Source of the DNA: Bifidobacterium breve
Lineage (GTDB): Bacteria > Actinomycetota > Actinomycetes > Nanopelagicales > Nanopelagicaceae
DNA: 64,000 bases
Assembly (NCBI GenBank): GCA_945860245.1
Contig: CAMAPO010000003.1
Coordinates: 41,863-105,862, forward strand
Direction of reading: 5' to 3'
Shown piece after piece: positions 1 through 64,000 of this stretch; position 1 is the stretch's first letter; the number at the start of each line of letters is the position of its first letter. Both the position numbers and the translations under genes were made by a program. A model generated the notes under the pieces. The model was not told where the DNA came from. It did not search any database and worked only from the letters and a program-made list of their open reading frames with translations.

Positions 1-1364
1 TGACAGTAAACCTGAGGCAATAGATCAGGCAGCGCATGTTTATTTGGAGTCTTCCAGCCGCCCGGTGGGTAATCTTCTTTTCTTGGTAAATACATAATTG
101 ATCCGTTGGTGTATCCAAGTACGAACGTTTGCGGCATTGGAGATTTTGCTTGGATCTCCTCGCCTGTCTCAAAGAATGCTTCGACGCCGAGTCCCACCAG
201 CGCTACATCACCGATTCTTAGCGCGTGTGCAATGAAATCATCTGTCGGATTTGGATCACTCAATCTACTTATGGTCATTTGAACCCACGCATAAGTTGTC
301 TTAGCCGAACGGATCTCCCAAGAGAGAGCACCGCGTGCAGTGCGATCTGCAATCTCTTTTCGCCAATACTCTTCCTGGCTTCGTAGATAACTCTCATCAG
401 GTAATGGCGAGTATCTAAATTTGACGATTTCCTCGGCGCCGGCAAGTGTTACTTCTGGATGATCAGTTCGATTATTCCAAGGCTTGAAGAGAACGTTCGG
501 CACATTATTTACCGTAGTTCGATCGCCCTGGAAGCGGTGGGTATTGAGCCCAAGTGCAATTCTCACAACTTCAGCACCAAGTGCTGTACCAACTCTATAA
601 ACAGATTCGCTGCAATCTTTCTCGTATCCAATTCCTATCTTTGGATTGAGATTTCCGCCGCAACCTTGTAGGAAAATACCGATTCCGCCAACCTTCTCCT
701 CAACTAATTGACGTGCTGGTCCTGGAAAATCAGCAGATAAAGTAGTTGATACCGCACCATTTACTACTGGGTGGCAGGAGTATCTAAACAGGGTGAGAAT
801 AGCTTTTCCGTTTAAGTCATCAAATCTAATTACACCGACGCTGTCATCTACTCGGTGATCGATAACTTCTCCGAGAATATCTTGTCCGTTATTCCACTCT
901 CTGCGATAAATATTGAGATCAGCTGCACCCCAAGCATGCGCCATTCTGGCATCTACCATACTTGCTAGCGCTGAGCGAGTGCACTGGGCTAACTTGTCGA
1001 TCACGCCATTTTGATAGCGACTTATATCTTCAAATTCATCTTCATTGCTAGGACTACCATAATTTCGCTTCAGAGCAGGAGCGCTGTGATTGTGGCTTAC
1101 ATTAAAGAGAACACTGGCACGGGCTATCTTTAAAATATCTGCAACAGTATCTCTAAATTCATTTGCTTCTTCTGTTGTTGCACTGCTGAGGTCACAACCG
1201 ATTATTGCAATCGTCACACCTTTAGATTGCAGAACTGCAACACCCAGTTCGATCTCAGCATCAATCGAATATATTGGCTCACCAAAGAGTCTAAATCCAC
1301 CTTTTCTTAAACCTAACGGCGGACTTATATTTATTGAAGCAGCGCCAACTCTTAGAGCGGTCAT
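1..1364 (-). CDS. Neutral/alkaline ceramidase-like protein (3' end outside window)
   Basis: My own reverse-strand translation gives an open frame from ATG at 1364 to the window edge, about 454 codons without a stop; the ORF track omits it because it is unfinished. The N-terminus reads VGAASINISPPLG, followed by VSHNHSAPA, SADFPG and FLQGCGGNLNP. These match the N-terminal domain of the neutral/alkaline non-lysosomal ceramidase family (typical forms THTHSAPG, GDFPG, QGCAGDxNP), a zinc amide hydrolase fold. In bacteria of this kind such proteins often sit in catabolic clusters and need not act on ceramide; no signal peptide is visible. A promoter (TTGACT-N17-TAGATT) lies just upstream. The family call is fairly secure, the substrate unknown. 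Confidence 0.75.
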   Translation of the reverse strand, partial: MTALRVGAASINISPPLGLRKGGFRLFGEPIYSIDAEIELGVAVLQSKGVTIAIIGCDLSSATTEEANEFRDTVADILKIARASVLFNVSHNHSAPALKRNYGSPSNEDEFEDISRYQNGVIDKLAQCTRSALASMVDARMAHAWGAADLNIYRREWNNGQDILGEVIDHRVDDSVGVIRFDDLNGKAILTLFRYSCHPVVNGAVSTTLSADFPGPARQLVEEKVGGIGIFLQGCGGNLNPKIGIGYEKDCSESVYRVGTALGAEVVRIALGLNTHRFQGDRTTVNNVPNVLFKPWNNRTDHPEVTLAGAEEIVKFRYSPLPDESYLRSQEEYWRKEIADRTARGALSWEIRSAKTTYAWVQMTISRLSDPNPTDDFIAHALRIGDVALVGLGVEAFFETGEEIQAKSPMPQTFVLGYTNGSIMYLPRKEDYPPGGWKTPNKHALPDLLPQVYC

Positions 1365-1401
1365 CGGGAAACCTACTTTCGTTTGATCCCTTGGAATGGC
1401 T

Positions 1402-1430
1402 AATCTATAAATAGCAAATACTAAAGTCAA
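1402..1430 (-). promoter_or_regulatory. Sigma-70-like promoter of the ceramidase-like gene
   Basis: On the minus strand TTGACT and TAGATT are separated by exactly 17 bases, about 40 bases upstream of the ATG at 1364. Further upstream (about 1454-1476) lies an imperfect CTGGAAAA...TTTTCAG repeat resembling the operators described elsewhere in the window. Confidence 0.6.
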
Positions 1431-1479
1431 TGATTTTTCTACTTGTTATCTACTGGAAAAGTTATTGATTTTCAGGTAA

Positions 1480-2259
1480 TTAGTAGATGTGAACACCACC
1501 GCTGACGTTGAGTGTCGCGCCGGTAATAAAGGATCCATGATCTGAGGTAACAAAGACTGCAACTGATGCGATTTCTTCTGGTTGACCAATTCTCTTTAGC
1601 GGACAAGCATCAATAATGGCTTGCACGTTCTGTGCAGTGTTATCTCGATGCTGCATTGGAGTATCGATCTGGCCGGGGGAGATCGTATTTACGCGGATTC
1701 CAAAAGTTCCTAATTGTTTTGCAAGTCCTCTTGAGAAAGCAACGACGCCCGCTTTAGAAGCGGCGTAAGCATCTGCGCCAAAGAATGAACCGGTTGACCA
1801 TGAAGGTGAGGTGAAGGTAAGAATTGAACCAGCGCGCTTATTCTCCTCCAGATGTTCGGCCACTGCTCGCGCAATTAAGAAAGTGGAGCGCAGATTTGTA
1901 TCAAATTGATTATCCCAATCTTCAACAGTGACATCTTTAAGATCTTTCCTTTTCAAAGTTGCCCCAGCCAATATCACCGCATCGACTCCACTAAAGCGAT
2001 TAATCGTTTGCTCCATTATCTCTTTGGCGCAGTGTTCACCGGATAAATCAACGGAGAGAATAAGATGGCGCGATGGATCTGAGAATTCGCCCTCCAGTTC
2101 AGAGAGCCTTCCCTTATCGAGACCAACGGCAATCACCGAAGCGCCGACTCGCTCGAGCAGAAGTGCTGTTGCTTTTCCTATACCGCTACTTGCACCAGTA
2201 ACAATTATCCGTTTTCCTTCAAGTCCTCTACCTATAGATAGATCGCTATCAGAAGACAT
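1480..2259 (-). CDS. Short-chain dehydrogenase/reductase (SDR), classical type
   Basis: 259 aa, normal length for a classical SDR, which oxidises or reduces an alcohol/ketone with NAD(P). The Rossmann motif TGASSGIG is at residues 21-28 and the catalytic YAASK is near residue 166, preceded by the Ser-bearing FTSPSWS strand. The usual NNAG motif is altered to LAGA. The C-terminus ends in the family-typical TGATLNVSGG. A good ribosome site (AAAGGAG, 7 bases before ATG) fixes the start. It is the last gene of the minus-strand E1/lipoyl/dehydratase operon, so it probably oxidises a hydroxy or keto-deoxy acid intermediate. It looks paralogous to the SDR at 29417 (similar length, same C-terminal pattern). 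Substrate not determinable. Confidence 0.85.
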   Translation of the reverse strand: MSSDSDLSIGRGLEGKRIIVTGASSGIGKATALLLERVGASVIAVGLDKGRLSELEGEFSDPSRHLILSVDLSGEHCAKEIMEQTINRFSGVDAVILAGATLKRKDLKDVTVEDWDNQFDTNLRSTFLIARAVAEHLEENKRAGSILTFTSPSWSTGSFFGADAYAASKAGVVAFSRGLAKQLGTFGIRVNTISPGQIDTPMQHRDNTAQNVQAIIDACPLKRIGQPEEIASVAVFVTSDHGSFITGATLNVSGGVHIY

Positions 2260-2294
2260 GAGTTGCTCCTTTTATTTGGTTAATTTTACTTCAT

Positions 2295-3281
2295 TTACTT
2301 TCTAGAAAAACTTTGACTGCCTCGAGCAAGTGCTGGTGCAATCTCGGCAACGGTTACCCAGCCTGGTTGCGCCTGGATAATTCTTTCGATTGAGTTGATC
2401 ACCATATTTTGTGAGCCCATCTGCGCACCGATTCCTGGGTTAAGCGAGATAGTTTGATGAATCTTTTGATCGATGCTGATCTCAATCTCATCTTTAGCGA
2501 CTTTCTGAATTCCAGGGAGATCAACATGACCAAAGAAGTGCGATGAGAACCAAGGCTTACCTTTAACGATTGCGGTATATGTCTGGTTAACTCCAGCGCT
2601 ATAACCTGGTTCAATAACGAATTTCTGGGGTAGGTCAATCGAGCGTTCTGCAACAACTGGAAGTAACTCCTTATCGATTCGCTCAATTTCCAATCCGAGC
2701 GCATCAGCGACCACGTTCATCGATTGCGGAAAGCCTGCGTGCCCCAGGATCTCGCCCCGCTCGACTTTCTCTTTAAATTCTTTCTCGGTGACACCGACAC
2801 CGATTCGTCGCAGAACTGTCGCACCAAAACCAGAGATATTTACTGTTCGTCGTACCGCCACTGTCGTTTTTGGTGATCCATCACCGTTAAATCCCGAAGG
2901 AGTTGGTCCAAGTAGGGTCGCAACCAAGGAATCAAAGATTAGCCCTGGGTTAACACCTGCACCGGCAATACTGACTCGCTTGGCTTTAGCTAATTCATGA
3001 AGTTCATCTGCCAACTTCTTATCAACTGCCCACGGATAGGCACATTCTTCTGCAGAGACCAAAACATTGGAACCAGCGTTGACCGCATCTCTGATGTAAT
3101 CAGCAACATCTTTAAAGAGAGTAGTTGTAGCAATGAGAACTACATCAGCTCCGGAGTTGAGAGCTAACTCGCGATCTTCACGGGGAAAAGGTCCTGCGAC
3201 GCGGTGGATTCCTCGCGTGCGTAAACCGGCTGCAACTGCTTGGCCAAGTTGGCCAGCGCCGTAAATCGCAACCGAAGCCAT
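2295..3281 (-). CDS. DapB-like NAD(P)-binding dehydrogenase
   Basis: 328 aa. The N-terminus VAIYGAGQLGQAV is a Rossmann nucleotide-binding loop, and the order of motifs (SAEECAYPW, GAGVNPGLIFD, a long central domain and a C-terminal MVINSIERIIQAQPG) resembles the dihydrodipicolinate-reductase-like family that includes 2,4-diaminopentanoate dehydrogenase. Those enzymes act on amino or hydroxy acids with NAD(P)H. The AGGAGG site directly before ATG is strong. It lies 36 bases upstream of the SDR and 37 bases downstream of the mandelate-racemase-type gene, so all are probably cotranscribed. The precise reaction in this operon is unknown. Confidence 0.6.
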   Translation of the reverse strand: MASVAIYGAGQLGQAVAAGLRTRGIHRVAGPFPREDRELALNSGADVVLIATTTLFKDVADYIRDAVNAGSNVLVSAEECAYPWAVDKKLADELHELAKAKRVSIAGAGVNPGLIFDSLVATLLGPTPSGFNGDGSPKTTVAVRRTVNISGFGATVLRRIGVGVTEKEFKEKVERGEILGHAGFPQSMNVVADALGLEIERIDKELLPVVAERSIDLPQKFVIEPGYSAGVNQTYTAIVKGKPWFSSHFFGHVDLPGIQKVAKDEIEISIDQKIHQTISLNPGIGAQMGSQNMVINSIERIIQAQPGWVTVAEIAPALARGSQSFSRK

Positions 3282-3318
3282 TTCGCCTCCTACAGAATTC
3301 TGATCGAACTAGAGAACG

Positions 3319-4437
3319 CTAATTTTTATCAACGCGGTATTGCGCAATAAAATCTTCATTCAGCTTCCAGCCAAAGCCTGGTTCAGTTGGAAGAATGAAA
3401 TCTCCGTTGACCAACTTTGGACGATTATCAAGAATTTCCCAGAAGATCGGATCTCTAGTCGGCGAGAAGGATTCGACATAAGTTCCGTGAGGAACCGATG
3501 CAAGTAAATGAGATGCCACTTGAGCTTCTTCGTGATGGCCGAGTTGAACTTCAAAGGCAAGTGCCAGCGCTGCAATCCGTCGCCACTCAGTAGGACCGCC
3601 GCCCCAAGATGCATCAAAATTACAGACATCTATAGCGCCATTAAGCATCATCTCGCGCATGCCGACTCTGTGGATCTCACTTTGACCGGCGGCGACATTT
3701 ACATTTCCACGAAGTCTTACATCCTTAAGGCCGCGCCAATCAGCGTGCCAGCGTGTTGGTTCTTCAAACCAACGTAACTTAACTTCGCCTTCGATAAGCG
3801 AGAGAAAGTTAAGCGCTTCGGCAACGGTGTAACCCTGATTTGCATCTACAACAAAAAGGAAGTCATCGCCAACAATTGATTTAGCAAGTTTTAATCGAGC
3901 TGCATCTTCCTCTGGTGGCTTGGCGCCGATTTTAAACTTCATACCAACCATGCCAATTTCATCTTTAAAGAATGCTAACTCTCGTTCTAGATCTGCTTCA
4001 CTCGAACCGTAGTAACCACCAATACCAATCATTGGAATTCGATCACGATATCCGCCCCAGAGGCGCCAAAGCGGTTGACCGGCGATCTTGCCAAAGCCAT
4101 CCCAGACAGCGCTGTCGACACACGCAATTGCCTGCATTGGCATAGCGCGATTGCGAAGTTGATCAAGAGTTACTGGGATCATTGCATGCCAGATCTTTTC
4201 AACCTGGCGGATATCCATTCCGGTGACTAGCGGCGCAATCTCATCATGGATAATTCCCAGAATAATATCTTGCTCTTCATCAGTATCAGCGTTGTAACTT
4301 TGGCCAATTACTCCATCAGATGTATGGATTCTGGTGATGATGGTGCAACGATTTCGCATCTTGTAGTAAGAACCCTTATAGATGTGCTTAAGAGGAACTC
4401 TTAGTGGAATCGTCTCAATTCGTTCAATTTTTGACAC
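3319..4437 (-). CDS. Mandelate racemase/muconate lactonizing enzyme family protein (acid-sugar dehydratase-like)
   Basis: 372 aa, full length for the enolase superfamily. Catalytic elements are visible: the KxK motif GMKFKIG (K167, K169), metal ligands D198 (VVDANQ), E225/E226 (WFEEPT) and E254 (AAGQSE), and a histidine in GHHEEAQVASH near residue 305. This set fits the mandelate-racemase subgroup, whose members mostly dehydrate sugar acids to 2-keto-3-deoxy acids or racemise. The start is GTG. It follows the lipoyl gene by 11 bases, so it likely feeds an acid to the neighbouring SDR and E1 complex. Substrate cannot be read from sequence. Confidence 0.8.
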   Translation of the reverse strand: MSKIERIETIPLRVPLKHIYKGSYYKMRNRCTIITRIHTSDGVIGQSYNADTDEEQDIILGIIHDEIAPLVTGMDIRQVEKIWHAMIPVTLDQLRNRAMPMQAIACVDSAVWDGFGKIAGQPLWRLWGGYRDRIPMIGIGGYYGSSEADLERELAFFKDEIGMVGMKFKIGAKPPEEDAARLKLAKSIVGDDFLFVVDANQGYTVAEALNFLSLIEGEVKLRWFEEPTRWHADWRGLKDVRLRGNVNVAAGQSEIHRVGMREMMLNGAIDVCNFDASWGGGPTEWRRIAALALAFEVQLGHHEEAQVASHLLASVPHGTYVESFSPTRDPIFWEILDNRPKLVNGDFILPTEPGFGWKLNEDFIAQYRVDKN

Positions 4438-4448
4438 TTCTAAACCTA

Positions 4449-4682
4449 CTATTCTAGAACGGCGATAACTTCGCCAGTGTTTATCTCTGCATCTATAGCA
4501 AATCTCAACTCAGTAATCTTTCCTGAAGCAGGAGACGGAACTGTTAACTGTGCTTTATCGGTTTCAACTTCCAGCAAATCTTCACCTTCGTTGACCGTAT
4601 CGCCTACAGCTTTAAGCCATGAGACCAGGTAAACCGAATCAACAGTTTCGGCAACGCGCGGCATGGTGATTTCGATACTCAT
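4449..4682 (-). CDS. Free-standing lipoyl (biotinyl/lipoyl attachment) domain protein
   Basis: Only 77 aa, consisting entirely of one lipoyl domain: IEITMPRVAETVDSV at the N-terminus, the lipoylation hairpin VETDKAQLTVPSPASG with the modifiable lysine at about residue 43, and the closing INTGEVIAVLE. In usual 2-oxoacid or acetoin dehydrogenases this domain is fused to an E2 acyltransferase. Here the gene stops after the domain and no E2 catalytic core follows. Its ATG abuts the E1 alpha stop. It presumably carries the acyl group made by the adjacent E1; the acceptor enzyme is either encoded elsewhere or different from a classical E2. Confidence 0.88.
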   Translation of the reverse strand: MSIEITMPRVAETVDSVYLVSWLKAVGDTVNEGEDLLEVETDKAQLTVPSPASGKITELRFAIDAEINTGEVIAVLE

Positions 4683-5678
4683 TTATTGACTAACCTTTCT
4701 GCTCCAGATGTTTTCAAACATTGTCTTGGTTGTAGGTTCGGGGGCTGCCTGACATAAGGCGACGGTAGCCTCAATCTCTTTCGCTATACGAACTTTCATT
4801 TCAGCGATTTCGCTCTCAGTCATCTTCCCGGACTTCTTAACCCGCTCTTCTAATAGAAGTAGTGGATCGCGTGATTTCCAGGAGTCGAGTTCACCTTCTG
4901 GGCGATAAAGTGCTTGATCTGCACGGGAGTGGCCCGCAAAGCGGTAAGTCTTCGCTTCGATAAGGGTAGGTCCGCCACCAGATCGTGCGCGATCAACTGC
5001 AGATTGAACTCCTTCACGCACTGCATCGATATCCATTCCGTCAAGTGCGAAATGTGGCATCGCATAACTCTCGGCGCGAATATGCAAATCTTCAATCGGT
5101 GTTGTCAGATTTATACGGCTGTATTCTGCGTAAACATTGTTATCGCAGATAAAGACAACCGGCAATTTCCAGATTGCTGCAAGGTTTAAAGTTTCGTGGA
5201 ATGCGCCGATGTTTGTGGCGCCATCTCCGAAGAGAGCAACTGCAACTCGATCATTTCCTTGAATCTGGAATGCAAGTGCAGCGCCAGCAGCGATGGGCAT
5301 GCCACCACCGATAATTGCAGAAGTTGGAAGTAGCCCTAACTCAATATCGCAGAGGTGCATCGAGCCACCAAGACCTCCGCAGCATCCAATCGCTTTACCC
5401 ATAATTTCGCCCATTGCAGACTCGGGCGTTATACCAAGTGCGAGGGCAATTCCGTGACTTCGGTATGTTGCAGAAACTGGATCATCAGTGCGTAGCACGC
5501 TCGCCATACCGATTACTAAAGCTTCTTGACCGAGACAAAGGTGAGTTGTGCCTCTAATAGTTCCTGATGCGAAGAGAGCATTAATTTGATTTTCAAATTC
5601 TCGGATCTCAACTGCACGCTCAAACTGTGCAACTGGATCGCTAAGAATCGCTTTACGTCGCTCTAGACCTTTACTCAT
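4683..5678 (-). CDS. Thiamine-pyrophosphate-dependent dehydrogenase E1 alpha (acetoin/pyruvate dehydrogenase type)
   Basis: Belongs to the E1 alpha family of acetoin/2-oxoacid dehydrogenases. The TPP-binding motif GDGATNIGAFHE...CDNN is present, as are THLCLGQEA, TYRSHGIALA and the phosphorylation-loop-like TYRFAGHSRADQ. I start at ATG 5678 (MSKGLERR), not the track's 5705, because GGGAGGG lies 10 bases upstream and this leaves 2 bases between the E1 beta stop and the start. That gives 331 aa, usual for the family. Operon order is E1 beta, E1 alpha, lipoyl domain, dehydratase. Substrate could be acetoin, a 2-oxoacid or a diketone produced by the downstream enzymes. Confidence 0.85.
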   Translation of the reverse strand: MSKGLERRKAILSDPVAQFERAVEIREFENQINALFASGTIRGTTHLCLGQEALVIGMASVLRTDDPVSATYRSHGIALALGITPESAMGEIMGKAIGCCGGLGGSMHLCDIELGLLPTSAIIGGGMPIAAGAALAFQIQGNDRVAVALFGDGATNIGAFHETLNLAAIWKLPVVFICDNNVYAEYSRINLTTPIEDLHIRAESYAMPHFALDGMDIDAVREGVQSAVDRARSGGGPTLIEAKTYRFAGHSRADQALYRPEGELDSWKSRDPLLLLEERVKKSGKMTESEIAEMKVRIAKEIEATVALCQAAPEPTTKTMFENIWSRKVSQ

Positions 5679-5680
5679 TT

Positions 5681-6685
5681 TTAGAAACCCTCCCGTGTCC
5701 ACCAAGGCTGCGGCGCTTTGCCTGTGGCCATCAATTGATCAATCTGATAATTAACTTCAACTGGATTTGGTAGGAAGCGCGCTTCCAGGCCACCGTTGTA
5801 AGGGACTGGGACATTTGGGCAGGTGATTCTAATTGGAACTGTTTTGAGGTCTGCGAATAACTCAGCGACCACCGCTGCAACAACTTCAGATCCCCAACCA
5901 CCACTTTCTGGTTGCTCTTCAACAACGACTAGGCGACCAGTTTTCTTCACTGATTCCAATACCGTTTTCTTATCCCAAGGAACGATGGTGCAGAGGTCAA
6001 TAATTTCAATATCTATACCGCTGGTTGCAGCAGCTTGACGCGCGACATTTGTCATCTGTCCAAGGGCAACAATGGTGAGATCTTTACCTGGCTTTACTAC
6101 TCTGGCTTTGCCGATCTCCATTTTAAGATTTGTATCAACTTCACCGCGCTCTGCATAAGTAACTCTTGACTCTAAGAACATCACTGGGTCTGGATCCTGA
6201 ATCGCAGCGCGCAACAGACTGTAAGCACTCTGTGCATCACTTGGAGCGAGAACTTTAAGTCCGGGTGTGGCAGCTACCCAGTTTTCAAGAGTTTGTGAAT
6301 GTTGTCCACCGAAACCAAGTCCGCCTCCGACAGATGCTCGAACCACCATTGGAACGGAGAGTTGTCCATTACTTAGGTAACGCATCTTCGCGCCTTCGGT
6401 AACGAGTTGATCAAGTGCTACGCCGAGAAATTCTATAAACATAATTTCAATAACAGGTTTCATGCCCATTGTGGCGGCACCAACTGCAGCTCCAGTAAAT
6501 GCCATTTCAGAGATAGGTGTATCACGCACGCGAACTGGCCCAAACTCTTCCAATAGACCTTCGGTGGTTTTAAATGGTCCCTCAGCTGCTGCTATATCTT
6601 CACCGAAGACGATTACCGTTGGATCGGTGCGCATCTCATCAGCGATGGCTGTTGCGATTGCTTGTCTAACGCGCATTGCTGGCAT
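5681..6685 (-). CDS. Thiamine-pyrophosphate-dependent dehydrogenase E1 beta
   Basis: 334 aa, transketolase-like E1 beta. Visible family motifs are VIVFGEDIA, RVRDTPISEMAFTG, EIMFIEFLGVALDQ, FGGQHSQTLENW and PGLKVLAPSD near the middle, and a transketolase C-terminal domain (VVVEEQPESGGWGSEV). The FIEFLGVALDQ segment is closer to acetoin dehydrogenase beta subunits than to typical pyruvate dehydrogenase. The start has an AGAGGGGG site 5 bases upstream. First gene of the operon, with a strong promoter upstream. It pairs with the E1 alpha to form the alpha2beta2 heterotetramer. Confidence 0.87.
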   Translation of the reverse strand: MPAMRVRQAIATAIADEMRTDPTVIVFGEDIAAAEGPFKTTEGLLEEFGPVRVRDTPISEMAFTGAAVGAATMGMKPVIEIMFIEFLGVALDQLVTEGAKMRYLSNGQLSVPMVVRASVGGGLGFGGQHSQTLENWVAATPGLKVLAPSDAQSAYSLLRAAIQDPDPVMFLESRVTYAERGEVDTNLKMEIGKARVVKPGKDLTIVALGQMTNVARQAAATSGIDIEIIDLCTIVPWDKKTVLESVKKTGRLVVVEEQPESGGWGSEVVAAVVAELFADLKTVPIRITCPNVPVPYNGGLEARFLPNPVEVNYQIDQLMATGKAPQPWWTREGF

Positions 6686-6733
6686 TGTGCCCCCTCTAAA
6701 AGTTACTAGAAATCACTATTGGAAACGATTGCT

Positions 6734-6762
6734 ATAGTATGGGCGCAGCAGGAGCAAGTCAA
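6734..6762 (-). promoter_or_regulatory. Promoter of the E1/lipoyl/dehydratase operon
   Basis: Minus strand TTGACT-N17-TACTAT, near-consensus, about 50 bases before the E1 beta start. Just downstream on the transcript lies GCAATCGTTTCCAATAG, a degenerate LacI-type half-palindrome that could be an operator. Confidence 0.7.
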
Positions 6763-6803
6763 CGCTTATAGCTGTAATTTCAAAATGTGAGAGCGAGTGA
6801 TTA

Positions 6804-7937
6804 GTGAGCAAAGATCGGGCATCGTCGGATCTGCCTCTGGCAGGGATAACAGTTCTTGATGCAACATCAAATATTGCTGGACCATTTGGCGGGGCAATCC
6901 TGGGCGATCTTGGCGCGCGAGTTATCAAGATCGAAACCCCGGCTGCCGATGCGGCAAGAACTATGTCCCCGATAGAAGGCGACCGGTCGGCTTACTTTCA
7001 TGTCGTAAATCGAAATAAATCGGCGATCACAATTGATTTGAAATCTGAATCAGGACGTTTGCTCCTGGATGATTTGCTGGATACTGCAGATGTTTTGTTA
7101 ACAAACTTCCTTCCTGAGAAATTAGCCGAGTACCACCTGACGCCAGATGAGCTAATGGCCAAGCGACCAGGGCTAATTATCGGAAATCTCTCCTCGTATG
7201 GATCTGAAGGGCCGTCTAGACACTTTCCTGGATATGACGCAACCGTCCAAGCGAGAACTGGAATCATGCAAGTAACAGGTGAGCGAAGTGGTGAACCAGT
7301 TCGTGTTGGCGTCTCTGTACTAGATGTCGGTGGCGGTACTTGGCTAGCACTTGGAATTCTTGCAGCGCTTATCAAGCGAACCAATACTGGGCTTGGTAGC
7401 GTAATTGAAACTTCGCTTTATGAGACTGGAGTCTCTTGGGTTAGCTATCACCTTTCTGCTTTTCAAGTAACCAACGCGCCTTCGATTCGTTCTGGAAGCG
7501 GTCATCCGGCATTTGCTCCTTATGGGTTATTCAAAACTGGCGATGGCAAAATAATGATCGGCGTCGGAAACAATGTCATCTTTGCGCGCCTGTGCAAGGT
7601 GATCAACCGTGAAGATTTAATTGAAAACGAGAAGTTTAAAGAGAATGTTGATCGGGTGAAAAATAACACCGAGTTAGAGGCTGAGATTGAGCTTGTCCTT
7701 GCTGGGAAGAGCTCTAAAGATTGGGTTGAACTATTGGCGGCAAGTGGCGTACCTGCAGATCACCTTGCCTTGCCCGAGGATTTGTTAAATGACCCTCAGG
7801 CAGCAGCGCTAGATATTCTCGTTGACTATCCCGACCCTACTTCTAAAGTGAAGAAAATTCCCGGATTGCCATTTCGAATCGATGGCAAGCGTCCAGGCAT
7901 CAGAAAACCTGCTCCACATAAAGATGAGCATCAATAG
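6804..7937 (+). CDS. CaiB/BaiF family (class III) CoA-transferase
   Basis: 377 aa. Class III CoA-transferases move CoA between carboxylates through an aspartyl-CoA intermediate. The N-terminus LAGITVLDATSNIAGPFGG and DLGARVIKIETP are typical, as are NRNKSAITIDLKS, DVLLTNFLPEKLA and the GVSVLDVGGGTWLALGILAAL segment that carries the probable catalytic Asp (about residue 175). Start is GTG. It is divergent from the E1 operon and shares its intergenic region. It could activate an acid handled by those enzymes; the acyl substrate is unknown. Confidence 0.85.
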   Translation: MSKDRASSDLPLAGITVLDATSNIAGPFGGAILGDLGARVIKIETPAADAARTMSPIEGDRSAYFHVVNRNKSAITIDLKSESGRLLLDDLLDTADVLLTNFLPEKLAEYHLTPDELMAKRPGLIIGNLSSYGSEGPSRHFPGYDATVQARTGIMQVTGERSGEPVRVGVSVLDVGGGTWLALGILAALIKRTNTGLGSVIETSLYETGVSWVSYHLSAFQVTNAPSIRSGSGHPAFAPYGLFKTGDGKIMIGVGNNVIFARLCKVINREDLIENEKFKENVDRVKNNTELEAEIELVLAGKSSKDWVELLAASGVPADHLALPEDLLNDPQAAALDILVDYPDPTSKVKKIPGLPFRIDGKRPGIRKPAPHKDEHQ

Positions 7938-8105
7938 CTAAGAATTTGTTGGAACAGAAACAAGCAGTGAATCAGGTAGCCATTTCCTGCAAAAGAATCA
8001 AAACAGAGAACATTAAGTAATTTCCCCCATGCATCTGAAGCAAGAAGTAGATTTGCTCTGTAACTAAATCTCTTGATATCTGATAATTCACGGGAAGGCA
8101 TAGTT

Positions 8106-10787
8106 GTGACACAACAACATATTTACCCATTTACTTTCGGAGACATGTCTCAAAAAGATTTGTTAGGTGGCAAAGGTGCCAACCTAGCCGAAATGGTGCG
8201 CATCGGTCTGCCTGTTCCACCGGGATTTACAATTGCAACAACGGCCTGTCGTGAATATTTAAAGAGCGGTCAATTTCCAGAAGGCCTTCGTAAAGAGATT
8301 AACGATTCACTTTCTGCGCTAGAAAAAGAGTTAGGCAAAACCTTTGGTGGTGTTAAAAATCCACTCCTTGTATCTGTGCGATCTGGTGCAAAGTTTTCAA
8401 TGCCCGGCATGATGGAGACAGTTCTGAATGTAGGAATAACTGCAGAGGTTGCACAGTCAATGTCTGATACTTCTGGCAATGCTCGTTTTGCGTGGGATTC
8501 GTATCGTCGTTTTATTGAGATGTACGGCAAAATTGTCTGTGATGTCGATGGCGAAGAGTTTCATAAAGTTCAAGAGCGAATCTTATCTGCGCACGGAAAT
8601 ACAAACTTGCAGGAGTTAGAAGTTGAAGGGCTAAAGGCGCTAGCTGATGGTTTCATTAAGGTAATTGAAGCGGCAACTGGAAAAGATTTCCCAACTGATC
8701 CACGTGAACATTTAATTGACTCGATAGAAGCAGTCTTTAGATCTTGGAACTCTGAACGAGCAACTCTGTACCGCAGACGCGAGCGAATTCCATCTGATTT
8801 GGGAACTGCGGTCAATATTCAATCAATGGTTTTTGGAAACCTCAGTGATGATTCCGGAACTGGCGTTGCCTTTACCCGCAACCCGTCCAATGGCGAAATC
8901 GGATCTTACGGAGACTACCTGCAGAAAGCACAAGGTGAAGATGTAGTTGCGGGTATTCGCACGCCGATGTCGCTAGATGAATTTGGCGCACTTGAACCCA
9001 AGGTGCATAGCGAGCTAGAAAAGATCATGGTGATGCTGGAATCACATTACAGAGATCTTTGTGATATCGAATTTACAATTGAACGTGGCAAGTTGTATAT
9101 CCTGCAAACTCGAGTTGGAAAGCGCACAGCTGAAGCTGCGTTTCGCATCGCGCTGCAATTTGTCGAAGAGGGAACCATCACCATGGATGAAGCCCTTGCT
9201 CGCACCAGCGGTGATCAATTAGCGGCACTGATGTTTCCGCAATTTGATATCAGAGGAACGCTCGTTGAAATCGCGCGCGGTATTCCGGCGTCACCGGGTG
9301 CTGCAGTTGGTGAAGCAGTTTTCGATTCCAAGCGCGCATTTGATATGAGCAAAGCAGGTAAGAAGGTAATTTTAGTTCGGCGCGAAACAAGCCCAGATGA
9401 TCTAGTCGGAATGGTGGCTGCAGAGGGAATCTTGACAAGCCGCGGTGGCAAAACTTCACACGCAGCCGTTGTTGCACGTGGCATGGGTAAGACCGCGATC
9501 TGTGGCACAGATTCAATATCAGTAGATGAGCGCGCAAATTTATTTACCATTGGCAGCCACACAGTTTATGAAGGCGACATCATTTCCATTGATGGCACAA
9601 CTGGAATTGTTTATCTTGGTGCGGTCCCGGTAGTGGCATCATCTGTAACTTCATATTTAGAAGGACGAGTTTCTGCTGAGAGCGATCAGGCATCACCTCT
9701 TGTCAAAGCTGTTCACACGATATTGACGCACGCAGATTTACGGCGCAAATTGCGCGTGCACACGAATGCGGATACTCCCGAGGATGCAATTCGCGCACGA
9801 ATCTTGGGAGCAGAAGGCGTTGGTCTCTGCCGCACTGAACATATGTTCTTGGGGGAGCGCCGTTCTTACGTAGAACGCTTGGTACTCGCCGAAAATGAAG
9901 ATGTGCAACGTGGAGTTATTGCCGAGATGGAGCCACTACAGCGCGCAGATTTCGTGGGAATCATGATGGCAATGTCTGGACTTCCAGTGACGATTCGCTT
10001 GCTGGATCCTCCGTTACACGAGTTCCTTCCTTCACTTGTTGATCTAAGTTCTCAAATGGCACGGTGCGAAGCACTTGGAGAAGAGATACCAGCAAGAGAT
10101 AAAGCTTTATTCTCCGCCGTTCGACGTTTACACGAATCGAATCCGATGTTGGGGTTGCGCGGTGTGCGCCTTGGAATTTTGATCCCAGAACTCTACAAAA
10201 TGCAGGTGCGTGCAATGGTTCACGCTTGCCTTGAAGTTAGAAAGTTAGGTCACGATCCACGTCCAGAAGTGATGATTCCACTCGTTTCAACACAACGCGA
10301 GCTCTTATATTTGCGCGAGACCTTAGAGGAAGAGATTGCACAAACATTTAAAGGCACCAATCAAGAGATAGATATTCCAATTGGCACAATGATTGAAACT
10401 CCACGTGCTGCAATCACCGCAGATCGCTTAGGCGTGCACGCAGATTTCTTTTCTTTTGGAACTAATGATTTAACTCAATTAACTTGGGCATTTAGCCGAG
10501 ATGATGTGGAATCGACTTTCTTACCTCGTTATCTCGACTTGGAGCTTCTCCCTTTTAATCCCTTTGAATCATTGGATGAAGCCGGGGTTGGAATCTTGGT
10601 TCGCAAAGCCGTTGATCTGTCTCGCGAAGTGCGGAGCGATTTCAAATTAGGAATCTGTGGTGAACATGGTGGAGACCCGCGGAGTATTCACTTCTTCCAC
10701 GAACTAGGCCTGGACTATGTCTCTTGTTCACCATACCGAGTACCGATTGCCCGATTGGAATCTGGTCGCGCAGCGGTAACTAATTAG
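8106..10787 (+). CDS. ppdK: Pyruvate, phosphate dikinase
   Basis: 893 aa from GTG 8106, which has GGGAAGG 7 bases upstream; the longer track start at 8073 has no site. The enzyme interconverts pyruvate, ATP and phosphate with phosphoenolpyruvate, AMP and diphosphate, here probably serving gluconeogenesis or glycolysis. Domain order is complete: N-terminal ATP-grasp (GGKGANLAEMVRIGLPVPPG, RSGAKFSMPGMM), the swivelling domain with the phospho-histidine in TSRGGKTSHAAVVARG, and the C-terminal TIM barrel with GVGLCRTEHMF, IETPRAA, FGTNDLTQ and the active-site Cys in GICGEHGGDP. No obvious lesion. Functionally it fits the malic enzyme at 41-42 kb, which would supply pyruvate. Confidence 0.96.
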   Translation: MTQQHIYPFTFGDMSQKDLLGGKGANLAEMVRIGLPVPPGFTIATTACREYLKSGQFPEGLRKEINDSLSALEKELGKTFGGVKNPLLVSVRSGAKFSMPGMMETVLNVGITAEVAQSMSDTSGNARFAWDSYRRFIEMYGKIVCDVDGEEFHKVQERILSAHGNTNLQELEVEGLKALADGFIKVIEAATGKDFPTDPREHLIDSIEAVFRSWNSERATLYRRRERIPSDLGTAVNIQSMVFGNLSDDSGTGVAFTRNPSNGEIGSYGDYLQKAQGEDVVAGIRTPMSLDEFGALEPKVHSELEKIMVMLESHYRDLCDIEFTIERGKLYILQTRVGKRTAEAAFRIALQFVEEGTITMDEALARTSGDQLAALMFPQFDIRGTLVEIARGIPASPGAAVGEAVFDSKRAFDMSKAGKKVILVRRETSPDDLVGMVAAEGILTSRGGKTSHAAVVARGMGKTAICGTDSISVDERANLFTIGSHTVYEGDIISIDGTTGIVYLGAVPVVASSVTSYLEGRVSAESDQASPLVKAVHTILTHADLRRKLRVHTNADTPEDAIRARILGAEGVGLCRTEHMFLGERRSYVERLVLAENEDVQRGVIAEMEPLQRADFVGIMMAMSGLPVTIRLLDPPLHEFLPSLVDLSSQMARCEALGEEIPARDKALFSAVRRLHESNPMLGLRGVRLGILIPELYKMQVRAMVHACLEVRKLGHDPRPEVMIPLVSTQRELLYLRETLEEEIAQTFKGTNQEIDIPIGTMIETPRAAITADRLGVHADFFSFGTNDLTQLTWAFSRDDVESTFLPRYLDLELLPFNPFESLDEAGVGILVRKAVDLSREVRSDFKLGICGEHGGDPRSIHFFHELGLDYVSCSPYRVPIARLESGRAAVTN

Positions 10788-10851
10788 AAACCGACAAAAA
10801 GATCACCTTGATATAAGATTGTGACTAACTTACGAAGAAAAGAGATATTTC

Positions 10852-11001
10852 ATGGGAGCTTGTACCTGTACTTACACCAGAGATGAAGAGAAGAATTGCG
10901 ATGGAACACATAAAGTGGTCAAGGCAGTTAAGGCGGAATTAGCCGAAAAGCTTGAGGCCAATGGTTTCCCTCACGCCGCTGAATTTGTAAAAAACAACTA
11001 G
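10852..11001 (+). CDS. 49-residue CDGSH-like iron-sulfur mini-protein
   Basis: Too short for the ORF track; my translation begins MGACTCTYTRDEEK and continues NCDGTHKVVKAV, ending EFVKNN before TAG. The cluster C-x-C-x2-T...C-D-G-T-H resembles the [2Fe-2S]-binding CDGSH signature (C-x-C-x2-S/T-x3-P-x-C-D-G-S/A/T-H), except that the spacing is one residue longer and the Pro is replaced by an acidic residue. The remaining about 29 residues look helical. An AGAG element precedes ATG. It sits between ppdK and a DoxX-like gene (8-base gap to the latter). Likely role is electron transfer or redox sensing, but this is inference. Confidence 0.65.
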   Translation: MGACTCTYTRDEEKNCDGTHKVVKAVKAELAEKLEANGFPHAAEFVKNN

Positions 11002-11008
11002 TTAATTT

Positions 11009-11437
11009 ATGCAGCGGGTAAGAATTGCCACCCAGGTTCTTTTAGGTGCTGCACTTATCTATACAGGAATTTTGCACTTAACAACTAGTCGCCTTGAATT
11101 CCAAGCGCAAGTGCCCAACTGGCTCCCGCTTTCTGCAGATTTCGTTGTACTCGCATCGGGTGTTGTCGAAATAACTCTTGGCTTGTTGCTCACTTCTCTG
11201 CAAAGACGCGCTGCGGTTGGAATCGCGACGGCGCTTTTCTTTGTCGCAATTTTCCCCGGCAACATCTCGCAGTATATAAATAAGATCGATGCCTTTGGAT
11301 TAGATAGTGATCGCGCTCGATTTATCCGATTGCTCTTCCAACCTTTATTGGTTCTCTGGGCGCTCTGGTCTACGGGAGCTTGGCGGGCTTTACTGGCATC
11401 CTGGAGGAGATTGAGCAAATTTGTTAACAAAATATAA
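11009..11437 (+). CDS. DoxX-like integral membrane protein
   Basis: 142 aa with four predicted hydrophobic segments (residues about 8-22, 45-62, 72-87 and 105-125). The pattern TQVLLGAALIYTGILHL, then VVLASGVVEITLGLLL and a C-terminal LLFQPLLVLWALW, is that of the small DoxX/DoxD-like family. Many members are of unknown function and are linked to redox or thiol stress. It follows the CDGSH-like mini-protein by 7 bases and overlaps the next gene by 17 bases, so all three are likely cotranscribed. Confidence 0.7.
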   Translation: MQRVRIATQVLLGAALIYTGILHLTTSRLEFQAQVPNWLPLSADFVVLASGVVEITLGLLLTSLQRRAAVGIATALFFVAIFPGNISQYINKIDAFGLDSDRARFIRLLFQPLLVLWALWSTGAWRALLASWRRLSKFVNKI

Positions 11438-12134
11438 GACGGAACAAGTAGGAATTTCTACCGAAATTGCAATTGGAGATTTAACTGGAGTTGCAATTGC
11501 TGATAAATACCGCCGGCGAGGTCGAGTCGAACTTATACAACATATCTCCCCGGCGTTGGGTGATGCGATCAGTCGTATTCCGCGACCAATTAGCCACACA
11601 GCCGAGCGAGGAAACCCAATCGATTTTTCACTTGAAGGCGGCAAAACGCTATCTGTTAAATCAAGTATGCAAGGTGCCGGAAAGGTTGCTCCTCAGAAAA
11701 TTGGCCAGCCGAGTGATCTCTCTTTTTGGGCGCACTTGCCCCATCTCATACCAGAGGGAATAGATCCCAAGAAGATTTCATATGCACAATCTAAAACGCT
11801 CTTCAAGCAGGTTGCTCTTTCTAATACAGCAGAATTACTTACCGCCTATTGGGAAAATACTTTTGATTGTGATCACATGATCTATGTTTACAATGTTTTA
11901 ACAAGTGAGAACCAATTTACAGATTCGCCGACTGTCAAGCTTTACGGAAAGCCCAAAAGCCCTCAATGGAGTAAATCAAAACTGACTTTTACACAAGATC
12001 TATCAACTTGGAATGAGAGTTGCACTGTCAAATGTGAAGAGATTTCAATAGGTGAGTTTCAAGTACACAATAATAGAAAGTGTTTTAAGTTCCGATTTAA
12101 CTTTGATGGTTTGATGCAAGCCCAGCTTTTATAG
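11421..12134 (+). CDS. Uncharacterised protein with possible PD-(D/E)XK nuclease core
   Basis: 237 aa from a TTG start overlapping the DoxX-like gene, with GGAGGA about 12 bases upstream. I do not recognise a named family. The segment PIDFSLEGGKTLSVKSS followed by GKVAPQKIGQPS resembles restriction-endonuclease cores, where an Asp is followed 10-20 residues later by (D/E/S)-x-K on the next strand and by a KxxPQxxGQ stretch. That gives D around residue 69 and K around residue 83. No membrane segment or signal peptide. No methyltransferase is adjacent; the only one in the window is 23 kb away. The nuclease idea is a hypothesis, and an unrelated fold is possible. Confidence 0.5.
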   Translation: MLTKYKTEQVGISTEIAIGDLTGVAIADKYRRRGRVELIQHISPALGDAISRIPRPISHTAERGNPIDFSLEGGKTLSVKSSMQGAGKVAPQKIGQPSDLSFWAHLPHLIPEGIDPKKISYAQSKTLFKQVALSNTAELLTAYWENTFDCDHMIYVYNVLTSENQFTDSPTVKLYGKPKSPQWSKSKLTFTQDLSTWNESCTVKCEEISIGEFQVHNNRKCFKFRFNFDGLMQAQLL

Positions 12135-12173
12135 TTCAATTTAAGCATCAGATTAGACGAGGCAGTTTTAAGA

Positions 12174-12201
12174 GAGCCAGAATATATAGACTCTGGTTTT
12201 G
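12174..12201 (+). terminator. Weak hairpin after the 237-aa gene
   Basis: CCAGA...TCTGG stem with a 10-base loop followed by TTTT, 40 bases after the stop at 12134. The stem is short, so a terminator is only tentative. The rest of the 132-base gap shows nothing except the AGGAG site of the next gene. Confidence 0.3.
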
Positions 12202-12266
12202 CAGATTGATTTTGGCTTACAGGCGCAGTACCGTTACCACGATCTTATTGAGAATCTAGGAGTCAA

Positions 12267-13178
12267 ATGAAAATTGCAGTGGTCGGAAGTTACGGTGTTG
12301 GTATGACTATGCGCTTGCCAAAGTTTCCAGTAGCCGGTGAAACTTTAATGGGTGGGTCATACGATTCCGGACCTGGCGGAAAAGGATCTAATCAAGCAAT
12401 TGGCGCAGCAAGACTTGGCGCAGATGTTAGTTTTTTAACCGCTATCGGCCCTGATGATTTTGGGTTGGCCGCGCGCGCACTATGGAAAGCCGAAGGCGTT
12501 AATGATTCGTGTGTAGTAACCGGAAAAAACCACACAATGGTTGGTTTCATTTTAGTGGATTCCGATGGCGAAAACAGAATCATTGTTGCAGCTGGCGCTC
12601 TCGATGAATTAACTCCAAAAGACGTTGAAAATTTCCGCTCGCACATTGCAAAAGCAGATGTACTTGTAGTCTCAATGGAGCTTGCCTTCCCTGCCGTCTT
12701 GGCTGCGCTAAAAATAGGTCGAGAAGAAGGTGTTTTCATTGTTCTAAATCCGGCACCTGCGGTGAAATTACCGCCAGAGTCGTGGTCGATGTTTGACGTT
12801 ATTACTCCCAACAGAACAGAGGCGCCTATTTTGCTGGGGCTAGATAGCAACCATGGGCTCTCACCAAAAGAGCTAATTGCTCAAATGCGATTGAAGACTG
12901 ATGCAAAGATTGTTATGACCTTAGGTTCCGAGGGCTCTCTAGTTGATGACGGCAATGGCATTCAAGCAATTCCGGCATTTAAACCCGAGAAAGTTGTTGA
13001 TACAACTGGCGCTGGAGATAGTTTTACATCCGCATTGGCCGTCGCGATTTCTGAAGGAAAAGATTTTCACGAGTGCGTGCGATTTGCGACAGCGTCGGGT
13101 GCGCATTCCGTCGGAATTGCAGGTGTAATTGATTCTCTACCAACTAGAAAAGAGATCCAAGCGTGTCTAACGAAATAG
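12267..13178 (+). CDS. rbsK: Ribokinase (PfkB family sugar kinase)
   Basis: 303 aa, the normal ribokinase length. The two PfkB signatures are present: the N-terminal GPGGKGSNQAIGAARLGAD (residues about 33-51) and the C-terminal DTTGAGDSFTSALAVA with the catalytic Asp in GAGD. It phosphorylates ribose or a related sugar at the 5-OH with ATP. CTAGGAG precedes ATG. The last 16 bases overlap deoC, so translation is coupled. With DeoC and the RbsABC-type importer downstream this suggests ribose or deoxyribose/nucleoside sugar use; specificity between ribose and deoxyribose cannot be decided from sequence. Confidence 0.9.
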   Translation: MKIAVVGSYGVGMTMRLPKFPVAGETLMGGSYDSGPGGKGSNQAIGAARLGADVSFLTAIGPDDFGLAARALWKAEGVNDSCVVTGKNHTMVGFILVDSDGENRIIVAAGALDELTPKDVENFRSHIAKADVLVVSMELAFPAVLAALKIGREEGVFIVLNPAPAVKLPPESWSMFDVITPNRTEAPILLGLDSNHGLSPKELIAQMRLKTDAKIVMTLGSEGSLVDDGNGIQAIPAFKPEKVVDTTGAGDSFTSALAVAISEGKDFHECVRFATASGAHSVGIAGVIDSLPTRKEIQACLTK

Positions 13179-13867
13179 ATTCCGAGAATTTAACACCAGC
13201 GCAAATTGCCTCATATATACAACATACAAAGATCGAAGTAGGTGCAACTCGCGAAGCGATGATCGCACATGTGGAAGATGCAATTAAATATGGATTTAGT
13301 GCGGCGATGGTCCCGGGTTCATGGGTTCCGCTAACAGCTTCGATATTGCAAGGAACGGGAATTGAAGTGGCATCTGCCTTAGATTTCCCAACGGTTGGTG
13401 TTATGACAAGTGCCGGAAAAGCTGCAGAGGCGGCCGAGCTAGTCAGGTTAGGTGCAACGCAAATTGATATTGGTGTCCAAATCGGTTGGCTTAAATCTGG
13501 AATGTTTGACGAATTTCGCGAAGATATCGCTGGCGTCGTGCGTGCGTCGGGGGTACCCATAAAGGTAATGCTGGAACTGCCGTTGCTTACTGAAGCTGAA
13601 AAGGAACTTGCGGTCCAACTTTCCATGGAAGCGGGTGTTGCTTATTTAAAGAATGCAAGTAGCGGCCAGATTGAGACTGCCAATCCTGCGAGTATTAAAT
13701 ATCTAGTTGACCGCGCGAAGAACGGTGTTTTGGTGAAAGCTTCAGGCTCGATTAAGCACTTATCGCAGGCTCGCGAGTTAATTGCTGCGGGCGCATCACT
13801 TCTCGGCACTAGCGCGGGCATAGAAATAATTTCCGGGTTGAGTAATTCCGAAACTAAGAGTTACTGA
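13163..13867 (+). CDS. deoC: Deoxyribose-phosphate aldolase
   Basis: 234 aa TIM barrel, normal to slightly short. DeoC cleaves 2-deoxyribose 5-phosphate into glyceraldehyde 3-phosphate and acetaldehyde through a Schiff base. The Schiff-base lysine is in AYLKNASSGQ (E. coli FIKTSTG), the second lysine in LVKASGSIK and the Asp in QIDIGVQIG. The N-terminal IQHTKI replaces the common LDHTLL, so it is a divergent member. Start is GTG inside the ribokinase 3' end. Adjacent ribokinase and importer support a sugar-phosphate role. The departures from consensus (QHT, QID instead of DEID) leave room for a related aldol substrate. Confidence 0.85.
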   Translation: MSNEIDSENLTPAQIASYIQHTKIEVGATREAMIAHVEDAIKYGFSAAMVPGSWVPLTASILQGTGIEVASALDFPTVGVMTSAGKAAEAAELVRLGATQIDIGVQIGWLKSGMFDEFREDIAGVVRASGVPIKVMLELPLLTEAEKELAVQLSMEAGVAYLKNASSGQIETANPASIKYLVDRAKNGVLVKASGSIKHLSQARELIAAGASLLGTSAGIEIISGLSNSETKSY

Positions 13868-13997
13868 GCAAGCGAGAACAGTAGCCTATCTGGAGTGATC
13901 TGAAAGCTCTTGGATTTCGGGTCGATTGAACTGGCTCTGCGCCTGGCACGATGGCGCCTGAATTTTCAAAAAATCTGCGAGAACCGCTCCGAATCTC

Positions 13998-14026
13998 TTG
14001 ACTTACCAGCCCAAGAGAAGTTAAGT
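13998..14026 (+). promoter_or_regulatory. Promoter of the first RbsABC-type importer operon
   Basis: TTGACT-N17-TTAAGT, 55 bases before the GTG of the permease. The operator palindrome at 14037-14052 begins 10 bases after the -10 box, placing it over the expected transcription start. Confidence 0.65.
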
Positions 14027-14036
14027 TTCAGAGGTT

Positions 14037-14052
14037 CTGGAAAGGTTTCCAG
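14037..14052. promoter_or_regulatory. Operator-like perfect palindrome CTGGAAA-GG-TTTCCAG
   Basis: A perfect 7+7 inverted repeat with a 2-base centre, located over the start site of the promoter at 13998. The identical arms with centre CC recur at 45109, also just downstream of a promoter. Geometry (16 bases, even spacing) is that of LacI-family operators. The cognate regulator is not in the window. Confidence 0.7.
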
Positions 14053-14080
14053 TGGCAGAAAATAGTGAGGATCAAAGCGC

Positions 14081-15061
14081 GTGAGCAAGAAAACTAAATC
14101 GAAGCGATTTAAATTTCCAGAAGAGACGAGTGTAATTTTCGCGCTCATTCTTCTTGTGGGCATCGTTGGTTCAATGCGTCCGACATTTCTAAAGCCAGAA
14201 AATTTACTCAATCTCGCAGCAAGCTACTCAATCTCCGCTCTTCTTGCAGGCTGCATTGTTTATCTGCTTTCAATGGGAGAAATCGATCTCTCGTTTGGTT
14301 GGATTCTCAACCTTTCTGCTGTAGTTGCAGGTCTTGCAATGATCGCCGGAATCCCTGTATGGATCTCAATTCTTTTGGGCATCGTCGCAGGTGGAATTAT
14401 GGGAGCAATCAATGGCGCACTCGCGGTAGTGATGAGACTTCCGCTAATCATTGTGACTTTAGGTACCGCTTCGATATTTCAGGGTATCTCTCTGATCTCA
14501 AATAAATCAGGTTCAGTTGTTCCAACGGATGAGAAACTTAGAGCAAATATTTTCTTCCGCGCCCTTGGGGGCGAGATTGATACCCCAATTCCATTTATTC
14601 TAATTTTTGTTGTTTTTTCATTCTTCGTACTGCACTTTACTCTCCATAAGACTCGCTTTGGATATCGCGTCCTTGCTATCGGCAGCAATCCCGAGGCTGC
14701 GCGCTTGGCTGGTATACCAACCAAGAGAATTAAAATTCTTGCTTGCACATTAATGGGCGTTGTCTCCGGAATAGGCGGAGTTCTATTCCTTGGATTTAGA
14801 GGCGCCGTAGATCCAAGCACAGGTGCCAACTTGTTACTTCCAGTTGTTGCCGCCGCAATCATCGGCGGAACACCATTATCGGGTGGCGCCGGAACGGTTT
14901 GGGGCTCGCTAGTTGGAGCGCTAATTGTTGGAGTTATCGGTGTGGGAATTGTCTTCTTGGGCATTGATGCAGTTTGGAGCACCCTGGTAACCGGTCTAGT
15001 TATTATTTTTGCAATCGGTGTAGATCAAATTGTTCGAGTTCGAAAAAATCGAATAAGTTAA
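14081..15061 (+). CDS. Sugar ABC transporter permease (RbsC/CUT2 type)
   Basis: 326 aa, about nine to ten hydrophobic segments, belonging to the branched-chain/ribose-type permease family (BPD_transp_2). The conserved middle GEIDLSFGWILNLSAVVAG, the NPEAARLAGIPTKRIK loop that contacts the ATPase, and the GGTPLSGGAGTVWGSL stretch are clear. An in-frame stop lies shortly upstream, so GTG 14081 is the first usable start. Gene order is permease, binding protein, ATPase. The operon has its own promoter and operator 55 bases upstream and follows ribokinase and deoC. Confidence 0.9.
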   Translation: MSKKTKSKRFKFPEETSVIFALILLVGIVGSMRPTFLKPENLLNLAASYSISALLAGCIVYLLSMGEIDLSFGWILNLSAVVAGLAMIAGIPVWISILLGIVAGGIMGAINGALAVVMRLPLIIVTLGTASIFQGISLISNKSGSVVPTDEKLRANIFFRALGGEIDTPIPFILIFVVFSFFVLHFTLHKTRFGYRVLAIGSNPEAARLAGIPTKRIKILACTLMGVVSGIGGVLFLGFRGAVDPSTGANLLLPVVAAAIIGGTPLSGGAGTVWGSLVGALIVGVIGVGIVFLGIDAVWSTLVTGLVIIFAIGVDQIVRVRKNRIS

Positions 15062-15124
15062 AACAGGTTTCAACCTTGCTCATAGTGGGCATTGCTTGAA
15101 AGAAATAAAAAGGGAGAGGTAAAG

Positions 15125-16222
15125 ATGATCAAAGAGATCCGTAAGTCGCGTTGGATGGCGCTAGCACTTACTGCAGCTATGGTGGTGACTGCTAGCGGAG
15201 TTGCAACTCCTGCGCAAGCAGCCCCGAAGAAACTCACTATTGGTTTCGTAGTTCACGTAATTGGTAACCCATTTATCAACCAAATTATCGAGGCAGCTAA
15301 AATGGCTGCCAAAGATCTAAATGTAACTATCAAGGTCACAGGCCCAGCGGGTGCTGAAGGCGATGCTCAGCTCACAGCTGTGCAGAACATGGCTGCTTCT
15401 GGTGTTGACGGAATTGCTACATCTGTTCCAGCAGCCTCAATGGTCAATGGACTTAATGCAATTATTAAGGCCGGAACACCAATCGTTCAATTCAATGGTC
15501 TCGGCGTTGGTGTTAACGCACCATATGTTGGGGAGAAGTCAGTTGAATCAGGACGTCTGTTAGGAAAGATGGTCTTGGACAAGATTGGTGGCAAGAGTGC
15601 AAAGGGTGATGTCATTGTCGGAAACTGTTACCCAGGCTTCCCAGTGTTGGAAAACCGTCAAAAGGGTGTATTGGAAAGCTTGAAGAAGGCTCCGGGCGTG
15701 AAGATTGTCGGACCATCTGATGTGAAGGTTGACTCTGCAGCGAACTTTGCTGCTTGGCAAGGACTTCTAGCTGCTAATCCAAAGGCGCTCGCGATGGTTG
15801 GACTCTGCGCTCCAGATGTGGAAAGCATCGGAAAAGTTAATGCAGCAGTGCCAGGCTCAAAGACAATCGGTGGCGGTTATGACCTCACAACAGGAAACTT
15901 GGCAGCTCTAGCAAATGGAACTGCACATATCAGCCTCGGACAGACTCCATTTCTCCAGGGTTACCTTCCTGTATACGTCTTGGTCGACAGCATTCGCAGT
16001 AAGACCAAGATTAATTTCTCTGGCTTCTTGAATTCTGGAACTGAAATTGTTACTCCAACTTCAGTTATTGAGCCATTCAAATCTGCACCTCTTACATTCA
16101 AGCAGTTGCAGGCGATGTCAGCATCAAACAAGCTGACTCGTGCCTATTACGACAAGCTAGTTAAGACATACGTCAAGGATTGGCGCAAGAATCTCGCTCC
16201 AATCGCTGAAGAATCTGCTTAA
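15125..16222 (+). CDS. Sugar-binding lipid-free periplasmic-type binding protein (CUT2)
   Basis: 365 aa from ATG 15125, which has GGGAGAGG 7 bases upstream; the track start at 15092 would spoil the signal peptide. Residues 1-28 are a Sec signal peptide (IRKSRWMALALTAAMVV) with cleavage after AQA before APKK. The mature protein begins LTIGFVVHVIGNPFINQI and shows the periplasmic-binding-protein type I fold used by ribose/galactose-type importers. The absence of a lipobox means it is exported rather than lipid anchored, unless another anchor exists. Codon use is rich in aag/ttg compared with neighbours, consistent with high expression. Confidence 0.88.
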   Translation: MIKEIRKSRWMALALTAAMVVTASGVATPAQAAPKKLTIGFVVHVIGNPFINQIIEAAKMAAKDLNVTIKVTGPAGAEGDAQLTAVQNMAASGVDGIATSVPAASMVNGLNAIIKAGTPIVQFNGLGVGVNAPYVGEKSVESGRLLGKMVLDKIGGKSAKGDVIVGNCYPGFPVLENRQKGVLESLKKAPGVKIVGPSDVKVDSAANFAAWQGLLAANPKALAMVGLCAPDVESIGKVNAAVPGSKTIGGGYDLTTGNLAALANGTAHISLGQTPFLQGYLPVYVLVDSIRSKTKINFSGFLNSGTEIVTPTSVIEPFKSAPLTFKQLQAMSASNKLTRAYYDKLVKTYVKDWRKNLAPIAEESA

Positions 16223-16269
16223 TTAGTAAATAAGTACCCGGGCCAAAAACTACGAACGGAGGTCACCGA

Positions 16270-17775
16270 ATGAATTCTCAAACAACTCATAAGGTGATCT
16301 CCGTTCGTGGTTTGGCAAAACGCTATGGAGGAGTAAAGGCCCTTAACGGATTAGATTTAGATCTAGATGCGAACAAAGTGCACGCCATAGTTGGTGAAAA
16401 TGGTGCGGGCAAATCAACATTTATGAAGATTCTCTCTGGTGGAGTCACCCCAGATGATGGAAGTATTGAAGTTCTAGGAGAGAAGTTCTCCTCCTTTTCA
16501 GTTCAATCAGCATCAAAGCTCGGCATCGGGATCATGTACCAAGAACTGCGCTTGTTTCAACATCGAGATGTTCTTACAAATCTCTTTCCAGACCGGGAAA
16601 TGCGCATAGGTCCTTTTATTGCTAGAAAAAAGATGGCAGAAATTGCGATACCAGTTCTCAAATCAATTGGACTTGATGTTGATTTAAATCAAATCGTCGG
16701 TGAACTCGCACTATCTGATCAACAACTTATCGAGCTCGCCCGAGTTTTAATTGAAAAGCCAAGACTTTTGATCTTAGATGAACCAACATCAGCTCTTAAT
16801 GGACGCGAAAGCGAGCGATTGCTGGACCTCGTGAGATTGCTTCCTAAGCAAGGAACTACAGTTCTATACGTTTCTCACCGGTTAGATGAAGTTTTTGCAG
16901 TGTCACAACATATAACTGTGTTACGTAACGGTTCTCTAGTGTTCTCCAAACCAACTAGTGAGCTCGATATTCCGACAGTTATTGCAGGAATTGTTGGAGA
17001 AAAATCTGTAGAGTCAATTGCAAAGAAAACTGGTAGCGTAGACTCTAACTCTAAAGCAGAGAAAGTTTTGGAAGTTAAGAACTTAAGTAACGGCCGACAA
17101 GTTGTAGATGTTTCGCTCAATGTTGCGCCAGGTGAAATTGTTGGAGTTGCTGGACTAATTGGTTCTGGTGCTGACGAACTACTGGAAACTCTCTTTGGAG
17201 CACGCCAAAAAATTTCAGGTAGCGTTAAATTTAAAGGGGTCAAAATGCAAACTTTGAGTCCTCAAAATTCAGTACGTGATGGAGTTGCACTAATTCCGGC
17301 CGATCGTAAGCGAGTCGGCTTAATGATGGATCGCACAGTTTCTGACAACTTATCTCAGGTCTCAGCTGGCGGATATAAGCGTGGCACTTTTTTTGTCTCC
17401 AAATCCGGTATTGCAATAACCGCTGAAAGACTCGTGAAAAAATTTGCTATTAAAACAGAGAATGTTCAAGTGCGAGTAGGAAATCTCTCTGGTGGAAACC
17501 AGCAGAAAGTTGTCATTGGTAAGTGGCTGGAGATTGCCCCAGGTCTCGTCTTACTTGATGATCCAACTCGAGGAGTCGACATCGGAGCCAAAGTAGAGCT
17601 CTTTCGCCTTGTTCGAGAAATCGCTGCTGAGGGCAAGGGAATTCTCTTTCGGTCAACTGAGATTTCCGAGTTAACCTCATTGTGCGATCGCATAGTTGTG
17701 GTTAAAGATGGAGTTAGTACGCGTGAAGTAAGTGGCGTCGATGATGCAGAACTTATCAAGTTAATTAACGAATAA
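16270..17775 (+). CDS. Sugar ABC transporter ATPase (RbsA type, two ATPase domains)
   Basis: 501 aa, the normal fused two-domain length. Domain 1 has Walker A GENGAGKST (about residue 39), a modified signature ALSDQQ in place of LSGGQ, and canonical Walker B LLILDEPTSAL. Domain 2 has the usual degenerate Walker A (GLIGSGADELLETLFG), signature LSGGNQQKV and Walker B LVLLDDPTRGVD, where the catalytic Glu is Asp. GGAGGTCACCGA precedes ATG. It completes the importer with the two preceding genes. The altered signature in domain 1 and the Glu-to-Asp change make it a divergent member. Confidence 0.92.
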   Translation: MNSQTTHKVISVRGLAKRYGGVKALNGLDLDLDANKVHAIVGENGAGKSTFMKILSGGVTPDDGSIEVLGEKFSSFSVQSASKLGIGIMYQELRLFQHRDVLTNLFPDREMRIGPFIARKKMAEIAIPVLKSIGLDVDLNQIVGELALSDQQLIELARVLIEKPRLLILDEPTSALNGRESERLLDLVRLLPKQGTTVLYVSHRLDEVFAVSQHITVLRNGSLVFSKPTSELDIPTVIAGIVGEKSVESIAKKTGSVDSNSKAEKVLEVKNLSNGRQVVDVSLNVAPGEIVGVAGLIGSGADELLETLFGARQKISGSVKFKGVKMQTLSPQNSVRDGVALIPADRKRVGLMMDRTVSDNLSQVSAGGYKRGTFFVSKSGIAITAERLVKKFAIKTENVQVRVGNLSGGNQQKVVIGKWLEIAPGLVLLDDPTRGVDIGAKVELFRLVREIAAEGKGILFRSTEISELTSLCDRIVVVKDGVSTREVSGVDDAELIKLINE

Positions 17776-17841
17776 CAGAAGATTCACTCCCCAAACCGAT
17801 CAATATAGAAAAAATAGAGAGAGAATAGAGAAAGAGGAAAA

Positions 17842-18165
17842 ATGGTAAGAAGAGCGTTCACTATGCGTTTGCAGCCAGGAAGTTTGGCGACATACAAGAT
17901 GCACCACGATGCCATTTGGGCAGAGCTTATTGCTGAGCTTGAAAAGTCCGGCATAGCAAATATGACAATTTTTGAAAATGATCCGGTATTAGTTATGTAT
18001 TCTGAGATAACCGATGTTGAGGCATGGGATCGTCTTTGGCATTCAGAGGTTCACGATCGATGGGCAGTCTTGATGAATCCTTTAATGGAGTTCAGGCCAG
18101 ATGGAATTGTTGACTCAACTGAACTTCGAGAAGTCTTCCACCTTGAAACAAATGCAGGCAAGTAA
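17842..18165 (+). CDS. L-rhamnose mutarotase family protein
   Basis: 107 aa, the usual size of RhaM/RhaU dimeric ferredoxin-like mutarotases, which interconvert sugar anomers after uptake. Family features: MRLQPGSLATYKMHHDAIWAEL at the N-terminus (His and Trp of the sugar site), ANMTIFENDPVLVMYSE in the middle, and a C-terminal REVFHLE. GAGAGAATAGAGAAAGAGG precedes ATG. It follows the importer ATPase and precedes an SDR by 5 bases, suggesting the importer brings in a pyranose such as a 6-deoxyhexose. A second copy lies at 28136. Confidence 0.85.
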   Translation: MVRRAFTMRLQPGSLATYKMHHDAIWAELIAELEKSGIANMTIFENDPVLVMYSEITDVEAWDRLWHSEVHDRWAVLMNPLMEFRPDGIVDSTELREVFHLETNAGK

Positions 18166-18170
18166 GAAAA

Positions 18171-18977
18171 ATGTCTGATAAAAAACTGGCTCTCGTAACA
18201 GGAGCCAGCCGTGGGATAGGACGTCAGATCGCGATCGGTTTGGCAGATAATGGCCATCAGGTTATTGCTGTTTCTCGCACTGCACTAGATACAAGTGAAC
18301 TGTCGGCTTCTCAAAAGTCGTTAATCACAAGTATCACCGGCGATGTCGCAGATGTATCTTTTGTAGAGAAACTCGAGAGACAAGTGTCTAAAGAACACGG
18401 GGCAGTGCAAATTCTAGTTAACGCAGCTGGGGTATTCGGTCCTATTGATTTGGTTCATAACACCGATCCTGCCGAATGGGTAAGAACGGTAGTTATCGAT
18501 GCAATAGCGCCGTATTACACAACTCGCTCTTTCTTGCCAGGAATGCTAAAAAATAAATGGGGCAGAATAATAAATCTAACATCTGCTGCATCTTTGCATC
18601 CACCTGGACCTCTAAACAGCGCTTATGGAACTTCGAAAGCCGCACTCAATCAACTCACTCGACATGTCTCTGCCGAAATTGCGGGTTCAGGGGTAACTGC
18701 CAATGTTATTCATCCGGGCGATGTACGAAGCGATATGTGGGGAGATATCAAAGCTCAAGTGGAGGCACTTGGTGAGATTGCGAAAGATTACAAAGCTTGG
18801 GTTGACTGGGTAGATCAAACTGGTGGCGACGATCCAAAGAAAGCGATGGATCTCGTTCTTAAGCTAATCAGTCCTGAAAGTGATTTGATCAACGGTACAT
18901 TTTGTTGGATTGATCAACCACTGCAAGCCCCTATTCCAAGTTGGGATGCTCCTAAAGATGCGAGACCTTGGACTTAG
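18171..18977 (+). CDS. SDR family oxidoreductase
   Basis: 268 aa classical SDR. TGASRGIG is at about residues 10-17, NAAG at about 85 (LVNAAGVFG) and YGTSKAALNQ near residue 155, preceded by NLTSAAS. The C-terminal part is longer than usual (insert with KAWVDWVDQTGGDD), which probably shapes the substrate pocket. Linked by 5 bases to the rhamnose mutarotase gene; a dehydrogenase acting on the mutarotated sugar would make sense, as in oxidative pentose/deoxyhexose routes. Substrate not known. Confidence 0.85.
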   Translation: MSDKKLALVTGASRGIGRQIAIGLADNGHQVIAVSRTALDTSELSASQKSLITSITGDVADVSFVEKLERQVSKEHGAVQILVNAAGVFGPIDLVHNTDPAEWVRTVVIDAIAPYYTTRSFLPGMLKNKWGRIINLTSAASLHPPGPLNSAYGTSKAALNQLTRHVSAEIAGSGVTANVIHPGDVRSDMWGDIKAQVEALGEIAKDYKAWVDWVDQTGGDDPKKAMDLVLKLISPESDLINGTFCWIDQPLQAPIPSWDAPKDARPWT

Positions 18978-19065
18978 AAGGAGAAAAGATAAAACGCCCG
19001 TCGAGTGGTTTAATAACTTCGAGAGCCCTGGTTTAGCCCGAACAAGCAGTCAAGGGGAATGATTT

Positions 19066-20295
19066 ATGTCTGAACAGGAAAAGAACTCAATAAGTTTTGT
19101 AAATGAGTTAATTGACTACTCAACGCTTAAAACCTCTGCTGAATTACTTCAGAGACTAGAAATAATTCTCGCTGATTTCATGATTTGTGTGGCCAGCGGC
19201 AATAAACTTCAAGCGCGGGAATCACTGCTAAAAAACGACGGCTCGGTTGGTTTAGCAGCTCGGTTGGCGAGCCATTCCGCGTTCGAAGATCGAGATGATC
19301 TCGATTGGTCTGCAGTCAACCATCCAGGTTCGGTAGTTTTTGCCACAAGTTTTGCTATTGCATTGGAATACCCAAAGTTTCGAGAAAACTTCTTAAAATC
19401 TGCCCTCGCGGGTATGCGTGCGAGTGCATCCGCTTCACATTTCTTCGGACCAGGCCATCGCAAACGTTGGCATATAACTGCCACCGCCGGCACCTTTGGC
19501 GCAGTATGCGCTGCATCTGCAGCTATTGGATTAGATAGTGCGAAAGCGCAACAAGCGCTGCACCTTGCCGGAACTAATATGGGTGGAATTGGACAAGTCT
19601 CTCGTGAATTACAGGGCACACCTAGATTTAATCGATCAGCAGCCGCGGCGTTGGGTGTTGCATCCGCTTTTGCAGCATATGAAGAAATGCCAGCAGTGAA
19701 GAATCTTTGGCTTGGCGATCGAGGACTATTCGAAGTTTTTGACTTGGCAGGAGTCATCACCGAAGGTGGCCTTATTCGAGATGGCATTTCAACGGTTCGG
19801 GTACGCACTTTTCCAGCAAATGGCTTTATCCATAGCGCATTATTTGGAACCGCTAAATTGGCGCAGGAAAACAGCGGCCAGTTGGTAAATCTCAACGTCG
19901 AAGTAAATTCTGGCATTTTCCCCATTCTCAATGATCCCGAGAAAGAACGCTGGTGGAACATAAAGGAAAATGTCGCATCTGCTTGGCGTTCCAAGAATCC
20001 AATGGATCTCACCGCCGCTCCAGATGTTGAAAAGCTAACTAGTGTTAATGGCGCAGATATTCCGCTTGGTACTGCACGAATCTCAGGGTCAACTACATCC
20101 GGGCCATTTGAGTTATTTGTAACTGAGGCACCAGGTTTAAATCTATTTGATCCCACAGAAACTTTATGGCGCGAGGAAAAATGGCACTCAATGATTGGTG
20201 AAGGTTATAAAGATGTTGTTGCGCTAGCCAGCGCCCTTATCTCTAAAGATGTTTCCGATATTACTTGGAGCAAAATAGAGAAAGTGTTGAGGTGA
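19066..20295 (+). CDS. MmgE/PrpD family protein
   Basis: 409 aa. The MmgE/PrpD fold includes 2-methylcitrate dehydratase, cis-aconitate decarboxylase and iminodisuccinate epimerase. Visible here: an N-terminal helical part with ADFMICVASG, HPGSVVFATSFAIA (residues about 86-99), HITATAGTFGAVCAASAAIGLD (about 145-166, the conserved His-bearing stretch) and ALHLAGTNMGG. It is slightly shorter than the typical 450 aa. AAGGGGAATGATTT precedes ATG. It is followed after 3 bases by an esterase. No methylcitrate-cycle genes are nearby, so a different acid is probably the substrate. Confidence 0.7.
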   Translation: MSEQEKNSISFVNELIDYSTLKTSAELLQRLEIILADFMICVASGNKLQARESLLKNDGSVGLAARLASHSAFEDRDDLDWSAVNHPGSVVFATSFAIALEYPKFRENFLKSALAGMRASASASHFFGPGHRKRWHITATAGTFGAVCAASAAIGLDSAKAQQALHLAGTNMGGIGQVSRELQGTPRFNRSAAAALGVASAFAAYEEMPAVKNLWLGDRGLFEVFDLAGVITEGGLIRDGISTVRVRTFPANGFIHSALFGTAKLAQENSGQLVNLNVEVNSGIFPILNDPEKERWWNIKENVASAWRSKNPMDLTAAPDVEKLTSVNGADIPLGTARISGSTTSGPFELFVTEAPGLNLFDPTETLWREEKWHSMIGEGYKDVVALASALISKDVSDITWSKIEKVLR

Positions 20296-20298
20296 AGC

Positions 20299-21246
20299 GT
20301 GAGTAGTTTGCATCCCAAGATTAAAGAATTTCTCGATACTTTGTCAGCCGAAGGCGGCAAAGCAACCGAGCTATCCACGCCAATGGAGGTGCGCGCTAGC
20401 GCGCTAAGTAAATGGAGACCAGAATTCCTTGGAACTCGGCCCAAGAGTGGTTCGGTTAAAAAGAGGTTTTTCACAGGCCCTCACGCAGACCTTCCTATCA
20501 ACATATACACACCCGAAGGTGAGGGGCCGTTTCCGGCGATCGTATACATCCACGGCGGGGGATGGGTGGCCGGAACGATCGAAATGACCGAAGTACAACA
20601 TCAATTAGTAGGAGAAGCATGCGGCGCAGTTGTAGTTTCGGTTAATTACCAGAAAGCGCCCGAACACAAATTCCCCATCCCATTTGATGATTGCTATGCA
20701 ACCCTTGAATGGGTCTGGCAGAACGCTGATGCGCTAAATATCGATCGTGAAAAAATCGGAATTGCTGGAGAGAGCGCAGGCGGAAATATCGCAGCGGGAG
20801 TAGCGCTCAAGTCCAGAGATGTAAATGGTCCAAAAATTGCTTTTCAAGTTCTAATTTACCCAGCAACTGATCATAAATTTGATTACACATCAATGATTGA
20901 CAACGCAAAAGGATATGCCTTATCCACCGAAGGCATGAAATGGTATTGGAAGCAATACCTATCTAATCCAGGCGATCTAGAGAATCCTTACTGCAGGCCT
21001 ATGGCTGCAAAAGATTTTTCAAATCTGCCGAACACGTATCTAATTACTGCAGAATTAGACCCACTGCGCGATGAAGGATTTGAATATAGTAAAAGATTAG
21101 AAAGTGCTGGAAACTTGGTAATTTACAAGAACTACCCATCCCTGATACACGGATTTCTTCTCATGCAAGGATTCTTGCCTGAGGCTCAACAAGCTATTCA
21201 AGAAATTGCAGAAGCAGTTAAGCAGTTTTTGAAGACAACTAAATAA
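20299..21246 (+). CDS. Alpha/beta hydrolase, hormone-sensitive-lipase (HSL/type IV) family
   Basis: 315 aa. The oxyanion-hole motif HGGGWVAGT (about residue 75), nucleophile elbow GESAGGN (about 155), Asp in AELDPLRDEG (about 251) and His in LIHGFLL (about 283) form a complete HSL-type catalytic triad. These enzymes hydrolyse short acyl esters or lactones. GAGGTGAAGC overlaps the previous stop just before GTG 20299, so it is translationally coupled to the MmgE/PrpD gene. It is cytoplasmic (no signal peptide). Convergent with the M81 gene, with no visible terminator in the 32-base gap. Confidence 0.88.
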   Translation: MSSLHPKIKEFLDTLSAEGGKATELSTPMEVRASALSKWRPEFLGTRPKSGSVKKRFFTGPHADLPINIYTPEGEGPFPAIVYIHGGGWVAGTIEMTEVQHQLVGEACGAVVVSVNYQKAPEHKFPIPFDDCYATLEWVWQNADALNIDREKIGIAGESAGGNIAAGVALKSRDVNGPKIAFQVLIYPATDHKFDYTSMIDNAKGYALSTEGMKWYWKQYLSNPGDLENPYCRPMAAKDFSNLPNTYLITAELDPLRDEGFEYSKRLESAGNLVIYKNYPSLIHGFLLMQGFLPEAQQAIQEIAEAVKQFLKTTK

Positions 21247-21278
21247 ATCTCGTTGCCTTTATTCAGATCAAGTTCCTG

Positions 21279-22766
21279 CTAAAGATCAAAGGGATAGGTC
21301 GGAATAGTCCGCAGAGAAAAGTCTAGTGAGAGTAAATCTGCAGTTGTTGGCCCTCGTGTATTGGCGAGTATGTAACTTTCAGTTAAAGGTGCAAAACCTG
21401 CTTTAAAACTCACGTGTGATTTGGCCTGCACAAGTGTGTAATCCAAGATGTTGACCCCGTGAAGTTCATAGAGACTGGCATCAATTACTCGTACTGGATT
21501 CTGATGGATCACTGCAAATATCTGGCTAACTGGGTGAGAAATCGCTACAAATAGTGATTTACCTGGGCTCCCAGTAACATCTTTTGCCGCTGGGTGGGTG
21601 TAAATCACTTTGCGATCACATTCAGCTAGCACTTTGATTTCACATTCAACAGATTCGTTGTATTCAGATTTACCGCCCGTGCCTAAAGTTATCTTCGTTG
21701 CGCCACCGCCCTTGCCCCACAATTTCGCAACTGCTGCAGGATCAGTGATTGTGAATATTGCTCGCATATCGTGATTTGACTCAAGCAACCCACGAAGCAG
21801 CTCGGTGCTGTCTCCATATGATCCTCCATTTGTCGCATCTCCAATATCTGCGAATACCTTTAAAGTTGAATCTTGCGCAGCAGCCGTTAAAGCATCCGAA
21901 ACAGAAAGTGTTGTGTCTTCCATAAACAATTCACGAATGCTCCATGCTTCTGCCGCTAATTTTTTAGCAGCCGAAACACCATCAAATTTTTTAGAATCAT
22001 AAACAACTAGTGATTTCCAGCCTAAATCTGGAACATTTAGCCAAGGTTGCACGGTAAGCAAACTTGCTGCGTGGGCCCCTTCCTTTTCAATTTCTTTGCA
22101 CAAATTCATTAAAGATCCGTACGGTTTAAATTCGTTATCGTGTTTCGCCGGTGGCACAACCATAGGAATTCTCTCTACATATGTAACGGGATTGATGTTA
22201 CCGATGACCGCTTGATGAAGAATTTGCGCTGCTTGAGCACCAGTTTCGTATAAATCGATGTGCGGGCAACTTCTATACGCAACGGCAATATCAACGGCGT
22301 TATGCATTTCTTGAGTGAAGTGTGCGTGCAGATCCATACTGATCGAAATAAAAGGGCGAGGACCAACCTTCTCCCTGAGCGCTTTTAGAAGTGCGCCTTC
22401 AGGGTCAAGTTCTTCTCTGCAGTAGGCAGAGCCGTGCAACATTAAGTAAATGCCATCCACATTTTCGGGGGTGCGACTTACGATTTCATTTTTTATGAAT
22501 TCGAAGGCATCAATGGCCAGGGGAGGGGCGGGGGTGCCGGCAATCAGCGCAGTTTTCACCAAAGTGACCGGTAAAGCGGTCAAAACATCCCATGCTCCCG
22601 CAAATTCACTGCTTGTTCCAGCAGAATCCCGGGAAATATCATCACCCAAAGCAAAGTTTTCGGATCGAAGCTGATCCAGGGAAGTCGAATTTGGGGCAAA
22701 GCTGTTGCACTCAATTGAGAAACCACCGATTGCTATCACGGGCATGTCTTTAGCCTTGCGATTCAT
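21279..22766 (-). CDS. M81 family metallopeptidase (MlrC-like)
   Basis: 495 aa, normal for the MlrC/M81 family first known from microcystin breakdown; many members sit in small-molecule catabolic clusters with other roles. Features: IAIGGFSIECNSFAPNST at the N-terminus, DLHAHFTQEM and YRSCPHIDLYETG (metal-binding His/Asp/Glu residues) and the C-terminal ADIGDATNGGSYGDSTELL, corresponding to the family's DPGDNxGGGxxGDTT. ATG 22766 has AGAAGGG at 10 bases; MPVIAIGG 7 codons later is an alternative start. Divergent from the second importer. Substrate unknown. Confidence 0.85.
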   Translation of the reverse strand: MNRKAKDMPVIAIGGFSIECNSFAPNSTSLDQLRSENFALGDDISRDSAGTSSEFAGAWDVLTALPVTLVKTALIAGTPAPPLAIDAFEFIKNEIVSRTPENVDGIYLMLHGSAYCREELDPEGALLKALREKVGPRPFISISMDLHAHFTQEMHNAVDIAVAYRSCPHIDLYETGAQAAQILHQAVIGNINPVTYVERIPMVVPPAKHDNEFKPYGSLMNLCKEIEKEGAHAASLLTVQPWLNVPDLGWKSLVVYDSKKFDGVSAAKKLAAEAWSIRELFMEDTTLSVSDALTAAAQDSTLKVFADIGDATNGGSYGDSTELLRGLLESNHDMRAIFTITDPAAVAKLWGKGGGATKITLGTGGKSEYNESVECEIKVLAECDRKVIYTHPAAKDVTGSPGKSLFVAISHPVSQIFAVIHQNPVRVIDASLYELHGVNILDYTLVQAKSHVSFKAGFAPLTESYILANTRGPTTADLLSLDFSLRTIPTYPFDL

Positions 22767-22800
22767 AGCAAATCACCCTTCTTAGAACTTAGGTAATCCC

Positions 22801-22829
22801 TTGACCGGTAGTCCGAACTGCGCTTATAT
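22801..22829 (+). promoter_or_regulatory. Promoter of the second RbsABC-type importer
   Basis: TTGACC-N17-TTATAT, about 55 bases before the ATG at 22884. The inverted repeat at 22834 begins 4 bases after the -10 box. Confidence 0.7.
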
Positions 22830-22833
22830 AGAG

Positions 22834-22853
22834 ACCTGGAAATGATTCCAGGT
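22834..22853. promoter_or_regulatory. Operator-like inverted repeat ACCTGGAA-ATGA-TTCCAGGT
   Basis: Perfect 8+8 inverted repeat with a 4-base centre over the predicted transcription start of the second importer operon. The half-site shares CTGGAA with the repeats at 14037, 31047 and 45109 but the spacing differs. In RNA it would also make a hairpin just before the ribosome site. Confidence 0.6.
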
Positions 22854-22883
22854 TCTTTATCTAAAAAGAAACGGAGGCGACCA

Positions 22884-23924
22884 ATGAGGTTTCGCCACTA
22901 TAGCAAGAAAAACGCAGCTGTAATTGTTGCAATTGCAGCTCTATTGATACCTGCTACTTCAAATGCAGTAGCGGCAACAAAGTCTCCTAAGTCACTTCCA
23001 TCACCAGAATTCGTTTCATTTGAAAAGGTGAAAGCTGGCAGTGGTAAGGGCCTTACCTTGGGATATATCTCATTGGGTGACTCAGTTCCTTTCGTGAAAT
23101 TAGTAAGTGATTCAATTAAGCGTGAAGCAAAGAAGTCTGGCGCAAAGCTAGAATTTTGCGATTCACAGATCGATGCAGCAAAGGCACTTGCATGTACACA
23201 GCTCTTCAAGCTGAAGAAGGTTCAGGCTTATTTGAACTTCAACCTTGATGCAGCTGCAGGTCCAGCAATTTACAATGCAGGTCCACAAGTTCCTGTGATT
23301 GCAATCGATATCAACCAGACTCCAAAGCAAGTTTCATTCATGGGTGCTAACAACAACCGTGCAGGCGTTATCGCCGGCCGTGGTGTTGGAGAACTTATGA
23401 AGAAGAAGTTCGACTGCAAGTACGATGCAGTTGTACTTATGGAATCACCTGGCGTGGGTTCAGTTAACGAAGCGCGTATCGGTGGTAACAAGCAAGGTTT
23501 TGCAGAAATTTGCGGAGCTTTGAATCTGAAGAAAGTTAAGTCAATCGACTCTACATTCTTAGAAGAAGCACAAGCTTCATTCAAGGATGCTCTAACAACA
23601 CTTCCAACTGCGAAGACAATCGTTGTTTTGGCTATGAATGATGACAGCTGCCTTGGAGCACTAGCTGCCGCAAAGGCAGTTAATCGTCAAGGTGATATCT
23701 ACATGGCTTGTCACGGTGCGGATCCAACTTCTTGGTGTGAAATCAAGAACAATCCAAACTGGGCCGGAGATGTTGCTTACTTCCCAGAGCGTTACGGTGA
23801 AGTTGGTATCCCATACTTGATCAAGGCTGCACGCGGCATTGCAATTCCTGCCAAGTTGCAACTCGATCACGTTTGGATCGACAAGGACAACCTGAGTAAG
23901 TACTATCCAAAGGTGTCGTGCTAA
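22884..23924 (+). CDS. Sugar ABC transporter substrate-binding protein (CUT2)
   Basis: 346 aa from ATG 22884 (MRFRHYSKK), which has GGAGG 8 bases upstream; the track start at 22842 falls inside the operator-like repeat. A signal peptide spans about residues 1-31 (AAVIVAIAALLIPATSNAVA). The mature part LTLGYISLGDSVPFVKLV and the later MNDDSCLGALAAAKA are of the type I periplasmic-binding fold. Several Cys residues are present, unlike the first binding protein. It is first in the order binding protein, ATPase, permease. Likely ligand a sugar or polyol; not determinable. Confidence 0.87.
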   Translation: MRFRHYSKKNAAVIVAIAALLIPATSNAVAATKSPKSLPSPEFVSFEKVKAGSGKGLTLGYISLGDSVPFVKLVSDSIKREAKKSGAKLEFCDSQIDAAKALACTQLFKLKKVQAYLNFNLDAAAGPAIYNAGPQVPVIAIDINQTPKQVSFMGANNNRAGVIAGRGVGELMKKKFDCKYDAVVLMESPGVGSVNEARIGGNKQGFAEICGALNLKKVKSIDSTFLEEAQASFKDALTTLPTAKTIVVLAMNDDSCLGALAAAKAVNRQGDIYMACHGADPTSWCEIKNNPNWAGDVAYFPERYGEVGIPYLIKAARGIAIPAKLQLDHVWIDKDNLSKYYPKVSC

Positions 23925-23927
23925 GAA

Positions 23928-25430
23928 ATGAAACATCCTGACAAAGTTATGAATATCATTTCTGCGTCAGGGATTCGTAAGTCCTTTGGCGGGGTAGAGG
24001 TCCTCCACGGAGTAGACCTCTCCCTCGCCCAAGGCGAAGTCCTTGCACTATTAGGAGAAAATGGTGCAGGGAAATCCACGCTTGTAAAGATTATTGCGGG
24101 TGATTATGTTCCTGATGAAGGAACAATCACATGTGGTGGAAATGAATTTTCTAGCCTTGATCCGATTAAGGCGCGCGAATTAGGCATCCGGATGATTTTT
24201 CAGGAATTAAATGATGCACCAACCCTTACTGTTGCAGAGAATATTTCTTTGGGAAGTTGGGGCGCAAAAAACGGATTCGTCTCGTGGAAAAAAATCAACG
24301 AGCGCGCAGAGAGCGCCTTGGCGCTGCTTGGGGTAGAACTAGATATGACCAAGAAAGTAGCAGATCTTCGCATTGGTGAACGACAGATAATTGAGATCGC
24401 CCGAGCTGTATCAGAAAATGCCCGAGTATTGGTATTCGATGAACCAACAGCCGCACTTTCTTCAGCAGAGACTGAAAGGCTTTTCACTGTTATTGAAAAC
24501 CTGCGCACAAAGAACGTTGGCATGATTTATATTACCCACCGCCTAGATGAAGTTGCGCGAGTAGCGGATAGAGTAGAAGTTCTCCGCGATGGTTCTGTAG
24601 CGCTGATAGCTAACGCCAAGACCGCTAGCCGTGGTGAATTAGTGTCAGCCATGATTGGTCGCGACGCCTCTGATATTTCACATCCAACAGATCGCCCGAC
24701 ACCTGGCGCCAAGATTTTGAGCGCGACAGGTATTGAGCTTGACCGAGCATTTAGCGGAATTGATTTTGAGGTACGTGAAGGCGAAGTTGTTGCGTTATAC
24801 GGCAAAGTTGGCTCCGGTACCGCAGAAGTAGCTGAAACAATTTTTGGCCTTCATCCAGAACACTCCGGAAAGATTGAGCTTAACGGAAAAGTTTTCGTAC
24901 CAAAGAATCCAAATAGCGCAATTGATAATTCGATTGGTTTCTTACCAGCAGATCGACAGCGCTTAGGTGCTTTCATGGTTCGCCCAGTGGCCGAAAATCT
25001 AGGAGTTCCGTCATGGCCGCGATATTCCAAGGGTGGAGTTATCACAATTGAGCCAGAAGAGAAGGCATATCTTCATTGGACAGAGAAACTCAAAATTAGA
25101 TCCCGTAATGATCCAAAGCAGAAAATTGCAACGCTCTCTGGAGGAAATCAACAGAAAGTTCTCCTTGCCAGATGGTTTGAGGGCAATAGCAAGTTACTAG
25201 TACTAATTGAGCCAACACGCGGAGTAGACGTCGGTGCCCGAAGAGATATTTACGAAACTTTGAGAAAAAGCGCGAAAGAACAGAATATTGGCGTTCTGAT
25301 TACGACATCAGATCACGAAGAAGTAGTTCAAGTAGCTGACCGAGCAATTGTGATGGCAAAGGGCCACAAAATTGCTGAATTCAAGGGTAACAACATCACC
25401 GTAGAGTCCTTAATCTCTGCGGCAAGCTAA
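23928..25430 (+). CDS. Sugar ABC transporter ATPase (RbsA/MglA type)
   Basis: 500 aa with two ATPase domains. Domain 1: Walker A GENGAGKSTLVK (about residue 43), signature-region LRIGERQIIEIARAV (again not LSGGQ), Walker B VLVFDEPTAALS. Domain 2: degenerate Walker A GKVGSGTAEVAETIFG, intact LSGGNQQKVLLARW, but Walker B reads LLVLIEPTRGVD, with the usual Asp replaced by Ile. Start may be the first ATG or the eighth codon (MNIISASG). It lies 3 bases after the binding-protein stop. The domain 2 change suggests that this site does not hydrolyse ATP normally. Confidence 0.92.
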   Translation: MKHPDKVMNIISASGIRKSFGGVEVLHGVDLSLAQGEVLALLGENGAGKSTLVKIIAGDYVPDEGTITCGGNEFSSLDPIKARELGIRMIFQELNDAPTLTVAENISLGSWGAKNGFVSWKKINERAESALALLGVELDMTKKVADLRIGERQIIEIARAVSENARVLVFDEPTAALSSAETERLFTVIENLRTKNVGMIYITHRLDEVARVADRVEVLRDGSVALIANAKTASRGELVSAMIGRDASDISHPTDRPTPGAKILSATGIELDRAFSGIDFEVREGEVVALYGKVGSGTAEVAETIFGLHPEHSGKIELNGKVFVPKNPNSAIDNSIGFLPADRQRLGAFMVRPVAENLGVPSWPRYSKGGVITIEPEEKAYLHWTEKLKIRSRNDPKQKIATLSGGNQQKVLLARWFEGNSKLLVLIEPTRGVDVGARRDIYETLRKSAKEQNIGVLITTSDHEEVVQVADRAIVMAKGHKIAEFKGNNITVESLISAAS

Positions 25431-25448
25431 CGAGAGGCTAGAAAAAAA

Positions 25449-26429
25449 ATGACAAGCGATACACAGAAAACTAGTGATGCAATGACCAAGAAGAAAGGTC
25501 GAAGCATCCCTGAACTATTCGCTCTTTCAGTTTTTCTCGTTCTGCTGATTGCGTTTTTTAGTTTTGCTTCTGAGTACTTCTTTGATATCGAAAACGCGAT
25601 CAACATCGTAACTACCCTTTCCGTTGCTGGAATCATTGCAGTGCCCGGAACAATGTTACTTATTGCCGGTCAGGTAGATCTTTCTATTGGTTCTGCTGCT
25701 GCATTCCTTGGAACGATGGTCGGCGTCTATGCAATAAAGGATTCGCTCGGAGTTGGTATTGCCTCAGCAGTTGTACTTGGAATTATCGTTGGGCTACTCA
25801 ATGGATTCTTAATTACAAAGCTCCAGGTTAATTCATTGATTACAACACTTGGTACGCTGGCAATTCTGCGCGGACTGTGTTACATCGTCGGTGGCGGCCA
25901 AACGATAATGGTCAATGACTTTACCTTCCTTGGTTTGGATCGACCATTCCTCAACCTTCCAACCTCTGTAATCGTATTTGTATTTATTGCCATCATTGGT
26001 GGATTAGTCATGAAGTACACGACCTTTGGCCGTAGCCTTTATGTAATCGGTGCAAATCCAGCGGCTTCACGACTTGTTGGAGTTCGAAATTCACGCGTAT
26101 TAATGATTTGCTTTGTACTCTCCGGATTAAGCACTGCTGTAGCTGGATTGATTCTGACCTCTCAACTTGGTGCGGCTGCTCCTATGGCAGCGACAGGTCT
26201 TGAACTCTCTGTAATCACCGCAATTGTTCTTGGCGGCGCAAGCCTTAATGGTGGTCGCGGAACAATTTCAGGAACCATCCTTGGTCTAATCATTATTGGT
26301 GTATTAAATAATGGTCTGGTTCTGCTAAACGTTGATACTTTTTGGCAAGATGTAGCCCGCGGTACCTTGTTGATTGTTGCCGTTACTTTCGATCAGATAA
26401 GAGAGCGTTGGAGCATTAAGCACAAGTAG
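25449..26429 (+). CDS. Sugar ABC transporter permease (CUT2)
   Basis: 326 aa, about nine membrane segments beginning at residue 20 (LFALSVFLVLLIAFFSF). Family landmarks are GQVDLSIGSAAAFLGTMVGV, IGANPAASRLVGVRNSRVL (ATPase-contact loop) and GGASLNGGRGTISGTILG. It completes the importer begun at 22884, 18 bases after the ATPase. About the same length as the permease at 14081 with the same motif order, so the two importers are paralogous systems, probably for different sugars. Confidence 0.92.
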   Translation: MTSDTQKTSDAMTKKKGRSIPELFALSVFLVLLIAFFSFASEYFFDIENAINIVTTLSVAGIIAVPGTMLLIAGQVDLSIGSAAAFLGTMVGVYAIKDSLGVGIASAVVLGIIVGLLNGFLITKLQVNSLITTLGTLAILRGLCYIVGGGQTIMVNDFTFLGLDRPFLNLPTSVIVFVFIAIIGGLVMKYTTFGRSLYVIGANPAASRLVGVRNSRVLMICFVLSGLSTAVAGLILTSQLGAAAPMAATGLELSVITAIVLGGASLNGGRGTISGTILGLIIIGVLNNGLVLLNVDTFWQDVARGTLLIVAVTFDQIRERWSIKHK

Positions 26430-26481
26430 TTTCTACGCTTCTGTCTCAACTCTTTAATAGCTTCATGAAAGGGATTTGACC

Positions 26482-26940
26482 ATGGCAGGTATTACCGGAT
26501 TTTTTCACGGGGGAATCACCGTGAAAGATATGGAAACATCCCTCGCGTTTTATCGCGATGGCCTAGGTCTTTCAATGAAGTTCGACCGCATCTTGGATGG
26601 CCCGTATCTAAATGTTGTTCTTAATTTGACGCAAAAAAGAATTAGAGTTGCCTACCTTGATATCCCAGGAGGCGGCTACATTGAATTACTTGAATACCAA
26701 GAGATCGAAAGATTAGATGCCGCATCACGTCCTTGTGACTACGGTGCCGGCCACTTCTGCTTTTATGTCGAAGGAATCGATGAATTGGCAGAGCGCATGT
26801 TCTCAATGGGCTATCGGGCCAGAAGTGAGAGTTGCGTAGATATCACTGCAGGACCTAACGCAGGCGCAAGATCTTTATATCTCAAAGATCCAGATGGCTA
26901 TAGCATTGAGCTCTTTCAGAAAGCGCCAACGCAAAATTAA
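26482..26940 (+). CDS. VOC superfamily (glyoxalase-like) metalloenzyme
   Basis: 152 aa. I choose ATG 26482 (MAGITGFFHGG), with AAAGGG 7 bases upstream; the track begins at an upstream TTG. Two betaalphabetabetabeta modules: FFHGGITVKDMETSLAFYRDGLG and GHFCFYVEGIDELAE, with probable metal ligands His (FFHG), Glu (IELLEY), His (GHFCF) and Glu (SIELFQK). The family includes epimerases, glyoxalases and dioxygenases. It follows the importer by 52 bases and is convergent with the Gfo/Idh gene with 12 bases between. A relative lies at 49995, also in a sugar operon. Confidence 0.82.
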   Translation: MAGITGFFHGGITVKDMETSLAFYRDGLGLSMKFDRILDGPYLNVVLNLTQKRIRVAYLDIPGGGYIELLEYQEIERLDAASRPCDYGAGHFCFYVEGIDELAERMFSMGYRARSESCVDITAGPNAGARSLYLKDPDGYSIELFQKAPTQN

Positions 26941-26952
26941 CTATATTAAGAG

Positions 26953-28005
26953 TTAAATTCTCTTCTCTAGCTTTCCAGAAGCTGCGCTGCGGTAAGCAAT
27001 ATCGAGGGCTTCCACGGTGCGTGCACCGAGTTCGCCAGGAGATTGATTAACAAAGGCTTCACCTCGTCCAGCTGACATTAAAGAGTCAATTGGCCCGATG
27101 CAGTTGTAGAACCCGGCATCATCGGCAAGATTTAAGCGAGTTTCTTTACCATTCTTATGGTGCCAAACCGCTGCACGCTCTAAGTCGACAAGAATTTGTC
27201 CCTCTGATCCAATTGCGCGAACCTCAACTGCGTGCACCTTCTTATGGGCTGCTGCGTGAGAGGAACCCCCGGAGATAACGCCAATCGCGCCATTGTCATA
27301 TCGCATAGAAATCGCGTCATGCAGCTCTACAGGAGCGTTCATTGGAGCCGACATCAGGGCAAAACCCTCTTTTGCGCGCGCTCCAGTGAGCCACAGAGCC
27401 GCGCCTAGGGCATGCGATAGCTGTGCTTGAGCATAACCTCCGCCAGAGAGCTTGGAATCTGTCCAAGTTCTCTGCTCAGGAAGAGCTTCAGGGGCCGCCT
27501 CAGGATAGGCACCGGTATTTGATAACAGTTCTCGAGTCATTGAAGACATATGCAAGGTCATATGTTCGAGTTCGCCGATTCCTTCTTCATCCATAAGCTT
27601 CTTGGCCCCGGTCATTACTTCCTGGTAATTCCAACCGAAAGAAATAATTAAATGCTTTCCAACTCTGTTGGCTGTCTCAACTAAATCCCAGGCATGTTTT
27701 GGATCAATTGTTACCGGCTTTTCACACATCACGTGCGCGCCAGCTTCTAGCGCTGCCTTCGCATGTTCGTGGTGAAATCCAGTCGGACTTCCAACAACGA
27801 CAACATCAACCCCAGCTGCGATTACATCTTTGTAATCCTCAGATGCGATCTTAAAATCATACTTTTCTTTTATCTTAGTAAGCAGTTCTACGCCTTTACG
27901 GGCGACTGCGACGAATTCGACATCCTTATGCGCTGCCAGATTCGGCAAGTGAGATGCCACAGTCCAACTACCTGCTCCAATGATGCCAACACGAATTTTG
28001 CTCAC
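26953..28005 (-). CDS. Gfo/Idh/MocA family oxidoreductase
   Basis: 350 aa. N-terminal Rossmann domain with VGIIGAGSWTVASHLPNL (residues 5-22), the GSPTGFHHEHAKAALEAGAHVMCEKPVT stretch carrying the conserved EKP lysine at about residue 96, and a C-terminal alpha/beta substrate domain. Members oxidise or reduce sugars, inositols or sugar acids with NAD(P). The minus-strand promoter at 28043 is close to consensus. It is divergent from the rhamnose mutarotase gene, sharing a 130-base control region. Substrate unknown. Confidence 0.88.
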   Translation of the reverse strand: MSKIRVGIIGAGSWTVASHLPNLAAHKDVEFVAVARKGVELLTKIKEKYDFKIASEDYKDVIAAGVDVVVVGSPTGFHHEHAKAALEAGAHVMCEKPVTIDPKHAWDLVETANRVGKHLIISFGWNYQEVMTGAKKLMDEEGIGELEHMTLHMSSMTRELLSNTGAYPEAAPEALPEQRTWTDSKLSGGGYAQAQLSHALGAALWLTGARAKEGFALMSAPMNAPVELHDAISMRYDNGAIGVISGGSSHAAAHKKVHAVEVRAIGSEGQILVDLERAAVWHHKNGKETRLNLADDAGFYNCIGPIDSLMSAGRGEAFVNQSPGELGARTVEALDIAYRSAASGKLEKRI

Positions 28006-28042
28006 GAAATACCCCGCTCCTTAGTCTGCTTCTAACTCACCA

Positions 28043-28071
28043 AAGATATGTTCATTTTTTAATTAAGTCAA
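28043..28071 (-). promoter_or_regulatory. Promoter of the Gfo/Idh/MocA gene
   Basis: Minus strand TTGACT-N17-TATCTT, 38 bases before the ATG at 28005. Confidence 0.65.
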
Positions 28072-28080
28072 GGTTTTTCA

Positions 28081-28108
28081 TTGACCCAATTTTAAAAACG
28101 CCTACACT
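28081..28108 (+). promoter_or_regulatory. Promoter of the second mutarotase gene
   Basis: TTGACC-N16-TACACT, 27 bases before the ATG at 28136, with AGGAGG between. It is back to back with the promoter at 28043. Confidence 0.65.
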
Positions 28109-28135
28109 TAAGGATCTCAACCTAGGAGGCAAAAT

Positions 28136-28450
28136 ATGCAGAGAATGTGCTTTACCTTCGAAATTTTTGAAGGACAAGAGGCAGAATACAAGAAGCGTCA
28201 TGATGAAATTTGGCCAGAATTGGTAGCCGCTATCAAAGATGCTGGCTTCACAAACTACAGCTTGTTCCGCCGCGGAACACAGATTGTCGGATACTTTGAA
28301 GTCGAACCTGATGCTGCGACTGCCTTTGCAAAATTAGGAAAGGCTGAATCAAATGCTCGTTGGGCGAAGTGGTTCGAAGAAGTAATTGTGAATCTAACTG
28401 ACAACAAGGGCAATTTGATGGAAATGACAGAAGTCTGGCACTTGGATTAA
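28136..28450 (+). CDS. L-rhamnose mutarotase family protein (second copy)
   Basis: 104 aa with the RhaM pattern: CFTFEIFEGQEAEYKKRHDEIWPELV (His and Trp of the active site at residues about 22-27), TNYSLFRRGTQIVGYFEVE and the C-terminal MTEVWHLD. AGGAGGCAAAAT precedes ATG. It is closer to the family consensus (EIWPEL) than the copy at 17842. Monocistronic by position, ending in a long hairpin. With the SDRs and the fuconolactonase-like and dehydratase genes nearby it fits a 6-deoxyhexose route. Confidence 0.88.
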   Translation: MQRMCFTFEIFEGQEAEYKKRHDEIWPELVAAIKDAGFTNYSLFRRGTQIVGYFEVEPDAATAFAKLGKAESNARWAKWFEEVIVNLTDNKGNLMEMTEVWHLD

Positions 28451-28457
28451 CCAATGT

Positions 28458-28503
28458 TTTGAGCCGAGATGGCTACATAGTTATGCCGCCATCTTGGCTC
28501 AAA
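28458..28503. terminator. Bidirectional stem-loop between convergent genes
   Basis: TTTGAGCC-G-AGATGGC pairs with GCCATCT-T-GGCTCAAA, a 16-bp stem with one G-T wobble and a 14-base loop. It lies just after the mutarotase stop and inside the last codons of the convergent SDR. There is no long T-run, so factor-independent termination is uncertain. Confidence 0.45.
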
Positions 28504-29207
28504 CTTTGTCCGGTAATGTATTTTCCTTCGTCAGAAATCAAGAAATAGACAAAAGCTGCAGTTTCTTCAGGCTTAGAAGTTCGATGCAAAGGAACTGTAT
28601 CTAATCGTTTGCTAGAAATACTTTCTACAGTTATATCTCTTAGCTCCGCCAAGCGTTTCAATACATGTTCTTGCATTGGCGTATCAACGATTCCTGGAAG
28701 TATTGCATTGACATTAATTCCACGTGGAGCAAGAGCGTAAGCCCATGACCGTGTCATCGCTAACATTGCAGTTTTGGACGAGGCATAGATAGCCGTCTCT
28801 TGAGTTGCAGTTAGTCGAGCAGAGACCGATGAAATATTTACAATTGATCCATTGTCGACCATGGTTCTTCCAAGATGGCTCATTAAATACCACGGTGCTT
28901 CAACATTAACCGCATAAATATCACGGATATCTTGGGTTGTGAAATCTGTAATTTTCTTGAGTCGAATTAATCCAGCAGCATTTACGAGTGTGTGAGCACC
29001 TCTTCCCGCCTCTACTACCTTTGCACGACCTTCATCATTTGAAAGATCCGCCACTACATGCTCAATTCCTACAACATTCTTCAAACCATCTGGGTTAATG
29101 TCGACGCCGATTACTCGCATACCTTCATCTCTTAAACGTTCTGCGGTTGCGCGACCGATACCACCAGATGCTCCTGTAACTACGGCGATTTTTCCTTTGA
29201 CTGACAT
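28473..29207 (-). CDS. SDR family oxidoreductase (2-keto-3-deoxy-acid dehydrogenase-like)
   Basis: 244 aa from ATG 29207 (MSVKGKIAVV), which has AGGAGG 5 bases upstream; the track start at 29231 has none. Motifs: TGASGGIG at about residues 11-18, NAAG (LVNAAGLIR) near 80 and YASSKTAMLAM near 146, C-terminus SQDGGITM. Length and sequence style resemble SDRs that oxidise 2-keto-3-deoxy-L-fuconate/rhamnonate or dihydrodiols. The last 31 bases overlap a stem-loop. Neighbouring mutarotase, lactonase-like and dehydratase genes support the keto-deoxy-acid idea, which remains inference. Confidence 0.85.
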   Translation of the reverse strand: MSVKGKIAVVTGASGGIGRATAERLRDEGMRVIGVDINPDGLKNVVGIEHVVADLSNDEGRAKVVEAGRGAHTLVNAAGLIRLKKITDFTTQDIRDIYAVNVEAPWYLMSHLGRTMVDNGSIVNISSVSARLTATQETAIYASSKTAMLAMTRSWAYALAPRGINVNAILPGIVDTPMQEHVLKRLAELRDITVESISSKRLDTVPLHRTSKPEETAAFVYFLISDEGKYITGQSLSQDGGITM

Positions 29208-29338
29208 TTTTCCTCCTAAGAGATTATTCAATTTTACTGCTGGTTAGAATTTACGAAAGAGTTAGATTATTTTGCTGCAAACTTTTAAATTGTTCCAGAC
29301 CTCTAATATGTTTTCTAAAAACTTTCAAGCCTTGAGTA

Positions 29339-29367
29339 TTGCCTATTGCTTAGATTCTGCCTAGTAT
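29339..29367 (+). promoter_or_regulatory. Promoter of the SDR at 29417
   Basis: TTGCCT-N17-TAGTAT, 49 bases before ATG. The remainder of the 209-base divergent gap is AT-rich and shows no further clear element. Confidence 0.5.
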
Positions 29368-29416
29368 TTAGGCTTACCAATTACCGGAGTAAACTGAAGC
29401 GGGGGATTTGATCATT

Positions 29417-30181
29417 ATGCAATGGAGAAACGATGCGGGACTTGCTGGAAAATCAGTAGTTGTTACAGGAGCAGCCGGCGGCATCGGAAGCGCGGTTGCT
29501 CGCGGATTTGCTGAGGCTGGATCCAAGGTGCTTCTCGTAGATATTCCAAGCTCTCCTCTTGCCGATGTTCTCAAAACCTTGACCGGAACCGGCCACCAAA
29601 TTTTGCCCTGCGATCTTTCAGATCTCAAAAGCCATGTAAATATTTTTGAAAAAGCAGCGGAGGCGGCAGAAGTTGTTGCCTTGGCTCATTGCGCTGCCGT
29701 TCTTTGTCGTCGCTCAACGGTAGATGATGTCACCGAAGAAGACTGGGATCTCCAGATCGATGTAAATATGAAAGCTACCTTCTTTTTAAATCGCACAGCA
29801 CATGCTCACTTTAAAAAGAATGGAACTAAAGGTTCAATCGTTAACTTCTCATCACAGGGTTGGTGGACCGGCGGATTTGGCGGCTCAGTTGTCTATGCCG
29901 GAAGTAAAGGTGGCGTCGTCACGATGACCAAAGGCTTAGCTCGTTCATTTGCACCTGATGGAGTTCGAGTCAATGCTGTATCTCCCGGTGGAGTAGACAC
30001 TTCGATGATGACTGGAAATCAAAGCGCAGAACAACTTGCATCATTTGTAACCATGATTCCGATGGGCAGACTCGCAGCCCCAGAAGAGATGGTTGGTCCG
30101 GTTATTTTCCTCGCATCACAGGCTTCAAGTTATGTCACTGGAACAGTTGCAAATGTCTCCGGTGGGCAGTTGATGTACTGA
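29417..30181 (+). CDS. SDR family oxidoreductase
   Basis: 254 aa from ATG 29417 (MQWRNDAG), with CGGGGGA about 11 bases upstream; the track TTG at 29408 lies too close to that site. Motifs: TGAAGGIGSAV near residue 18, VYAGSKGGVV with the catalytic Tyr/Lys near 160, C-terminal VTGTVANVSGGQLMY. As in the SDR at 1480, the NNAG loop is lost (ALAHCAA) and the Ser strand is followed by a W-rich insert (SSQGWWTGGFGG), so the two look paralogous. Convergent with the DMT transporter with 9 bases between. Substrate unknown. Confidence 0.85.
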   Translation: MQWRNDAGLAGKSVVVTGAAGGIGSAVARGFAEAGSKVLLVDIPSSPLADVLKTLTGTGHQILPCDLSDLKSHVNIFEKAAEAAEVVALAHCAAVLCRRSTVDDVTEEDWDLQIDVNMKATFFLNRTAHAHFKKNGTKGSIVNFSSQGWWTGGFGGSVVYAGSKGGVVTMTKGLARSFAPDGVRVNAVSPGGVDTSMMTGNQSAEQLASFVTMIPMGRLAAPEEMVGPVIFLASQASSYVTGTVANVSGGQLMY

Positions 30182-30190
30182 TCAATTACA

Positions 30191-31021
30191 TCAGAGGGAA
30201 AGGCTTAGCGCTGCAATTCCCAGTACGGTAAGTATTGAGCTGATGATTATCGCCTTTTCAGGGCGCTTTTTGTAGGCAACAGTTTCAATGACAATTACGG
30301 TAATAGGAATTGCTGCCATAAAAGTCTGCACAACCAATGGGCTGCCCTTTTGAATCGCCTCAATTGTTGTCATGTGACCAATCGCCATAAACATTGATCT
30401 GCGAAATAACTCATAGAAGTCGCGAAACTTTAATCCAATGGGTGGAAAGATGATGATGAAGGCCAGACCAGAGAGAATCTGTCTGACCACAAAGGTCTCC
30501 GGCATCCCAACGCCTTCCTGGGCCAATAGCTTGGCGAGTACTGCCACAGCTCCATTTCCCAAGGCAGCGACCAAGATAAATGCATATGTCTTTACCGAGT
30601 TCAAGCCTGAGATTGAATTTCGCAGTGGATACAAAGTTATGCCCATCAAGAAGGTGACGAGCAGTATTTGAGCAAATGTAATTGAAGTGCCCAGAAAAAT
30701 TGGTGAGAGCAGTAGAACGACGATGGGTGCCATTGCAGGTGCCACAGAACTCACGGATGCAGTGCTCTTGGAAATCATTGAAAAGATTACGTAGGCAAGG
30801 ATTCCACTTGCAACCGCCGAAATAATGTGCAAATACGGAACTGAACCTGTGGTGAGTTTCCACGATGGCCCGGTACCGATAAATGGAATAGCAAAGACGG
30901 CGTTAAGGAGAAAAAGTGGCCCTATTGCTCTAAAGATTGAGATTCGAAGCGTCACACCTTTAGTAAAGAAAGTTCCGAAGGCAAATGAGAGCGTGCCTGC
31001 AATGGCAAAAAGGTAAAACAC
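30191..31021 (-). CDS. EamA/DMT family membrane transporter
   Basis: 276 aa from GTG 31021 (VFYLFAIAGTLSF), preceded by GGAGG; the track start at 31039 includes the ribosome site itself. About ten hydrophobic segments in two repeated halves, as in drug/metabolite transporters of the EamA type, which usually export or exchange small metabolites across the inner membrane. The second half opens with YAFILVAALGNGAVAVLAKLL. It is divergent from the P450 gene, with a 23-base inverted repeat in the shared region. Substrate unknown; co-regulation with the P450 is suggested by position. Confidence 0.78.
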   Translation of the reverse strand: MFYLFAIAGTLSFAFGTFFTKGVTLRISIFRAIGPLFLLNAVFAIPFIGTGPSWKLTTGSVPYLHIISAVASGILAYVIFSMISKSTASVSSVAPAMAPIVVLLLSPIFLGTSITFAQILLVTFLMGITLYPLRNSISGLNSVKTYAFILVAALGNGAVAVLAKLLAQEGVGMPETFVVRQILSGLAFIIIFPPIGLKFRDFYELFRRSMFMAIGHMTTIEAIQKGSPLVVQTFMAAIPITVIVIETVAYKKRPEKAIIISSILTVLGIAALSLSL

Positions 31022-31046
31022 GTTGCACACCACCTCCAATTAATTC

Positions 31047-31069
31047 CTGGAAATTTCATAAATTTCCAG
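31047..31069. promoter_or_regulatory. Operator-like inverted repeat CTGGAAATTT-CAT-AAATTTCCAG
   Basis: Perfect 10+10 inverted repeat with a 3-base centre in the 126-base region between the divergent EamA and P450 genes. The outer half-site CTGGAAA matches the repeats at 14037 and 45109. Confidence 0.6.
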
Positions 31070-31147
31070 CGAGAGAGACAACTTCTTTGCAATTCCTAGT
31101 TATGCTTACACTACACCTGATTGCATACTTTTAGAGTTGGAGTGAAA

Positions 31148-32389
31148 GTGAGCCTTGCAGAAAACGGTATAGATAAGTTTCTGGTTGGCGATTACTTCCA
31201 TAATCCGTATCCGGTCTATCGTGAGTTACTAGAGCAATCTCCAATTTTTTGGAGCGAAATTGCACGCGCCTGGATTGTTTCACCTTTTGATGAAGTCGAA
31301 AAAGGTCTTAACGATGATAATAATTACAATGCGAGCGAACGCATGACTAAAGCTTCATCTCACTTAACTAAAGAGCAGTTAGATACTTTGCCCCACATTA
31401 TTGTCAACTTAAGTAATTGGATAGTCTTTCAGGATCCACCATCACATACTCGTCTGCGCAGACTCATCAGTAAATCTTTCACGCCACGCAGCATCACTGC
31501 CTTCGAGCCTAAAATTGAGAAGATCGTCAGCGATTTACTCGATAAAGCCTTATCTAAAGAGGTTTTCAATCTCGTTGACGACTTCGCATTTCAGCTGCCA
31601 TCAATAGTTATTTGCGAACTCCTGGGCATTCCTTTGGAAATGCAGTGGGATTTAAAGCGTTGGTCTGATGGTGTGGCCGGATTTACTGCATCAGCACGAA
31701 TTACTACAGAGCAAGCCCAGCGCGCTGAAGATGTTGCGCGCGAGGCAGAGGATTATTTGATGCGCCTCTTTGGAGAACTTCGTGCAAAGCCAAATGATGG
31801 CCTGTTAAGTAAAATTCTTAATGCACCAAAAGACGAGAACGATGATGGTTTGACCGATAAAGAGATAGTTGGTCTTATTATTCAATTATTCTTTGCAGGA
31901 TTTGAGACTACCGAAGGACTTATTGGCAATATGGTTCTGGCCTTGATTGAAAATAAGGAGCAGGAGTTACTGCTCCGAGCAAATTATGATTTGATCCCTG
32001 CTGCAGTCGAAGAGACGTTGCGATATGACTCATCGATATTAAAGCAGAGTCGTGTGGCATCAATTGATCTTAAAATTCTTGGCCAAGAGATTGCAAAGGG
32101 TGATTACATTCACTTCATGATTGGTGCAGCCAATCGCGATCCAAAAAAGTATAAGAACCCTGACGTATTCGACATTGCTCGCCCTGATGGCGGAAACATT
32201 AGTTTCGGGCACGGAATTCACTTCTGCATAGGCGCACCGCTGGCCAGGCTTGAAGCGAAGATAGCTTTACGCCAATTACTGGAGCGGCTACCTTCATTTG
32301 TGCTACAAGAACCTTTGCCTGAGTTCCCTGAGTTATTGTCAGTACGTAAACCACTACATTTGTGGTTAACGGGTGCTAAGGGTAATTAA
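31148..32389 (+). CDS. Cytochrome P450
   Basis: 413 aa from GTG 31148, with GGAG 6 bases upstream; the track start at 31121 lacks a site. A soluble bacterial class I P450 (no membrane anchor) needing a ferredoxin/reductase encoded elsewhere. Motifs in order: DPPSHTRLRRLISKSFTPR (C-helix region), I-helix FFAGFETTEGL with the AGxxT oxygen-activation motif, ExxR in EETLRYD, and the heme ligand loop FGHGIHFCIGAPLARLE with the axial Cys. Monooxygenation of a hydrophobic small molecule is expected. Ends in a very strong terminator. Divergent from a DMT transporter, which might move substrate or product. Confidence 0.95.
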   Translation: MSLAENGIDKFLVGDYFHNPYPVYRELLEQSPIFWSEIARAWIVSPFDEVEKGLNDDNNYNASERMTKASSHLTKEQLDTLPHIIVNLSNWIVFQDPPSHTRLRRLISKSFTPRSITAFEPKIEKIVSDLLDKALSKEVFNLVDDFAFQLPSIVICELLGIPLEMQWDLKRWSDGVAGFTASARITTEQAQRAEDVAREAEDYLMRLFGELRAKPNDGLLSKILNAPKDENDDGLTDKEIVGLIIQLFFAGFETTEGLIGNMVLALIENKEQELLLRANYDLIPAAVEETLRYDSSILKQSRVASIDLKILGQEIAKGDYIHFMIGAANRDPKKYKNPDVFDIARPDGGNISFGHGIHFCIGAPLARLEAKIALRQLLERLPSFVLQEPLPEFPELLSVRKPLHLWLTGAKGN

Positions 32390-32412
32390 CAATTAAAAAA
32401 GTAGTTAGAAAT

Positions 32413-32450
32413 AAAACTAGGGGGAGCAAATTTGCTCCCCCTAGTTTTTT
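32413..32450. terminator. Strong intrinsic terminator between convergent genes
   Basis: Perfect palindrome AAAACTAGGGGGAGCAAA/TTTGCTCCCCCTAGTTTT followed by two more T, 24 bases after the P450 stop. T- and A-tracts on both sides make it bidirectional, serving also the amidohydrolase gene from the other side. Confidence 0.95.
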
Positions 32451-32473
32451 CACTTTGGGTTTTTTCACTTTGG
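32445..32473. repeat. 14-base tandem direct repeat
   Basis: TTTTTTCACTTTGG occurs at 32445-32458 and again at 32460-32473, one base apart, directly after the terminator stem. Probably a small slippage duplication. Confidence 0.6.
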
Positions 32474-32504
32474 AAACTTATTTGAAGTCTCCGTGAGTTA
32501 AACC

Positions 32505-33392
32505 TTAAAACTTATAAAGTTTAGATGCGTTCTTGTTGAGGATCTTCTCTTGCTCAGAAACAGAGAGCTTTTCAATGTATTCACGGTAGTAACGCATGAT
32601 TGGGTCATAAGAGCTATAAAGGCGATCGACTGGCCAGTTGGAGCCAATGACACAACGATCTGGGCCAAAAGCATCCAAGCAGGCATCAATCCAGCGCTTT
32701 AGAGACTCTTTTGTGAAGAATGGATCGGTCATTGCAACGCCAGAGATCTTCATCGTGACGTTACCTGCCTTAGCCAAGCCTTCAATAGCGCTCTTCCAAT
32801 TTTGGAAGTAAGTATCGGTGCGCTCACGTGGGAATCCAATATGTTCCAAAACAATTGGAAGATCTGGATGACGCTCAGCGAGCTTGCGCGCCTCAGGCAT
32901 GTTCATCCACTCGCAATCTAAGTCAAAGACCATTTGATGTTTAGTCATCCACTTAAGTGATTCTTCGTAATTTGGATTTATCTCTTTTGCAGCAAGCATC
33001 GGCTCCGCATTAAAGTCACGTACTCCCACGAATAATTTGGATTTTGCGTGATCTTCTAGTTGGGAAATTGCGCCAGCTGCTCCAAGATTGCTGTCAGCAA
33101 CAATTCTAATTGGAATTGGAGATGTCTCATTCATCTTAGTGAGCCAGACAGTTTCTGTTACTGGATTTGGTGAACCAATTGCAGCCTGTACGTGGACAAC
33201 TCCGTCAACGCCGGCAAATCTTGACTCGGCACGGAAATCTTGAACCACATAGGCCTGAGATTTGATCGCGTTAATATTTCCGATGATTGGGTGGTGGAAA
33301 TCAGGTGCTAGCCAGACCCATTTAAGTTCAGGATGTGAGAAGTCAAAGAAATGAACGTGCGTATCAATTATTGAGATTTGATTGTTCGACAT
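32505..33392 (-). CDS. Amidohydrolase family 2 protein (L-fuconolactonase-like)
   Basis: 295 aa from ATG 33392 (MSNNQISIIDT), AAAGG 9 bases upstream. TIM-barrel hydrolase of the family that includes L-fucono-1,5-lactonase and 4-sulfomuconolactonase. Features: IIDTHVHFFDFSHPELKWVW (HxH metal site), VQAAIG, LEHIGFP, SNWPVD (Asp) and the characteristic C-terminus ILNKNASKLYKF. It would open a sugar lactone. Divergent from an enolase-superfamily dehydratase, the next step in non-phosphorylative fucose or rhamnose oxidation; this pairing supports the function but the sugar is not proven. Confidence 0.82.
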   Translation of the reverse strand: MSNNQISIIDTHVHFFDFSHPELKWVWLAPDFHHPIIGNINAIKSQAYVVQDFRAESRFAGVDGVVHVQAAIGSPNPVTETVWLTKMNETSPIPIRIVADSNLGAAGAISQLEDHAKSKLFVGVRDFNAEPMLAAKEINPNYEESLKWMTKHQMVFDLDCEWMNMPEARKLAERHPDLPIVLEHIGFPRERTDTYFQNWKSAIEGLAKAGNVTMKISGVAMTDPFFTKESLKRWIDACLDAFGPDRCVIGSNWPVDRLYSSYDPIMRYYREYIEKLSVSEQEKILNKNASKLYKF

Positions 33393-33415
33393 TTTGCGTA
33401 CCTTTCGCAACTAGT

Positions 33416-33435
33416 AATGTAAGTCTTATTACATT
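33416..33435. promoter_or_regulatory. Inverted repeat AATGTAA-N6-TTACATT overlapping a -10 box
   Basis: 7+7 perfect inverted repeat with a 6-base centre in the divergent region. Its middle contains the minus-strand -10 box TAATAA of the amidohydrolase promoter, so a protein bound here should block that promoter. Confidence 0.55.
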
Positions 33436-33454
33436 TTCAAATTAAATAAGGCAA
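33426..33454 (-). promoter_or_regulatory. Promoter of the lactonase-like gene
   Basis: Minus strand TTGCCT-N17-TAATAA, overlapping the inverted repeat at 33416-33435. Confidence 0.6.
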
Positions 33455-33458
33455 GTCC

Positions 33459-33487
33459 TTGTCTCACCTCTGTAACGGCTCTATATT
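33459..33487 (+). promoter_or_regulatory. Promoter of the enolase-superfamily dehydratase
   Basis: TTGTCT-N17-TATATT; transcription would start near 33494, downstream of the track ATG at 33490, which supports the GTG start at 33517. Confidence 0.65.
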
Positions 33488-33516
33488 AGATGCAATTACT
33501 CCAAAGGAGAAGACCC

Positions 33517-34650
33517 GTGAAGATTGTCAAAGTTGAGCCAATTCCAGTTGCCTACCCAGAGCCAAATGACTTTAATGCCGAGCGCTACCTTTGCTTGGTC
33601 AAGATCACGACAGATGATGGTCTTGTCGGGTGGGGCGAATCAATCACACAATTTAAAGAGGCAAATGGCGCTGTAGCCGCTCTGATAAGTGGTCTTGCTG
33701 ATGATTTTTTAATTGGAAAAAATCCAATAGATAACTACGCCATTTGGCATTCGCTCAAGGAGCGCGCTTGGTGGTACGGATACAGGGGTGGAATCGCTTC
33801 GTATGCAATATCAGCTATCGATATTGCGCTTTGGGATCTAAAGGGTAAGGCGCTAAACACTAGCGTTCTTGAATTACTTGGTGGCCCAGTACATGATCGC
33901 TTACCGGCCATTGCATCTGGCCATGCTCACGATGTTGATATTAAGAAGATGGCAGAAGAAGCAAAGACCTGGATGGATCAAGGTCTGCAGGGAATGAAAG
34001 TTGGATTTGGAAAGCGTGGACACGCCCATCTTGGATACGAACACGATCGCGATGTCGAATATGTAAAGACTATGAGAGAGACTCTTGGCGAAGACAAGAT
34101 GATCATGATCGATTGTGGTTATGCAATTAAATGGGATGTTGCAACTGCAGTTAAACGCGTTCAAGCCTTCGATGATTACAACATTGACTGGATTGAAGAA
34201 CCACTAGGTGCTTGGGATCCTGCAGGTTATGCAGATCTTCGCGCAAAGACCAAAACACTTATCGCCTACGGTGAGCGCGAATGGCAAGTAGGCGGGTTTG
34301 AAGAAATTCTTAAGACCGGCACATGCGATGTCTTCGGAATTGATCCAGGTCGCGCTGAAGGAATTACCGGATTTAAGAAAGCAGCCGATCGGGTTGAGGC
34401 TTATCGCCGAACAGCTAATGCGCATGCTTGGTCATCTGCAATTATTTCTGCCGCAAGCCTTGCTGTTTCATTTAGCAGCGCTGCATTTAGACTCTTTGAG
34501 TTCAAACCACTGGCTAATCCGATGCAAAATGATTTAATCACCGAGCCATTTACTCACTCTGAAGGCTGGGTATATCCACCACTTGGAAAACCTGGTCTTG
34601 GTATTGAAATCGTTGATGAAGTAATTGATAAGTACCGCCAGAAGTTTTAA
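33517..34650 (+). CDS. Mandelate racemase/enolase superfamily protein (sugar-acid dehydratase-like)
   Basis: 377 aa from GTG 33517, with AAAGGAGA 8 bases upstream and a promoter that excludes the earlier ATG. Catalytic features: GMKVGFGKRGH (Lys), IDCGYAI (Asp metal ligand), WIEEPLG (Glu), GEREWQVGG (Glu) and NAHAWSSAI (His). The combination belongs to the mandelate-racemase group of acid-sugar dehydratases, distinct from the relative at 3319 by its insert around GKRGHAHLGYEHD. Product would be a 2-keto-3-deoxy acid. Divergent from the lactonase-like gene, consistent with consecutive pathway steps. Confidence 0.85.
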   Translation: MKIVKVEPIPVAYPEPNDFNAERYLCLVKITTDDGLVGWGESITQFKEANGAVAALISGLADDFLIGKNPIDNYAIWHSLKERAWWYGYRGGIASYAISAIDIALWDLKGKALNTSVLELLGGPVHDRLPAIASGHAHDVDIKKMAEEAKTWMDQGLQGMKVGFGKRGHAHLGYEHDRDVEYVKTMRETLGEDKMIMIDCGYAIKWDVATAVKRVQAFDDYNIDWIEEPLGAWDPAGYADLRAKTKTLIAYGEREWQVGGFEEILKTGTCDVFGIDPGRAEGITGFKKAADRVEAYRRTANAHAWSSAIISAASLAVSFSSAAFRLFEFKPLANPMQNDLITEPFTHSEGWVYPPLGKPGLGIEIVDEVIDKYRQKF

Positions 34651-34693
34651 TAACTTCTACTCTTTATCTAAATTCTTTATCTAAATTCGGACT

Positions 34694-35698
34694 TCATTCA
34701 AAGAGGCTTTGGGCCTGCGAACTGAGCAAGGTTTCAATTCGCTTTGATCCTTTTTCATAGAACTCTTTGTCGCGTTCAACCAAGATTGCCGAGCGTTTGG
34801 AGATAACCGCGGCTTCACCCAGTGAAGATGAGCCCGCAAATGGATCGAGCAAAACATCATCCGGCTTTGAAAGTAGCTCGATTAAATAACGCAGCAAGTT
34901 AACCGGCTTCTCAGTTGGATGCAGGCGATTTCCGGCTTTACTGTTGAAGTTTACGAAATTAGGAACACACAATTGCGCAGAGCCTTCATCTTCTGAGTAA
35001 ATATTGATTGAACGTTCGGCCGCGGCCGTAGCCACTTCGGCAATTGCATTATTTACAATCTCTTTAATTCGACTTGCACTTGGGCGCGTATCAAGCTTAT
35101 CTAGCGCTTTACGTATCTCGAGATCAATTATCGTGGAGGCTTTATCTGAGATAGCGATGACTTCTTGCACAGTGATTTCAGGTTCTTCATTAAAATCAAT
35201 ATCAGCGTTGAAAACCGCCTTTGAACCTTTAACGCCAAGAACAATATATTCGCAGGCGCTCATCATCATGTGCTTGCGATTTACCGGTACCGCATTTGGC
35301 TTGCGCCAGGTAAGAGTGCGACGCGGCTTTAACTTGGCATCCTTCAGTGCAGAAATCAGATCAGACAAATACTCATCGGCACAGAAGATCGCAAAGCTGC
35401 CACCCGGACGCAATACTCGCTCGAACTCAACGGTCCAGCGTTTTAACAGATCTTTAAATTCATCCGGAGTGTAAGAATCCCAACCCTTTTCAGCATCAAA
35501 GCGGTAAGAGTTGATGGTGTTACCTTCGTAGGTGTGAAAATTTGTATCGCGCGCAATATTAAATGGGGGATCGGTCAGCACTAGATCGATAGATTGATCG
35601 GGCAACCATGTAAAGCCATCATCATTTACTAATCGGATATCACCTTGAGCCGTGTGGGTTTTCCCAACCAGGTTCGTATCAAGATCGCTGATGTTCAA
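34694..35698 (-). CDS. DNA methyltransferase, beta-class (N6-adenine or N4-cytosine)
   Basis: 334 aa. The catalytic motif TDPPFNIARDTNFH (about residue 41) comes first and the AdoMet-binding motif LLDPFAGSSSLGEAAV (about 285) comes near the C-terminus, with HPTEKPVNLLRYLI just before it: the beta-class order shared by CcrM, HinfI-type and similar enzymes. A helical insert (SDKASTIIDLEIRKALDK and on) sits in the middle as a probable target-recognition part. No restriction gene is adjacent, so it looks solitary. Downstream neighbour is convergent with 43 bases between; upstream lies a degenerate tRNA-like element. Confidence 0.9.
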   Translation of the reverse strand: MNISDLDTNLVGKTHTAQGDIRLVNDDGFTWLPDQSIDLVLTDPPFNIARDTNFHTYEGNTINSYRFDAEKGWDSYTPDEFKDLLKRWTVEFERVLRPGGSFAIFCADEYLSDLISALKDAKLKPRRTLTWRKPNAVPVNRKHMMMSACEYIVLGVKGSKAVFNADIDFNEEPEITVQEVIAISDKASTIIDLEIRKALDKLDTRPSASRIKEIVNNAIAEVATAAAERSINIYSEDEGSAQLCVPNFVNFNSKAGNRLHPTEKPVNLLRYLIELLSKPDDVLLDPFAGSSSLGEAAVISKRSAILVERDKEFYEKGSKRIETLLSSQAQSLFE

Positions 35699-35741
35699 GT
35701 AGGGCTCTTCCTTTATTTGATATCTGTGTGAAAACCAAAGA

Positions 35742-35811
35742 ATACGCTTTAGTTCAGCGGATAAAGCATCTGCCGACTAGGAGAAGGGTAGCGGATTCGA
35801 CTGACAGTCAC
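35742..35811 (+). other. Degenerate tRNA-like element, related to the one at 52408
   Basis: ACGCTTTAGTTCAGCGGATA, AAGCATC and GACTAGGAGAAGGGTAGCGG / ATTCGA follow a tRNA layout (D-arm, anticodon region, T-arm start), but acceptor ends do not pair and the T-arm 3' strand is replaced by a GACTG-A-CAGTC hairpin. Hand alignment to the element at 52408 gives 21/27 identical bases in the 5' part and 21/26 in the 3' part. Probably a tRNA remnant filling the gap between the methyltransferase and the CitE-like gene. Confidence 0.5.
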
Positions 35812-35823
35812 TCCTGGGAAAAG

Positions 35824-37065
35824 TTAGATATTGCCCTTATTGATCACGATTTTTCTTAAGCCTTCTTCATTAAGGCCAGTAAATTCTTCAACTTCGTGCG
35901 ATTGAATTGCGCCACAATCTAAACCTCGCAGGAAGTATCGAGCGAGAGTCAGAGCTGTGGCTGGTTCATCCATCGTTCCTGAGTGAGCGCTATTTAAATA
36001 GTTCTTAAGTCGAAGCGATGCAGCAGCAAGGCCATCACGATAGAAGATCCAGTTTGCGGCGATGCGAGTTGGCAGTTGCGATCCGTGCATATCCCAACCT
36101 TGATAGATACCGCGCTCTAGCGATCTGCGCACCAAGCGATAGTGATTGTGCATAGCTGCATGCACTTGATCACGTGTTCCGATTGGCAAGATATTGGTAG
36201 ATCCATCTGACATTCGCACCGTTGTGCCCGCAATTGCTACCTGCAGGATTGTTTTTGCATAATCCGCGGCCGGATGATCAAGGGTTTGATAAGCAGATGA
36301 GATTCCTGCCGCAGCCGAATAGTCATAAGTTCCGTAATGAAATCCAGTTAAGCGGCCCTTTGCTCGATCAATGTATTGCGAAGCAGTAGCTCGCCCTTGC
36401 TGATCCAATATGGCTTGTGTAGTTTCGATTTGAATCTCAAAACGGATCGTTCCATTTTTTAGAGCGTGATCGTTTTCAATCTTTTCGCAGGCAGCAACCA
36501 TGACATCGACTTGCTCGGGAAAAGTAACTTTCGGCAGAGTGACTATGAAGTTATCTGGGTATTTTCCTTGTTCTAGCATTCCTGCAATAAATCGATCGAG
36601 AGTCTTCAGCCCTCGAACTCTGGTTACCTCTTCCATAGCTTTCATACGTATTCCAATAAATGGCACTCTTAAAGAGGGAACTGCTTGCAAAGCGCTCTCA
36701 ATATGCTTTTCTTCTTGCTCATCGCCCCTGCGTCCGTAACCATCTTCAAAATCTATGCGCAAGTCTTCAATTGGCTGTCGTGCTAATTTATCTTTTATTC
36801 GTTCAAAGATTTCAGAGACCGAACCCTCTTGGCAACCAATTGCTTTAGCAAAAGATGCAGCGGTTGGAGCGTGTTCATCTATTACTGCTAGACCTGCAGC
36901 GCCCCATTCGGCAGGAGTCGTTGCACTCAACTTATCTGCTGGCACATAGCACGTGTGGATAGGTTGTCTGCCGCCAAAGTCGCCACGGTATTTCTTTGCA
37001 AGCAAATCATCTGCTTGGGCTAGCGTCTTAGATGCCTTATCAAAAAAAGCCTTATCTAAACTCAT
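35824..37065 (-). CDS. HpcH/HpaI aldolase/citrate lyase (CitE)-like protein of the allantoin operon
   Basis: 413 aa from ATG 37065 (MSLDKAFF), which overlaps the allantoicase stop as ATGA; the track start at 37089 lies inside allantoicase. TIM-barrel C-C lyase-like fold: LRIDFEDGYG (about residue 112), TLPKVTFPEQVD, FEIQIETTQAIL (Glu metal ligand) and GFHYGTYDYSAAAGI (Asp metal ligand) match the CitE/malyl-CoA lyase layout, while a long N- and C-terminal part is its own. I recognise it as the actinobacterial family often listed as DUF6986, adjacent to malate synthase. Exact reaction unknown; an aldol/lyase step on a glyoxylate-derived compound is likely. Confidence 0.72.
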   Translation of the reverse strand: MSLDKAFFDKASKTLAQADDLLAKKYRGDFGGRQPIHTCYVPADKLSATTPAEWGAAGLAVIDEHAPTAASFAKAIGCQEGSVSEIFERIKDKLARQPIEDLRIDFEDGYGRRGDEQEEKHIESALQAVPSLRVPFIGIRMKAMEEVTRVRGLKTLDRFIAGMLEQGKYPDNFIVTLPKVTFPEQVDVMVAACEKIENDHALKNGTIRFEIQIETTQAILDQQGRATASQYIDRAKGRLTGFHYGTYDYSAAAGISSAYQTLDHPAADYAKTILQVAIAGTTVRMSDGSTNILPIGTRDQVHAAMHNHYRLVRRSLERGIYQGWDMHGSQLPTRIAANWIFYRDGLAAASLRLKNYLNSAHSGTMDEPATALTLARYFLRGLDCGAIQSHEVEEFTGLNEEGLRKIVINKGNI

Positions 37066-38039
37066 TGCGCCGCCGCCTCTTCTCCCCATACTCGAAAGCG
37101 ACCCATGCCACCATCAGGAAAGACATCAACGCGGACCGCTTCTACTATCTGATTGCAGGGAGTTATGAATTTGTGAGGAGTATCAGGTTGAACTACTTGC
37201 CGCGCCAACAATTGAATCGCCCCTGGCGCTTTAAGTAATTCGGCAGCAGAACCCGCAGTCACCATTACTTCTGCAGGTGCATTTCCCTTGTAATGAGTTG
37301 TATCAATTTCAAGGGAATTAATCTTTCCCGCTGCAGATAATTGAACTACAAAATAATCATTTCCTTGGCCGCGACGTCTCTTATTTTCCCAACCATCGCC
37401 TTGATTCTTTGGTCGACCCGATTGAAGAGTATTTTCCGCGGATGAGTAAAAATTATCACTTGAGCCTATAAGTTTTGCTCCATTATCAAGTGCTGCCAGG
37501 TTCTTTGGACCCGAAGATGCTAACCAATTCGCATCAGGTGCTGGCTCGCCATGAACTCTAAAACGGGCTATGCCACCGTCGGGATGCATTGTTAAACGCA
37601 CATGAGTCCAGCGCGCATCACTCACAATCGGAAATAGATTTTCAGCATCACCAGTAAGTTCAGATTTTTCAAGGATAGTTATCCACTTTGCACCAAGAAG
37701 TTGGGCAATTGTTGGAATCTGATCAAAGTGAGCGGCCTGTACTGATGCGTGTGGGGGATAGTTGCCAGTGAAGTTACCAGTATCAATGTTGACACCTTTT
37801 ATAACCCCAGCCTGTCCGAGTCGCACAATTGCAAAGTCATTGCCGGGATCATTTCTGCGGCGACGGGTTTCCCAGCCATCGTAGATCTGACCCTTGTGGC
37901 CAAAGGTATGGGATGAAAACTTTGCGCGACCTGGGTTTAGAAGATTCTCTTTTTCAGCGAAGAATTCATCATTGGCATAAACAACTCCAGCGCCACTTTC
38001 CCGATCGGCTAAATCTGGCAAGCTCTGGAAAGCGCTCAA
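37062..38039 (-). CDS. alc: Allantoicase
   Basis: 325 aa, the usual length. Hydrolyses allantoate to ureidoglycolate and urea. The protein is an internal duplication: WETRRRRNDPGNDFAIVRLG (about residue 55) and WENKRRRGQGNDYFVVQLS (about 220) are the repeated jelly-roll landmarks, each followed by an IDTGNFTGNYPP / IDTTHYKGNAPA loop and by GGxxRFRVxGE. Starts by a 4-base ATGA overlap with allantoinase and ends by a 4-base overlap with the CitE-like gene, so translation is coupled through the operon. Confidence 0.95.
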   Translation of the reverse strand: MSAFQSLPDLADRESGAGVVYANDEFFAEKENLLNPGRAKFSSHTFGHKGQIYDGWETRRRRNDPGNDFAIVRLGQAGVIKGVNIDTGNFTGNYPPHASVQAAHFDQIPTIAQLLGAKWITILEKSELTGDAENLFPIVSDARWTHVRLTMHPDGGIARFRVHGEPAPDANWLASSGPKNLAALDNGAKLIGSSDNFYSSAENTLQSGRPKNQGDGWENKRRRGQGNDYFVVQLSAAGKINSLEIDTTHYKGNAPAEVMVTAGSAAELLKAPGAIQLLARQVVQPDTPHKFITPCNQIVEAVRVDVFPDGGMGRFRVWGEEAAAQ

Positions 38040-39379
38040 TTTTCTCCTCGTATCAAAAATTTTCCTTGAGGTGAATTTATCATTGCCCCATCTTTATAAA
38101 TGAGTTCACCACCCAGCCAGGTTTGTTTTACTTTCCCCTTTAAAAACTTACCTTGGTATGGCGTAAATTGGTTTTTATGAAATAACTCTGTCGGTTCTAC
38201 TCTAAATTCGTTTTCAGTATCAAATTCTGCGAAATCAGCATCCATTCCAACAGCAATCGCACCTTTATGTGCAAGACCTGCGAGCTGGGCTGGTTTTTCA
38301 GCCATCCATTTTGTGACCTGCCAGAGCGTTATTCCGCGCGCAAGGGCTTGAGTCCAAATAATAGAAAGTCCTAACTGTAATGAAGATATTCCACCCCAAG
38401 CCTGCTGGAAATCTCCAACATCAAATATCTTCAAATCCTCTGTGCAAGGCGAGTGATCAGAAACTATCTGATCGATTATTCCCGCTTCCAGCCCCTGCCA
38501 TAGCTCATCTTGATTACGTTGTTCTCTTATCGGGGGACAGCATTTGTAATGTGTTGCTCCATCCACGATTTCTTCAGAAGTAAGTGCCAGGTAATGTGGG
38601 CAAGTCTCCGCTGTGATTTTTACACCATCAGCTTTTGCAGATCTGATTAAGGAAAGTGAATCTCCGCTAGATAAATGCAGCACGTGTACCTTCGCCTGAT
38701 TACGTCGGGCTTCTTCGATCAATTGGGCGATCGCAACATTTTCAGCGCCTTTTGGTCGGGAAGCTAAGAACTCGGCATACGAGCGTGAAGATGGTTTTGC
38801 AGATCGCTCAATCGCAATTGAATCTTCAGCGTGCACGATCATTAGCGCATTATTTCTGGCAAGGACCTCAAGTGCTGCAGATAAATCATCAAGTGAAGAT
38901 GCGGGGAATTCATCCACACCAGAATGCAGCAGGAAGCATTTAAAACCAAAGACTCCTTCTTTCAGAAGCGGTTCCAGATCTTTGACATTGCCTGGGATTG
39001 ATCCACCCCAGAACCCAACGTCAATAGAACATTTGCCTTTCGCAGCTGCCTTTTTAATTGCCAGCGCCTCCACATTTACTGTGGGAGGAATGCTATTTAG
39101 CGGCATATCTATAACTGTTGTGATTCCTCCAGCCGCCGCTGCCTTGGTGGCAGATTCAAAACCTTCCCACTCTGTTCGTCCAGGTTCATTGATATGTACA
39201 TGTGAATCAACCAGGCCGGGAATCAATGCGCCAGTAATGGTCACATCCTGCGCTGCTTTTACAACATCGCTAAAGCCAGCAATTTTTAAAATCTTTCCAT
39301 CTTTTACACATACCGCTGCTGGTCTGCCACCAATATCTGTGATGACTTGTTGTGATCGAATAACTAGATCGAACTCCAT
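38036..39379 (-). CDS. allB: Allantoinase
   Basis: 447 aa, cyclic amidohydrolase family (dihydroorotase/hydantoinase). Opens the allantoin ring to allantoate. Metal site: DSHVHINEPGRTEWEGF (about residue 59), the carboxylated lysine in GFKCFLLHSGVDEFP (about 148), MIVHAED, HVLHLSS and SDHSPCT. The GFKCFL...GVDEFP segment is typical of allantoinase rather than dihydropyrimidinase. The ATG shares bases with the malate synthase stop (TAATG). Operon order is malate synthase, allantoinase, allantoicase, CitE-like. Confidence 0.95.
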   Translation of the reverse strand: MEFDLVIRSQQVITDIGGRPAAVCVKDGKILKIAGFSDVVKAAQDVTITGALIPGLVDSHVHINEPGRTEWEGFESATKAAAAGGITTVIDMPLNSIPPTVNVEALAIKKAAAKGKCSIDVGFWGGSIPGNVKDLEPLLKEGVFGFKCFLLHSGVDEFPASSLDDLSAALEVLARNNALMIVHAEDSIAIERSAKPSSRSYAEFLASRPKGAENVAIAQLIEEARRNQAKVHVLHLSSGDSLSLIRSAKADGVKITAETCPHYLALTSEEIVDGATHYKCCPPIREQRNQDELWQGLEAGIIDQIVSDHSPCTEDLKIFDVGDFQQAWGGISSLQLGLSIIWTQALARGITLWQVTKWMAEKPAQLAGLAHKGAIAVGMDADFAEFDTENEFRVEPTELFHKNQFTPYQGKFLKGKVKQTWLGGELIYKDGAMINSPQGKFLIRGEN

Positions 39380-40962
39380 TAATCAATCATCTCAAGAGCG
39401 GGCAACGTTAGGAAGTCTGCGTAGTCATTATCTAGGCTGACGCGCTCAAAAAGTTCTCCCGCTTGGGCTATTTTCGCCCTATCCCAACCACGAGCAATCA
39501 ACAGTTCTGACTCCTCTGCCAAGATTTTGCGAACTAAATCAACGCTTGCCTCGTTTGAGGTATCAGAATAAATAACCTTATTTTTAACTTGTTGCCAGAT
39601 CTGCGAGCGAGATATTTCTACAGTTGCCGCATCTTCCATCAAATTATGAATTGCGACCGCTCCGTTACCCGCTAGCCATGCCGCCAAATACTGAAGTGAT
39701 ACATCGATATTTAGCCGCAGACCTTCTTGAGTTATCGCCCCAGGAGTTTTAGACACCGCCAGCAAATCACTTGCTTGTACCTTCACTTCTGGACGCATTT
39801 TATCTAGTTGATTTGGTTTATCGCCGAGAGCACCATCAAAGACTTCTTTACACACGGCGACTAAATCTGGGTGTGCAACCCAAGATCCATCGAAGCCATC
39901 TCCTGCTTCACGGATTTTATCGGCGCGAACTTTATCAAAGGCAATCTTATTTATATTTTCATCTTTCCGGCTTGGCACAAATGCGGCCATACCTCCAATT
40001 GCAAAGGCGCCACGCTTATGGCAAGTTTGAACGAGCAAATCTGTGTAAGCCCGCATCATTGGCGCAGTCATAGCAACTTGACCACGATCGGGAATAAGAA
40101 ACTGCGCACCTCGATCTCTGAAGACCTTAATCATTGAGAATAAGTAATCCCATCGGCCAGCATTAAGCCCGCACATATGATCTTTTAACTCATATAAAAT
40201 CTCTTCCATTTCAAATGCGGCAGGGATTGTTTCGATCAAGAGGGTTGCGCGCACAGTGCCCTGAGGGATACCTAGATAACGTTGCGCCTCAACAAAGATT
40301 TCATTCCAAAGGCGCGCCTCGAGATGGCCTTCAGTCTTAGCTAAATAAAAATACGGTCCAGAGCCTCGTGCAATAAGTTCTTTTGCATTATGGAAAAGGT
40401 GCATTCCGGCATCAAAGATTGCTCCAACAATCGGTTTTCCATCGATAGTCACATTGCGCTCGAGCAAATGCCAACCCCGTGGTCTCACAACAAGCGTTGC
40501 GATTGGACCTTCACTTAATTTGTAGGATTTTCCTTCAGGGGATGTGAAAGTTAAATTTCGACGGGCAACACCTTGCAGGGTGAGTTGGCCCTCAACGACA
40601 TTTGACCAATGCGGTGTGTTCGAATCTTCTAAATCTGCGAGCCAAACTTTCGCTCCAGAGTTCAGGGCATTAATTGCCATCTTCGGATCTGTTGGGCCAG
40701 TGATCTCTACTCGTCGATCACGTAAGTCGGCAGGAGCTGGGGCAACTTGCCATTCTGATTCTCTAATAGCCCGTGTGCTGGGCAAGAAATCTAAAGTGCC
40801 ACCATTAGCAATCATTTGACGTTGTTCTTTTCTTGCCGCCAATCGTTGATCACGTTTTGCGTGGAAGAGTTGATCTAGATGAACAACAAAATCAATGGCT
40901 TCCTTCGTTAATACCTTTTCACTTCCAACTATCGCTGAAGGCGCGACACGGATCTCAGGCAT
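39379..40962 (-). CDS. aceB: Malate synthase A
   Basis: 527 aa, the A-isoform length. Condenses glyoxylate with acetyl-CoA to malate. Conserved blocks: FLPSTRAIRESEWQVAPAP, LATLVVRPRGWHLLE (catalytic Arg), AFEMEEILYELKDHMCGLNAGRWDYLFS, SWVAHPDLV and AAWLAGNGAVAIHNLMEDAATVEISR near the C-terminus. It lies with allantoinase and allantoicase rather than with isocitrate lyase, so it should serve glyoxylate released from allantoin degradation. It lies 11 bases downstream of the malic enzyme gene. Confidence 0.96.
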   Translation of the reverse strand: MPEIRVAPSAIVGSEKVLTKEAIDFVVHLDQLFHAKRDQRLAARKEQRQMIANGGTLDFLPSTRAIRESEWQVAPAPADLRDRRVEITGPTDPKMAINALNSGAKVWLADLEDSNTPHWSNVVEGQLTLQGVARRNLTFTSPEGKSYKLSEGPIATLVVRPRGWHLLERNVTIDGKPIVGAIFDAGMHLFHNAKELIARGSGPYFYLAKTEGHLEARLWNEIFVEAQRYLGIPQGTVRATLLIETIPAAFEMEEILYELKDHMCGLNAGRWDYLFSMIKVFRDRGAQFLIPDRGQVAMTAPMMRAYTDLLVQTCHKRGAFAIGGMAAFVPSRKDENINKIAFDKVRADKIREAGDGFDGSWVAHPDLVAVCKEVFDGALGDKPNQLDKMRPEVKVQASDLLAVSKTPGAITQEGLRLNIDVSLQYLAAWLAGNGAVAIHNLMEDAATVEISRSQIWQQVKNKVIYSDTSNEASVDLVRKILAEESELLIARGWDRAKIAQAGELFERVSLDNDYADFLTLPALEMID

Positions 40963-40973
40963 TCATTTACCCC

Positions 40974-42365
40974 TTATTTTCTTTTGGTTGCAATTGCAAA
41001 AACTGCTTCAGATACCGCCGGTGAAACAGCAGGATCAAAAACGCTAGGGACGATGTAACTTTCATTTAGCTGTTCGGCGCTAACGCACTCAGATATTGCC
41101 CGAGCCGCAGCCGCCAGCATTTCATCGGTAATTTTTGAGACTCCAGCATCGAGCAGCCCTCGGAAAAGTCCAGGGAAGGCAAGTACGTTATTGATTTGAT
41201 TTGGATAGTCACTTCTGCCGGTTGCAACAATGCGGGCATGCTTATGGGCGAGGGCGGGATCAATCTCTGGATCTGGGTTCGACATAGCAAAGACAATTGA
41301 GTCACTTGCCATCGATGCAACATCTGCTTCCGTGATGATATTTGGTGCGCTAACTCCAATAAACACATCAGCACCCTTCATCGCCTCAGAGACTGAATAG
41401 CGCTTATTTTCATGGTTTGTGTTTTCGATTAACCAGGCGCGCATAGGGTTTTCTGAGAGTGATTCTTTATGCAAAATCCCTTTTGAATCAAAGGCAACTG
41501 CGTTCTTTAGGCCAGATAGGAATAGCAGTTTGAGAATCGCTGTTCCAGCTGCTCCAGCACCTACCAATACGACTCGGATTTCTCCCATATCCTTTTTAAC
41601 AATGCGCAGCGCATTCAATAGCGCAGCCAGAACCACAATGGCGGTGCCGTGCTGATCATCGTGGAAGACGGGAATATCAAGGAGTTCTTTCAGCCGTGCT
41701 TCGATTTCAAAGCAACGGGGCGCGGAAATATCTTCCAAGTTGATTCCACCAAAACCAGGAGCAATAAGCTGCACAGTACGAATAATTTCTTCAGCATCCT
41801 GAGTATCTAAACAGATCGGCCAGGCATCTACATTTGCAAAGCGCTTAAATAAAACTGCTTTACCTTCCATTACCGGCATCGCCGCTTCTGGTCCAAGATT
41901 TCCAAGGCCCAAAATAGCTGAACCATCAGAGACTACCGCCACGGTATTTCGCTTAATTGTCAGACGTCGCGCATCGGATTTATCAGCAGCGATTGCTAAG
42001 CAAATGCGAGCAACACCTGGTGTGTAAGCACGCGATAGATCATCGCGAGTTTTCAGCGGAACTCGAGAAGCGACTTCAAGTTTGCCACCTAAGTGCATTA
42101 AAAATGTTCTGTCGCTAACTTTCTTTACAGTGAAGTTAGGTGATGCCGCAGTAATAGCCGCACTAATTTCATCTGCATGATCTGCATCTCGTGTATCGCA
42201 GGTGATATCTACAACGACGCGATCGTGATGAGATTCGACAACGTCTAAGGCGGTCAAAGTTCCGCCAGAACTGACGATTGCCGCGGTGATCAATGAGGTG
42301 GGGGAAGATTGTGTTTTCGCTTCCACTCGGATTGTGATCCCATATCCAGGGCTAGTTGTGCTCAC
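40974..42365 (-). CDS. NAD(P)-dependent malic enzyme with N-terminal ACT-like domain
   Basis: 463 aa from GTG 42365 (VSTTSPGYG), AGAGG 7 bases upstream; the track start at 42404 lies in the promoter region. Oxidatively decarboxylates malate to pyruvate. Residues 1-80 form an ACT-like regulatory domain (ITIRVEAKTQ...VVVDITCDT); the catalytic part shows DDLSRAYTPGVARIC (Tyr), AVVSDGSAILGLGNLGP, PIEEP-equivalent NLEDISAPRCFEIE, FHDDQHGTA and the Rossmann VVLVGAGAAGTAILKLL. First gene of the allantoin catabolic operon, so it would convert malate made by AceB to pyruvate. Divergent from the IclR regulator. Confidence 0.93.
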   Translation of the reverse strand: MSTTSPGYGITIRVEAKTQSSPTSLITAAIVSSGGTLTALDVVESHHDRVVVDITCDTRDADHADEISAAITAASPNFTVKKVSDRTFLMHLGGKLEVASRVPLKTRDDLSRAYTPGVARICLAIAADKSDARRLTIKRNTVAVVSDGSAILGLGNLGPEAAMPVMEGKAVLFKRFANVDAWPICLDTQDAEEIIRTVQLIAPGFGGINLEDISAPRCFEIEARLKELLDIPVFHDDQHGTAIVVLAALLNALRIVKKDMGEIRVVLVGAGAAGTAILKLLFLSGLKNAVAFDSKGILHKESLSENPMRAWLIENTNHENKRYSVSEAMKGADVFIGVSAPNIITEADVASMASDSIVFAMSNPDPEIDPALAHKHARIVATGRSDYPNQINNVLAFPGLFRGLLDAGVSKITDEMLAAAARAISECVSAEQLNESYIVPSVFDPAVSPAVSEAVFAIATKRK

Positions 42366-42390
42366 AGATCGCCTCTTTTCATATTTCACT

Positions 42391-42417
42391 ATACGGAGTA
42401 TCATTCTCTTAGAATGA
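42391..42417. promoter_or_regulatory. Candidate IclR operators between malic enzyme and regulator genes
   Basis: Two adjacent inverted repeats: ATAC-GGA-GTAT (42391-42401) and TCATTCT-CTT-AGAATGA (42401-42417). The minus-strand -10-like TATAGT and the plus-strand TAGAAT overlap them. Such paired sites suit an IclR tetramer controlling both directions. Confidence 0.5.
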
Positions 42418-42456
42418 AATTTAGGATAACCTTATTTGGAAAGAAAGGCCACTCAT

Positions 42457-43209
42457 ATGCCAAGTAACGTTTCTAGTGTTCAGTCGGTGGATCGCGCCTT
42501 TTCAATCTTGGAAGAGATGGCCCGCAATGGGGGAGAGATCGGTTTAACAGAGTTAGCCACTGCGCTAGGCCTGCCGGTTCCGACAGTGCACCGTTCAATG
42601 CAAACGCTAGTTAATTTGGGATATGCAAAGCGAAATGGAACACGTAAGTACACACTCGGTGCCTCACTTCTCTATCTAGGTGAAGCGGCTTCAAAAGGCA
42701 TGGCTTCGTGGGCAAAGCCTTCATTATTGGCGCTCTCAAATGTATGTGGGGAAACTGTCAACTTAGCAACCCTTGAAGGCGATCGCATTGTCTACATCGG
42801 ACAATCTCCATCGAAGCACAATATGCGCATGTTCACTGAAGCAGGCAGGCGCGTGCTGCCTCACGCATGTGGCGTCGGTAAAGCCATCCTGGCTAGCATT
42901 TCTGAAGCTAAAGGAAAAGAGATTATTTCTCATACTGGAATGCCGAAGTACACCGAAACGACTCACACAACGTGGAAGTCGCTGCATAAGGATTTAGAAG
43001 GAATCAAATCTCGGGGATTCGCTATTGATGAAGGCGAGCAAGAAGTAGGGGTGAGATGTATTTCAGCGGTACTAATTGGTGTGGCATCACCCACGGCGAT
43101 TTCAATTAGCGGTCCAGCTACAAGAGTCACGGATGCATTTATTAAAAAGTACTCACCCCTGCTGCTTGAATATGCCAGCGAATTAGCTAAAGAATTTGCT
43201 GTTAGCTAA
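42457..43209 (+). CDS. IclR family transcriptional regulator (AllR-like position)
   Basis: 250 aa from ATG 42457 (MPSNVSSVQ), AAAGG 8 bases upstream. N-terminal winged helix-turn-helix (SVDRAFSILEEMARNGGEIGLTELATALGLPVPTVHRSMQTL, described from residues about 8-50) and a C-terminal IclR ligand domain with ETVNLATLEGDRIVYI and LPHACGVGKAILAS. It is divergent from the malic enzyme/malate synthase/allantoinase operon and upstream of the NCS1 permease, the position of AllR, which is released from DNA by glyoxylate or allantoate-type ligands in other bacteria. Ligand here is inferred only. Confidence 0.9.
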   Translation: MPSNVSSVQSVDRAFSILEEMARNGGEIGLTELATALGLPVPTVHRSMQTLVNLGYAKRNGTRKYTLGASLLYLGEAASKGMASWAKPSLLALSNVCGETVNLATLEGDRIVYIGQSPSKHNMRMFTEAGRRVLPHACGVGKAILASISEAKGKEIISHTGMPKYTETTHTTWKSLHKDLEGIKSRGFAIDEGEQEVGVRCISAVLIGVASPTAISISGPATRVTDAFIKKYSPLLLEYASELAKEFAVS

Positions 43210-43455
43210 GCAATCTTTGAAAAGGTAAGAAAGCGCGCTTAAGTTTCGCAAGGCGAAATATGAGCCAAAATCAATACTTTTCTACCTATGAGTAATTTAA
43301 ATAAGGCTCAGAATTCACCCAGAATGTACTTGAACTCTGCTATCCCCAGGTTTACCGTTTGGGTAGAAGAAACTCCGTGAGAGGTCTTCGCGAAGAGTTC
43401 AATGACGAACTTATGTTTCGATTTGATCTCGACGCCAAATTGGGATGGGAGAAAC
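43210..43455 (+). promoter_or_regulatory. Structured leader/control region of the NCS1 permease
   Basis: This 246-base gap contains TTTCGC-AAG-GCGAAA (hairpin after iclR) and, near 43370-43400, a nested structure AACTCCGTGAGAGG/TCTTCGCGAAGA/GAGTT. ACTCCGT also occurs in the candidate IclR operator at 42391 (minus strand). No gene is evident; an 18-codon ATG frame at 43325 has no ribosome site. Confidence 0.4.
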
Positions 43456-44901
43456 ATGGCATATCAAGTGTCGCCACGTCTTCACAATGAAGACCTGGCA
43501 CCTGCAAAAGAACGCAACTGGGGATCATTTAGCATATTCAATGTTTGGACTTCAGATGTTCACAGCCTTTACGGTTATTTCCTCGCAGCAAGTCTTTTCT
43601 TAGTTGCAGGCGGTGGACTTAAGTTCTTATTTGCAATTGCTCTTGGTTCAACTGCAGTTTATTTCTTGATGACATTGGTGGGAAATGCTGGTGTTAAAAC
43701 CGGCGTGCCTTATCCAGTGCTTGCGCGTGCATCTTTTGGTGTATTCGGCGCAAATATTCCGGCGCTTGTTCGCGCCATTGTTGCAACATTTTGGTACGGC
43801 GCACAGACAAGTGCTGCAGCCGGCGCAATAGTTGCATTCCTCGTTCGCTATGACGGCATGAAGTCATTTAATGAAAGCGGAACATGGCTAGATCACACAC
43901 CACTCGAGGTGGTTTGTTATCTAGGCGTTTGGGCAGCTCAACTCTTGATTATCAGCAAGGGTATGGAAACAGTTCGCCGCTTTATGGACTTTGCCGGACC
44001 TGCTGTATGGGCAATGATGTTGCTACTCGCCGTTGGTCTATCGATTAAAGCCGGAACCATTTCATTCAATGTTGACATGGATCCACAAGCTTTGGCTGAT
44101 CTTGCAAAGGGCCAGACTGGCTTTGCAGTAACTCCAGGCAGTTTGGCTGCGATATTTGCAGTTGCTGCTACGTGGGTAACTTACTTTGCCGCCCTTTATC
44201 TAAACTTCTGCGATTTCTCCCGCTTTAGTCCAAGTAAAGAGTCGCTTAAGAAGGGCAACCTTTGGGGCCTTCCAGTAAACCTAATTCTCTTCTCAGTTGT
44301 TGCAGCTCTAACAACTGCCTCTGCTTATAAGGTCTATGGTGAAATTCTCCTAGAGCCAGGTGCAATCGCCGCTAAGTTTGACTCTGTCTTCTTAGCTCTG
44401 CTTGCAATGTTGACCTTCGCAGTTGCAACACTTGGAATTAACGTCGTAGCAAACTTTGTTTCACCTGCTTACGACTTCGCCAACGTTGCTCCAAACAAGA
44501 TTGACTTCAAGAAGGGTGGCTACATTGCTGCAGGTATTGCACTTGTACTGTACCCACTTCACCCTTGGGACAATGCACCTGCATTCGTAAATGCAATCGG
44601 CTCAACTATGGGACCACTATTTGGAATCATCATGGTTGATTACTACTTGCTTCGTAAGGCGCAGGTAGATGTCGATGCACTTTACACAGAAGACAAAACT
44701 GGACCTTATTACTTCCAGTCCGGATTCAATATGAAGGCAATTGCTGCCGCACTTATTGGATCAGTCTTCTCTAGCTTCCTCCCAATCTGGGGACCTGTCT
44801 CATATGACAAGTTCGCTCCATATGGTTGGTTCTTGGGTGTTCTAGTAGCAGGCATTGTCTACTGGGGAGTCAACGGCGGGAAAACTCCACACAAGAAGTA
44901 A
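43456..44901 (+). CDS. NCS1 family nucleobase/allantoin permease
   Basis: 481 aa from ATG 43456 (MAYQVSPRLHNEDLAP), GGGAG just upstream; the track start at 43402 adds 18 unlikely residues. Twelve membrane segments expected. The N-terminal NEDLAPAKERNWGSFSIFNVWTSDVHSLYGY region is the NCS1 signature; SFGVFGANIPALVRAI and the C-terminal NFVSPAYDFANVAPNKIDFKKGG are also typical. Cation symport of allantoin, uracil, hydantoin or cytosine is possible; the adjacent allantoin operon and IclR gene favour allantoin. Ends in a strong terminator. Confidence 0.92.
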   Translation: MAYQVSPRLHNEDLAPAKERNWGSFSIFNVWTSDVHSLYGYFLAASLFLVAGGGLKFLFAIALGSTAVYFLMTLVGNAGVKTGVPYPVLARASFGVFGANIPALVRAIVATFWYGAQTSAAAGAIVAFLVRYDGMKSFNESGTWLDHTPLEVVCYLGVWAAQLLIISKGMETVRRFMDFAGPAVWAMMLLLAVGLSIKAGTISFNVDMDPQALADLAKGQTGFAVTPGSLAAIFAVAATWVTYFAALYLNFCDFSRFSPSKESLKKGNLWGLPVNLILFSVVAALTTASAYKVYGEILLEPGAIAAKFDSVFLALLAMLTFAVATLGINVVANFVSPAYDFANVAPNKIDFKKGGYIAAGIALVLYPLHPWDNAPAFVNAIGSTMGPLFGIIMVDYYLLRKAQVDVDALYTEDKTGPYYFQSGFNMKAIAAALIGSVFSSFLPIWGPVSYDKFAPYGWFLGVLVAGIVYWGVNGGKTPHKK

Positions 44902-44908
44902 ATAAATA

Positions 44909-44955
44909 AAGAAACTGACCCGGGATCACCAAGATCTCGGGTCAGTTTCTTTTTT
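44909..44955 (+). terminator. Intrinsic terminator of the NCS1 permease gene
   Basis: AAGAAACTGACCCGGGATC pairs with GATCTCGGGTCAGTTTCTT across a short loop, followed by TTTTT. Stem of about 19 bp with one mismatch. Confidence 0.95.
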
Positions 44956-45072
44956 AGCCCAACGACAATGTTGGTTTTTTGGCAAAGCCCCAAGGTTCTA
45001 AAGTGCCGAAACCTTCACCCAATTGATCCTCAACCCTCCTAGAGAAACCCCTAGAAAAACTCTTCAAAACTA

Positions 45073-45101
45073 TTGACAGTTAGGCTTAAAAAGTAGATTC
45101 T
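45073..45101 (+). promoter_or_regulatory. Promoter of the 45-52 kb sugar operon
   Basis: TTGACA (consensus -35) with -10 GATTCT at 17 bases or TAGATT at 15 bases. The operator palindrome at 45109 follows directly. Confidence 0.6.
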
Positions 45102-45108
45102 TTTGCTA

Positions 45109-45124
45109 CTGGAAACCTTTCCAG
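45109..45124. promoter_or_regulatory. Operator-like perfect palindrome CTGGAAA-CC-TTTCCAG
   Basis: Same 7-base arms as the palindrome at 14037, with centre CC instead of GG, so the two are effectively one sequence read on opposite strands. It lies just after the -10 box of the sugar operon promoter, as expected of a repressor site. Confidence 0.72.
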
Positions 45125-45170
45125 ATAAGAGCCAATATCACTGCGGCTCAAAGGCCTAAGAAGGGTTCTT

Positions 45171-46505
45171 ATGAAAATTACAGGCAAAGTTATCGCCGCT
45201 GGCTCAGCAGTCGCGGTGCTCTTATCTACATTTACCTTGATTGGTGCATCAGCATCTGTTGATCCCAAGAAAGCATTTCCTACTAAACCAGTAACACTGA
45301 CTATGTGGTGGTGGGGCGAACAGGAAGCTCCTGGTGCGCAAGCTTGGGTCGATGCGACAGTAGCGGCATACAAGAAGAAGCGTCCTAATGTAACTATTAA
45401 AACTGTATTACAAACAACAGATGGCCTAGTGCCTGGATTTGCAGCAGCAGCTGCAGCCAAGAGCGGTCCAGACTTGCAGTACTTCTGGGGTGGAATTTAT
45501 AGCCAGCAACCTGGATGGGACGGCCAAATAGCGCCAGTCTCAGATCACATTCCTGCTGCTGAGTTAAAGCATTACATCAATGCAACAACCGAGCTTTCAT
45601 TCCAGGGGAAAATTTGGACAGCGCCTTGGTATGTAAATCCATCATTCCCAGTACTTGCACGAACAGATATTTTAAGCAAGTACAACTTGAAGGTACCAAC
45701 AACCTGGAAAGATCTACTCAAAGTTTGTGATGTCCTAAGCAAAGAAGGTGTCCCAACCTTGGCTGGTGGCGTTAAGGATGGTTGGTTCGGTGGTTGGTTG
45801 TATTCAATTATCGGCGGACAATCTGTCACAAATAAAGATGTAGTTGCTGCAGTAGTTGGTAAGCAAAAATTTACTGATGCAAAGCATGCTGATTGGTGGA
45901 CTCGCCTACAGGAGACAAAAGAGCGTAAGTGTTGGAACTCTGACATTAACTCTCTTGAGCTCTACCAAGCACAACAATTGTGGAAGGACGGAAAGGCAGC
46001 AATGACTGTCGTCGCCGGTCCTGATGCTCCAAACTTCGCTAACGCAGTTGGTGCCTCAAAGGTTGTTGTTATGGCTATGCCAAAGTGGAGTACTGGAAAG
46101 TTTGCCGGCAAGATGGGCAGTACTTCACAGACCATCGGCATTACACAGTGGAGCAAGAATAAGGATGTCGCAGCTGACTTCATTATGTTCGGCCACGAAA
46201 AAGCACAACTCAACAGCTGGTACAAGCTGACAGGTTCTATGCCAGCTGATGATCGCTTTGACTTAAATTCAGTTAAGGATCCAGTCAAGAAGGCCTTATT
46301 CAAGAGCGCACTTCCTGGCGCTCCGTACCTAGAGAACTTCATTCCTGCTCAGCTAGATGCTGATGCAGTATTTGCAAATGTGCAGTTAGTGCTCGCTGGT
46401 ACAAAGACCGGAAAGGCAGCAGCTGCAGATATGCAAGCTGTAATGGAGAGATTGCGCAAGACTGATAGAAATCTTGTGAAGAACTTCACCGCTTGGAATA
46501 AATGA
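45171..46505 (+). CDS. Extracellular sugar-binding protein of a CUT1-type ABC importer
   Basis: 444 aa. Signal peptide at residues about 1-28 (VIAAGSAVAVLLSTFTLIGASA), no lipobox Cys. The mature part starts VTLTMWWWGEQEAPGAQAWVD and contains the family-1 binding-protein landmarks GKAAMTVVAGPD and AADFIMFGHEKAQ. Captures a sugar or oligosaccharide for the two permeases downstream. AAGGG precedes ATG. Heads an eight-gene plus-strand run to 52072. Confidence 0.9.
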   Translation: MKITGKVIAAGSAVAVLLSTFTLIGASASVDPKKAFPTKPVTLTMWWWGEQEAPGAQAWVDATVAAYKKKRPNVTIKTVLQTTDGLVPGFAAAAAAKSGPDLQYFWGGIYSQQPGWDGQIAPVSDHIPAAELKHYINATTELSFQGKIWTAPWYVNPSFPVLARTDILSKYNLKVPTTWKDLLKVCDVLSKEGVPTLAGGVKDGWFGGWLYSIIGGQSVTNKDVVAAVVGKQKFTDAKHADWWTRLQETKERKCWNSDINSLELYQAQQLWKDGKAAMTVVAGPDAPNFANAVGASKVVVMAMPKWSTGKFAGKMGSTSQTIGITQWSKNKDVAADFIMFGHEKAQLNSWYKLTGSMPADDRFDLNSVKDPVKKALFKSALPGAPYLENFIPAQLDADAVFANVQLVLAGTKTGKAAAADMQAVMERLRKTDRNLVKNFTAWNK

Positions 46506-47434
46506 TCAAAACCGCACCATCGGAGTACCGTTTCACCGCCCCTAGAAAGTTAGGGGCGGTGTTCGGCCGTATACGCCCGTCAGGACCATTCTTATGGATT
46601 CTTCCTGCAGGTTTATGTGTTCTATTCATTTTTGGTTACTCAGTCGTTGATTTAGTACAGCAATCCTTCAAGTATCAAGGGGATTGGGTTGGCTTCGAGA
46701 ATTTTTTACTGGTCTTAACTGATCCGCTTTTTAGAACCGCAATCACCCATAACTTTCTACTTTTATTTACAGTTCCGATACTTACCGTAATGAGCTTTAC
46801 TTGCGCTGTCTTACTTTTTGAAACCCGCAAAGGAATGAAGTTCTATCGATCTGCAGTTTTCCTTCCATACATTCTGCCGATTCCCGTGATCGGCGTTGTC
46901 TTTGGACAACTCTTGCAGTTAAACGGCGCTCTTAACTCTGCACTTAGAGCAATGGGATTTGAGAGCCTGGCTTTAGATTGGCTGGGGGACCCAAAGCAAG
47001 CGCTGTGGACGATGAGTGGAATTATTATTTGGAAAGAAGTTGGCTTCGGGACCATCTTAATTTTGGCACGGTTGATTTCCATCCCGCTCGAGACTTTGGA
47101 AGCGGCACGAATAGATGGGGCTGGATTCTTCCGATTACATTGGCAAGTAACGTTGCCACAGCTGCGGGCCGTCATACTCTTTTACATTATCAACGAATCC
47201 ATCGTCATGGTCTCTTGGGTCTTTAACTATGTATATGTGATGACTAATGGCCAGGGCGGCCCAGGAAATGCAACGGTTGTTTCTGAGCTTTATATATATC
47301 GCAGCGCTTTTCAAAATAATGCACCAGAGTTAGCGGCAACTGCCGCTTTACTTCTACTTTTAGCAACCTTAGTTTTTATTATTGGTTTCTTTAGAATTCA
47401 AAGAAATATGAGTAAAGGCGTCTTTGATGACTAA
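46502..47434 (+). CDS. Sugar ABC transporter permease (MalF/UgpA type)
   Basis: 310 aa with six membrane segments; starts within the binding-protein stop (ATGA). The ATPase-contact EAA loop LETLEAARIDGAGFFRLHWQVTLPQL is visible near residue 200, described here by its core EAARIDGAG. Forms the heterodimeric channel with the next gene. The N-terminal about 30 residues are Arg-rich and cytoplasmic. Confidence 0.92.
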   Translation: MIKTAPSEYRFTAPRKLGAVFGRIRPSGPFLWILPAGLCVLFIFGYSVVDLVQQSFKYQGDWVGFENFLLVLTDPLFRTAITHNFLLLFTVPILTVMSFTCAVLLFETRKGMKFYRSAVFLPYILPIPVIGVVFGQLLQLNGALNSALRAMGFESLALDWLGDPKQALWTMSGIIIWKEVGFGTILILARLISIPLETLEAARIDGAGFFRLHWQVTLPQLRAVILFYIINESIVMVSWVFNYVYVMTNGQGGPGNATVVSELYIYRSAFQNNAPELAATAALLLLLATLVFIIGFFRIQRNMSKGVFDD

Positions 47435-48269
47435 GAAACATACGCAAATCGAAAGAGCGGGGATTAATTCCCGACAATTAATCCTTATTTTAATTACTGC
47501 TATGGCTCTAGTGCCTGGTTACTTAATGGTGACTGGTTCCTTAAAAACCCAAGAAGAGTTCTTGAATTCACCGTGGTCAATTCCGATGAATCCGAATTTT
47601 CAGGGTTATGCCGCAGCGTGGAATGATCAATTTCCAACCTGGTTTAAAAATACCTTGTTTGTCACTTTGTCGGCTGTGCTTCTGACAATCGCATTGGCTG
47701 CAACAGCGGCATGGGGATTTGCTAACTGGAAATGGCGAGGCCGCGATACTTTTCTGGGAGTCCTTATCTCCTTGATGGTTGTCCCACCCGTTGTTTTGCT
47801 AATCCCACTTTTCACATTGGGCGCAAAAATTGGATGGATCTCAACTTTTCGAATGTTGATCTTGGTCTATGTAGGGCTGATGCTGCCTTTTTCTATCTAT
47901 CTTCTAACTAACTTTTTTAGAGCTATTCCTGTAAGTCTCATTGAAGCGGCAAAGATCGATGGAGCATCTGATTTGCGAACATTTAGGTCTGTGGTTCTTC
48001 CGCTTTCTGGCCCACCATTAATCACGCTGACAATTGTTAATTTACTTTGGGTATGGAATGAACTCTTATTGGCTTTAGTATTTTTACAAAGTGATGAGAA
48101 GAAGAGCCTAATGGTCGGCATCACCGGATTCCAAAGCCGCTATTCATTATCGATTCCAACCATTATGGCTGGCATGACGATCGCAACTCTGCCACTCTTT
48201 ATTATCTATATTTTTGGTCAGCGCCACTTTATAACTGGCCTAACTGCCGGTGCGACCAAAGGGGAGTGA
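47427..48269 (+). CDS. Sugar ABC transporter permease (MalG/UgpE type)
   Basis: 280 aa from ATG 47427, overlapping the MalF-type gene by 8 bases; the track start is the TTG codon before. Six membrane segments and the EAA loop EAAKIDGASDLRTFRSVVLPL. No ATPase gene follows, so a shared MsiK/UgpC-type ATPase from elsewhere must energise this importer, as is common in actinobacteria. Confidence 0.92.
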   Translation: MTKKHTQIERAGINSRQLILILITAMALVPGYLMVTGSLKTQEEFLNSPWSIPMNPNFQGYAAAWNDQFPTWFKNTLFVTLSAVLLTIALAATAAWGFANWKWRGRDTFLGVLISLMVVPPVVLLIPLFTLGAKIGWISTFRMLILVYVGLMLPFSIYLLTNFFRAIPVSLIEAAKIDGASDLRTFRSVVLPLSGPPLITLTIVNLLWVWNELLLALVFLQSDEKKSLMVGITGFQSRYSLSIPTIMAGMTIATLPLFIIYIFGQRHFITGLTAGATKGE

Positions 48270-48326
48270 GTATTTTGCAAAAAGAAGCGGTTCACAATCA
48301 CCCTATCTACAAGAAGAGGAAATGAA

Positions 48327-49115
48327 ATGAAGAAACTGGATCAGAAGGTGGCTATTGTTACAGGCGCTGCACAAGGCATCGGCCGCGCAATTGCAGATGA
48401 ATTAGCACTAGCCGGTGCACACATTGCAGTATTTGATTTAAAACTGGAAGCCGCTCAAGCTGCGGCAGATGAAATTGCACTGTTAGGTGTAACTGCTCGC
48501 GGATATGCGGTTGACGTTTCAAAGTCGAAGGTAGTAGATGCTGCATTTGCCCAAGTCGTTTCAGATTTCGGACATCTGGATATATTGGTCAACAACGCTG
48601 GAATATCAATGGTTGGTCCGCATATAAAGGATCTCACCGATGAAGTTTGGGATTTAAGCCTTGGTGTTATGCAAAGCGGTGTTTTCTACTGCATGCGTGC
48701 AGCAAGTAAGTATTTCCTTCCACAACGTTCGGGCAGCGTAGTTACTATCTCATCCATTCGTGGCTTCTCTTCTAATCCCGGAAGAGTTGCATACTGCGCA
48801 ACGAAGGCTGCAGTCATAATGATGACAAGCGTAGCCGCGGCTGAATGGGCACCGTATGGGGTCCGCGCCAATGCAATCGCACCCGGAGTTCAGCGAACCC
48901 CGATGTGGGATGTTGATGTTGAACTAGGTGTCGTTGATGAAGAGCGCGTATTGAGAGTTACTCCAGCTGGACGCTTAGGAGATCCTAAGGAGGTTGGAAA
49001 GCTGGCAGTGTTTCTCTGTTCTGATGATGCCGAATTCATTAACGGTGACTGCATCACAATCGATGGTGGACTCACAAAGGTTCCAATCGATGGAGTGGTA
49101 ACTCGGCCAGAATGA
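48327..49115 (+). CDS. SDR family oxidoreductase
   Basis: 262 aa. TGAAQGIGRAIADELALAGA at about residues 12-31, intact NNAG (LVNNAGISMVG, about 88), SSIRGFSSNPGRVAYCATKAA with catalytic Tyr/Lys near 155-159 and C-terminal NGDCITIDGGLTKVP. Glucose/ribitol-dehydrogenase-like form. Linked to a sugar importer and, by a 4-base overlap, to an aldose-epimerase-like gene, so it likely oxidises the imported sugar to a lactone that the SMP-30 protein further down could open. Confidence 0.87.
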   Translation: MKKLDQKVAIVTGAAQGIGRAIADELALAGAHIAVFDLKLEAAQAAADEIALLGVTARGYAVDVSKSKVVDAAFAQVVSDFGHLDILVNNAGISMVGPHIKDLTDEVWDLSLGVMQSGVFYCMRAASKYFLPQRSGSVVTISSIRGFSSNPGRVAYCATKAAVIMMTSVAAAEWAPYGVRANAIAPGVQRTPMWDVDVELGVVDEERVLRVTPAGRLGDPKEVGKLAVFLCSDDAEFINGDCITIDGGLTKVPIDGVVTRPE

Positions 49116-49993
49116 ACCACCACACTCTTGCCACCGAAAAGTTAAGCCTCTCAGTGCTGCCCGAAAACGGCGCAGCAATTACTGATGCGTTATTTTTAGG
49201 GCAGAGTTTTCTTGCTAAACCACCATATCCATCAATTGCGCCTAAACCATTGGGTACAGAGAGCGATTGGGTTGCCGCATGGAACGGTGGCTGGCAACCA
49301 CTTATCCCTAGCGCTGGAGGTCAACATCTTCAGGGAAAACATCCACAAGGTTTTCACGGCAACGCATCGCAGGCGCGTTGGAGCGTCACGGATGCAAATT
49401 CGAACTCTGTCTCTCTCAACTGGAGCGATGAAGACCTTGAGAGCGAACGAGAAATAAATATTTCAGACAATGAGATAACCGTACGATGCTCTTTAGTAAA
49501 TCTGGACAGCAGTCCTCGCCCCGTAATTATTACCGAACATTTGATTTTGGGATCCGACTTTTTAAACTCTGAGATAACTTTCGAGCCGGTGGGCACTGCG
49601 CAATTTAGAGAGTTGGCCTATGACGGTTCGGCAAATGGCGCAGAGTTTGAACCCTGGAAAAACTTTGAGCAATCAGGTTGGTCAAAGGTCAATAAAAATA
49701 CCCCAGCGAGAATGGGTGTCTTTAGCGGTACTTCCTGCATAAAGTTGTGCAATGAACTATACGAAATCGAAATCTCTTGGGATGCAGCTAAGCTGCCATT
49801 TCTTTTGATTTGGGAAGAGATGGGACAGACAACTGAACACCCTTGGGATGGCAAATATTGGGCTTTAGGAATTGAACCTTCCAGCGTTGCAGATGGCGTT
49901 GGTTTAAGCGGTGGACCTGCTTTAACTTTGCAAGTAAATGAGAAATTCGATTGGTCGGTAAATCTAAAGATCCACGAGAGAGAGGGAAAATAA
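49112..49993 (+). CDS. Aldose 1-epimerase-like (galactose mutarotase fold) protein
   Basis: 293 aa, translationally coupled to the SDR (ATGA overlap). Predicted all-beta supersandwich: GWQPLIPSAGGQHLQGKHPQGFHGNASQ carries the family's conserved His (QGFHG), and EHLILGSDFL a second (EH), with a C-terminal ALGIEPSS containing the likely catalytic Glu. Divergent from standard GalM, closer to DUF4432/aldose-epimerase-like members of catabolic operons. Likely role is anomer interconversion of the imported sugar. Confidence 0.68.
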   Translation: MNHHTLATEKLSLSVLPENGAAITDALFLGQSFLAKPPYPSIAPKPLGTESDWVAAWNGGWQPLIPSAGGQHLQGKHPQGFHGNASQARWSVTDANSNSVSLNWSDEDLESEREINISDNEITVRCSLVNLDSSPRPVIITEHLILGSDFLNSEITFEPVGTAQFRELAYDGSANGAEFEPWKNFEQSGWSKVNKNTPARMGVFSGTSCIKLCNELYEIEISWDAAKLPFLLIWEEMGQTTEHPWDGKYWALGIEPSSVADGVGLSGGPALTLQVNEKFDWSVNLKIHEREGK

Positions 49994-49994
49994 A

Positions 49995-50480
49995 ATGGCA
50001 ATTCGAGGCGCAGTCCAACACACTGGTTTTACAGTGAGCAACTTAGCGAGATCGGTGGACTTCTATGTTCGCATTCTCGGCTGCAAAGTAATAATGACCC
50101 AAGAAAAAACCGGTGGCTATATAGCAGCGATAGTTGGATACCCCAATGCCAGCTTGAAAATGGCGCATTTGAGTGATCCAGCAGGACACCATGTAATTGA
50201 GCTATTTGAATACCTTGTTCCTGAAATGGTTAAAACTAATCTGGAGCCACGCCTCATAGGTAACGCCCACCTCTGCTTTCTAGTCTCTGATTTAAATGCA
50301 ATTTATGATGCGATAAAAGATGAAGGAATCACTTTTATCTCCGGGCCGGTAGACGTTGATACCGGTGCCAATGCAGGGGGAGCGGGGCTTTATCTAAAGG
50401 ATCCCGATGGAATTATTATGGAAATCTTCCAACCAGGTCCAGGTACCGAGGCTTACAAGCTTTTACACGGAGAGAAATGA
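49995..50480 (+). CDS. VOC superfamily (glyoxalase-like) metalloenzyme
   Basis: 161 aa. Two VOC modules: VQHTGFTVSNLARSVDFYVRILG and NAHLCFLVSDLNAIYDAI; candidate metal ligands His (QHTGF), Glu (VIELFEY), His (AHLCF) and Glu (IIMEIFQ). It begins one base after the previous stop and its end overlaps the next SDR by 4 bases. Shares the second-module pattern and the KDPDG...IE ending with the VOC protein at 26482; both are embedded in sugar-import operons. Confidence 0.85.
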   Translation: MAIRGAVQHTGFTVSNLARSVDFYVRILGCKVIMTQEKTGGYIAAIVGYPNASLKMAHLSDPAGHHVIELFEYLVPEMVKTNLEPRLIGNAHLCFLVSDLNAIYDAIKDEGITFISGPVDVDTGANAGGAGLYLKDPDGIIMEIFQPGPGTEAYKLLHGEK

Positions 50481-51220
50481 AGAGCTTTGAAGGAGATGTT
50501 GCCATTGTCACTGGTGGTGCAAATGGAATCGGTAAAGCAACTGCGGAATTACTTTTCGAACTTGGGGCAAAAGTCGTTGCCTTCGATCGCGAGCAGCCAG
50601 CAGGAAAGTCCGGCGTTGAAAATGTGACCATAGATTTAGGCAATCTTCCTAGCCTTGAAGGTGCAGTCTCAGATGTAATTAAAAAATACGGAAGAATTGA
50701 TGTTCTAGTTAACGTCGCCGGTGTTTCAATGCCCAACACAATTCTTGAACTTGAAAACGGCAAATACTTCACGACACTTGATGTCAATCTTCATGCTCCA
50801 GTATTTCTGATGAAGCACGTTGGAAAAATAATGGTTGCACAAAGGTATGGACGAATAGTTAACTTAACCAGCATCCATGGAAAGTTGAGCGAACCAAGCT
50901 CTACGGCATATGACATTAGCAAGGCTGGGTTAGAAGCGGCTACACGAACTGTGGCACTTGAGCTTGCAGAAAATGGCGTGTTGGTCAATGCAGTTGCCCC
51001 AGGATTTGTTGCAACTCGAATGTCAATCGTTGATGGCCAGGATGAACTTGAAAGTGAGTGGTTTAAAAATATTTATATAAAGAATAAGCGCTTGCCGATT
51101 GCGCGTCCTGCACAGCCTATTGAAATTGCTCAGGGGATCGCTTGGTTAGCCAGCAAATCCAATACTTATATGACAGGCCAAACTGTCACCATTGATGGTG
51201 GATTATCGGCTAGGTTCTAA
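50477..51220 (+). CDS. SDR family oxidoreductase
   Basis: 247 aa. TGGANGIGKATAEL at about residues 12-25, LVNVAGVSMP (NNAG altered to NVAG) near 80, NLTSIHGKLSEPSSTAYDISKAG with Tyr/Lys near 150, C-terminal TGQTVTIDGGLSARF. Second SDR of the operon, coupled by overlap to the VOC gene. A different oxidation step from the SDR at 48327 is probable, for example at C2/C3/C4 of a sugar acid. Confidence 0.87.
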   Translation: MKSFEGDVAIVTGGANGIGKATAELLFELGAKVVAFDREQPAGKSGVENVTIDLGNLPSLEGAVSDVIKKYGRIDVLVNVAGVSMPNTILELENGKYFTTLDVNLHAPVFLMKHVGKIMVAQRYGRIVNLTSIHGKLSEPSSTAYDISKAGLEAATRTVALELAENGVLVNAVAPGFVATRMSIVDGQDELESEWFKNIYIKNKRLPIARPAQPIEIAQGIAWLASKSNTYMTGQTVTIDGGLSARF

Positions 51221-51223
51221 AGA

Positions 51224-52072
51224 ATGAAGCCAGAGATAGTTTTCAAAGGAACCGCATTTCCAGAATCTTTGCGCTGGCATAAAGGTGATTTGTGGTTCTC
51301 AGATATTTTATCTGGGCTCGTATATCGAGGCGATGTCACAACTGGCCAATTACATAAAGAAGCAGAGATATCACCACTGGTATCAGGTTTAGGCTGGTTA
51401 AATTCTGGGGAATTACTTGTTGTGGATTGCGAAAAACGATCTGTAATGCGACAGGATCCAAAGACTGGCCTATCCCTGCACGCAGATTTAAGCAGTCACT
51501 GGGGCTACAACGCCAATGACATGCTCGTTGATGCTGATAACACAGTGTGGGTAGGAACCTATGGTTATAACCCGGAAAGCGACGCTCCAGCACCAGCTGA
51601 GCTAGCTCGCATTGTTAATGGCAAAGTTGACTTTCCAATTGGCGGCCTGGTTTTTGCCAATGGCATTGCTCGCATTAATGCGCAAAAAATCGTTGTTGCA
51701 GAAACTTTCGCAGATCGAATATCCATTATTCAAACCAGTGGCGAGGTAAAACTACTCAAGCAAATAGACCTGCCTAAGAATTCAACGCCCGATGGATTAG
51801 TCGTCGATAATCAAGGCTTTGCTTGGATAGCACTTGCTTATTCCGAAGCCATTCTTCGCGTTAACCTCGAAACCGGCGAGATGGAACGCGCCATCGAACT
51901 ACCAGGCACAGGGGTTTATGACTGCACTTTTGGAGGACCAAACCTCGACATACTGTACGTCGCAACTTCCGATACAGATGAGACACACGTGATGCGAGAT
52001 CTACCCGGCAAGATTCTATCTTTTGATTTATCGCTCACTCATCCAGGAGTTCATGGCTTAGGAAACAAATAG
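51224..52072 (+). CDS. SMP-30/gluconolactonase-like beta-propeller hydrolase
   Basis: 282 aa six-bladed propeller. Features: PESLRWHKGDLWFSDIL at the N-terminus (metal-binding Glu in FPES), NANDMLVDADNTVWVGTYGY (Asn/Asp metal ligands, typical NDxxVDxxGxxWxG), FANGIARI and PDGLVVDNQGFAWIAL (Asp). These enzymes hydrolyse sugar lactones. Last gene of the operon, it begins 3 bases after the SDR stop; with the upstream SDRs it fits an aldose to lactone to acid sequence. Confidence 0.85.
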   Translation: MKPEIVFKGTAFPESLRWHKGDLWFSDILSGLVYRGDVTTGQLHKEAEISPLVSGLGWLNSGELLVVDCEKRSVMRQDPKTGLSLHADLSSHWGYNANDMLVDADNTVWVGTYGYNPESDAPAPAELARIVNGKVDFPIGGLVFANGIARINAQKIVVAETFADRISIIQTSGEVKLLKQIDLPKNSTPDGLVVDNQGFAWIALAYSEAILRVNLETGEMERAIELPGTGVYDCTFGGPNLDILYVATSDTDETHVMRDLPGKILSFDLSLTHPGVHGLGNK

Positions 52073-52094
52073 AAACAAGTTTGCGACGATATAT

Positions 52095-52316
52095 TTAAGA
52101 TTTAAAGCGCTTAAATAAGCTAACAACCAAGCCAATAACTATCAGAAGTAGCCCTATCGGCACGGAGATCATCAGCAGCCATAGATAACCACCACCACCA
52201 GATCCCTCATCAAACATAGAACCACCGTTAAAGAGTGAGAATAAAAAAGCACAGATAATTGGGAACACAGCAATAAGTAGCCCTGCTCGTACGAGGGTGA
52301 TTGTTTTTGGGCGCAT
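52095..52316 (-). CDS. Small two-helix membrane protein
   Basis: 73 aa. Hydrophobic segments at about residues 10-27 (AGLLIAVFPIICAFLFSLF) and 44-66 (YLWLLMISVPIGLLLIVIGLV) with a Gly-rich loop (GGSMFDEGSGGGG) between and a basic C-terminus. No ribosome site before ATG; a TACCCT-like -10 just upstream would allow leaderless translation, common in actinobacteria. Convergent with the SMP-30 gene. No known family recognised. Confidence 0.6.
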   Translation of the reverse strand: MRPKTITLVRAGLLIAVFPIICAFLFSLFNGGSMFDEGSGGGGYLWLLMISVPIGLLLIVIGLVVSLFKRFKS

Positions 52317-52407
52317 GCTGTAAGGGTAGGGGCAAATTCAAAAATATCCACAGAAAAAGAAAAAACCTAAATCAGTTTCTTCAACTGACTTAGGTTCTGC
52401 CTTGCGT

Positions 52408-52481
52408 ACCGCTGTAGCTCAATGGATAGAGCATCCCCATAACTAAGGGAAGTGTAGCGGGTTCGAATCCCCTCAGCGGTA
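52408..52481 (+). tRNA. Atypical tRNA-like gene with extended acceptor stem
   Basis: ACCGCTG/CAGCGGT acceptor, TA, a perfect D-stem GCTC/GAGC with loop AATGGATA, and T-loop TTCGAAT give a tRNA layout of 74 bases. Oddities: the acceptor helix continues outward to 11 perfect pairs (GCGTACCGCTG with CAGCGGTACGC, 52404-52484); the anticodon stem TCCCC/AGGGA has a C-A mismatch; loop ATAACTA would give anticodon AAC with a pyrimidine at position 37; the T-stem has a C-C mismatch; the variable loop has 6 bases. The 5' half resembles tRNA-Arg. It may be a pseudo-tRNA, an unusual tRNA or another structured RNA. A terminator follows. Confidence 0.5.
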
Positions 52482-52488
52482 CGCACCA

Positions 52489-52530
52489 CAAAGTGGCCTC
52501 ACGCTAGTTACGTGGGGCCACTTTGCTTTA
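52489..52530 (+). terminator. Terminator-like hairpin after the tRNA-like gene
   Basis: CAAAGTGGCC-TCACG pairs with CGTGG-GGCCACTTTG (15 bp, one T-G wobble), loop CTAGTTA, then CTTT. It lies between the plus-strand tRNA-like gene and the minus-strand zinc-finger-like gene and may stop transcripts from both sides. Confidence 0.7.
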
Positions 52531-52544
52531 ACTACTCTGCGTAA

Positions 52545-53027
52545 CTACCCACAACTTATGTTGTGAATATCGGCGAACATATCCGCCTGCCTCCCCGGAC
52601 GCTCCAACACGTAATCACCACAAACCTGGCAAAAGGCGTCGTAGTAATAAACCCCGCGCTCTTCCATCCACTTGTAGTCATATATAAATGCAACAACAAC
52701 CTCACCGAAATCCGGCAACGACCTGTGACCACGCGCGCGATGCGCCGCATCTAGATCCAACTGCGCAAGCCCACCGACTTCGGCCTTGGCCCCCATCGGA
52801 ATTACCAAACCACACGTGCAGTGCCATTCTCTCCCCGCGTAATTTACATATCCCCAATGCCACTTCTGTTCTTGCCAACCTTTCAAATTGGCATAGCGCA
52901 GCCAATTCTTAAAGCGCCCGTACTTTTCCATCGTTCCGCCAGGTGTGTCATTCTGTTTTTGCTTCAACTCGATTAACAACTCAGGAGCAACGCTTACATC
53001 AAGATATTTCTTCTTTGCTTTTGGCAT
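52545..53027 (-). CDS. Orphan protein with two zinc-finger-like cysteine clusters
   Basis: 160 aa from ATG 53027 (MPKAKKKYLDVS); the track adds three residues. No family recognised. The N-terminal 60 residues are basic and helical; then WHCTCGLVIPMG with HRARGH about 25 residues later forms one possible metal site, and FCQVCGDYV with HNISC at the end forms a second (C-x2-C...H-x3-C). Codon use is more GC-rich than neighbouring genes (runs such as cgcgcgcgatgcgcc), suggesting recent acquisition. It lies next to an atypical tRNA-like gene, a usual place for mobile cargo. DNA or RNA binding is plausible but unproven. Confidence 0.6.
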   Translation of the reverse strand: MPKAKKKYLDVSVAPELLIELKQKQNDTPGGTMEKYGRFKNWLRYANLKGWQEQKWHWGYVNYAGREWHCTCGLVIPMGAKAEVGGLAQLDLDAAHRARGHRSLPDFGEVVVAFIYDYKWMEERGVYYYDAFCQVCGDYVLERPGRQADMFADIHNISCG

Positions 53028-53233
53028 AACAAACACAGTCCTTAATGGACCTCATATTGAGACCCGCTCTTCTGGCGGTGTCATTCATCGCCAGCAGGTC
53101 TTCTCTAGAACCACCGTGCGCGGTTGGCGCGGTTGGTACTAAGCAAGCTAAAGGCTTAACGCTTAGTTCTTGACCTAGGTAAAAGATACATCCAGCCACC
53201 GTCAACTCCGAGTAGCCCAGCCCAAAGCCCACC

Positions 53234-53247
53234 CGAACACCTGTTCG
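53234..53247. promoter_or_regulatory. LexA (SOS) box
   Basis: CGAACACCTGTTCG; read on the minus strand, CGAACAGGTGTTCG matches the Gram-positive consensus CGAACRNRYGTTYG fully. It lies in the 341-base gap between the divergent zinc-finger-like and TPR genes. Confidence 0.7.
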
Positions 53248-53304
53248 AAATCTGTGCTAAAGTCCGCTTCCCCCTAAGGAACCCCCAAGTCACGGCAACG
53301 CCCC

Positions 53305-53327
53305 TTGTCAGTGACCCTCGGTAACTT
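53305..53327 (+). promoter_or_regulatory. PafBC-type (RecA-independent) DNA-damage promoter
   Basis: TTGTCAGTG-N8-TAACTT fits the actinobacterial RecA-NDp motif TTGTCRGTG-N8-TANNNT at every defined position, 42 bases before the GTG of the TPR gene. The rest of the 53028-53368 gap has no convincing gene; track ORFs there are short and lack ribosome sites. Confidence 0.75.
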
Positions 53328-53368
53328 TTGCAACTGTCCGAAGCACATTCCCAAAGAAGAAGGAAACG

Positions 53369-54313
53369 GTGAGCGCAGAAAACAACGATGAGAACAAGAC
53401 CCAAGAGCTAGAACTCTGGGAGCGCATGAGTACAACCGAAGGTGCCGAAAGAGCTGAAGTCTTAGATGAACTCAGCCACATCGCATACCGGCGAGATGCT
53501 TTCAACGAATGCTTGCAACTCGTTGATACATCAATCGATATCTACTTCAAACTAGGTATGGATTCACATATTAAAGAACTTATCCACCTCTACGAAGGAA
53601 AAGCATTTTCACTGCGCCACTTAGAACGGCCCGCAGAATCTGCAGATACCTTTGAAGAAATAGCCACGTTGCATCAGATCAATGATGATACAAATGGTTA
53701 TATAAGAGCCAAGCGCGCCGCAGCCTGCGATTGGTATGACGCCAGAGAATGGCAGAAATCACTTGACGGACATATAGCCGCACAAGGTGCAATTGATCCA
53801 GATGCCACACCGATGTCGATGGGGACCGACCTCTTAAATATCGGAACTGCGCAGATTAAATTAAATCTGCACACCGAAGCAATTGCAACTTTCTTAAGCG
53901 CTCGCAAACTATTTAAGGAAGTGAAGAACCCGGAATTCGTTAACTGGGCCGATCAATATCTAGCGATTACATATGCAGTGCTAGAAAATGGCCCAGAAGC
54001 AAAGTTCCACGCCAAGCATTACTTTAACTATTCAAAAGTTGCCGAAGATATGTCAATGGAAGGCTTTGCACGTTATCGCCTTGGCATCGCACATCTACTC
54101 TGCCAGGAGTATGAAGATGCAGAAAGAGAACTAGTCTCAGCCTTAGAACAGCTAACACTCGATGAGAATAAAGATTGGGAAGATATTCTCGGCGCCAATC
54201 AAGCACTAGCCAAAGTGCTCACCGCACTTGGCAAGGAAGAAGAAGCCAACATCCGGCTAGAACGTATCGCCACTATCGCAGAAACGATCTTCGGCGATGC
54301 AGAAGCCGCATAA
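53369..54313 (+). CDS. TPR-repeat protein, probably DNA-damage inducible
   Basis: 314 aa from GTG 53369, with AAGGA 4-8 bases upstream. Almost entirely helical with tetratricopeptide-like units, for example ECLQLVDTSIDIYFKLGMD, HLERPAESADTFEEIATLH, KLNLHTEAIATFLSARKLF, CQEYEDAERELVSALEQL and ALGKEEEANIRLERI. Strongly acidic; no signal peptide or membrane segment, so cytosolic scaffold or interaction protein. The upstream LexA box and PafBC motif argue for induction by DNA damage. Possibly cotranscribed with the next gene. Specific partner unknown. Confidence 0.8.
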   Translation: MSAENNDENKTQELELWERMSTTEGAERAEVLDELSHIAYRRDAFNECLQLVDTSIDIYFKLGMDSHIKELIHLYEGKAFSLRHLERPAESADTFEEIATLHQINDDTNGYIRAKRAAACDWYDAREWQKSLDGHIAAQGAIDPDATPMSMGTDLLNIGTAQIKLNLHTEAIATFLSARKLFKEVKNPEFVNWADQYLAITYAVLENGPEAKFHAKHYFNYSKVAEDMSMEGFARYRLGIAHLLCQEYEDAERELVSALEQLTLDENKDWEDILGANQALAKVLTALGKEEEANIRLERIATIAETIFGDAEAA

Positions 54314-54368
54314 CGCGCGTGTCACTGCAGCGGTTGCAATCGCAGCCGCTGCAGTTTTAGACTCCAGG

Positions 54369-54872
54369 ATGAAGAGATTGTTAACAGCAGTCCTGGTATT
54401 TACATTTCTCGCTCTTTCTCCAGCTTCTGCCCATCAGCCTGTATTTCTACTAGATACCGATACAACTGCTGCTAAAGGCCCTTTGTTAGTCGATGGCACA
54501 GTCTCATTTGCCGTGCAGGCATCTTTTGCTAAAGCTGGCCAAAAGAAAGCTTTTCGCGCAGCCCTTAAGGATGGCGATCAACTCGCTGTTCAGTATTTGA
54601 TTATGGATCAACCACCTAGCAATCGTCTTAAGAATAACCTTCTTCCACAAGTGACAATCACCGCACCCGATGGCAAGAAGACAGTTATGAAGATTACCGA
54701 GCGCACCGTGTTTTATGAGAAGTACAGCGGTACTAACTATTTCTATCTATCTCGCCTTGATGCCCCAGCAAAAGCGGGGATCTACTCGTTCGTCATCACC
54801 GCTCGTGCAAAATCCGCGGTTACGATCGCAGTAGGGGAGCAAGAGATACCTGGCGATGTTATTCGCAAGTGA
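54369..54872 (+). CDS. Secreted protein of unknown function
   Basis: 167 aa from ATG 54369 (MKRLLTAVLVF), giving a clean signal peptide of about 22 residues cut after ASA before HQPVFLL; the track start at 54297 would bury it. The mature part is mostly beta (LVDGTVSFAVQASF, LPQVTITAPDGKKTVMKITER, AGIYSFVITARAKSAVTIAVGE), looking like one immunoglobulin-like or beta-sandwich domain. The His directly after the cleavage site may bind copper, as in mature N-terminal-His proteins, but nothing else supports that. Starts about 55 bases after the TPR stop. Confidence 0.65.
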   Translation: MKRLLTAVLVFTFLALSPASAHQPVFLLDTDTTAAKGPLLVDGTVSFAVQASFAKAGQKKAFRAALKDGDQLAVQYLIMDQPPSNRLKNNLLPQVTITAPDGKKTVMKITERTVFYEKYSGTNYFYLSRLDAPAKAGIYSFVITARAKSAVTIAVGEQEIPGDVIRK

Positions 54873-54918
54873 CTTCCAAACAACTTCTTGAATTTGGGGG
54901 TAAAAAGCCTTGAACCGA

Positions 54919-54931
54919 TGATTAAGAGTTA
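54919..54931. repeat. Left copy of 13-bp repeat (possible attachment core)
   Basis: TGATTAAGAGTTA, identical to 63734-63746, where it is the anticodon-loop part of a tRNA-Lys fragment. It lies in the gap just outside the 55.0-63.6 kb sugar cassette, at its left edge. On the minus strand the following ATCATCGGTTCAAGG is vaguely tRNA-like. Confidence 0.55.
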
Positions 54932-55015
54932 TAAGACAGTGAGAATCTGAGTTTGTTTAAAGAAGTAATTGACGGGATTTAGAGCTTTTCCAAGGGGAAA
55001 ATCGGTCGACTTTAT

Positions 55016-56140
55016 TTATGCCAGATCTGCAATATCTCCACCGGGAGTAATTCCCTCTAGTTCACATATCTTCCGCGCCATCTTCAGCGTTATCAAGAGG
55101 TCTTCCTTGCCGGAAATAATGGGATCCTCTTGTTGTTTTCCAGTATGAACTAATTCAGCAAAGGCGGCTAATTCGATTTCAAAATTGGGCTGGTATGACT
55201 TGAAGCTACTCTCGACATGATCTAGACCATTTCGCTGTGTGTGAATGTACTCTGTTGGCACCCTTAAGATATATGGACTATAAAAAATTATGTGATGGCC
55301 CTCTTTCTCATTAACCCAACGAATCTCCTCTTGATACTTTGGGTAGTCCTCAAGATAGAACCAACGGATTGTGACTCGGACTCCATCTAAGGTATGTCCT
55401 AGGATAATAAAGGATTCGCTACGACTCTTCTGTGGCCATCGATCAACATAATCAATTTTCTCGATATGCACATCTAGCGCTCGCAATACGGAGAGTTCGT
55501 GGATTATTGAGCCCATCATTATGTCGTGATATTCGGGACCGAAGGCCTTGGCAGCATCAGCACCTAAGGCATCAACCATCGCCTTTTTGTTTGACTCCTC
55601 TATCTTTGCGAGTGATTCTTTTGATAGCGGAAATGTTTCGAGGTGTGCATCGGTTGTGGCTACTTGGCTATCGCCGCTAGGGTGAAAAACGACCACATCA
55701 ACACTTCTTGGACGACTTTTGATTCGTTCTTGGGCCTTGTAGACAGCCTGATCGAAAGTTTTCATATACCCAAGCATCAATTTACGGCCAGACTTCCGCC
55801 AGGCAGTCTCTATCAAGACCATCTCATCCTGAGAATATGCGAGGGGTTTCTCGCAAAAGACATCTAAACCTGCATCAAGGGCCTGAGCGGCGACCTGCGC
55901 ATGTGCTCCAGAATTCAAGATGAATACCGCGTCGATTTCACCAGATTCATACATTGCAGCGGTCGAGTCAAATACCTTGCTGATAGCAAAACGCTTGGCT
56001 AGCGCATCTGCAGCCGCTCGATTTAGATCTGTGATTGCACGTAAGTCAAAGAGGTCAGTTCGTCGTCGCAAAATTGGTAGATGAACAGATGATGCAATTA
56101 AGCCAGCGCCAACGACACCAATCCGTATTGGTATAGGCAT
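55016..56140 (-). CDS. Gfo/Idh/MocA family oxidoreductase
   Basis: 374 aa. Rossmann start IGVVGAGLIASSVHLPIL, LNSGAHAQVAAQALDAGLDVFCEKPLAYS with the conserved EKP Lys near residue 98, MLGYMKTFDQAV and HDIMMGSIIHELSVLRAL in the substrate domain. The C-terminal domain is longer than that of the relative at 26953. GAGG precedes ATG. First gene inside the bracketed cassette and divergent from its importer. Probable sugar or inositol-type dehydrogenase. Confidence 0.88.
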   Translation of the reverse strand: MPIPIRIGVVGAGLIASSVHLPILRRRTDLFDLRAITDLNRAAADALAKRFAISKVFDSTAAMYESGEIDAVFILNSGAHAQVAAQALDAGLDVFCEKPLAYSQDEMVLIETAWRKSGRKLMLGYMKTFDQAVYKAQERIKSRPRSVDVVVFHPSGDSQVATTDAHLETFPLSKESLAKIEESNKKAMVDALGADAAKAFGPEYHDIMMGSIIHELSVLRALDVHIEKIDYVDRWPQKSRSESFIILGHTLDGVRVTIRWFYLEDYPKYQEEIRWVNEKEGHHIIFYSPYILRVPTEYIHTQRNGLDHVESSFKSYQPNFEIELAAFAELVHTGKQQEDPIISGKEDLLITLKMARKICELEGITPGGDIADLA

Positions 56141-56232
56141 GAAAACCTCTGATTCTTCCGAACTTGATCCTTAGAGTAACGGCTACTAACTGCAGGCGCC
56201 ACGGTGATTAGCAGTCTAACTGACGTATTTGG

Positions 56233-56243
56233 CCCCAGTGGGG
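56233..56243. promoter_or_regulatory. Small palindrome CCCCA-G-TGGGG in the divergent control region
   Basis: The 230-base gap between the oxidoreductase and the importer contains this 5+5 repeat and a TACTAT -10-like box at 56281, but no good -35. The CTGGAAA operator seen at other importers is absent here. Confidence 0.3.
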
Positions 56244-56370
56244 TGATTCTAAAAGGTCGCCTGATTCCCTGTGGGTGATGTACTATCGAATTTAGGCATA
56301 CAACCCTCTTCCATATCGAGCTCTTCCCGAATAAAGTGAAGATACAAGCACGCTCAGAGAGGGGCGCAAA

Positions 56371-57726
56371 ATGAAAGCCAAAGTTGTAATCGCATTAATT
56401 GCATTATCTATGACGGTCGCGGGTTGCTCTAGTCCTGGATCAGATAGCGAAAATAGTGCAAATACTACAGAAACAGTAAATCAACCAGTCACTGTTGAAG
56501 AAGTGGCCGCCTTAGGTGATATCACACTCGATGTTTGGGCTGATGCGGGTGAAGAGAAGACAATGAAAATTCTTATACCTAAGTTTGAGGCTATGTATCC
56601 AAATGTAAAGGTTAATCTCACAATTAAAGGCTTTGATGATCTCATGAGCACTGTAGTTCCTGCCTTAGCTGGAGAGGGAGCACCAGATGTGGCTCAAGGT
56701 AATCAAGGTTATGGGGTAGATGGTGCACTAGTTAAAGCAGGGCTCATCAGAAAACTTACTGATGTTGCTGCAGCTTATAAATGGGACAGTGTTTTTAACT
56801 CAGGAGACTTCGGTCAATTTTCCTGGAGTGAGGACGGCTCCCAGTACGGCTCAGGTGAGTTATTTGGAATGAGTCCTGTGGCTGAATTTGTTGGTGTTTT
56901 CTATAACAAGAAGAAATTAACGAAATTGGGTATTTCAGTTCCAACAAGCTTTGATGAATTTGCGGCCGCAGTTGCAGCAGCGAAAAAAGCAGGAGAAACT
57001 CCAATAGTTCTCGGTAACTCTGATCAATGGCCAGCTACGCATGTCTTTGGATTAATGCAAGGTGCATTCACACCCGCATCTGAAACTAAAGACTTTATAA
57101 CTGGAGCAGCAGGATCTTCATTCGTGTCGAAAACAAACGAGACTGCATTAAACACTCTGCGTGACTGGATCAAAAAGGGTTACTTCACTAAGGGTTATGA
57201 TGGAGTGAGCGCTGATGATGCAACTGCTAAGTTTGCGGCTGGCGACGGTGTCTTCTACATGGGTGGTACTTGGTTCGCTGGGACTATTGGTGAGGGACTG
57301 GGCGATGACGCTGGCTTCATTGCAAATCCCGCTGCCGGATCTGGTAAGCGAGCTGGAACAGGTTCATATGGACTTGGTTGGCACATAAGTAGCAAAACTG
57401 ACGCGCTAAGTGCATCAGTTGCATTTTTAGCGATGGTTATGGATGTAGAGACTGCTCAAACTCTGGCCTCCCTTGACCGCATTCCATCTGCAAAGACTTC
57501 TCTTGAAGCAAGCAGTAGTTTGCTAAAGGATATGCAGGATGCTGGGGCGAGTATGTTTGCTGACTCAGGGCTGACTTTCTATCTGGATTGGGCTACTGAC
57601 ACAATGTATGACGTTTACACGTCAAAACTTCAGGAGTTCATGGCAGGTAGAATTGATGCATCGGCAATGATGCAAGCAGTTCAAGATAATTGGAGTAAAT
57701 TCCAAGAATCAAGATCTAAAGCGTAG
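56371..57726 (+). CDS. Lipoprotein sugar-binding protein of a CUT1-type ABC importer
   Basis: 451 aa. Lipoprotein signal peptide with lipobox VAGC (Cys19), then a Ser/Thr/Asn-rich linker to about residue 45 and a family-1 binding domain starting ITLDVWADAGEEKTMKILIPKFE. Later landmarks: AAGDGVFYMGGTWFAGTIGE and YLDWATDTMYDV. AGAGAGGGG precedes ATG. Unlike the binding proteins at 15125, 22884 and 45171 it is lipid anchored and its codon use is more AT-rich, consistent with separate origin. Confidence 0.9.
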   Translation: MKAKVVIALIALSMTVAGCSSPGSDSENSANTTETVNQPVTVEEVAALGDITLDVWADAGEEKTMKILIPKFEAMYPNVKVNLTIKGFDDLMSTVVPALAGEGAPDVAQGNQGYGVDGALVKAGLIRKLTDVAAAYKWDSVFNSGDFGQFSWSEDGSQYGSGELFGMSPVAEFVGVFYNKKKLTKLGISVPTSFDEFAAAVAAAKKAGETPIVLGNSDQWPATHVFGLMQGAFTPASETKDFITGAAGSSFVSKTNETALNTLRDWIKKGYFTKGYDGVSADDATAKFAAGDGVFYMGGTWFAGTIGEGLGDDAGFIANPAAGSGKRAGTGSYGLGWHISSKTDALSASVAFLAMVMDVETAQTLASLDRIPSAKTSLEASSSLLKDMQDAGASMFADSGLTFYLDWATDTMYDVYTSKLQEFMAGRIDASAMMQAVQDNWSKFQESRSKA

Positions 57727-57731
57727 TTAGG

Positions 57732-58664
57732 ATGCGAGGCGCCACTTCAAATAAAAGTGAGATGCGAATAAAGTCTCATAAAGATATGAAGTGGCGCCCT
57801 CGCCAGTTTGATTTACTTCCCATTATTTTTGTTTCCCCAGCTCTAATTTTCTTTTCTCTATTTGTTATTTATCCGATATTCCAAACTCTGTGGTTATCTT
57901 TTTGGAAGTGGGATCGAATATCACCTAGCATTTGGGTAGGTATTGAGAACTATCGAGTAGTACTCTCCAATCCGGAGATTTATTCCGCATTTTCACACTC
58001 TTTTGTCTTTGTTATTTTTTATAGCGTAATTCCCATATTTATCGGACTAATGATCACACTTCTATTATTAAGAGTAAAAGTCCGTGGCGAGGGTTTCTTT
58101 CGTGCAATACTTTTTATGCCGCAAATAATTTCGACAGTTGTCGTGGCAATATCTTGGCGATGGATCTACGCTTCAGATGGGCCAATTAATGATTTTTTTA
58201 TATTCTTAGGTGCCGAGAAGATCACAACTGCATGGCTAGGTAACTTTGACACAGCCCTTATTGCTGTCGGCATCATTGGAACTTGGATAAATTATGGTCT
58301 AGCAATGATTCTATTTTTATCTGGGGCACAACGAATATCTCAAGATTTGCTTGATGCAGACAGAATTGACGGCGCAAATATGTGGCAAGAATTTCGATAT
58401 ATTCTTCTGCCCAGCATTAGGGGTGAAATCGTAATCGTCTTAATTGTAACTATGACCCTTGCATTACGAAATTTTGATATTGTCTGGAATGCAACACAAG
58501 GTGGCCCGGGAAATTCTACGGATGTTCCCAGTATTTTTATCTATAAGTCAGCCTTCGTAAATAGATATGTTGGAGAAGCAGCAGCAACCTCGTTTATCTT
58601 GGCGCTCGTGATTTTTTCAATTACAAGTGCATTGTTACTAAGTAGAAGAGAATCTGATGACTAG
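57732..58664 (+). CDS. Sugar ABC transporter permease (MalF type)
   Basis: 310 aa (an internal ATG at 57762 is an alternative start). Six membrane segments after a basic N-terminus; EAA-type loop DLLDADRIDGANMWQEFRYI near residue 215. Lies 5 bases after the binding-protein stop. Notably rich in att/ttt codons. Confidence 0.9.
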   Translation: MRGATSNKSEMRIKSHKDMKWRPRQFDLLPIIFVSPALIFFSLFVIYPIFQTLWLSFWKWDRISPSIWVGIENYRVVLSNPEIYSAFSHSFVFVIFYSVIPIFIGLMITLLLLRVKVRGEGFFRAILFMPQIISTVVVAISWRWIYASDGPINDFFIFLGAEKITTAWLGNFDTALIAVGIIGTWINYGLAMILFLSGAQRISQDLLDADRIDGANMWQEFRYILLPSIRGEIVIVLIVTMTLALRNFDIVWNATQGGPGNSTDVPSIFIYKSAFVNRYVGEAAATSFILALVIFSITSALLLSRRESDD

Positions 58665-59484
58665 TCTTCGTGACAAATTTATAGCCTATACAGTTTTATT
58701 ATTTGGGGCAGTAGTTGCGCTTTATCCCCTCTGGTCAATATTTAATCTCTCCATCTCAGGATCAAGGAGCATTGAGAAATCTGAATTAACATTTCTCGGT
58801 ATCTATTTTGGTAATTATGTCGAAGCGTGGAATCGGGGTGCTTTTGATCAGGCTTTATTGTCGAGTCTGTTTGTATCAACCACAGTTGTTCTTGTAACCT
58901 TGCTTTGTTCAGTGTTGGCTGGGTATGCCCTTGCTTTGATGAAGGTGCCCTTCTCTAGAACTATTTTATTGTTTTTACTCCTTGGATTAGTTATGCCTTA
59001 CGAGGGAATTGTAATTTCCCTCTATGAGATGATGAGTGCGCTAAATATCCTAAATACTTACTGGGCCTTAATTCTCCCGCAGATTGCTCTTTCAACTCCC
59101 TTCTCCGTACTTTGGCTAAGAACTTTTTTTAGAACAATCCCACGAGGAATCTTGGAATCAAGCACACTGGATGGGGCAAATCGGTGGCAAAGCTTGAGAT
59201 ACATTTTGATTCCGTTGGCGAAATCTGCTATCGGGACTCTAGCAACATTACTTTTTTTGTTTACTTGGAATGAATTCTTACTGGCGTTAGTGTTGGTCCC
59301 AAGTAACTCCTCTGTTCAAACAGTTCCATTGTCCCTTTCTTTCTTTGCGGGAAATAGAAGAAATAGTGATCCTTCAGTAACTGCCGCCGCCGCCGTTATG
59401 GTTGCCTTACCCATCTTGTTGGCATACGTTTTTCTTCAGCGCAGATTAATCAGGGGCATAATTTCAGGTGCTATTAAAGAATAA
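58657..59484 (+). CDS. Sugar ABC transporter permease (MalG type)
   Basis: 275 aa, six membrane segments, EAA loop LESSTLDGANRWQSLRYI near residue 165, C-terminal RRLIRGIISGAIKE typical of MalG-type permeases. Overlaps the preceding permease by 8 bases. No ATPase gene in the cassette, so an ATPase must be supplied by the host genome. Confidence 0.9.
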   Translation: MTSLRDKFIAYTVLLFGAVVALYPLWSIFNLSISGSRSIEKSELTFLGIYFGNYVEAWNRGAFDQALLSSLFVSTTVVLVTLLCSVLAGYALALMKVPFSRTILLFLLLGLVMPYEGIVISLYEMMSALNILNTYWALILPQIALSTPFSVLWLRTFFRTIPRGILESSTLDGANRWQSLRYILIPLAKSAIGTLATLLFLFTWNEFLLALVLVPSNSSVQTVPLSLSFFAGNRRNSDPSVTAAAAVMVALPILLAYVFLQRRLIRGIISGAIKE

Positions 59485-59523
59485 TCTTCTGGAAAACAGA
59501 TAAATCTCTTAGTTTTATTCTAA

Positions 59524-60420
59524 TTACGGCTTCCAGTTTGCCGGGACATCACCAGAGCCTCGCAGGTAAACTGCCGAATCTGACCGCTTTACAGACATTT
59601 TTTCTTTCGAGCCCTTAGGAAGAAAGAAAGCGTCACCTTTGGAAAGAACTGAGTTTGAAATTTGACCATTCATTCCATCCACAGAGTCGATGATCAAGGT
59701 GCCCTCTAAAACATACACAACACATTCTCGCTCGACCAGTGCAAAATCCTCAACATGACCTAATTCAATAGTCCCCTTAATAACATGCAGAAATTCAGTT
59801 GCTACAAGTGTTGAAATGAGATGGGTTGGATCTGAATCACGAAAAGACAAAATTGATGTTTTATCTGAAATCTCAAAAAAAGATGCCTTACTTTTTGAAT
59901 CTGGCGAACTATCTGGCCAGTTATTTACAGTATTCCCATAATTGTATTTATTTTCTAGCAGGGGCGGTTGTTTCTTTGAGAATTCAGAGGCCGCTCCCAT
60001 TGCTGGGGGAGGGGAGAAGTACTCAAGGACACGAGTAGTTTTTTTCCCCTTGCTAAAGCCATGATTCCAGGTTTCTCGATGAAACAGTAATCCGCTTCCT
60101 TCGCTCGCTAATTCAACTTCACCAGTTTTGGGATTAGCTAAAATCAGATCACCCTCTAATACGAAATATAGAACATCTGCAGCAAAGATTGTCTGATTTA
60201 TTGAACTATGTCTAAACCCACTACTAGGGCCTAATTCAAATTCAAGCACATGCAATTGTTTTGTTGATGATATAACTCGATCGGTGACCAAGCCTGATGT
60301 TGAGTCACCCCAGGTGTGCATGACCATATTTTCTCTTTTAATATGAGTAGGTTCTTTAAACTCTGGTCTTGGAGTCGGCTTACGTTTGATTTCTGAAGGC
60401 TCTAATGGATTTTCCGGCAC
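59524..60420 (-). CDS. Double-cupin protein
   Basis: 298 aa from GTG with no good ribosome site; a start at an internal ATG about 31 codons later is possible. Two cupin barrels: the first around VLYFVLEGDLILANPKTGE...GLLFHRETWNHGF, the second around VVYVLEGTLIIDSVDG...KGDAFFLPKGSKE. Only the first half keeps His residues of a metal site (HRETWNH); the second lacks them. Such proteins bind or isomerise sugar acids, or act as sensors. Function unknown. Convergent with the importer. Confidence 0.72.
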   Translation of the reverse strand: MPENPLEPSEIKRKPTPRPEFKEPTHIKRENMVMHTWGDSTSGLVTDRVISSTKQLHVLEFELGPSSGFRHSSINQTIFAADVLYFVLEGDLILANPKTGEVELASEGSGLLFHRETWNHGFSKGKKTTRVLEYFSPPPAMGAASEFSKKQPPLLENKYNYGNTVNNWPDSSPDSKSKASFFEISDKTSILSFRDSDPTHLISTLVATEFLHVIKGTIELGHVEDFALVERECVVYVLEGTLIIDSVDGMNGQISNSVLSKGDAFFLPKGSKEKMSVKRSDSAVYLRGSGDVPANWKP

Positions 60421-60528
60421 AAACGAATTGTAGCACTATCATAAAATACAGATATTTCAGCGCTAAAGAAAATACGAGACCAAAGAATTTATTCGCAGAA
60501 GTTTAGGATTTAGCAAGGGTGTTATAGA

Positions 60529-61428
60529 TTATTTCTTTTCAAGATTTCCCAATATTTTTAATGAATTTTGGGCTATAACGCCAGCTCCAATTAAACCTGA
60601 ATTAGAATGAGATGCCAGGCTAATAATGTCACTAATAGTTCTTGGCAAAAGATCACCAACCAATTCTCTGTAATTCTGTGATCCTAGCCAAAGACCACCT
60701 CCAATAATAATTTTATGGGGATCTAGGACTTCGACTAGATTTGTTAATCCTCGACTGAGACTCTCAGCAGCCTGTTTAATTACTATTCTGGAATTAGAAT
60801 CTGAATCAAATTTTTGGAAGACTTCAACCGCTCCACGCACTGAGATGCCACTCAACCGTTCATATTCTCGTGCGATACCAAGGCCAGAAGCAACAGATTC
60901 TAATGACTTAAGCCGCCCACCGTGCTCAATTTGGGTTACTCCAAATCCGATTGCACGTCCATTTGCACCTGTCCACGCGCGACCGTCAATCACCATAGTA
61001 TGAGAAATCCCAGAACTCACCAATACATATAAAAAATTAGTTTTTAATTTATCCTCTATTAAGTGCAGCTCACCCATTGCTGCACATCTGATATCAGATT
61101 CAACAATCCAATCAATTCCTGTGAGTTCAAGTAATTCACTTCTCGGTTGACTTTGCCAATCCATTGTATCCTTGCTTATTAATTGACCATCATTGGAAAC
61201 ATACTCTGGAAAGCCGATGCATGCTGATGAAATCTTGATATTAGATTTTGCAGCTAATGACGTTAATTCAACAATAACATTCTTTGTCCGGTGTAATCCC
61301 TGATCTGCTAAACCAAGTATAGATTCCCGAGAGGCTATCGTCTTTTCATGAATTATCTTTAGGTTTTCATCCAAAATTCCTCCATGAATCTTTGTTGCCC
61401 CTACATCAACAGCAAGAACGTACTTCAC
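60529..61428 (-). CDS. ROK family sugar kinase
   Basis: 299 aa from GTG with GGAGG 8 bases upstream. ATPase fold: phosphate-1 loop VLAVDVGATKIHGGIL at the N-terminus, catalytic Asp in ESDIRCAAMGE (ExDxxxAAxGE), phosphate-2 VLVSSGISHTMVIDG and adenosine motif KIIIGGGLWLG. The cysteine-rich zinc motif GHxxxxxxCxCGxxGC of most ROK kinases is missing (IEHGGRLKSLES in its place), so it is a divergent member. No N-terminal DNA-binding domain, so a kinase rather than a repressor. Substrate probably a hexose or amino sugar, in view of the NagB-like gene. Confidence 0.8.
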   Translation of the reverse strand: MKYVLAVDVGATKIHGGILDENLKIIHEKTIASRESILGLADQGLHRTKNVIVELTSLAAKSNIKISSACIGFPEYVSNDGQLISKDTMDWQSQPRSELLELTGIDWIVESDIRCAAMGELHLIEDKLKTNFLYVLVSSGISHTMVIDGRAWTGANGRAIGFGVTQIEHGGRLKSLESVASGLGIAREYERLSGISVRGAVEVFQKFDSDSNSRIVIKQAAESLSRGLTNLVEVLDPHKIIIGGGLWLGSQNYRELVGDLLPRTISDIISLASHSNSGLIGAGVIAQNSLKILGNLEKK

Positions 61429-61534
61429 TAAAACCTCCAGCTAGAACCACAGCCACTATTCATGCACGTACTAAGTATCTTGTTAGAGAGGAAGTTTTGG
61501 CAAACTTAGGCAGACAACACATTCTAAACTATGA

Positions 61535-61819
61535 CAGATTGTTGAGAGCTACCGATTCTCTCCTCTCTTCTTTCCTGCATTTCCGGTTGCCTTAGTGTGG
61601 CGCGGACCTACTCGGGTGATTAGCAATTGGCATCTGGCTCGAGGCTTGATTCGACACGGCAGACTTGATTTAGCGCGTCATATCGCGGCTCAGAGCATAG
61701 AGTTGGCGAAGAAGAGTGGCGTGCGTGAGTATTACAACCCAAGCACAGGAGCAGATTGGGGAGCTCCAGATTTTAGTTGGTCAACGGTTCTAATTGATTT
61801 AGCAAAGGAAGTAATCTAA
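61535..61819 (+). pseudogene. C-terminal remnant of a GH63/trehalase-like glycoside hydrolase
   Basis: The frame ending at 61819 reads FFPAFPVALVWRGPTRVISNWHLARGL, then EYYNPSTGADWG and FSWSTVLIDLAKEV, matching the last about 80 residues of the (alpha/alpha)6 GH63/mannosylglycerate-hydrolase type ((Y)WRGPxWxxxNWLLxRGL...YxPxTGxG...FSWTAA). It opens only at a stop at 61532; the other several hundred residues are absent. The track starts it at GTG 61595. A complete enzyme cannot be made from it. The next gene starts directly at its stop. Confidence 0.7.
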
Positions 61820-62698
61820 GTGAGAGAGTTCAAACGTTTGCAAGGCTCAAAGATTGGCCTGGTGCCACTTAATTGGAGATTTACCGATGAACGCAAGAGT
61901 GAAGTTATCGCAAAGTTTGCAGAGTATGGTTTTCTTGGTATCCAAGTTTCTGAGAAGCAAGCAAACTCATCTGAGTATCGCAATGTTTTTACAAAATACT
62001 CGATAGCAGCTGCTGAACTTTATATAGCAATAAAGTGTGATACTAAATCAATTGCAGAAAATTCAGATGAGGAGACCAAACGTCAGATTGACTCTGCAAG
62101 AAATGCAAATGTGGAGATGATTGTATTTGCCGTAGATGGCGATTCTGTTCGTGACCGGATTGCATCCAATGTCCGTCAAGAACATGCTTTGACTCCAAAA
62201 GCGCTAACCGAATTGGCTGAGCACTTAAATAAGTGGAGCAAATACTGCAATTCCCTTGGAATGCGTGCTTCCTTTCATCCTCATGCAGCCACTTATATTG
62301 AAACCCCAGAAGAGACTGCAAATCTGTTTTCTAAATTAGATGAGAATGTAGGGTTCTGTCTTGATGTAGGCCACTGGTTAGTAGGTGGCGGTGACCCAGT
62401 TGAGGCCGTTAAAGAATACAACTCTCGAATAACTCACATACATGTTAAAGATGTTGACCCTCAGGTGTTGGCGAAACTAAAGACGGGTAAATATCGGGGA
62501 ATGGATATAGCAGTAACTCAAGATAAGCTCTTTACACCTGCTGGCACTGGAGCTCTTGATCTAGATGGTCTTTTTGACTCGCTAAACCAAGTTGGCTTCA
62601 GAGGCTGGTTGATGAGTGAACAGGATTCAGCTTGGGAGCCTTCAGAGGAAAAATCCTTAGAGTCTTATCGCAATATTGAAAGGGCGCTAACTACCTAG
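61820..62698 (+). CDS. Sugar phosphate isomerase/epimerase (xylose-isomerase-like TIM barrel)
   Basis: 292 aa from GTG directly after the remnant's stop. TIM-barrel protein of the AP-endonuclease-2/xylose-isomerase-like family, which includes inosose dehydratase and keto-sugar epimerases. Visible metal site residues: MRASFHPHAATYIETPEE (His, Glu), FCLDVGHWLVGG (Asp, His), THIHVKDVDP (His, Asp) and WLMSEQDSAW (Glu). Together with the ROK kinase and NagB-like deaminase it could act on the imported sugar. Substrate unknown. Confidence 0.82.
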   Translation: MREFKRLQGSKIGLVPLNWRFTDERKSEVIAKFAEYGFLGIQVSEKQANSSEYRNVFTKYSIAAAELYIAIKCDTKSIAENSDEETKRQIDSARNANVEMIVFAVDGDSVRDRIASNVRQEHALTPKALTELAEHLNKWSKYCNSLGMRASFHPHAATYIETPEETANLFSKLDENVGFCLDVGHWLVGGGDPVEAVKEYNSRITHIHVKDVDPQVLAKLKTGKYRGMDIAVTQDKLFTPAGTGALDLDGLFDSLNQVGFRGWLMSEQDSAWEPSEEKSLESYRNIERALTT

Positions 62699-62772
62699 AA
62701 TTTTCTTAACTCCAATAGCAACATTAGTTAGATTTGCAACTACAGCCTTAATGTGTCGAACACTTGTTGACT

Positions 62773-63558
62773 TTATCCCACAAGCTCATCGACGACGATC
62801 ATCCCCTCCCGGCACTCCGCGACCACGGTAGCTGGCCAATTTGGGTCATATTTTCTTGCTGAGCTAATTATTTGGAACGCCTCTCGCTTTTCCTTGCTAG
62901 TTAGGATCATGATTGCCAATCGAGACTTATCTGCAATAGTCGATATCCCAACTGAGACACCAAATCTAGGCACTTCCTCAATACTCTTGAAATCAGGAAA
63001 TGTAAGTAAGTTATCGTTGCGAGTCTTTTCTGCCAGCCCCATAACTGATGTCAATGATTGCCTTGCGGCACCAGGCCCATTAAATGCAACGTGGCCATCG
63101 CTACTTCCGCTGGCAAGAATAAAGATGTCTATTCCACCAAGTGAATCAATTAAATTTTCATAGGCCATTGGATCTTCGGCATCAGGGGCATGAAGATTTG
63201 CCAAGTTGATCTGTCTAGGTTTTTCCAGCCCCGCATTAATAAGAGTCACCAATTCTTCGTGGGCAAATTTCCGACAACTAAAGTGCTCAGATAGGGAGAC
63301 ATTCTTAAATTTACCTTCGGGCTCCTGCCAGACATAGTCATCCATCAACAGAATGTGCACTTGCGAAAAATCTAACATTTCCTTGTGGGCAATCTGAGCG
63401 AGAGCTTTGATGGTAGACCTTGGAGTGCGACCGCTGGGAAAGCCCAAGACAAGGCGATTAGAACCAGCCTGTTTTATCGCGGTAGCAATCTTTTGGCCAA
63501 CAAATTCACCAACAGAATCAGAGTCCTTCAACTTGATTATTGGAACTGGTGTGCTCGA
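62773..63558 (-). CDS. Glucosamine-6-phosphate deaminase-like (NagB/6-phosphogluconolactonase family)
   Basis: 261 aa from ATG 63558 (MSSTPVP); the track begins 7 codons earlier. NagB fold: LGFPSGRTPRSTIKAL (phosphate loop), ILLMDDYVW (catalytic Asp, as NagB LDEY) and ASGSSDGHVAFNGPG corresponding to NagB GIGxDGHIAFNEP with catalytic Asp and His. Close enough to NagB to suggest amino-sugar phosphate deamination/isomerisation, but changes such as DDYV for DEY leave other sugar phosphates possible. Last gene of the cassette before the repeat; convergent with the isomerase gene. Confidence 0.78.
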   Translation of the reverse strand, partial: SSTPVPIIKLKDSDSVGEFVGQKIATAIKQAGSNRLVLGFPSGRTPRSTIKALAQIAHKEMLDFSQVHILLMDDYVWQEPEGKFKNVSLSEHFSCRKFAHEELVTLINAGLEKPRQINLANLHAPDAEDPMAYENLIDSLGGIDIFILASGSSDGHVAFNGPGAARQSLTSVMGLAEKTRNDNLLTFPDFKSIEEVPRFGVSVGISTIADKSRLAIMILTSKEKREAFQIISSARKYDPNWPATVVAECREGMIVVDELVG

Positions 63559-63684
63559 CATCTGCCTAGGATAGTGCACGAAGAGCTCAACTGGAGTTGC
63601 TGAATCTCGAGTTGTTTAATAACGGTAAGGACCATGTTGACAGCTCCTTGAGCCAAAAGAAGCAATACGAAGATTCATGCAGAG

Positions 63685-63704
63685 CCACTTACGCTCATAA
63701 GTGG
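63685..63704. repeat. Stem-loop CCACTTA-CGCTCA-TAAGTGG beside the tRNA fragment
   Basis: Perfect 7-bp inverted repeat overlapping the 3' end of the tRNA-Lys fragment. It could be the old tRNA terminator stem or an arm site of the attachment region. Confidence 0.5.
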
Positions 63705-63746
63705 GTTGTGAGGGGATCGAACCCCCGACCCCGTGATTAAGAGTTA
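63702..63746 (-). pseudogene. 3' half of tRNA-Lys(CTT): probable integration scar
   Basis: On the minus strand ACTCTTAATCACGGGGTC, a T-arm GGGGG-TTCGATC-CCCTC and the acceptor strand ACAACCCA are those of a lysine tRNA from the anticodon loop (CTT) to position 73. The upstream sequence (higher coordinates) contains no D-arm or acceptor 5' strand, and the anticodon stem does not pair (GTTAA against TCACG). Homology therefore begins inside the anticodon loop, a usual crossover point of tyrosine integrases. The 13-bp TGATTAAGAGTTA here recurs at 54919. Confidence 0.75.
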
Positions 63747-63773
63747 ACGGATTCCATTGTGTACGCTTCACCC

Positions 63774-64000
63774 ATGTCCTTCGTTATGTACTCAACTACC
63801 TGGTGCGGCTATTGCAAGCGCTTGAAATCTCAATTGGCTGATCTCGGGGTGACCTTTGAAGAGATCAATATTGAAGAGGTTGCGGGTACGGCAGAGATTG
63901 TTGAGAAGGTAAATGGTGGCAATCGCACGGTGCCGACGTTGGTGTTCTCGGATGGAAGTGCGATGACTAATCCATCGGCTAAAGAGGTAGTGGAGAAGTT
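63774..64000 (+). CDS. mrx1: Mycoredoxin / glutaredoxin-like protein (3' end outside window)
   Basis: Translation from ATG 63774 gives MSFVMYSTTWCGYCKRLKSQ, then INIEEVAG, GGNRTVPTLVFSDG and TNPSAKEVVEKL to the window end, about 75 residues. The CGYC redox centre, the TVP cis-proline and the TNPS element match actinobacterial mycoredoxin (usual length about 80 aa), which reduces mycothiol mixed disulfides in the cytosol. The gene is GC-richer than the cassette to its left and probably belongs to the core genome. Confidence 0.9.
   Translation, partial: MSFVMYSTTWCGYCKRLKSQLADLGVTFEEINIEEVAGTAEIVEKVNGGNRTVPTLVFSDGSAMTNPSAKEVVEK

What the first reader, a model, noticed from the sequence alone, without database searches (positions are those of the whole stretch)
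53234..53368. TPR gene under two DNA-damage signals: LexA box and PafBC promoter
CGAACAGGTGTTCG (minus strand) matches the Gram-positive SOS box, and TTGTCAGTG-N8-TAACTT matches the RecA-independent actinobacterial damage motif; both lie within 140 bases upstream of an acidic TPR protein. Double control is known for a few mycobacterial repair genes. An uncharacterised TPR protein placed there would be a new damage-response factor in a streamlined aquatic bacterium.
Basis: partly seen in the sequence, partly recalled or inferred. Interest (0 to 1): 0.75.

Follow-up and report, generated by a model that had tools for sequence, protein, structure and literature searches.

The report
DNA-damage-controlled TPR gene, freshwater actinobacteria
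A protein of unknown function in tiny freshwater actinobacteria sits behind two conserved DNA-damage switches (LexA and PafBC) that otherwise guard only the core repair genes recA, lexA and the mutagenic polymerases, so it is very probably an overlooked damage-response gene that can be tested in a cultured relative.

Summary
The window genome (1.39 Mb, same genus as Ca. Planktophila versatilis) has lexA, recA and adjacent pafB-pafC. It holds only four exact CGAAC-N4-GTTCG boxes: lexA/LysM gene, recA, the DUF6504-dnaE2-dinB operon, and this TPR gene. In three complete relatives carrying the gene the box occurs at the same four places; in two lacking it, only at the three core loci. Across 33 genomes and 6 genera the box (22 of 33 loci) and a PafBC motif (29 of 34) are kept upstream of the gene although synonymous sites are saturated; 20 core TPR paralogues have neither. 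The layout is a tandem pair: an upstream promoter overlapped by LexA and a downstream PafBC promoter, as at mycobacterial recA. In this clade's own recA and dnaE2 promoters, LexA instead sits 1 nt past the PafBC -10 hexamer. I infer OR logic for the TPR gene and AND logic for the core genes. In 17 genomes the next gene encodes a membrane-anchored exported protein with four invariant cysteines, absent here. What the protein does is unknown; a damage-induced envelope or growth-checkpoint adaptor is my low-confidence guess. No expression data exist.

The parts
53234..53247 (.). LexA (SOS) box CGAACACCTGTTCG
   Evidence: Exact match to the actinobacterial consensus; one of four in the genome; conserved in 22 of 33 orthologue upstream regions
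53258..53263 (+). Predicted -10 (TAAAGT; TACTCT in most relatives) of the LexA-controlled promoter P2, preceded by TGTG
   Evidence: TA-N3-T lies 10 nt after the LexA box in 21 of 22 orthologues and 12 nt in the other; aligned block
53305..53327 (+). PafBC (RecA-NDp) promoter P1: TTGTCAGTG-N8-TAACTT
   Evidence: Matches published consensus; TGTCRG-N10-TANNNT in 29 of 34 orthologue loci
53369..54313 (+). Accessory TPR protein, 314 aa, acidic, GTG start
   Evidence: Pfam TPR_12; dN/dS 0.05-0.16 among orthologues; tree separates it from core paralogue
54325..54358 (+). Probable intrinsic terminator: CTGCAGCGG / CCGCTGCAG stem followed by TTTT; the gene is likely monocistronic here
   Evidence: Read directly from sequence (printed); not found by the stricter pattern scan, so inference

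Best explanation
The TPR gene is an accessory member of the LexA (SOS) and PafBC DNA-damage regulons of Nanopelagicaceae. Two promoters lie in tandem: distal P2, whose -35 region is covered by the LexA box, and proximal P1, a PafBC (sigma-adaptation) promoter. In undamaged cells LexA silences P2 and inactive PafBC leaves P1 off. On damage, RecA filaments trigger LexA cleavage (P2 opens) and ssDNA-loaded PafBC recruits RNA polymerase to P1. As the LexA box lies 50-85 nt upstream of P1, either signal alone should suffice (OR), unlike recA and dnaE2 of the same clade, where LexA sits 1 nt past the PafBC -10 and should block it (AND). The product is a soluble acidic TPR adaptor; where the partner gene is present it is probably co-expressed with a membrane-anchored four-cysteine exported protein. 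My best guess for function is a damage-induced checkpoint or envelope adaptor (about 30%). Shown: sites, conservation, regulators, gene order. Inferred: binding, induction, OR/AND logic, function. The confidence given is for the regulatory claim, not for the function.
For: Motifs exact and in place. Only 4 exact LexA boxes genome-wide, 3 at lexA/LysM, recA, DUF6504-dnaE2-dinB. Complete genomes G040, G065, G273 with the gene have 4 boxes, at the same loci; G014 and G083 without it have 3. LexA box 22/33, PafBC motif 29/34, against 0/20 for core paralogues. Sites kept between groups A and B at 35% protein identity with dS saturated while flanks and spacer differ. Spacing grammar. PafBC genes and LexA present. 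Tandem P2/P1 order as in mycobacterial recA (PMC5656591). Partner gene immediately downstream in 17 genomes.
Against: No transcript, binding or phenotype data. The LexA box is missing in 11 loci, including all three of one genus (G185, G188, G189) and G082, which keep only PafBC; five group-B loci of genus g50 keep neither or only a variant PafBC site. The partner is absent from the window genome. The LexA-linked promoter has no recognisable -35. OR/AND logic rests on spacing only. Nothing identifies the TPR ligand.
Confidence: 0.85

Rival explanations
1. The LexA box serves the divergent minus-strand gene (163 aa, 52545-53036) rather than the TPR gene; the PafBC motif alone serves the TPR gene.
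For: The box lies between two divergent genes; the divergent gene has a SAM-IV riboswitch leader at 53061-53175, so its promoter is probably near 53180-53205.
Against: The box follows the TPR gene through many different upstream neighbours and stays about 115-165 nt before its start codon; conserved sequence begins at the box and runs towards the TPR gene. In G001 and G082 the divergent gene is separated from the TPR gene; in G001 the box stays with the TPR gene.
Confidence: 0.04
2. The sites are relics of common descent or of a mobile cassette, without present regulatory use.
For: Patchy distribution, tRNA-adjacent variable loci, LexA box lost in several lineages.
Against: Group A and B proteins are 35% identical with synonymous sites saturated, yet box, -10 and PafBC motif remain while the spacer has changed in length and sequence.
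Confidence: 0.05
3. The gene is a mobile anti-phage or toxin-like module whose damage induction senses phage attack, with the exported protein as effector. (Compatible with the regulatory claim; a rival on function.)
For: Some islands hold methyltransferases, NERD-UvrD helicases, restriction helicases and a DarT1-associated NADAR antitoxin nearby; patchy distribution; damage-type induction would fit.
Against: Neither protein matches any PADLOC model; no relative of the TPR protein in phages or viral contigs; neighbours in the window itself are metabolic genes; partner relatives also occur alone without the motifs. No control for neighbour composition was run.
Confidence: 0.2

Closest known systems
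Mycobacterial recA dual promoter (LexA-dependent P2, PafBC-dependent P1)
   Same: Two damage promoters in tandem, LexA one distal and PafBC one proximal to the start codon; same consensus sequences (PMC5656591)
   Different: Gene is an uncharacterised TPR protein, not a repair enzyme; in this clade recA itself has the two elements overlapping (1 nt apart) instead
SOS accessory genes such as the LysM cell-division suppressor divergent from lexA (YneA-like; chiZ/Rv2719c in mycobacteria, the latter from my own knowledge)
   Same: Non-repair gene under LexA, probably also PafBC, in the same small regulon
   Different: YneA-like proteins are exported LysM proteins; here the regulated protein is a cytosolic TPR protein, with an unrelated exported partner in about half the genomes
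TPR regulators NsdA / AfsR TPR domain
   Same: Weak profile similarity of the TPR array (NCBIfam NsdA 40 bits against a cut-off of 75, AfsR 27 bits, for a group-B member)
   Different: Far below curated cut-offs; no DNA-binding or NOD domain in the 314 aa
Core TPR paralogue of Nanopelagicaceae (between a SpoU-type methyltransferase and dacB)
   Same: Homologous over the whole length, 27-31% identity
   Different: Present in most genomes at a fixed place, no LexA or PafBC site in 20 of 20 upstream regions

Membership tests
LexA (SOS) regulon | High-scoring LexA box in the promoter region | tested here: met
   Exact CGAACACCTGTTCG; same form as boxes at lexA, recA, dnaE2
LexA (SOS) regulon | LexA and RecA encoded in the genome | tested here: met
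   TIGR00498 219 bits; recA N-terminus behind its own box
LexA (SOS) regulon | Box conserved at orthologues | tested here: met
   22 of 33 loci with full upstream sequence; lost in some lineages
LexA (SOS) regulon | LexA binding and derepression after damage | not testable with these tools
   Needs binding and expression assays
PafBC regulon | RecA-NDp promoter tTGTCRgtg-N8-TAnnnT at a plausible distance from the start | tested here: met
   TTGTCAGTG-N8-TAACTT, -10 ends 41 nt before GTG; 29 of 34 orthologue loci
PafBC regulon | PafB and PafC encoded | tested here: met
   Adjacent WYL proteins, second with HTH_PafC 105 bits
PafBC regulon | RecA-independent induction requiring pafBC | not testable with these tools
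   Needs a mutant or in vitro transcription
TPR protein | TPR repeats above curated cut-off | tested here: met
   PF13424 34.9 bits, cut-off 30.1; profile hits to solved TPR folds such as LGN and Rap phosphatases
Known anti-phage defence system | Match to a PADLOC model | tested here: not met
   No family at E 0.01 for TPR or partner
NsdA-family TPR regulator | NCBIfam NF053720 above cut-off 75 | tested here: not met
   40.2 bits for a group-B member; no hit for the window protein

The most novel reading that the evidence does not exclude
A two-gene, laterally moving module (cytosolic TPR protein plus membrane-anchored four-cysteine exported protein) is a previously unknown damage-induced envelope checkpoint or cell-fate switch of freshwater actinobacteria, wired as an OR gate on LexA and PafBC while the core repair genes are wired as AND gates by a fixed 1-nt spacing.
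Probability: 0.25. Interest if true: 0.8.

Novelty: new member of a known kind. Interest (0 to 1): 0.6.

Why it matters
Nanopelagicaceae (acI) are among the commonest bacteria of sunlit fresh water, with genomes near 1.3 Mb. Exact LexA boxes mark only three core loci in them, and this TPR gene is the one accessory locus added to that set. A gene of unknown function kept under the two guards of recA in such a reduced genome points to a damage-response step not yet described. The different LexA-PafBC spacing at core and accessory promoters gives a testable rule for how actinobacteria combine two damage signals. One carrier, Ca. Planktophila versatilis MMS-IA-79, has a complete named genome.

Tried and rejected
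Pfam ArdA hit (17 bits, cut-off 27) rejected as noise. A relaxed PafBC pattern finds 52 places genome-wide, below its control, so the relaxed motif alone proves nothing; only the strict motif, its place and its conservation count. A second near-consensus PafBC hit at C3:36881 lies in front of a CPBP-protease-like gene (name from my own reading of the sequence) and was not followed further. My first PafBC pattern had the wrong spacer and found nothing, corrected. Viral and phage searches for the TPR protein were empty. Literature searches found no LexA- or PafBC-linked TPR gene and no SOS study of Nanopelagicales in the library searched.

Full report
WHAT IS THERE. The window is G000:C3:41863-105862 of a 1.39 Mb genome. 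Upstream of the GTG at 53369 lie CGAACACCTGTTCG (53234-53247) and TTGTCAGTG-N8-TAACTT (53305-53327). The second matches the RecA-independent consensus tTGTCRgtg-8nt-TannnT given in PMC5656591; the first matches the Streptomyces LexA motif tCGAAC-N4-GNNCGa (PMC9380542). The ORF is a 314-aa acidic TPR protein, pI 4.66.

IS IT CHANCE. Only four exact CGAAC-N4-GTTCG sites exist in the genome. Their loci are: lexA with a divergent LysM gene resembling the division suppressor YneA; recA; a DUF6504-like gene heading a dnaE2-dinB operon (the DUF6504 name is from my own recall); and the TPR gene. Relatives behave alike: complete genomes G040, G065 and G273 have exactly four CGAACANNTGTTCG sites at these four loci; G014 and G083, which lack this TPR paralogue, have three; reversed control patterns give zero. 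The genome has LexA and adjacent PafB-PafC followed by tatC.

CONSERVATION. A search of 296 genomes of the family (here identical with the order) finds the accessory TPR protein in 33 genomes of 6 genera, 34 loci. A more distant core paralogue (27-31% identity) is found in most genomes; in the two examined it lies between a SpoU-type methyltransferase and a transport gene with dacB close by. In accessory loci the LexA box is present in 22 of 33 with full upstream sequence and the PafBC motif in 29 of 34; in 20 core paralogues neither occurs; shuffled upstream sequences predict 0.005 and 0.03. The alignment shows islands of conservation (box, -10, an unexplained CCGCTTCCCCC stretch, TGTCAG...TAACTT, start) with variable flanks and spacer. 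The tree separates core from accessory with full support and places the dual-motif genes on both sides of a deep split between groups A and B. dN/dS is 0.05-0.16 within groups and dS is saturated between them, so the sites are very probably under selection.

ARRANGEMENT. At recA and the dnaE2 operon the LexA box begins exactly 1 nt after the PafBC -10 hexamer in 13 of 16 promoters examined, and at the LysM gene 8-10 nt after it in 7 of 7; G014 recA and G185 dnaE2 lack a recognisable PafBC motif, and G185 recA has the motif 22 nt downstream of the box. At the TPR gene the box lies 50-85 nt upstream of the PafBC motif, with its own TA-N3-T 10 nt behind it in 21 of 22. This is the P2-P1 order of mycobacterial recA. 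From established mechanism (LexA occlusion; PafBC sigma adaptation activated by ssDNA, PMC11804915) I infer OR logic here and AND logic at the core genes. This is inference from spacing.

PARTNER AND SURROUNDINGS. In 17 genomes the next gene, touching or overlapping the TPR stop or close behind it, encodes a 160-190 aa protein with one N-terminal membrane segment and an exported domain with four invariant cysteines (membrane segment and export read from the sequence by eye). It has no Pfam, NCBIfam, PADLOC or PDB-sequence match. Its relatives also occur alone, without LexA or PafBC sites in the loci checked. The window genome has no copy. Gene neighbours differ between genomes. tRNA-Val genes lie near the gene in nine loci, and some neighbourhoods contain methyltransferases and helicases typical of defence islands, though I ran no control for the latter.

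FUNCTION. TPR proteins are protein-binding adaptors; profile hits to LGN, Rap phosphatases and AfsR are generic. Regulation and the exported partner suggest a damage-induced checkpoint or envelope role, at about 30%; a defence role is an alternative at about 20%; otherwise unknown.

VERDICT. It is a new member of a known kind of regulon, with an unknown product. Named carriers are Ca. Planktophila versatilis MMS-IA-79 (NZ_CP016774, both motifs) and Actinobacteria bacterium IMCC26077 (CP015606, PafBC motif only).

Noticed in passing
window 53061-53175 (-), gene 52545-53036 (-): A SAM-IV riboswitch (Rfam RF00634, 66.5 bits, cut-off 38) leads an unannotated 163-aa ORF with Cys pairs (CTCG, CQVC) and no family match. 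The same riboswitch is found near the TPR gene in L080, L082, L114 and L123.
   Followed up: partly
window 52408-52482 (+): tRNA-Val next to the locus; tRNA-Val genes, some relatives with odd 4-base anticodon calls, lie near the TPR gene in nine loci, suggesting an insertion hotspot.
   Followed up: partly
L088:4960-5508 and relatives: Uncharacterised exported family with four invariant Cys (..CADFG..IKWxxWxxxxAxGxGxYxxNDCxPDCAxG..) in 91 of 296 family genomes, also seen weakly in two Streptomyces plasmids and one viral contig.
   Followed up: partly
L033, L032, L182-L201: LexA box begins exactly 1 nt after the PafBC -10 at most recA and dnaE2 promoters of this family: a fixed two-regulator promoter grammar.
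   Followed up: yes
window 53264-53274 and orthologues: The stretch CCGCTTCCCCC just after the LexA-linked -10 is nearly invariant in the dual-motif loci; its role is unknown.
   Followed up: no
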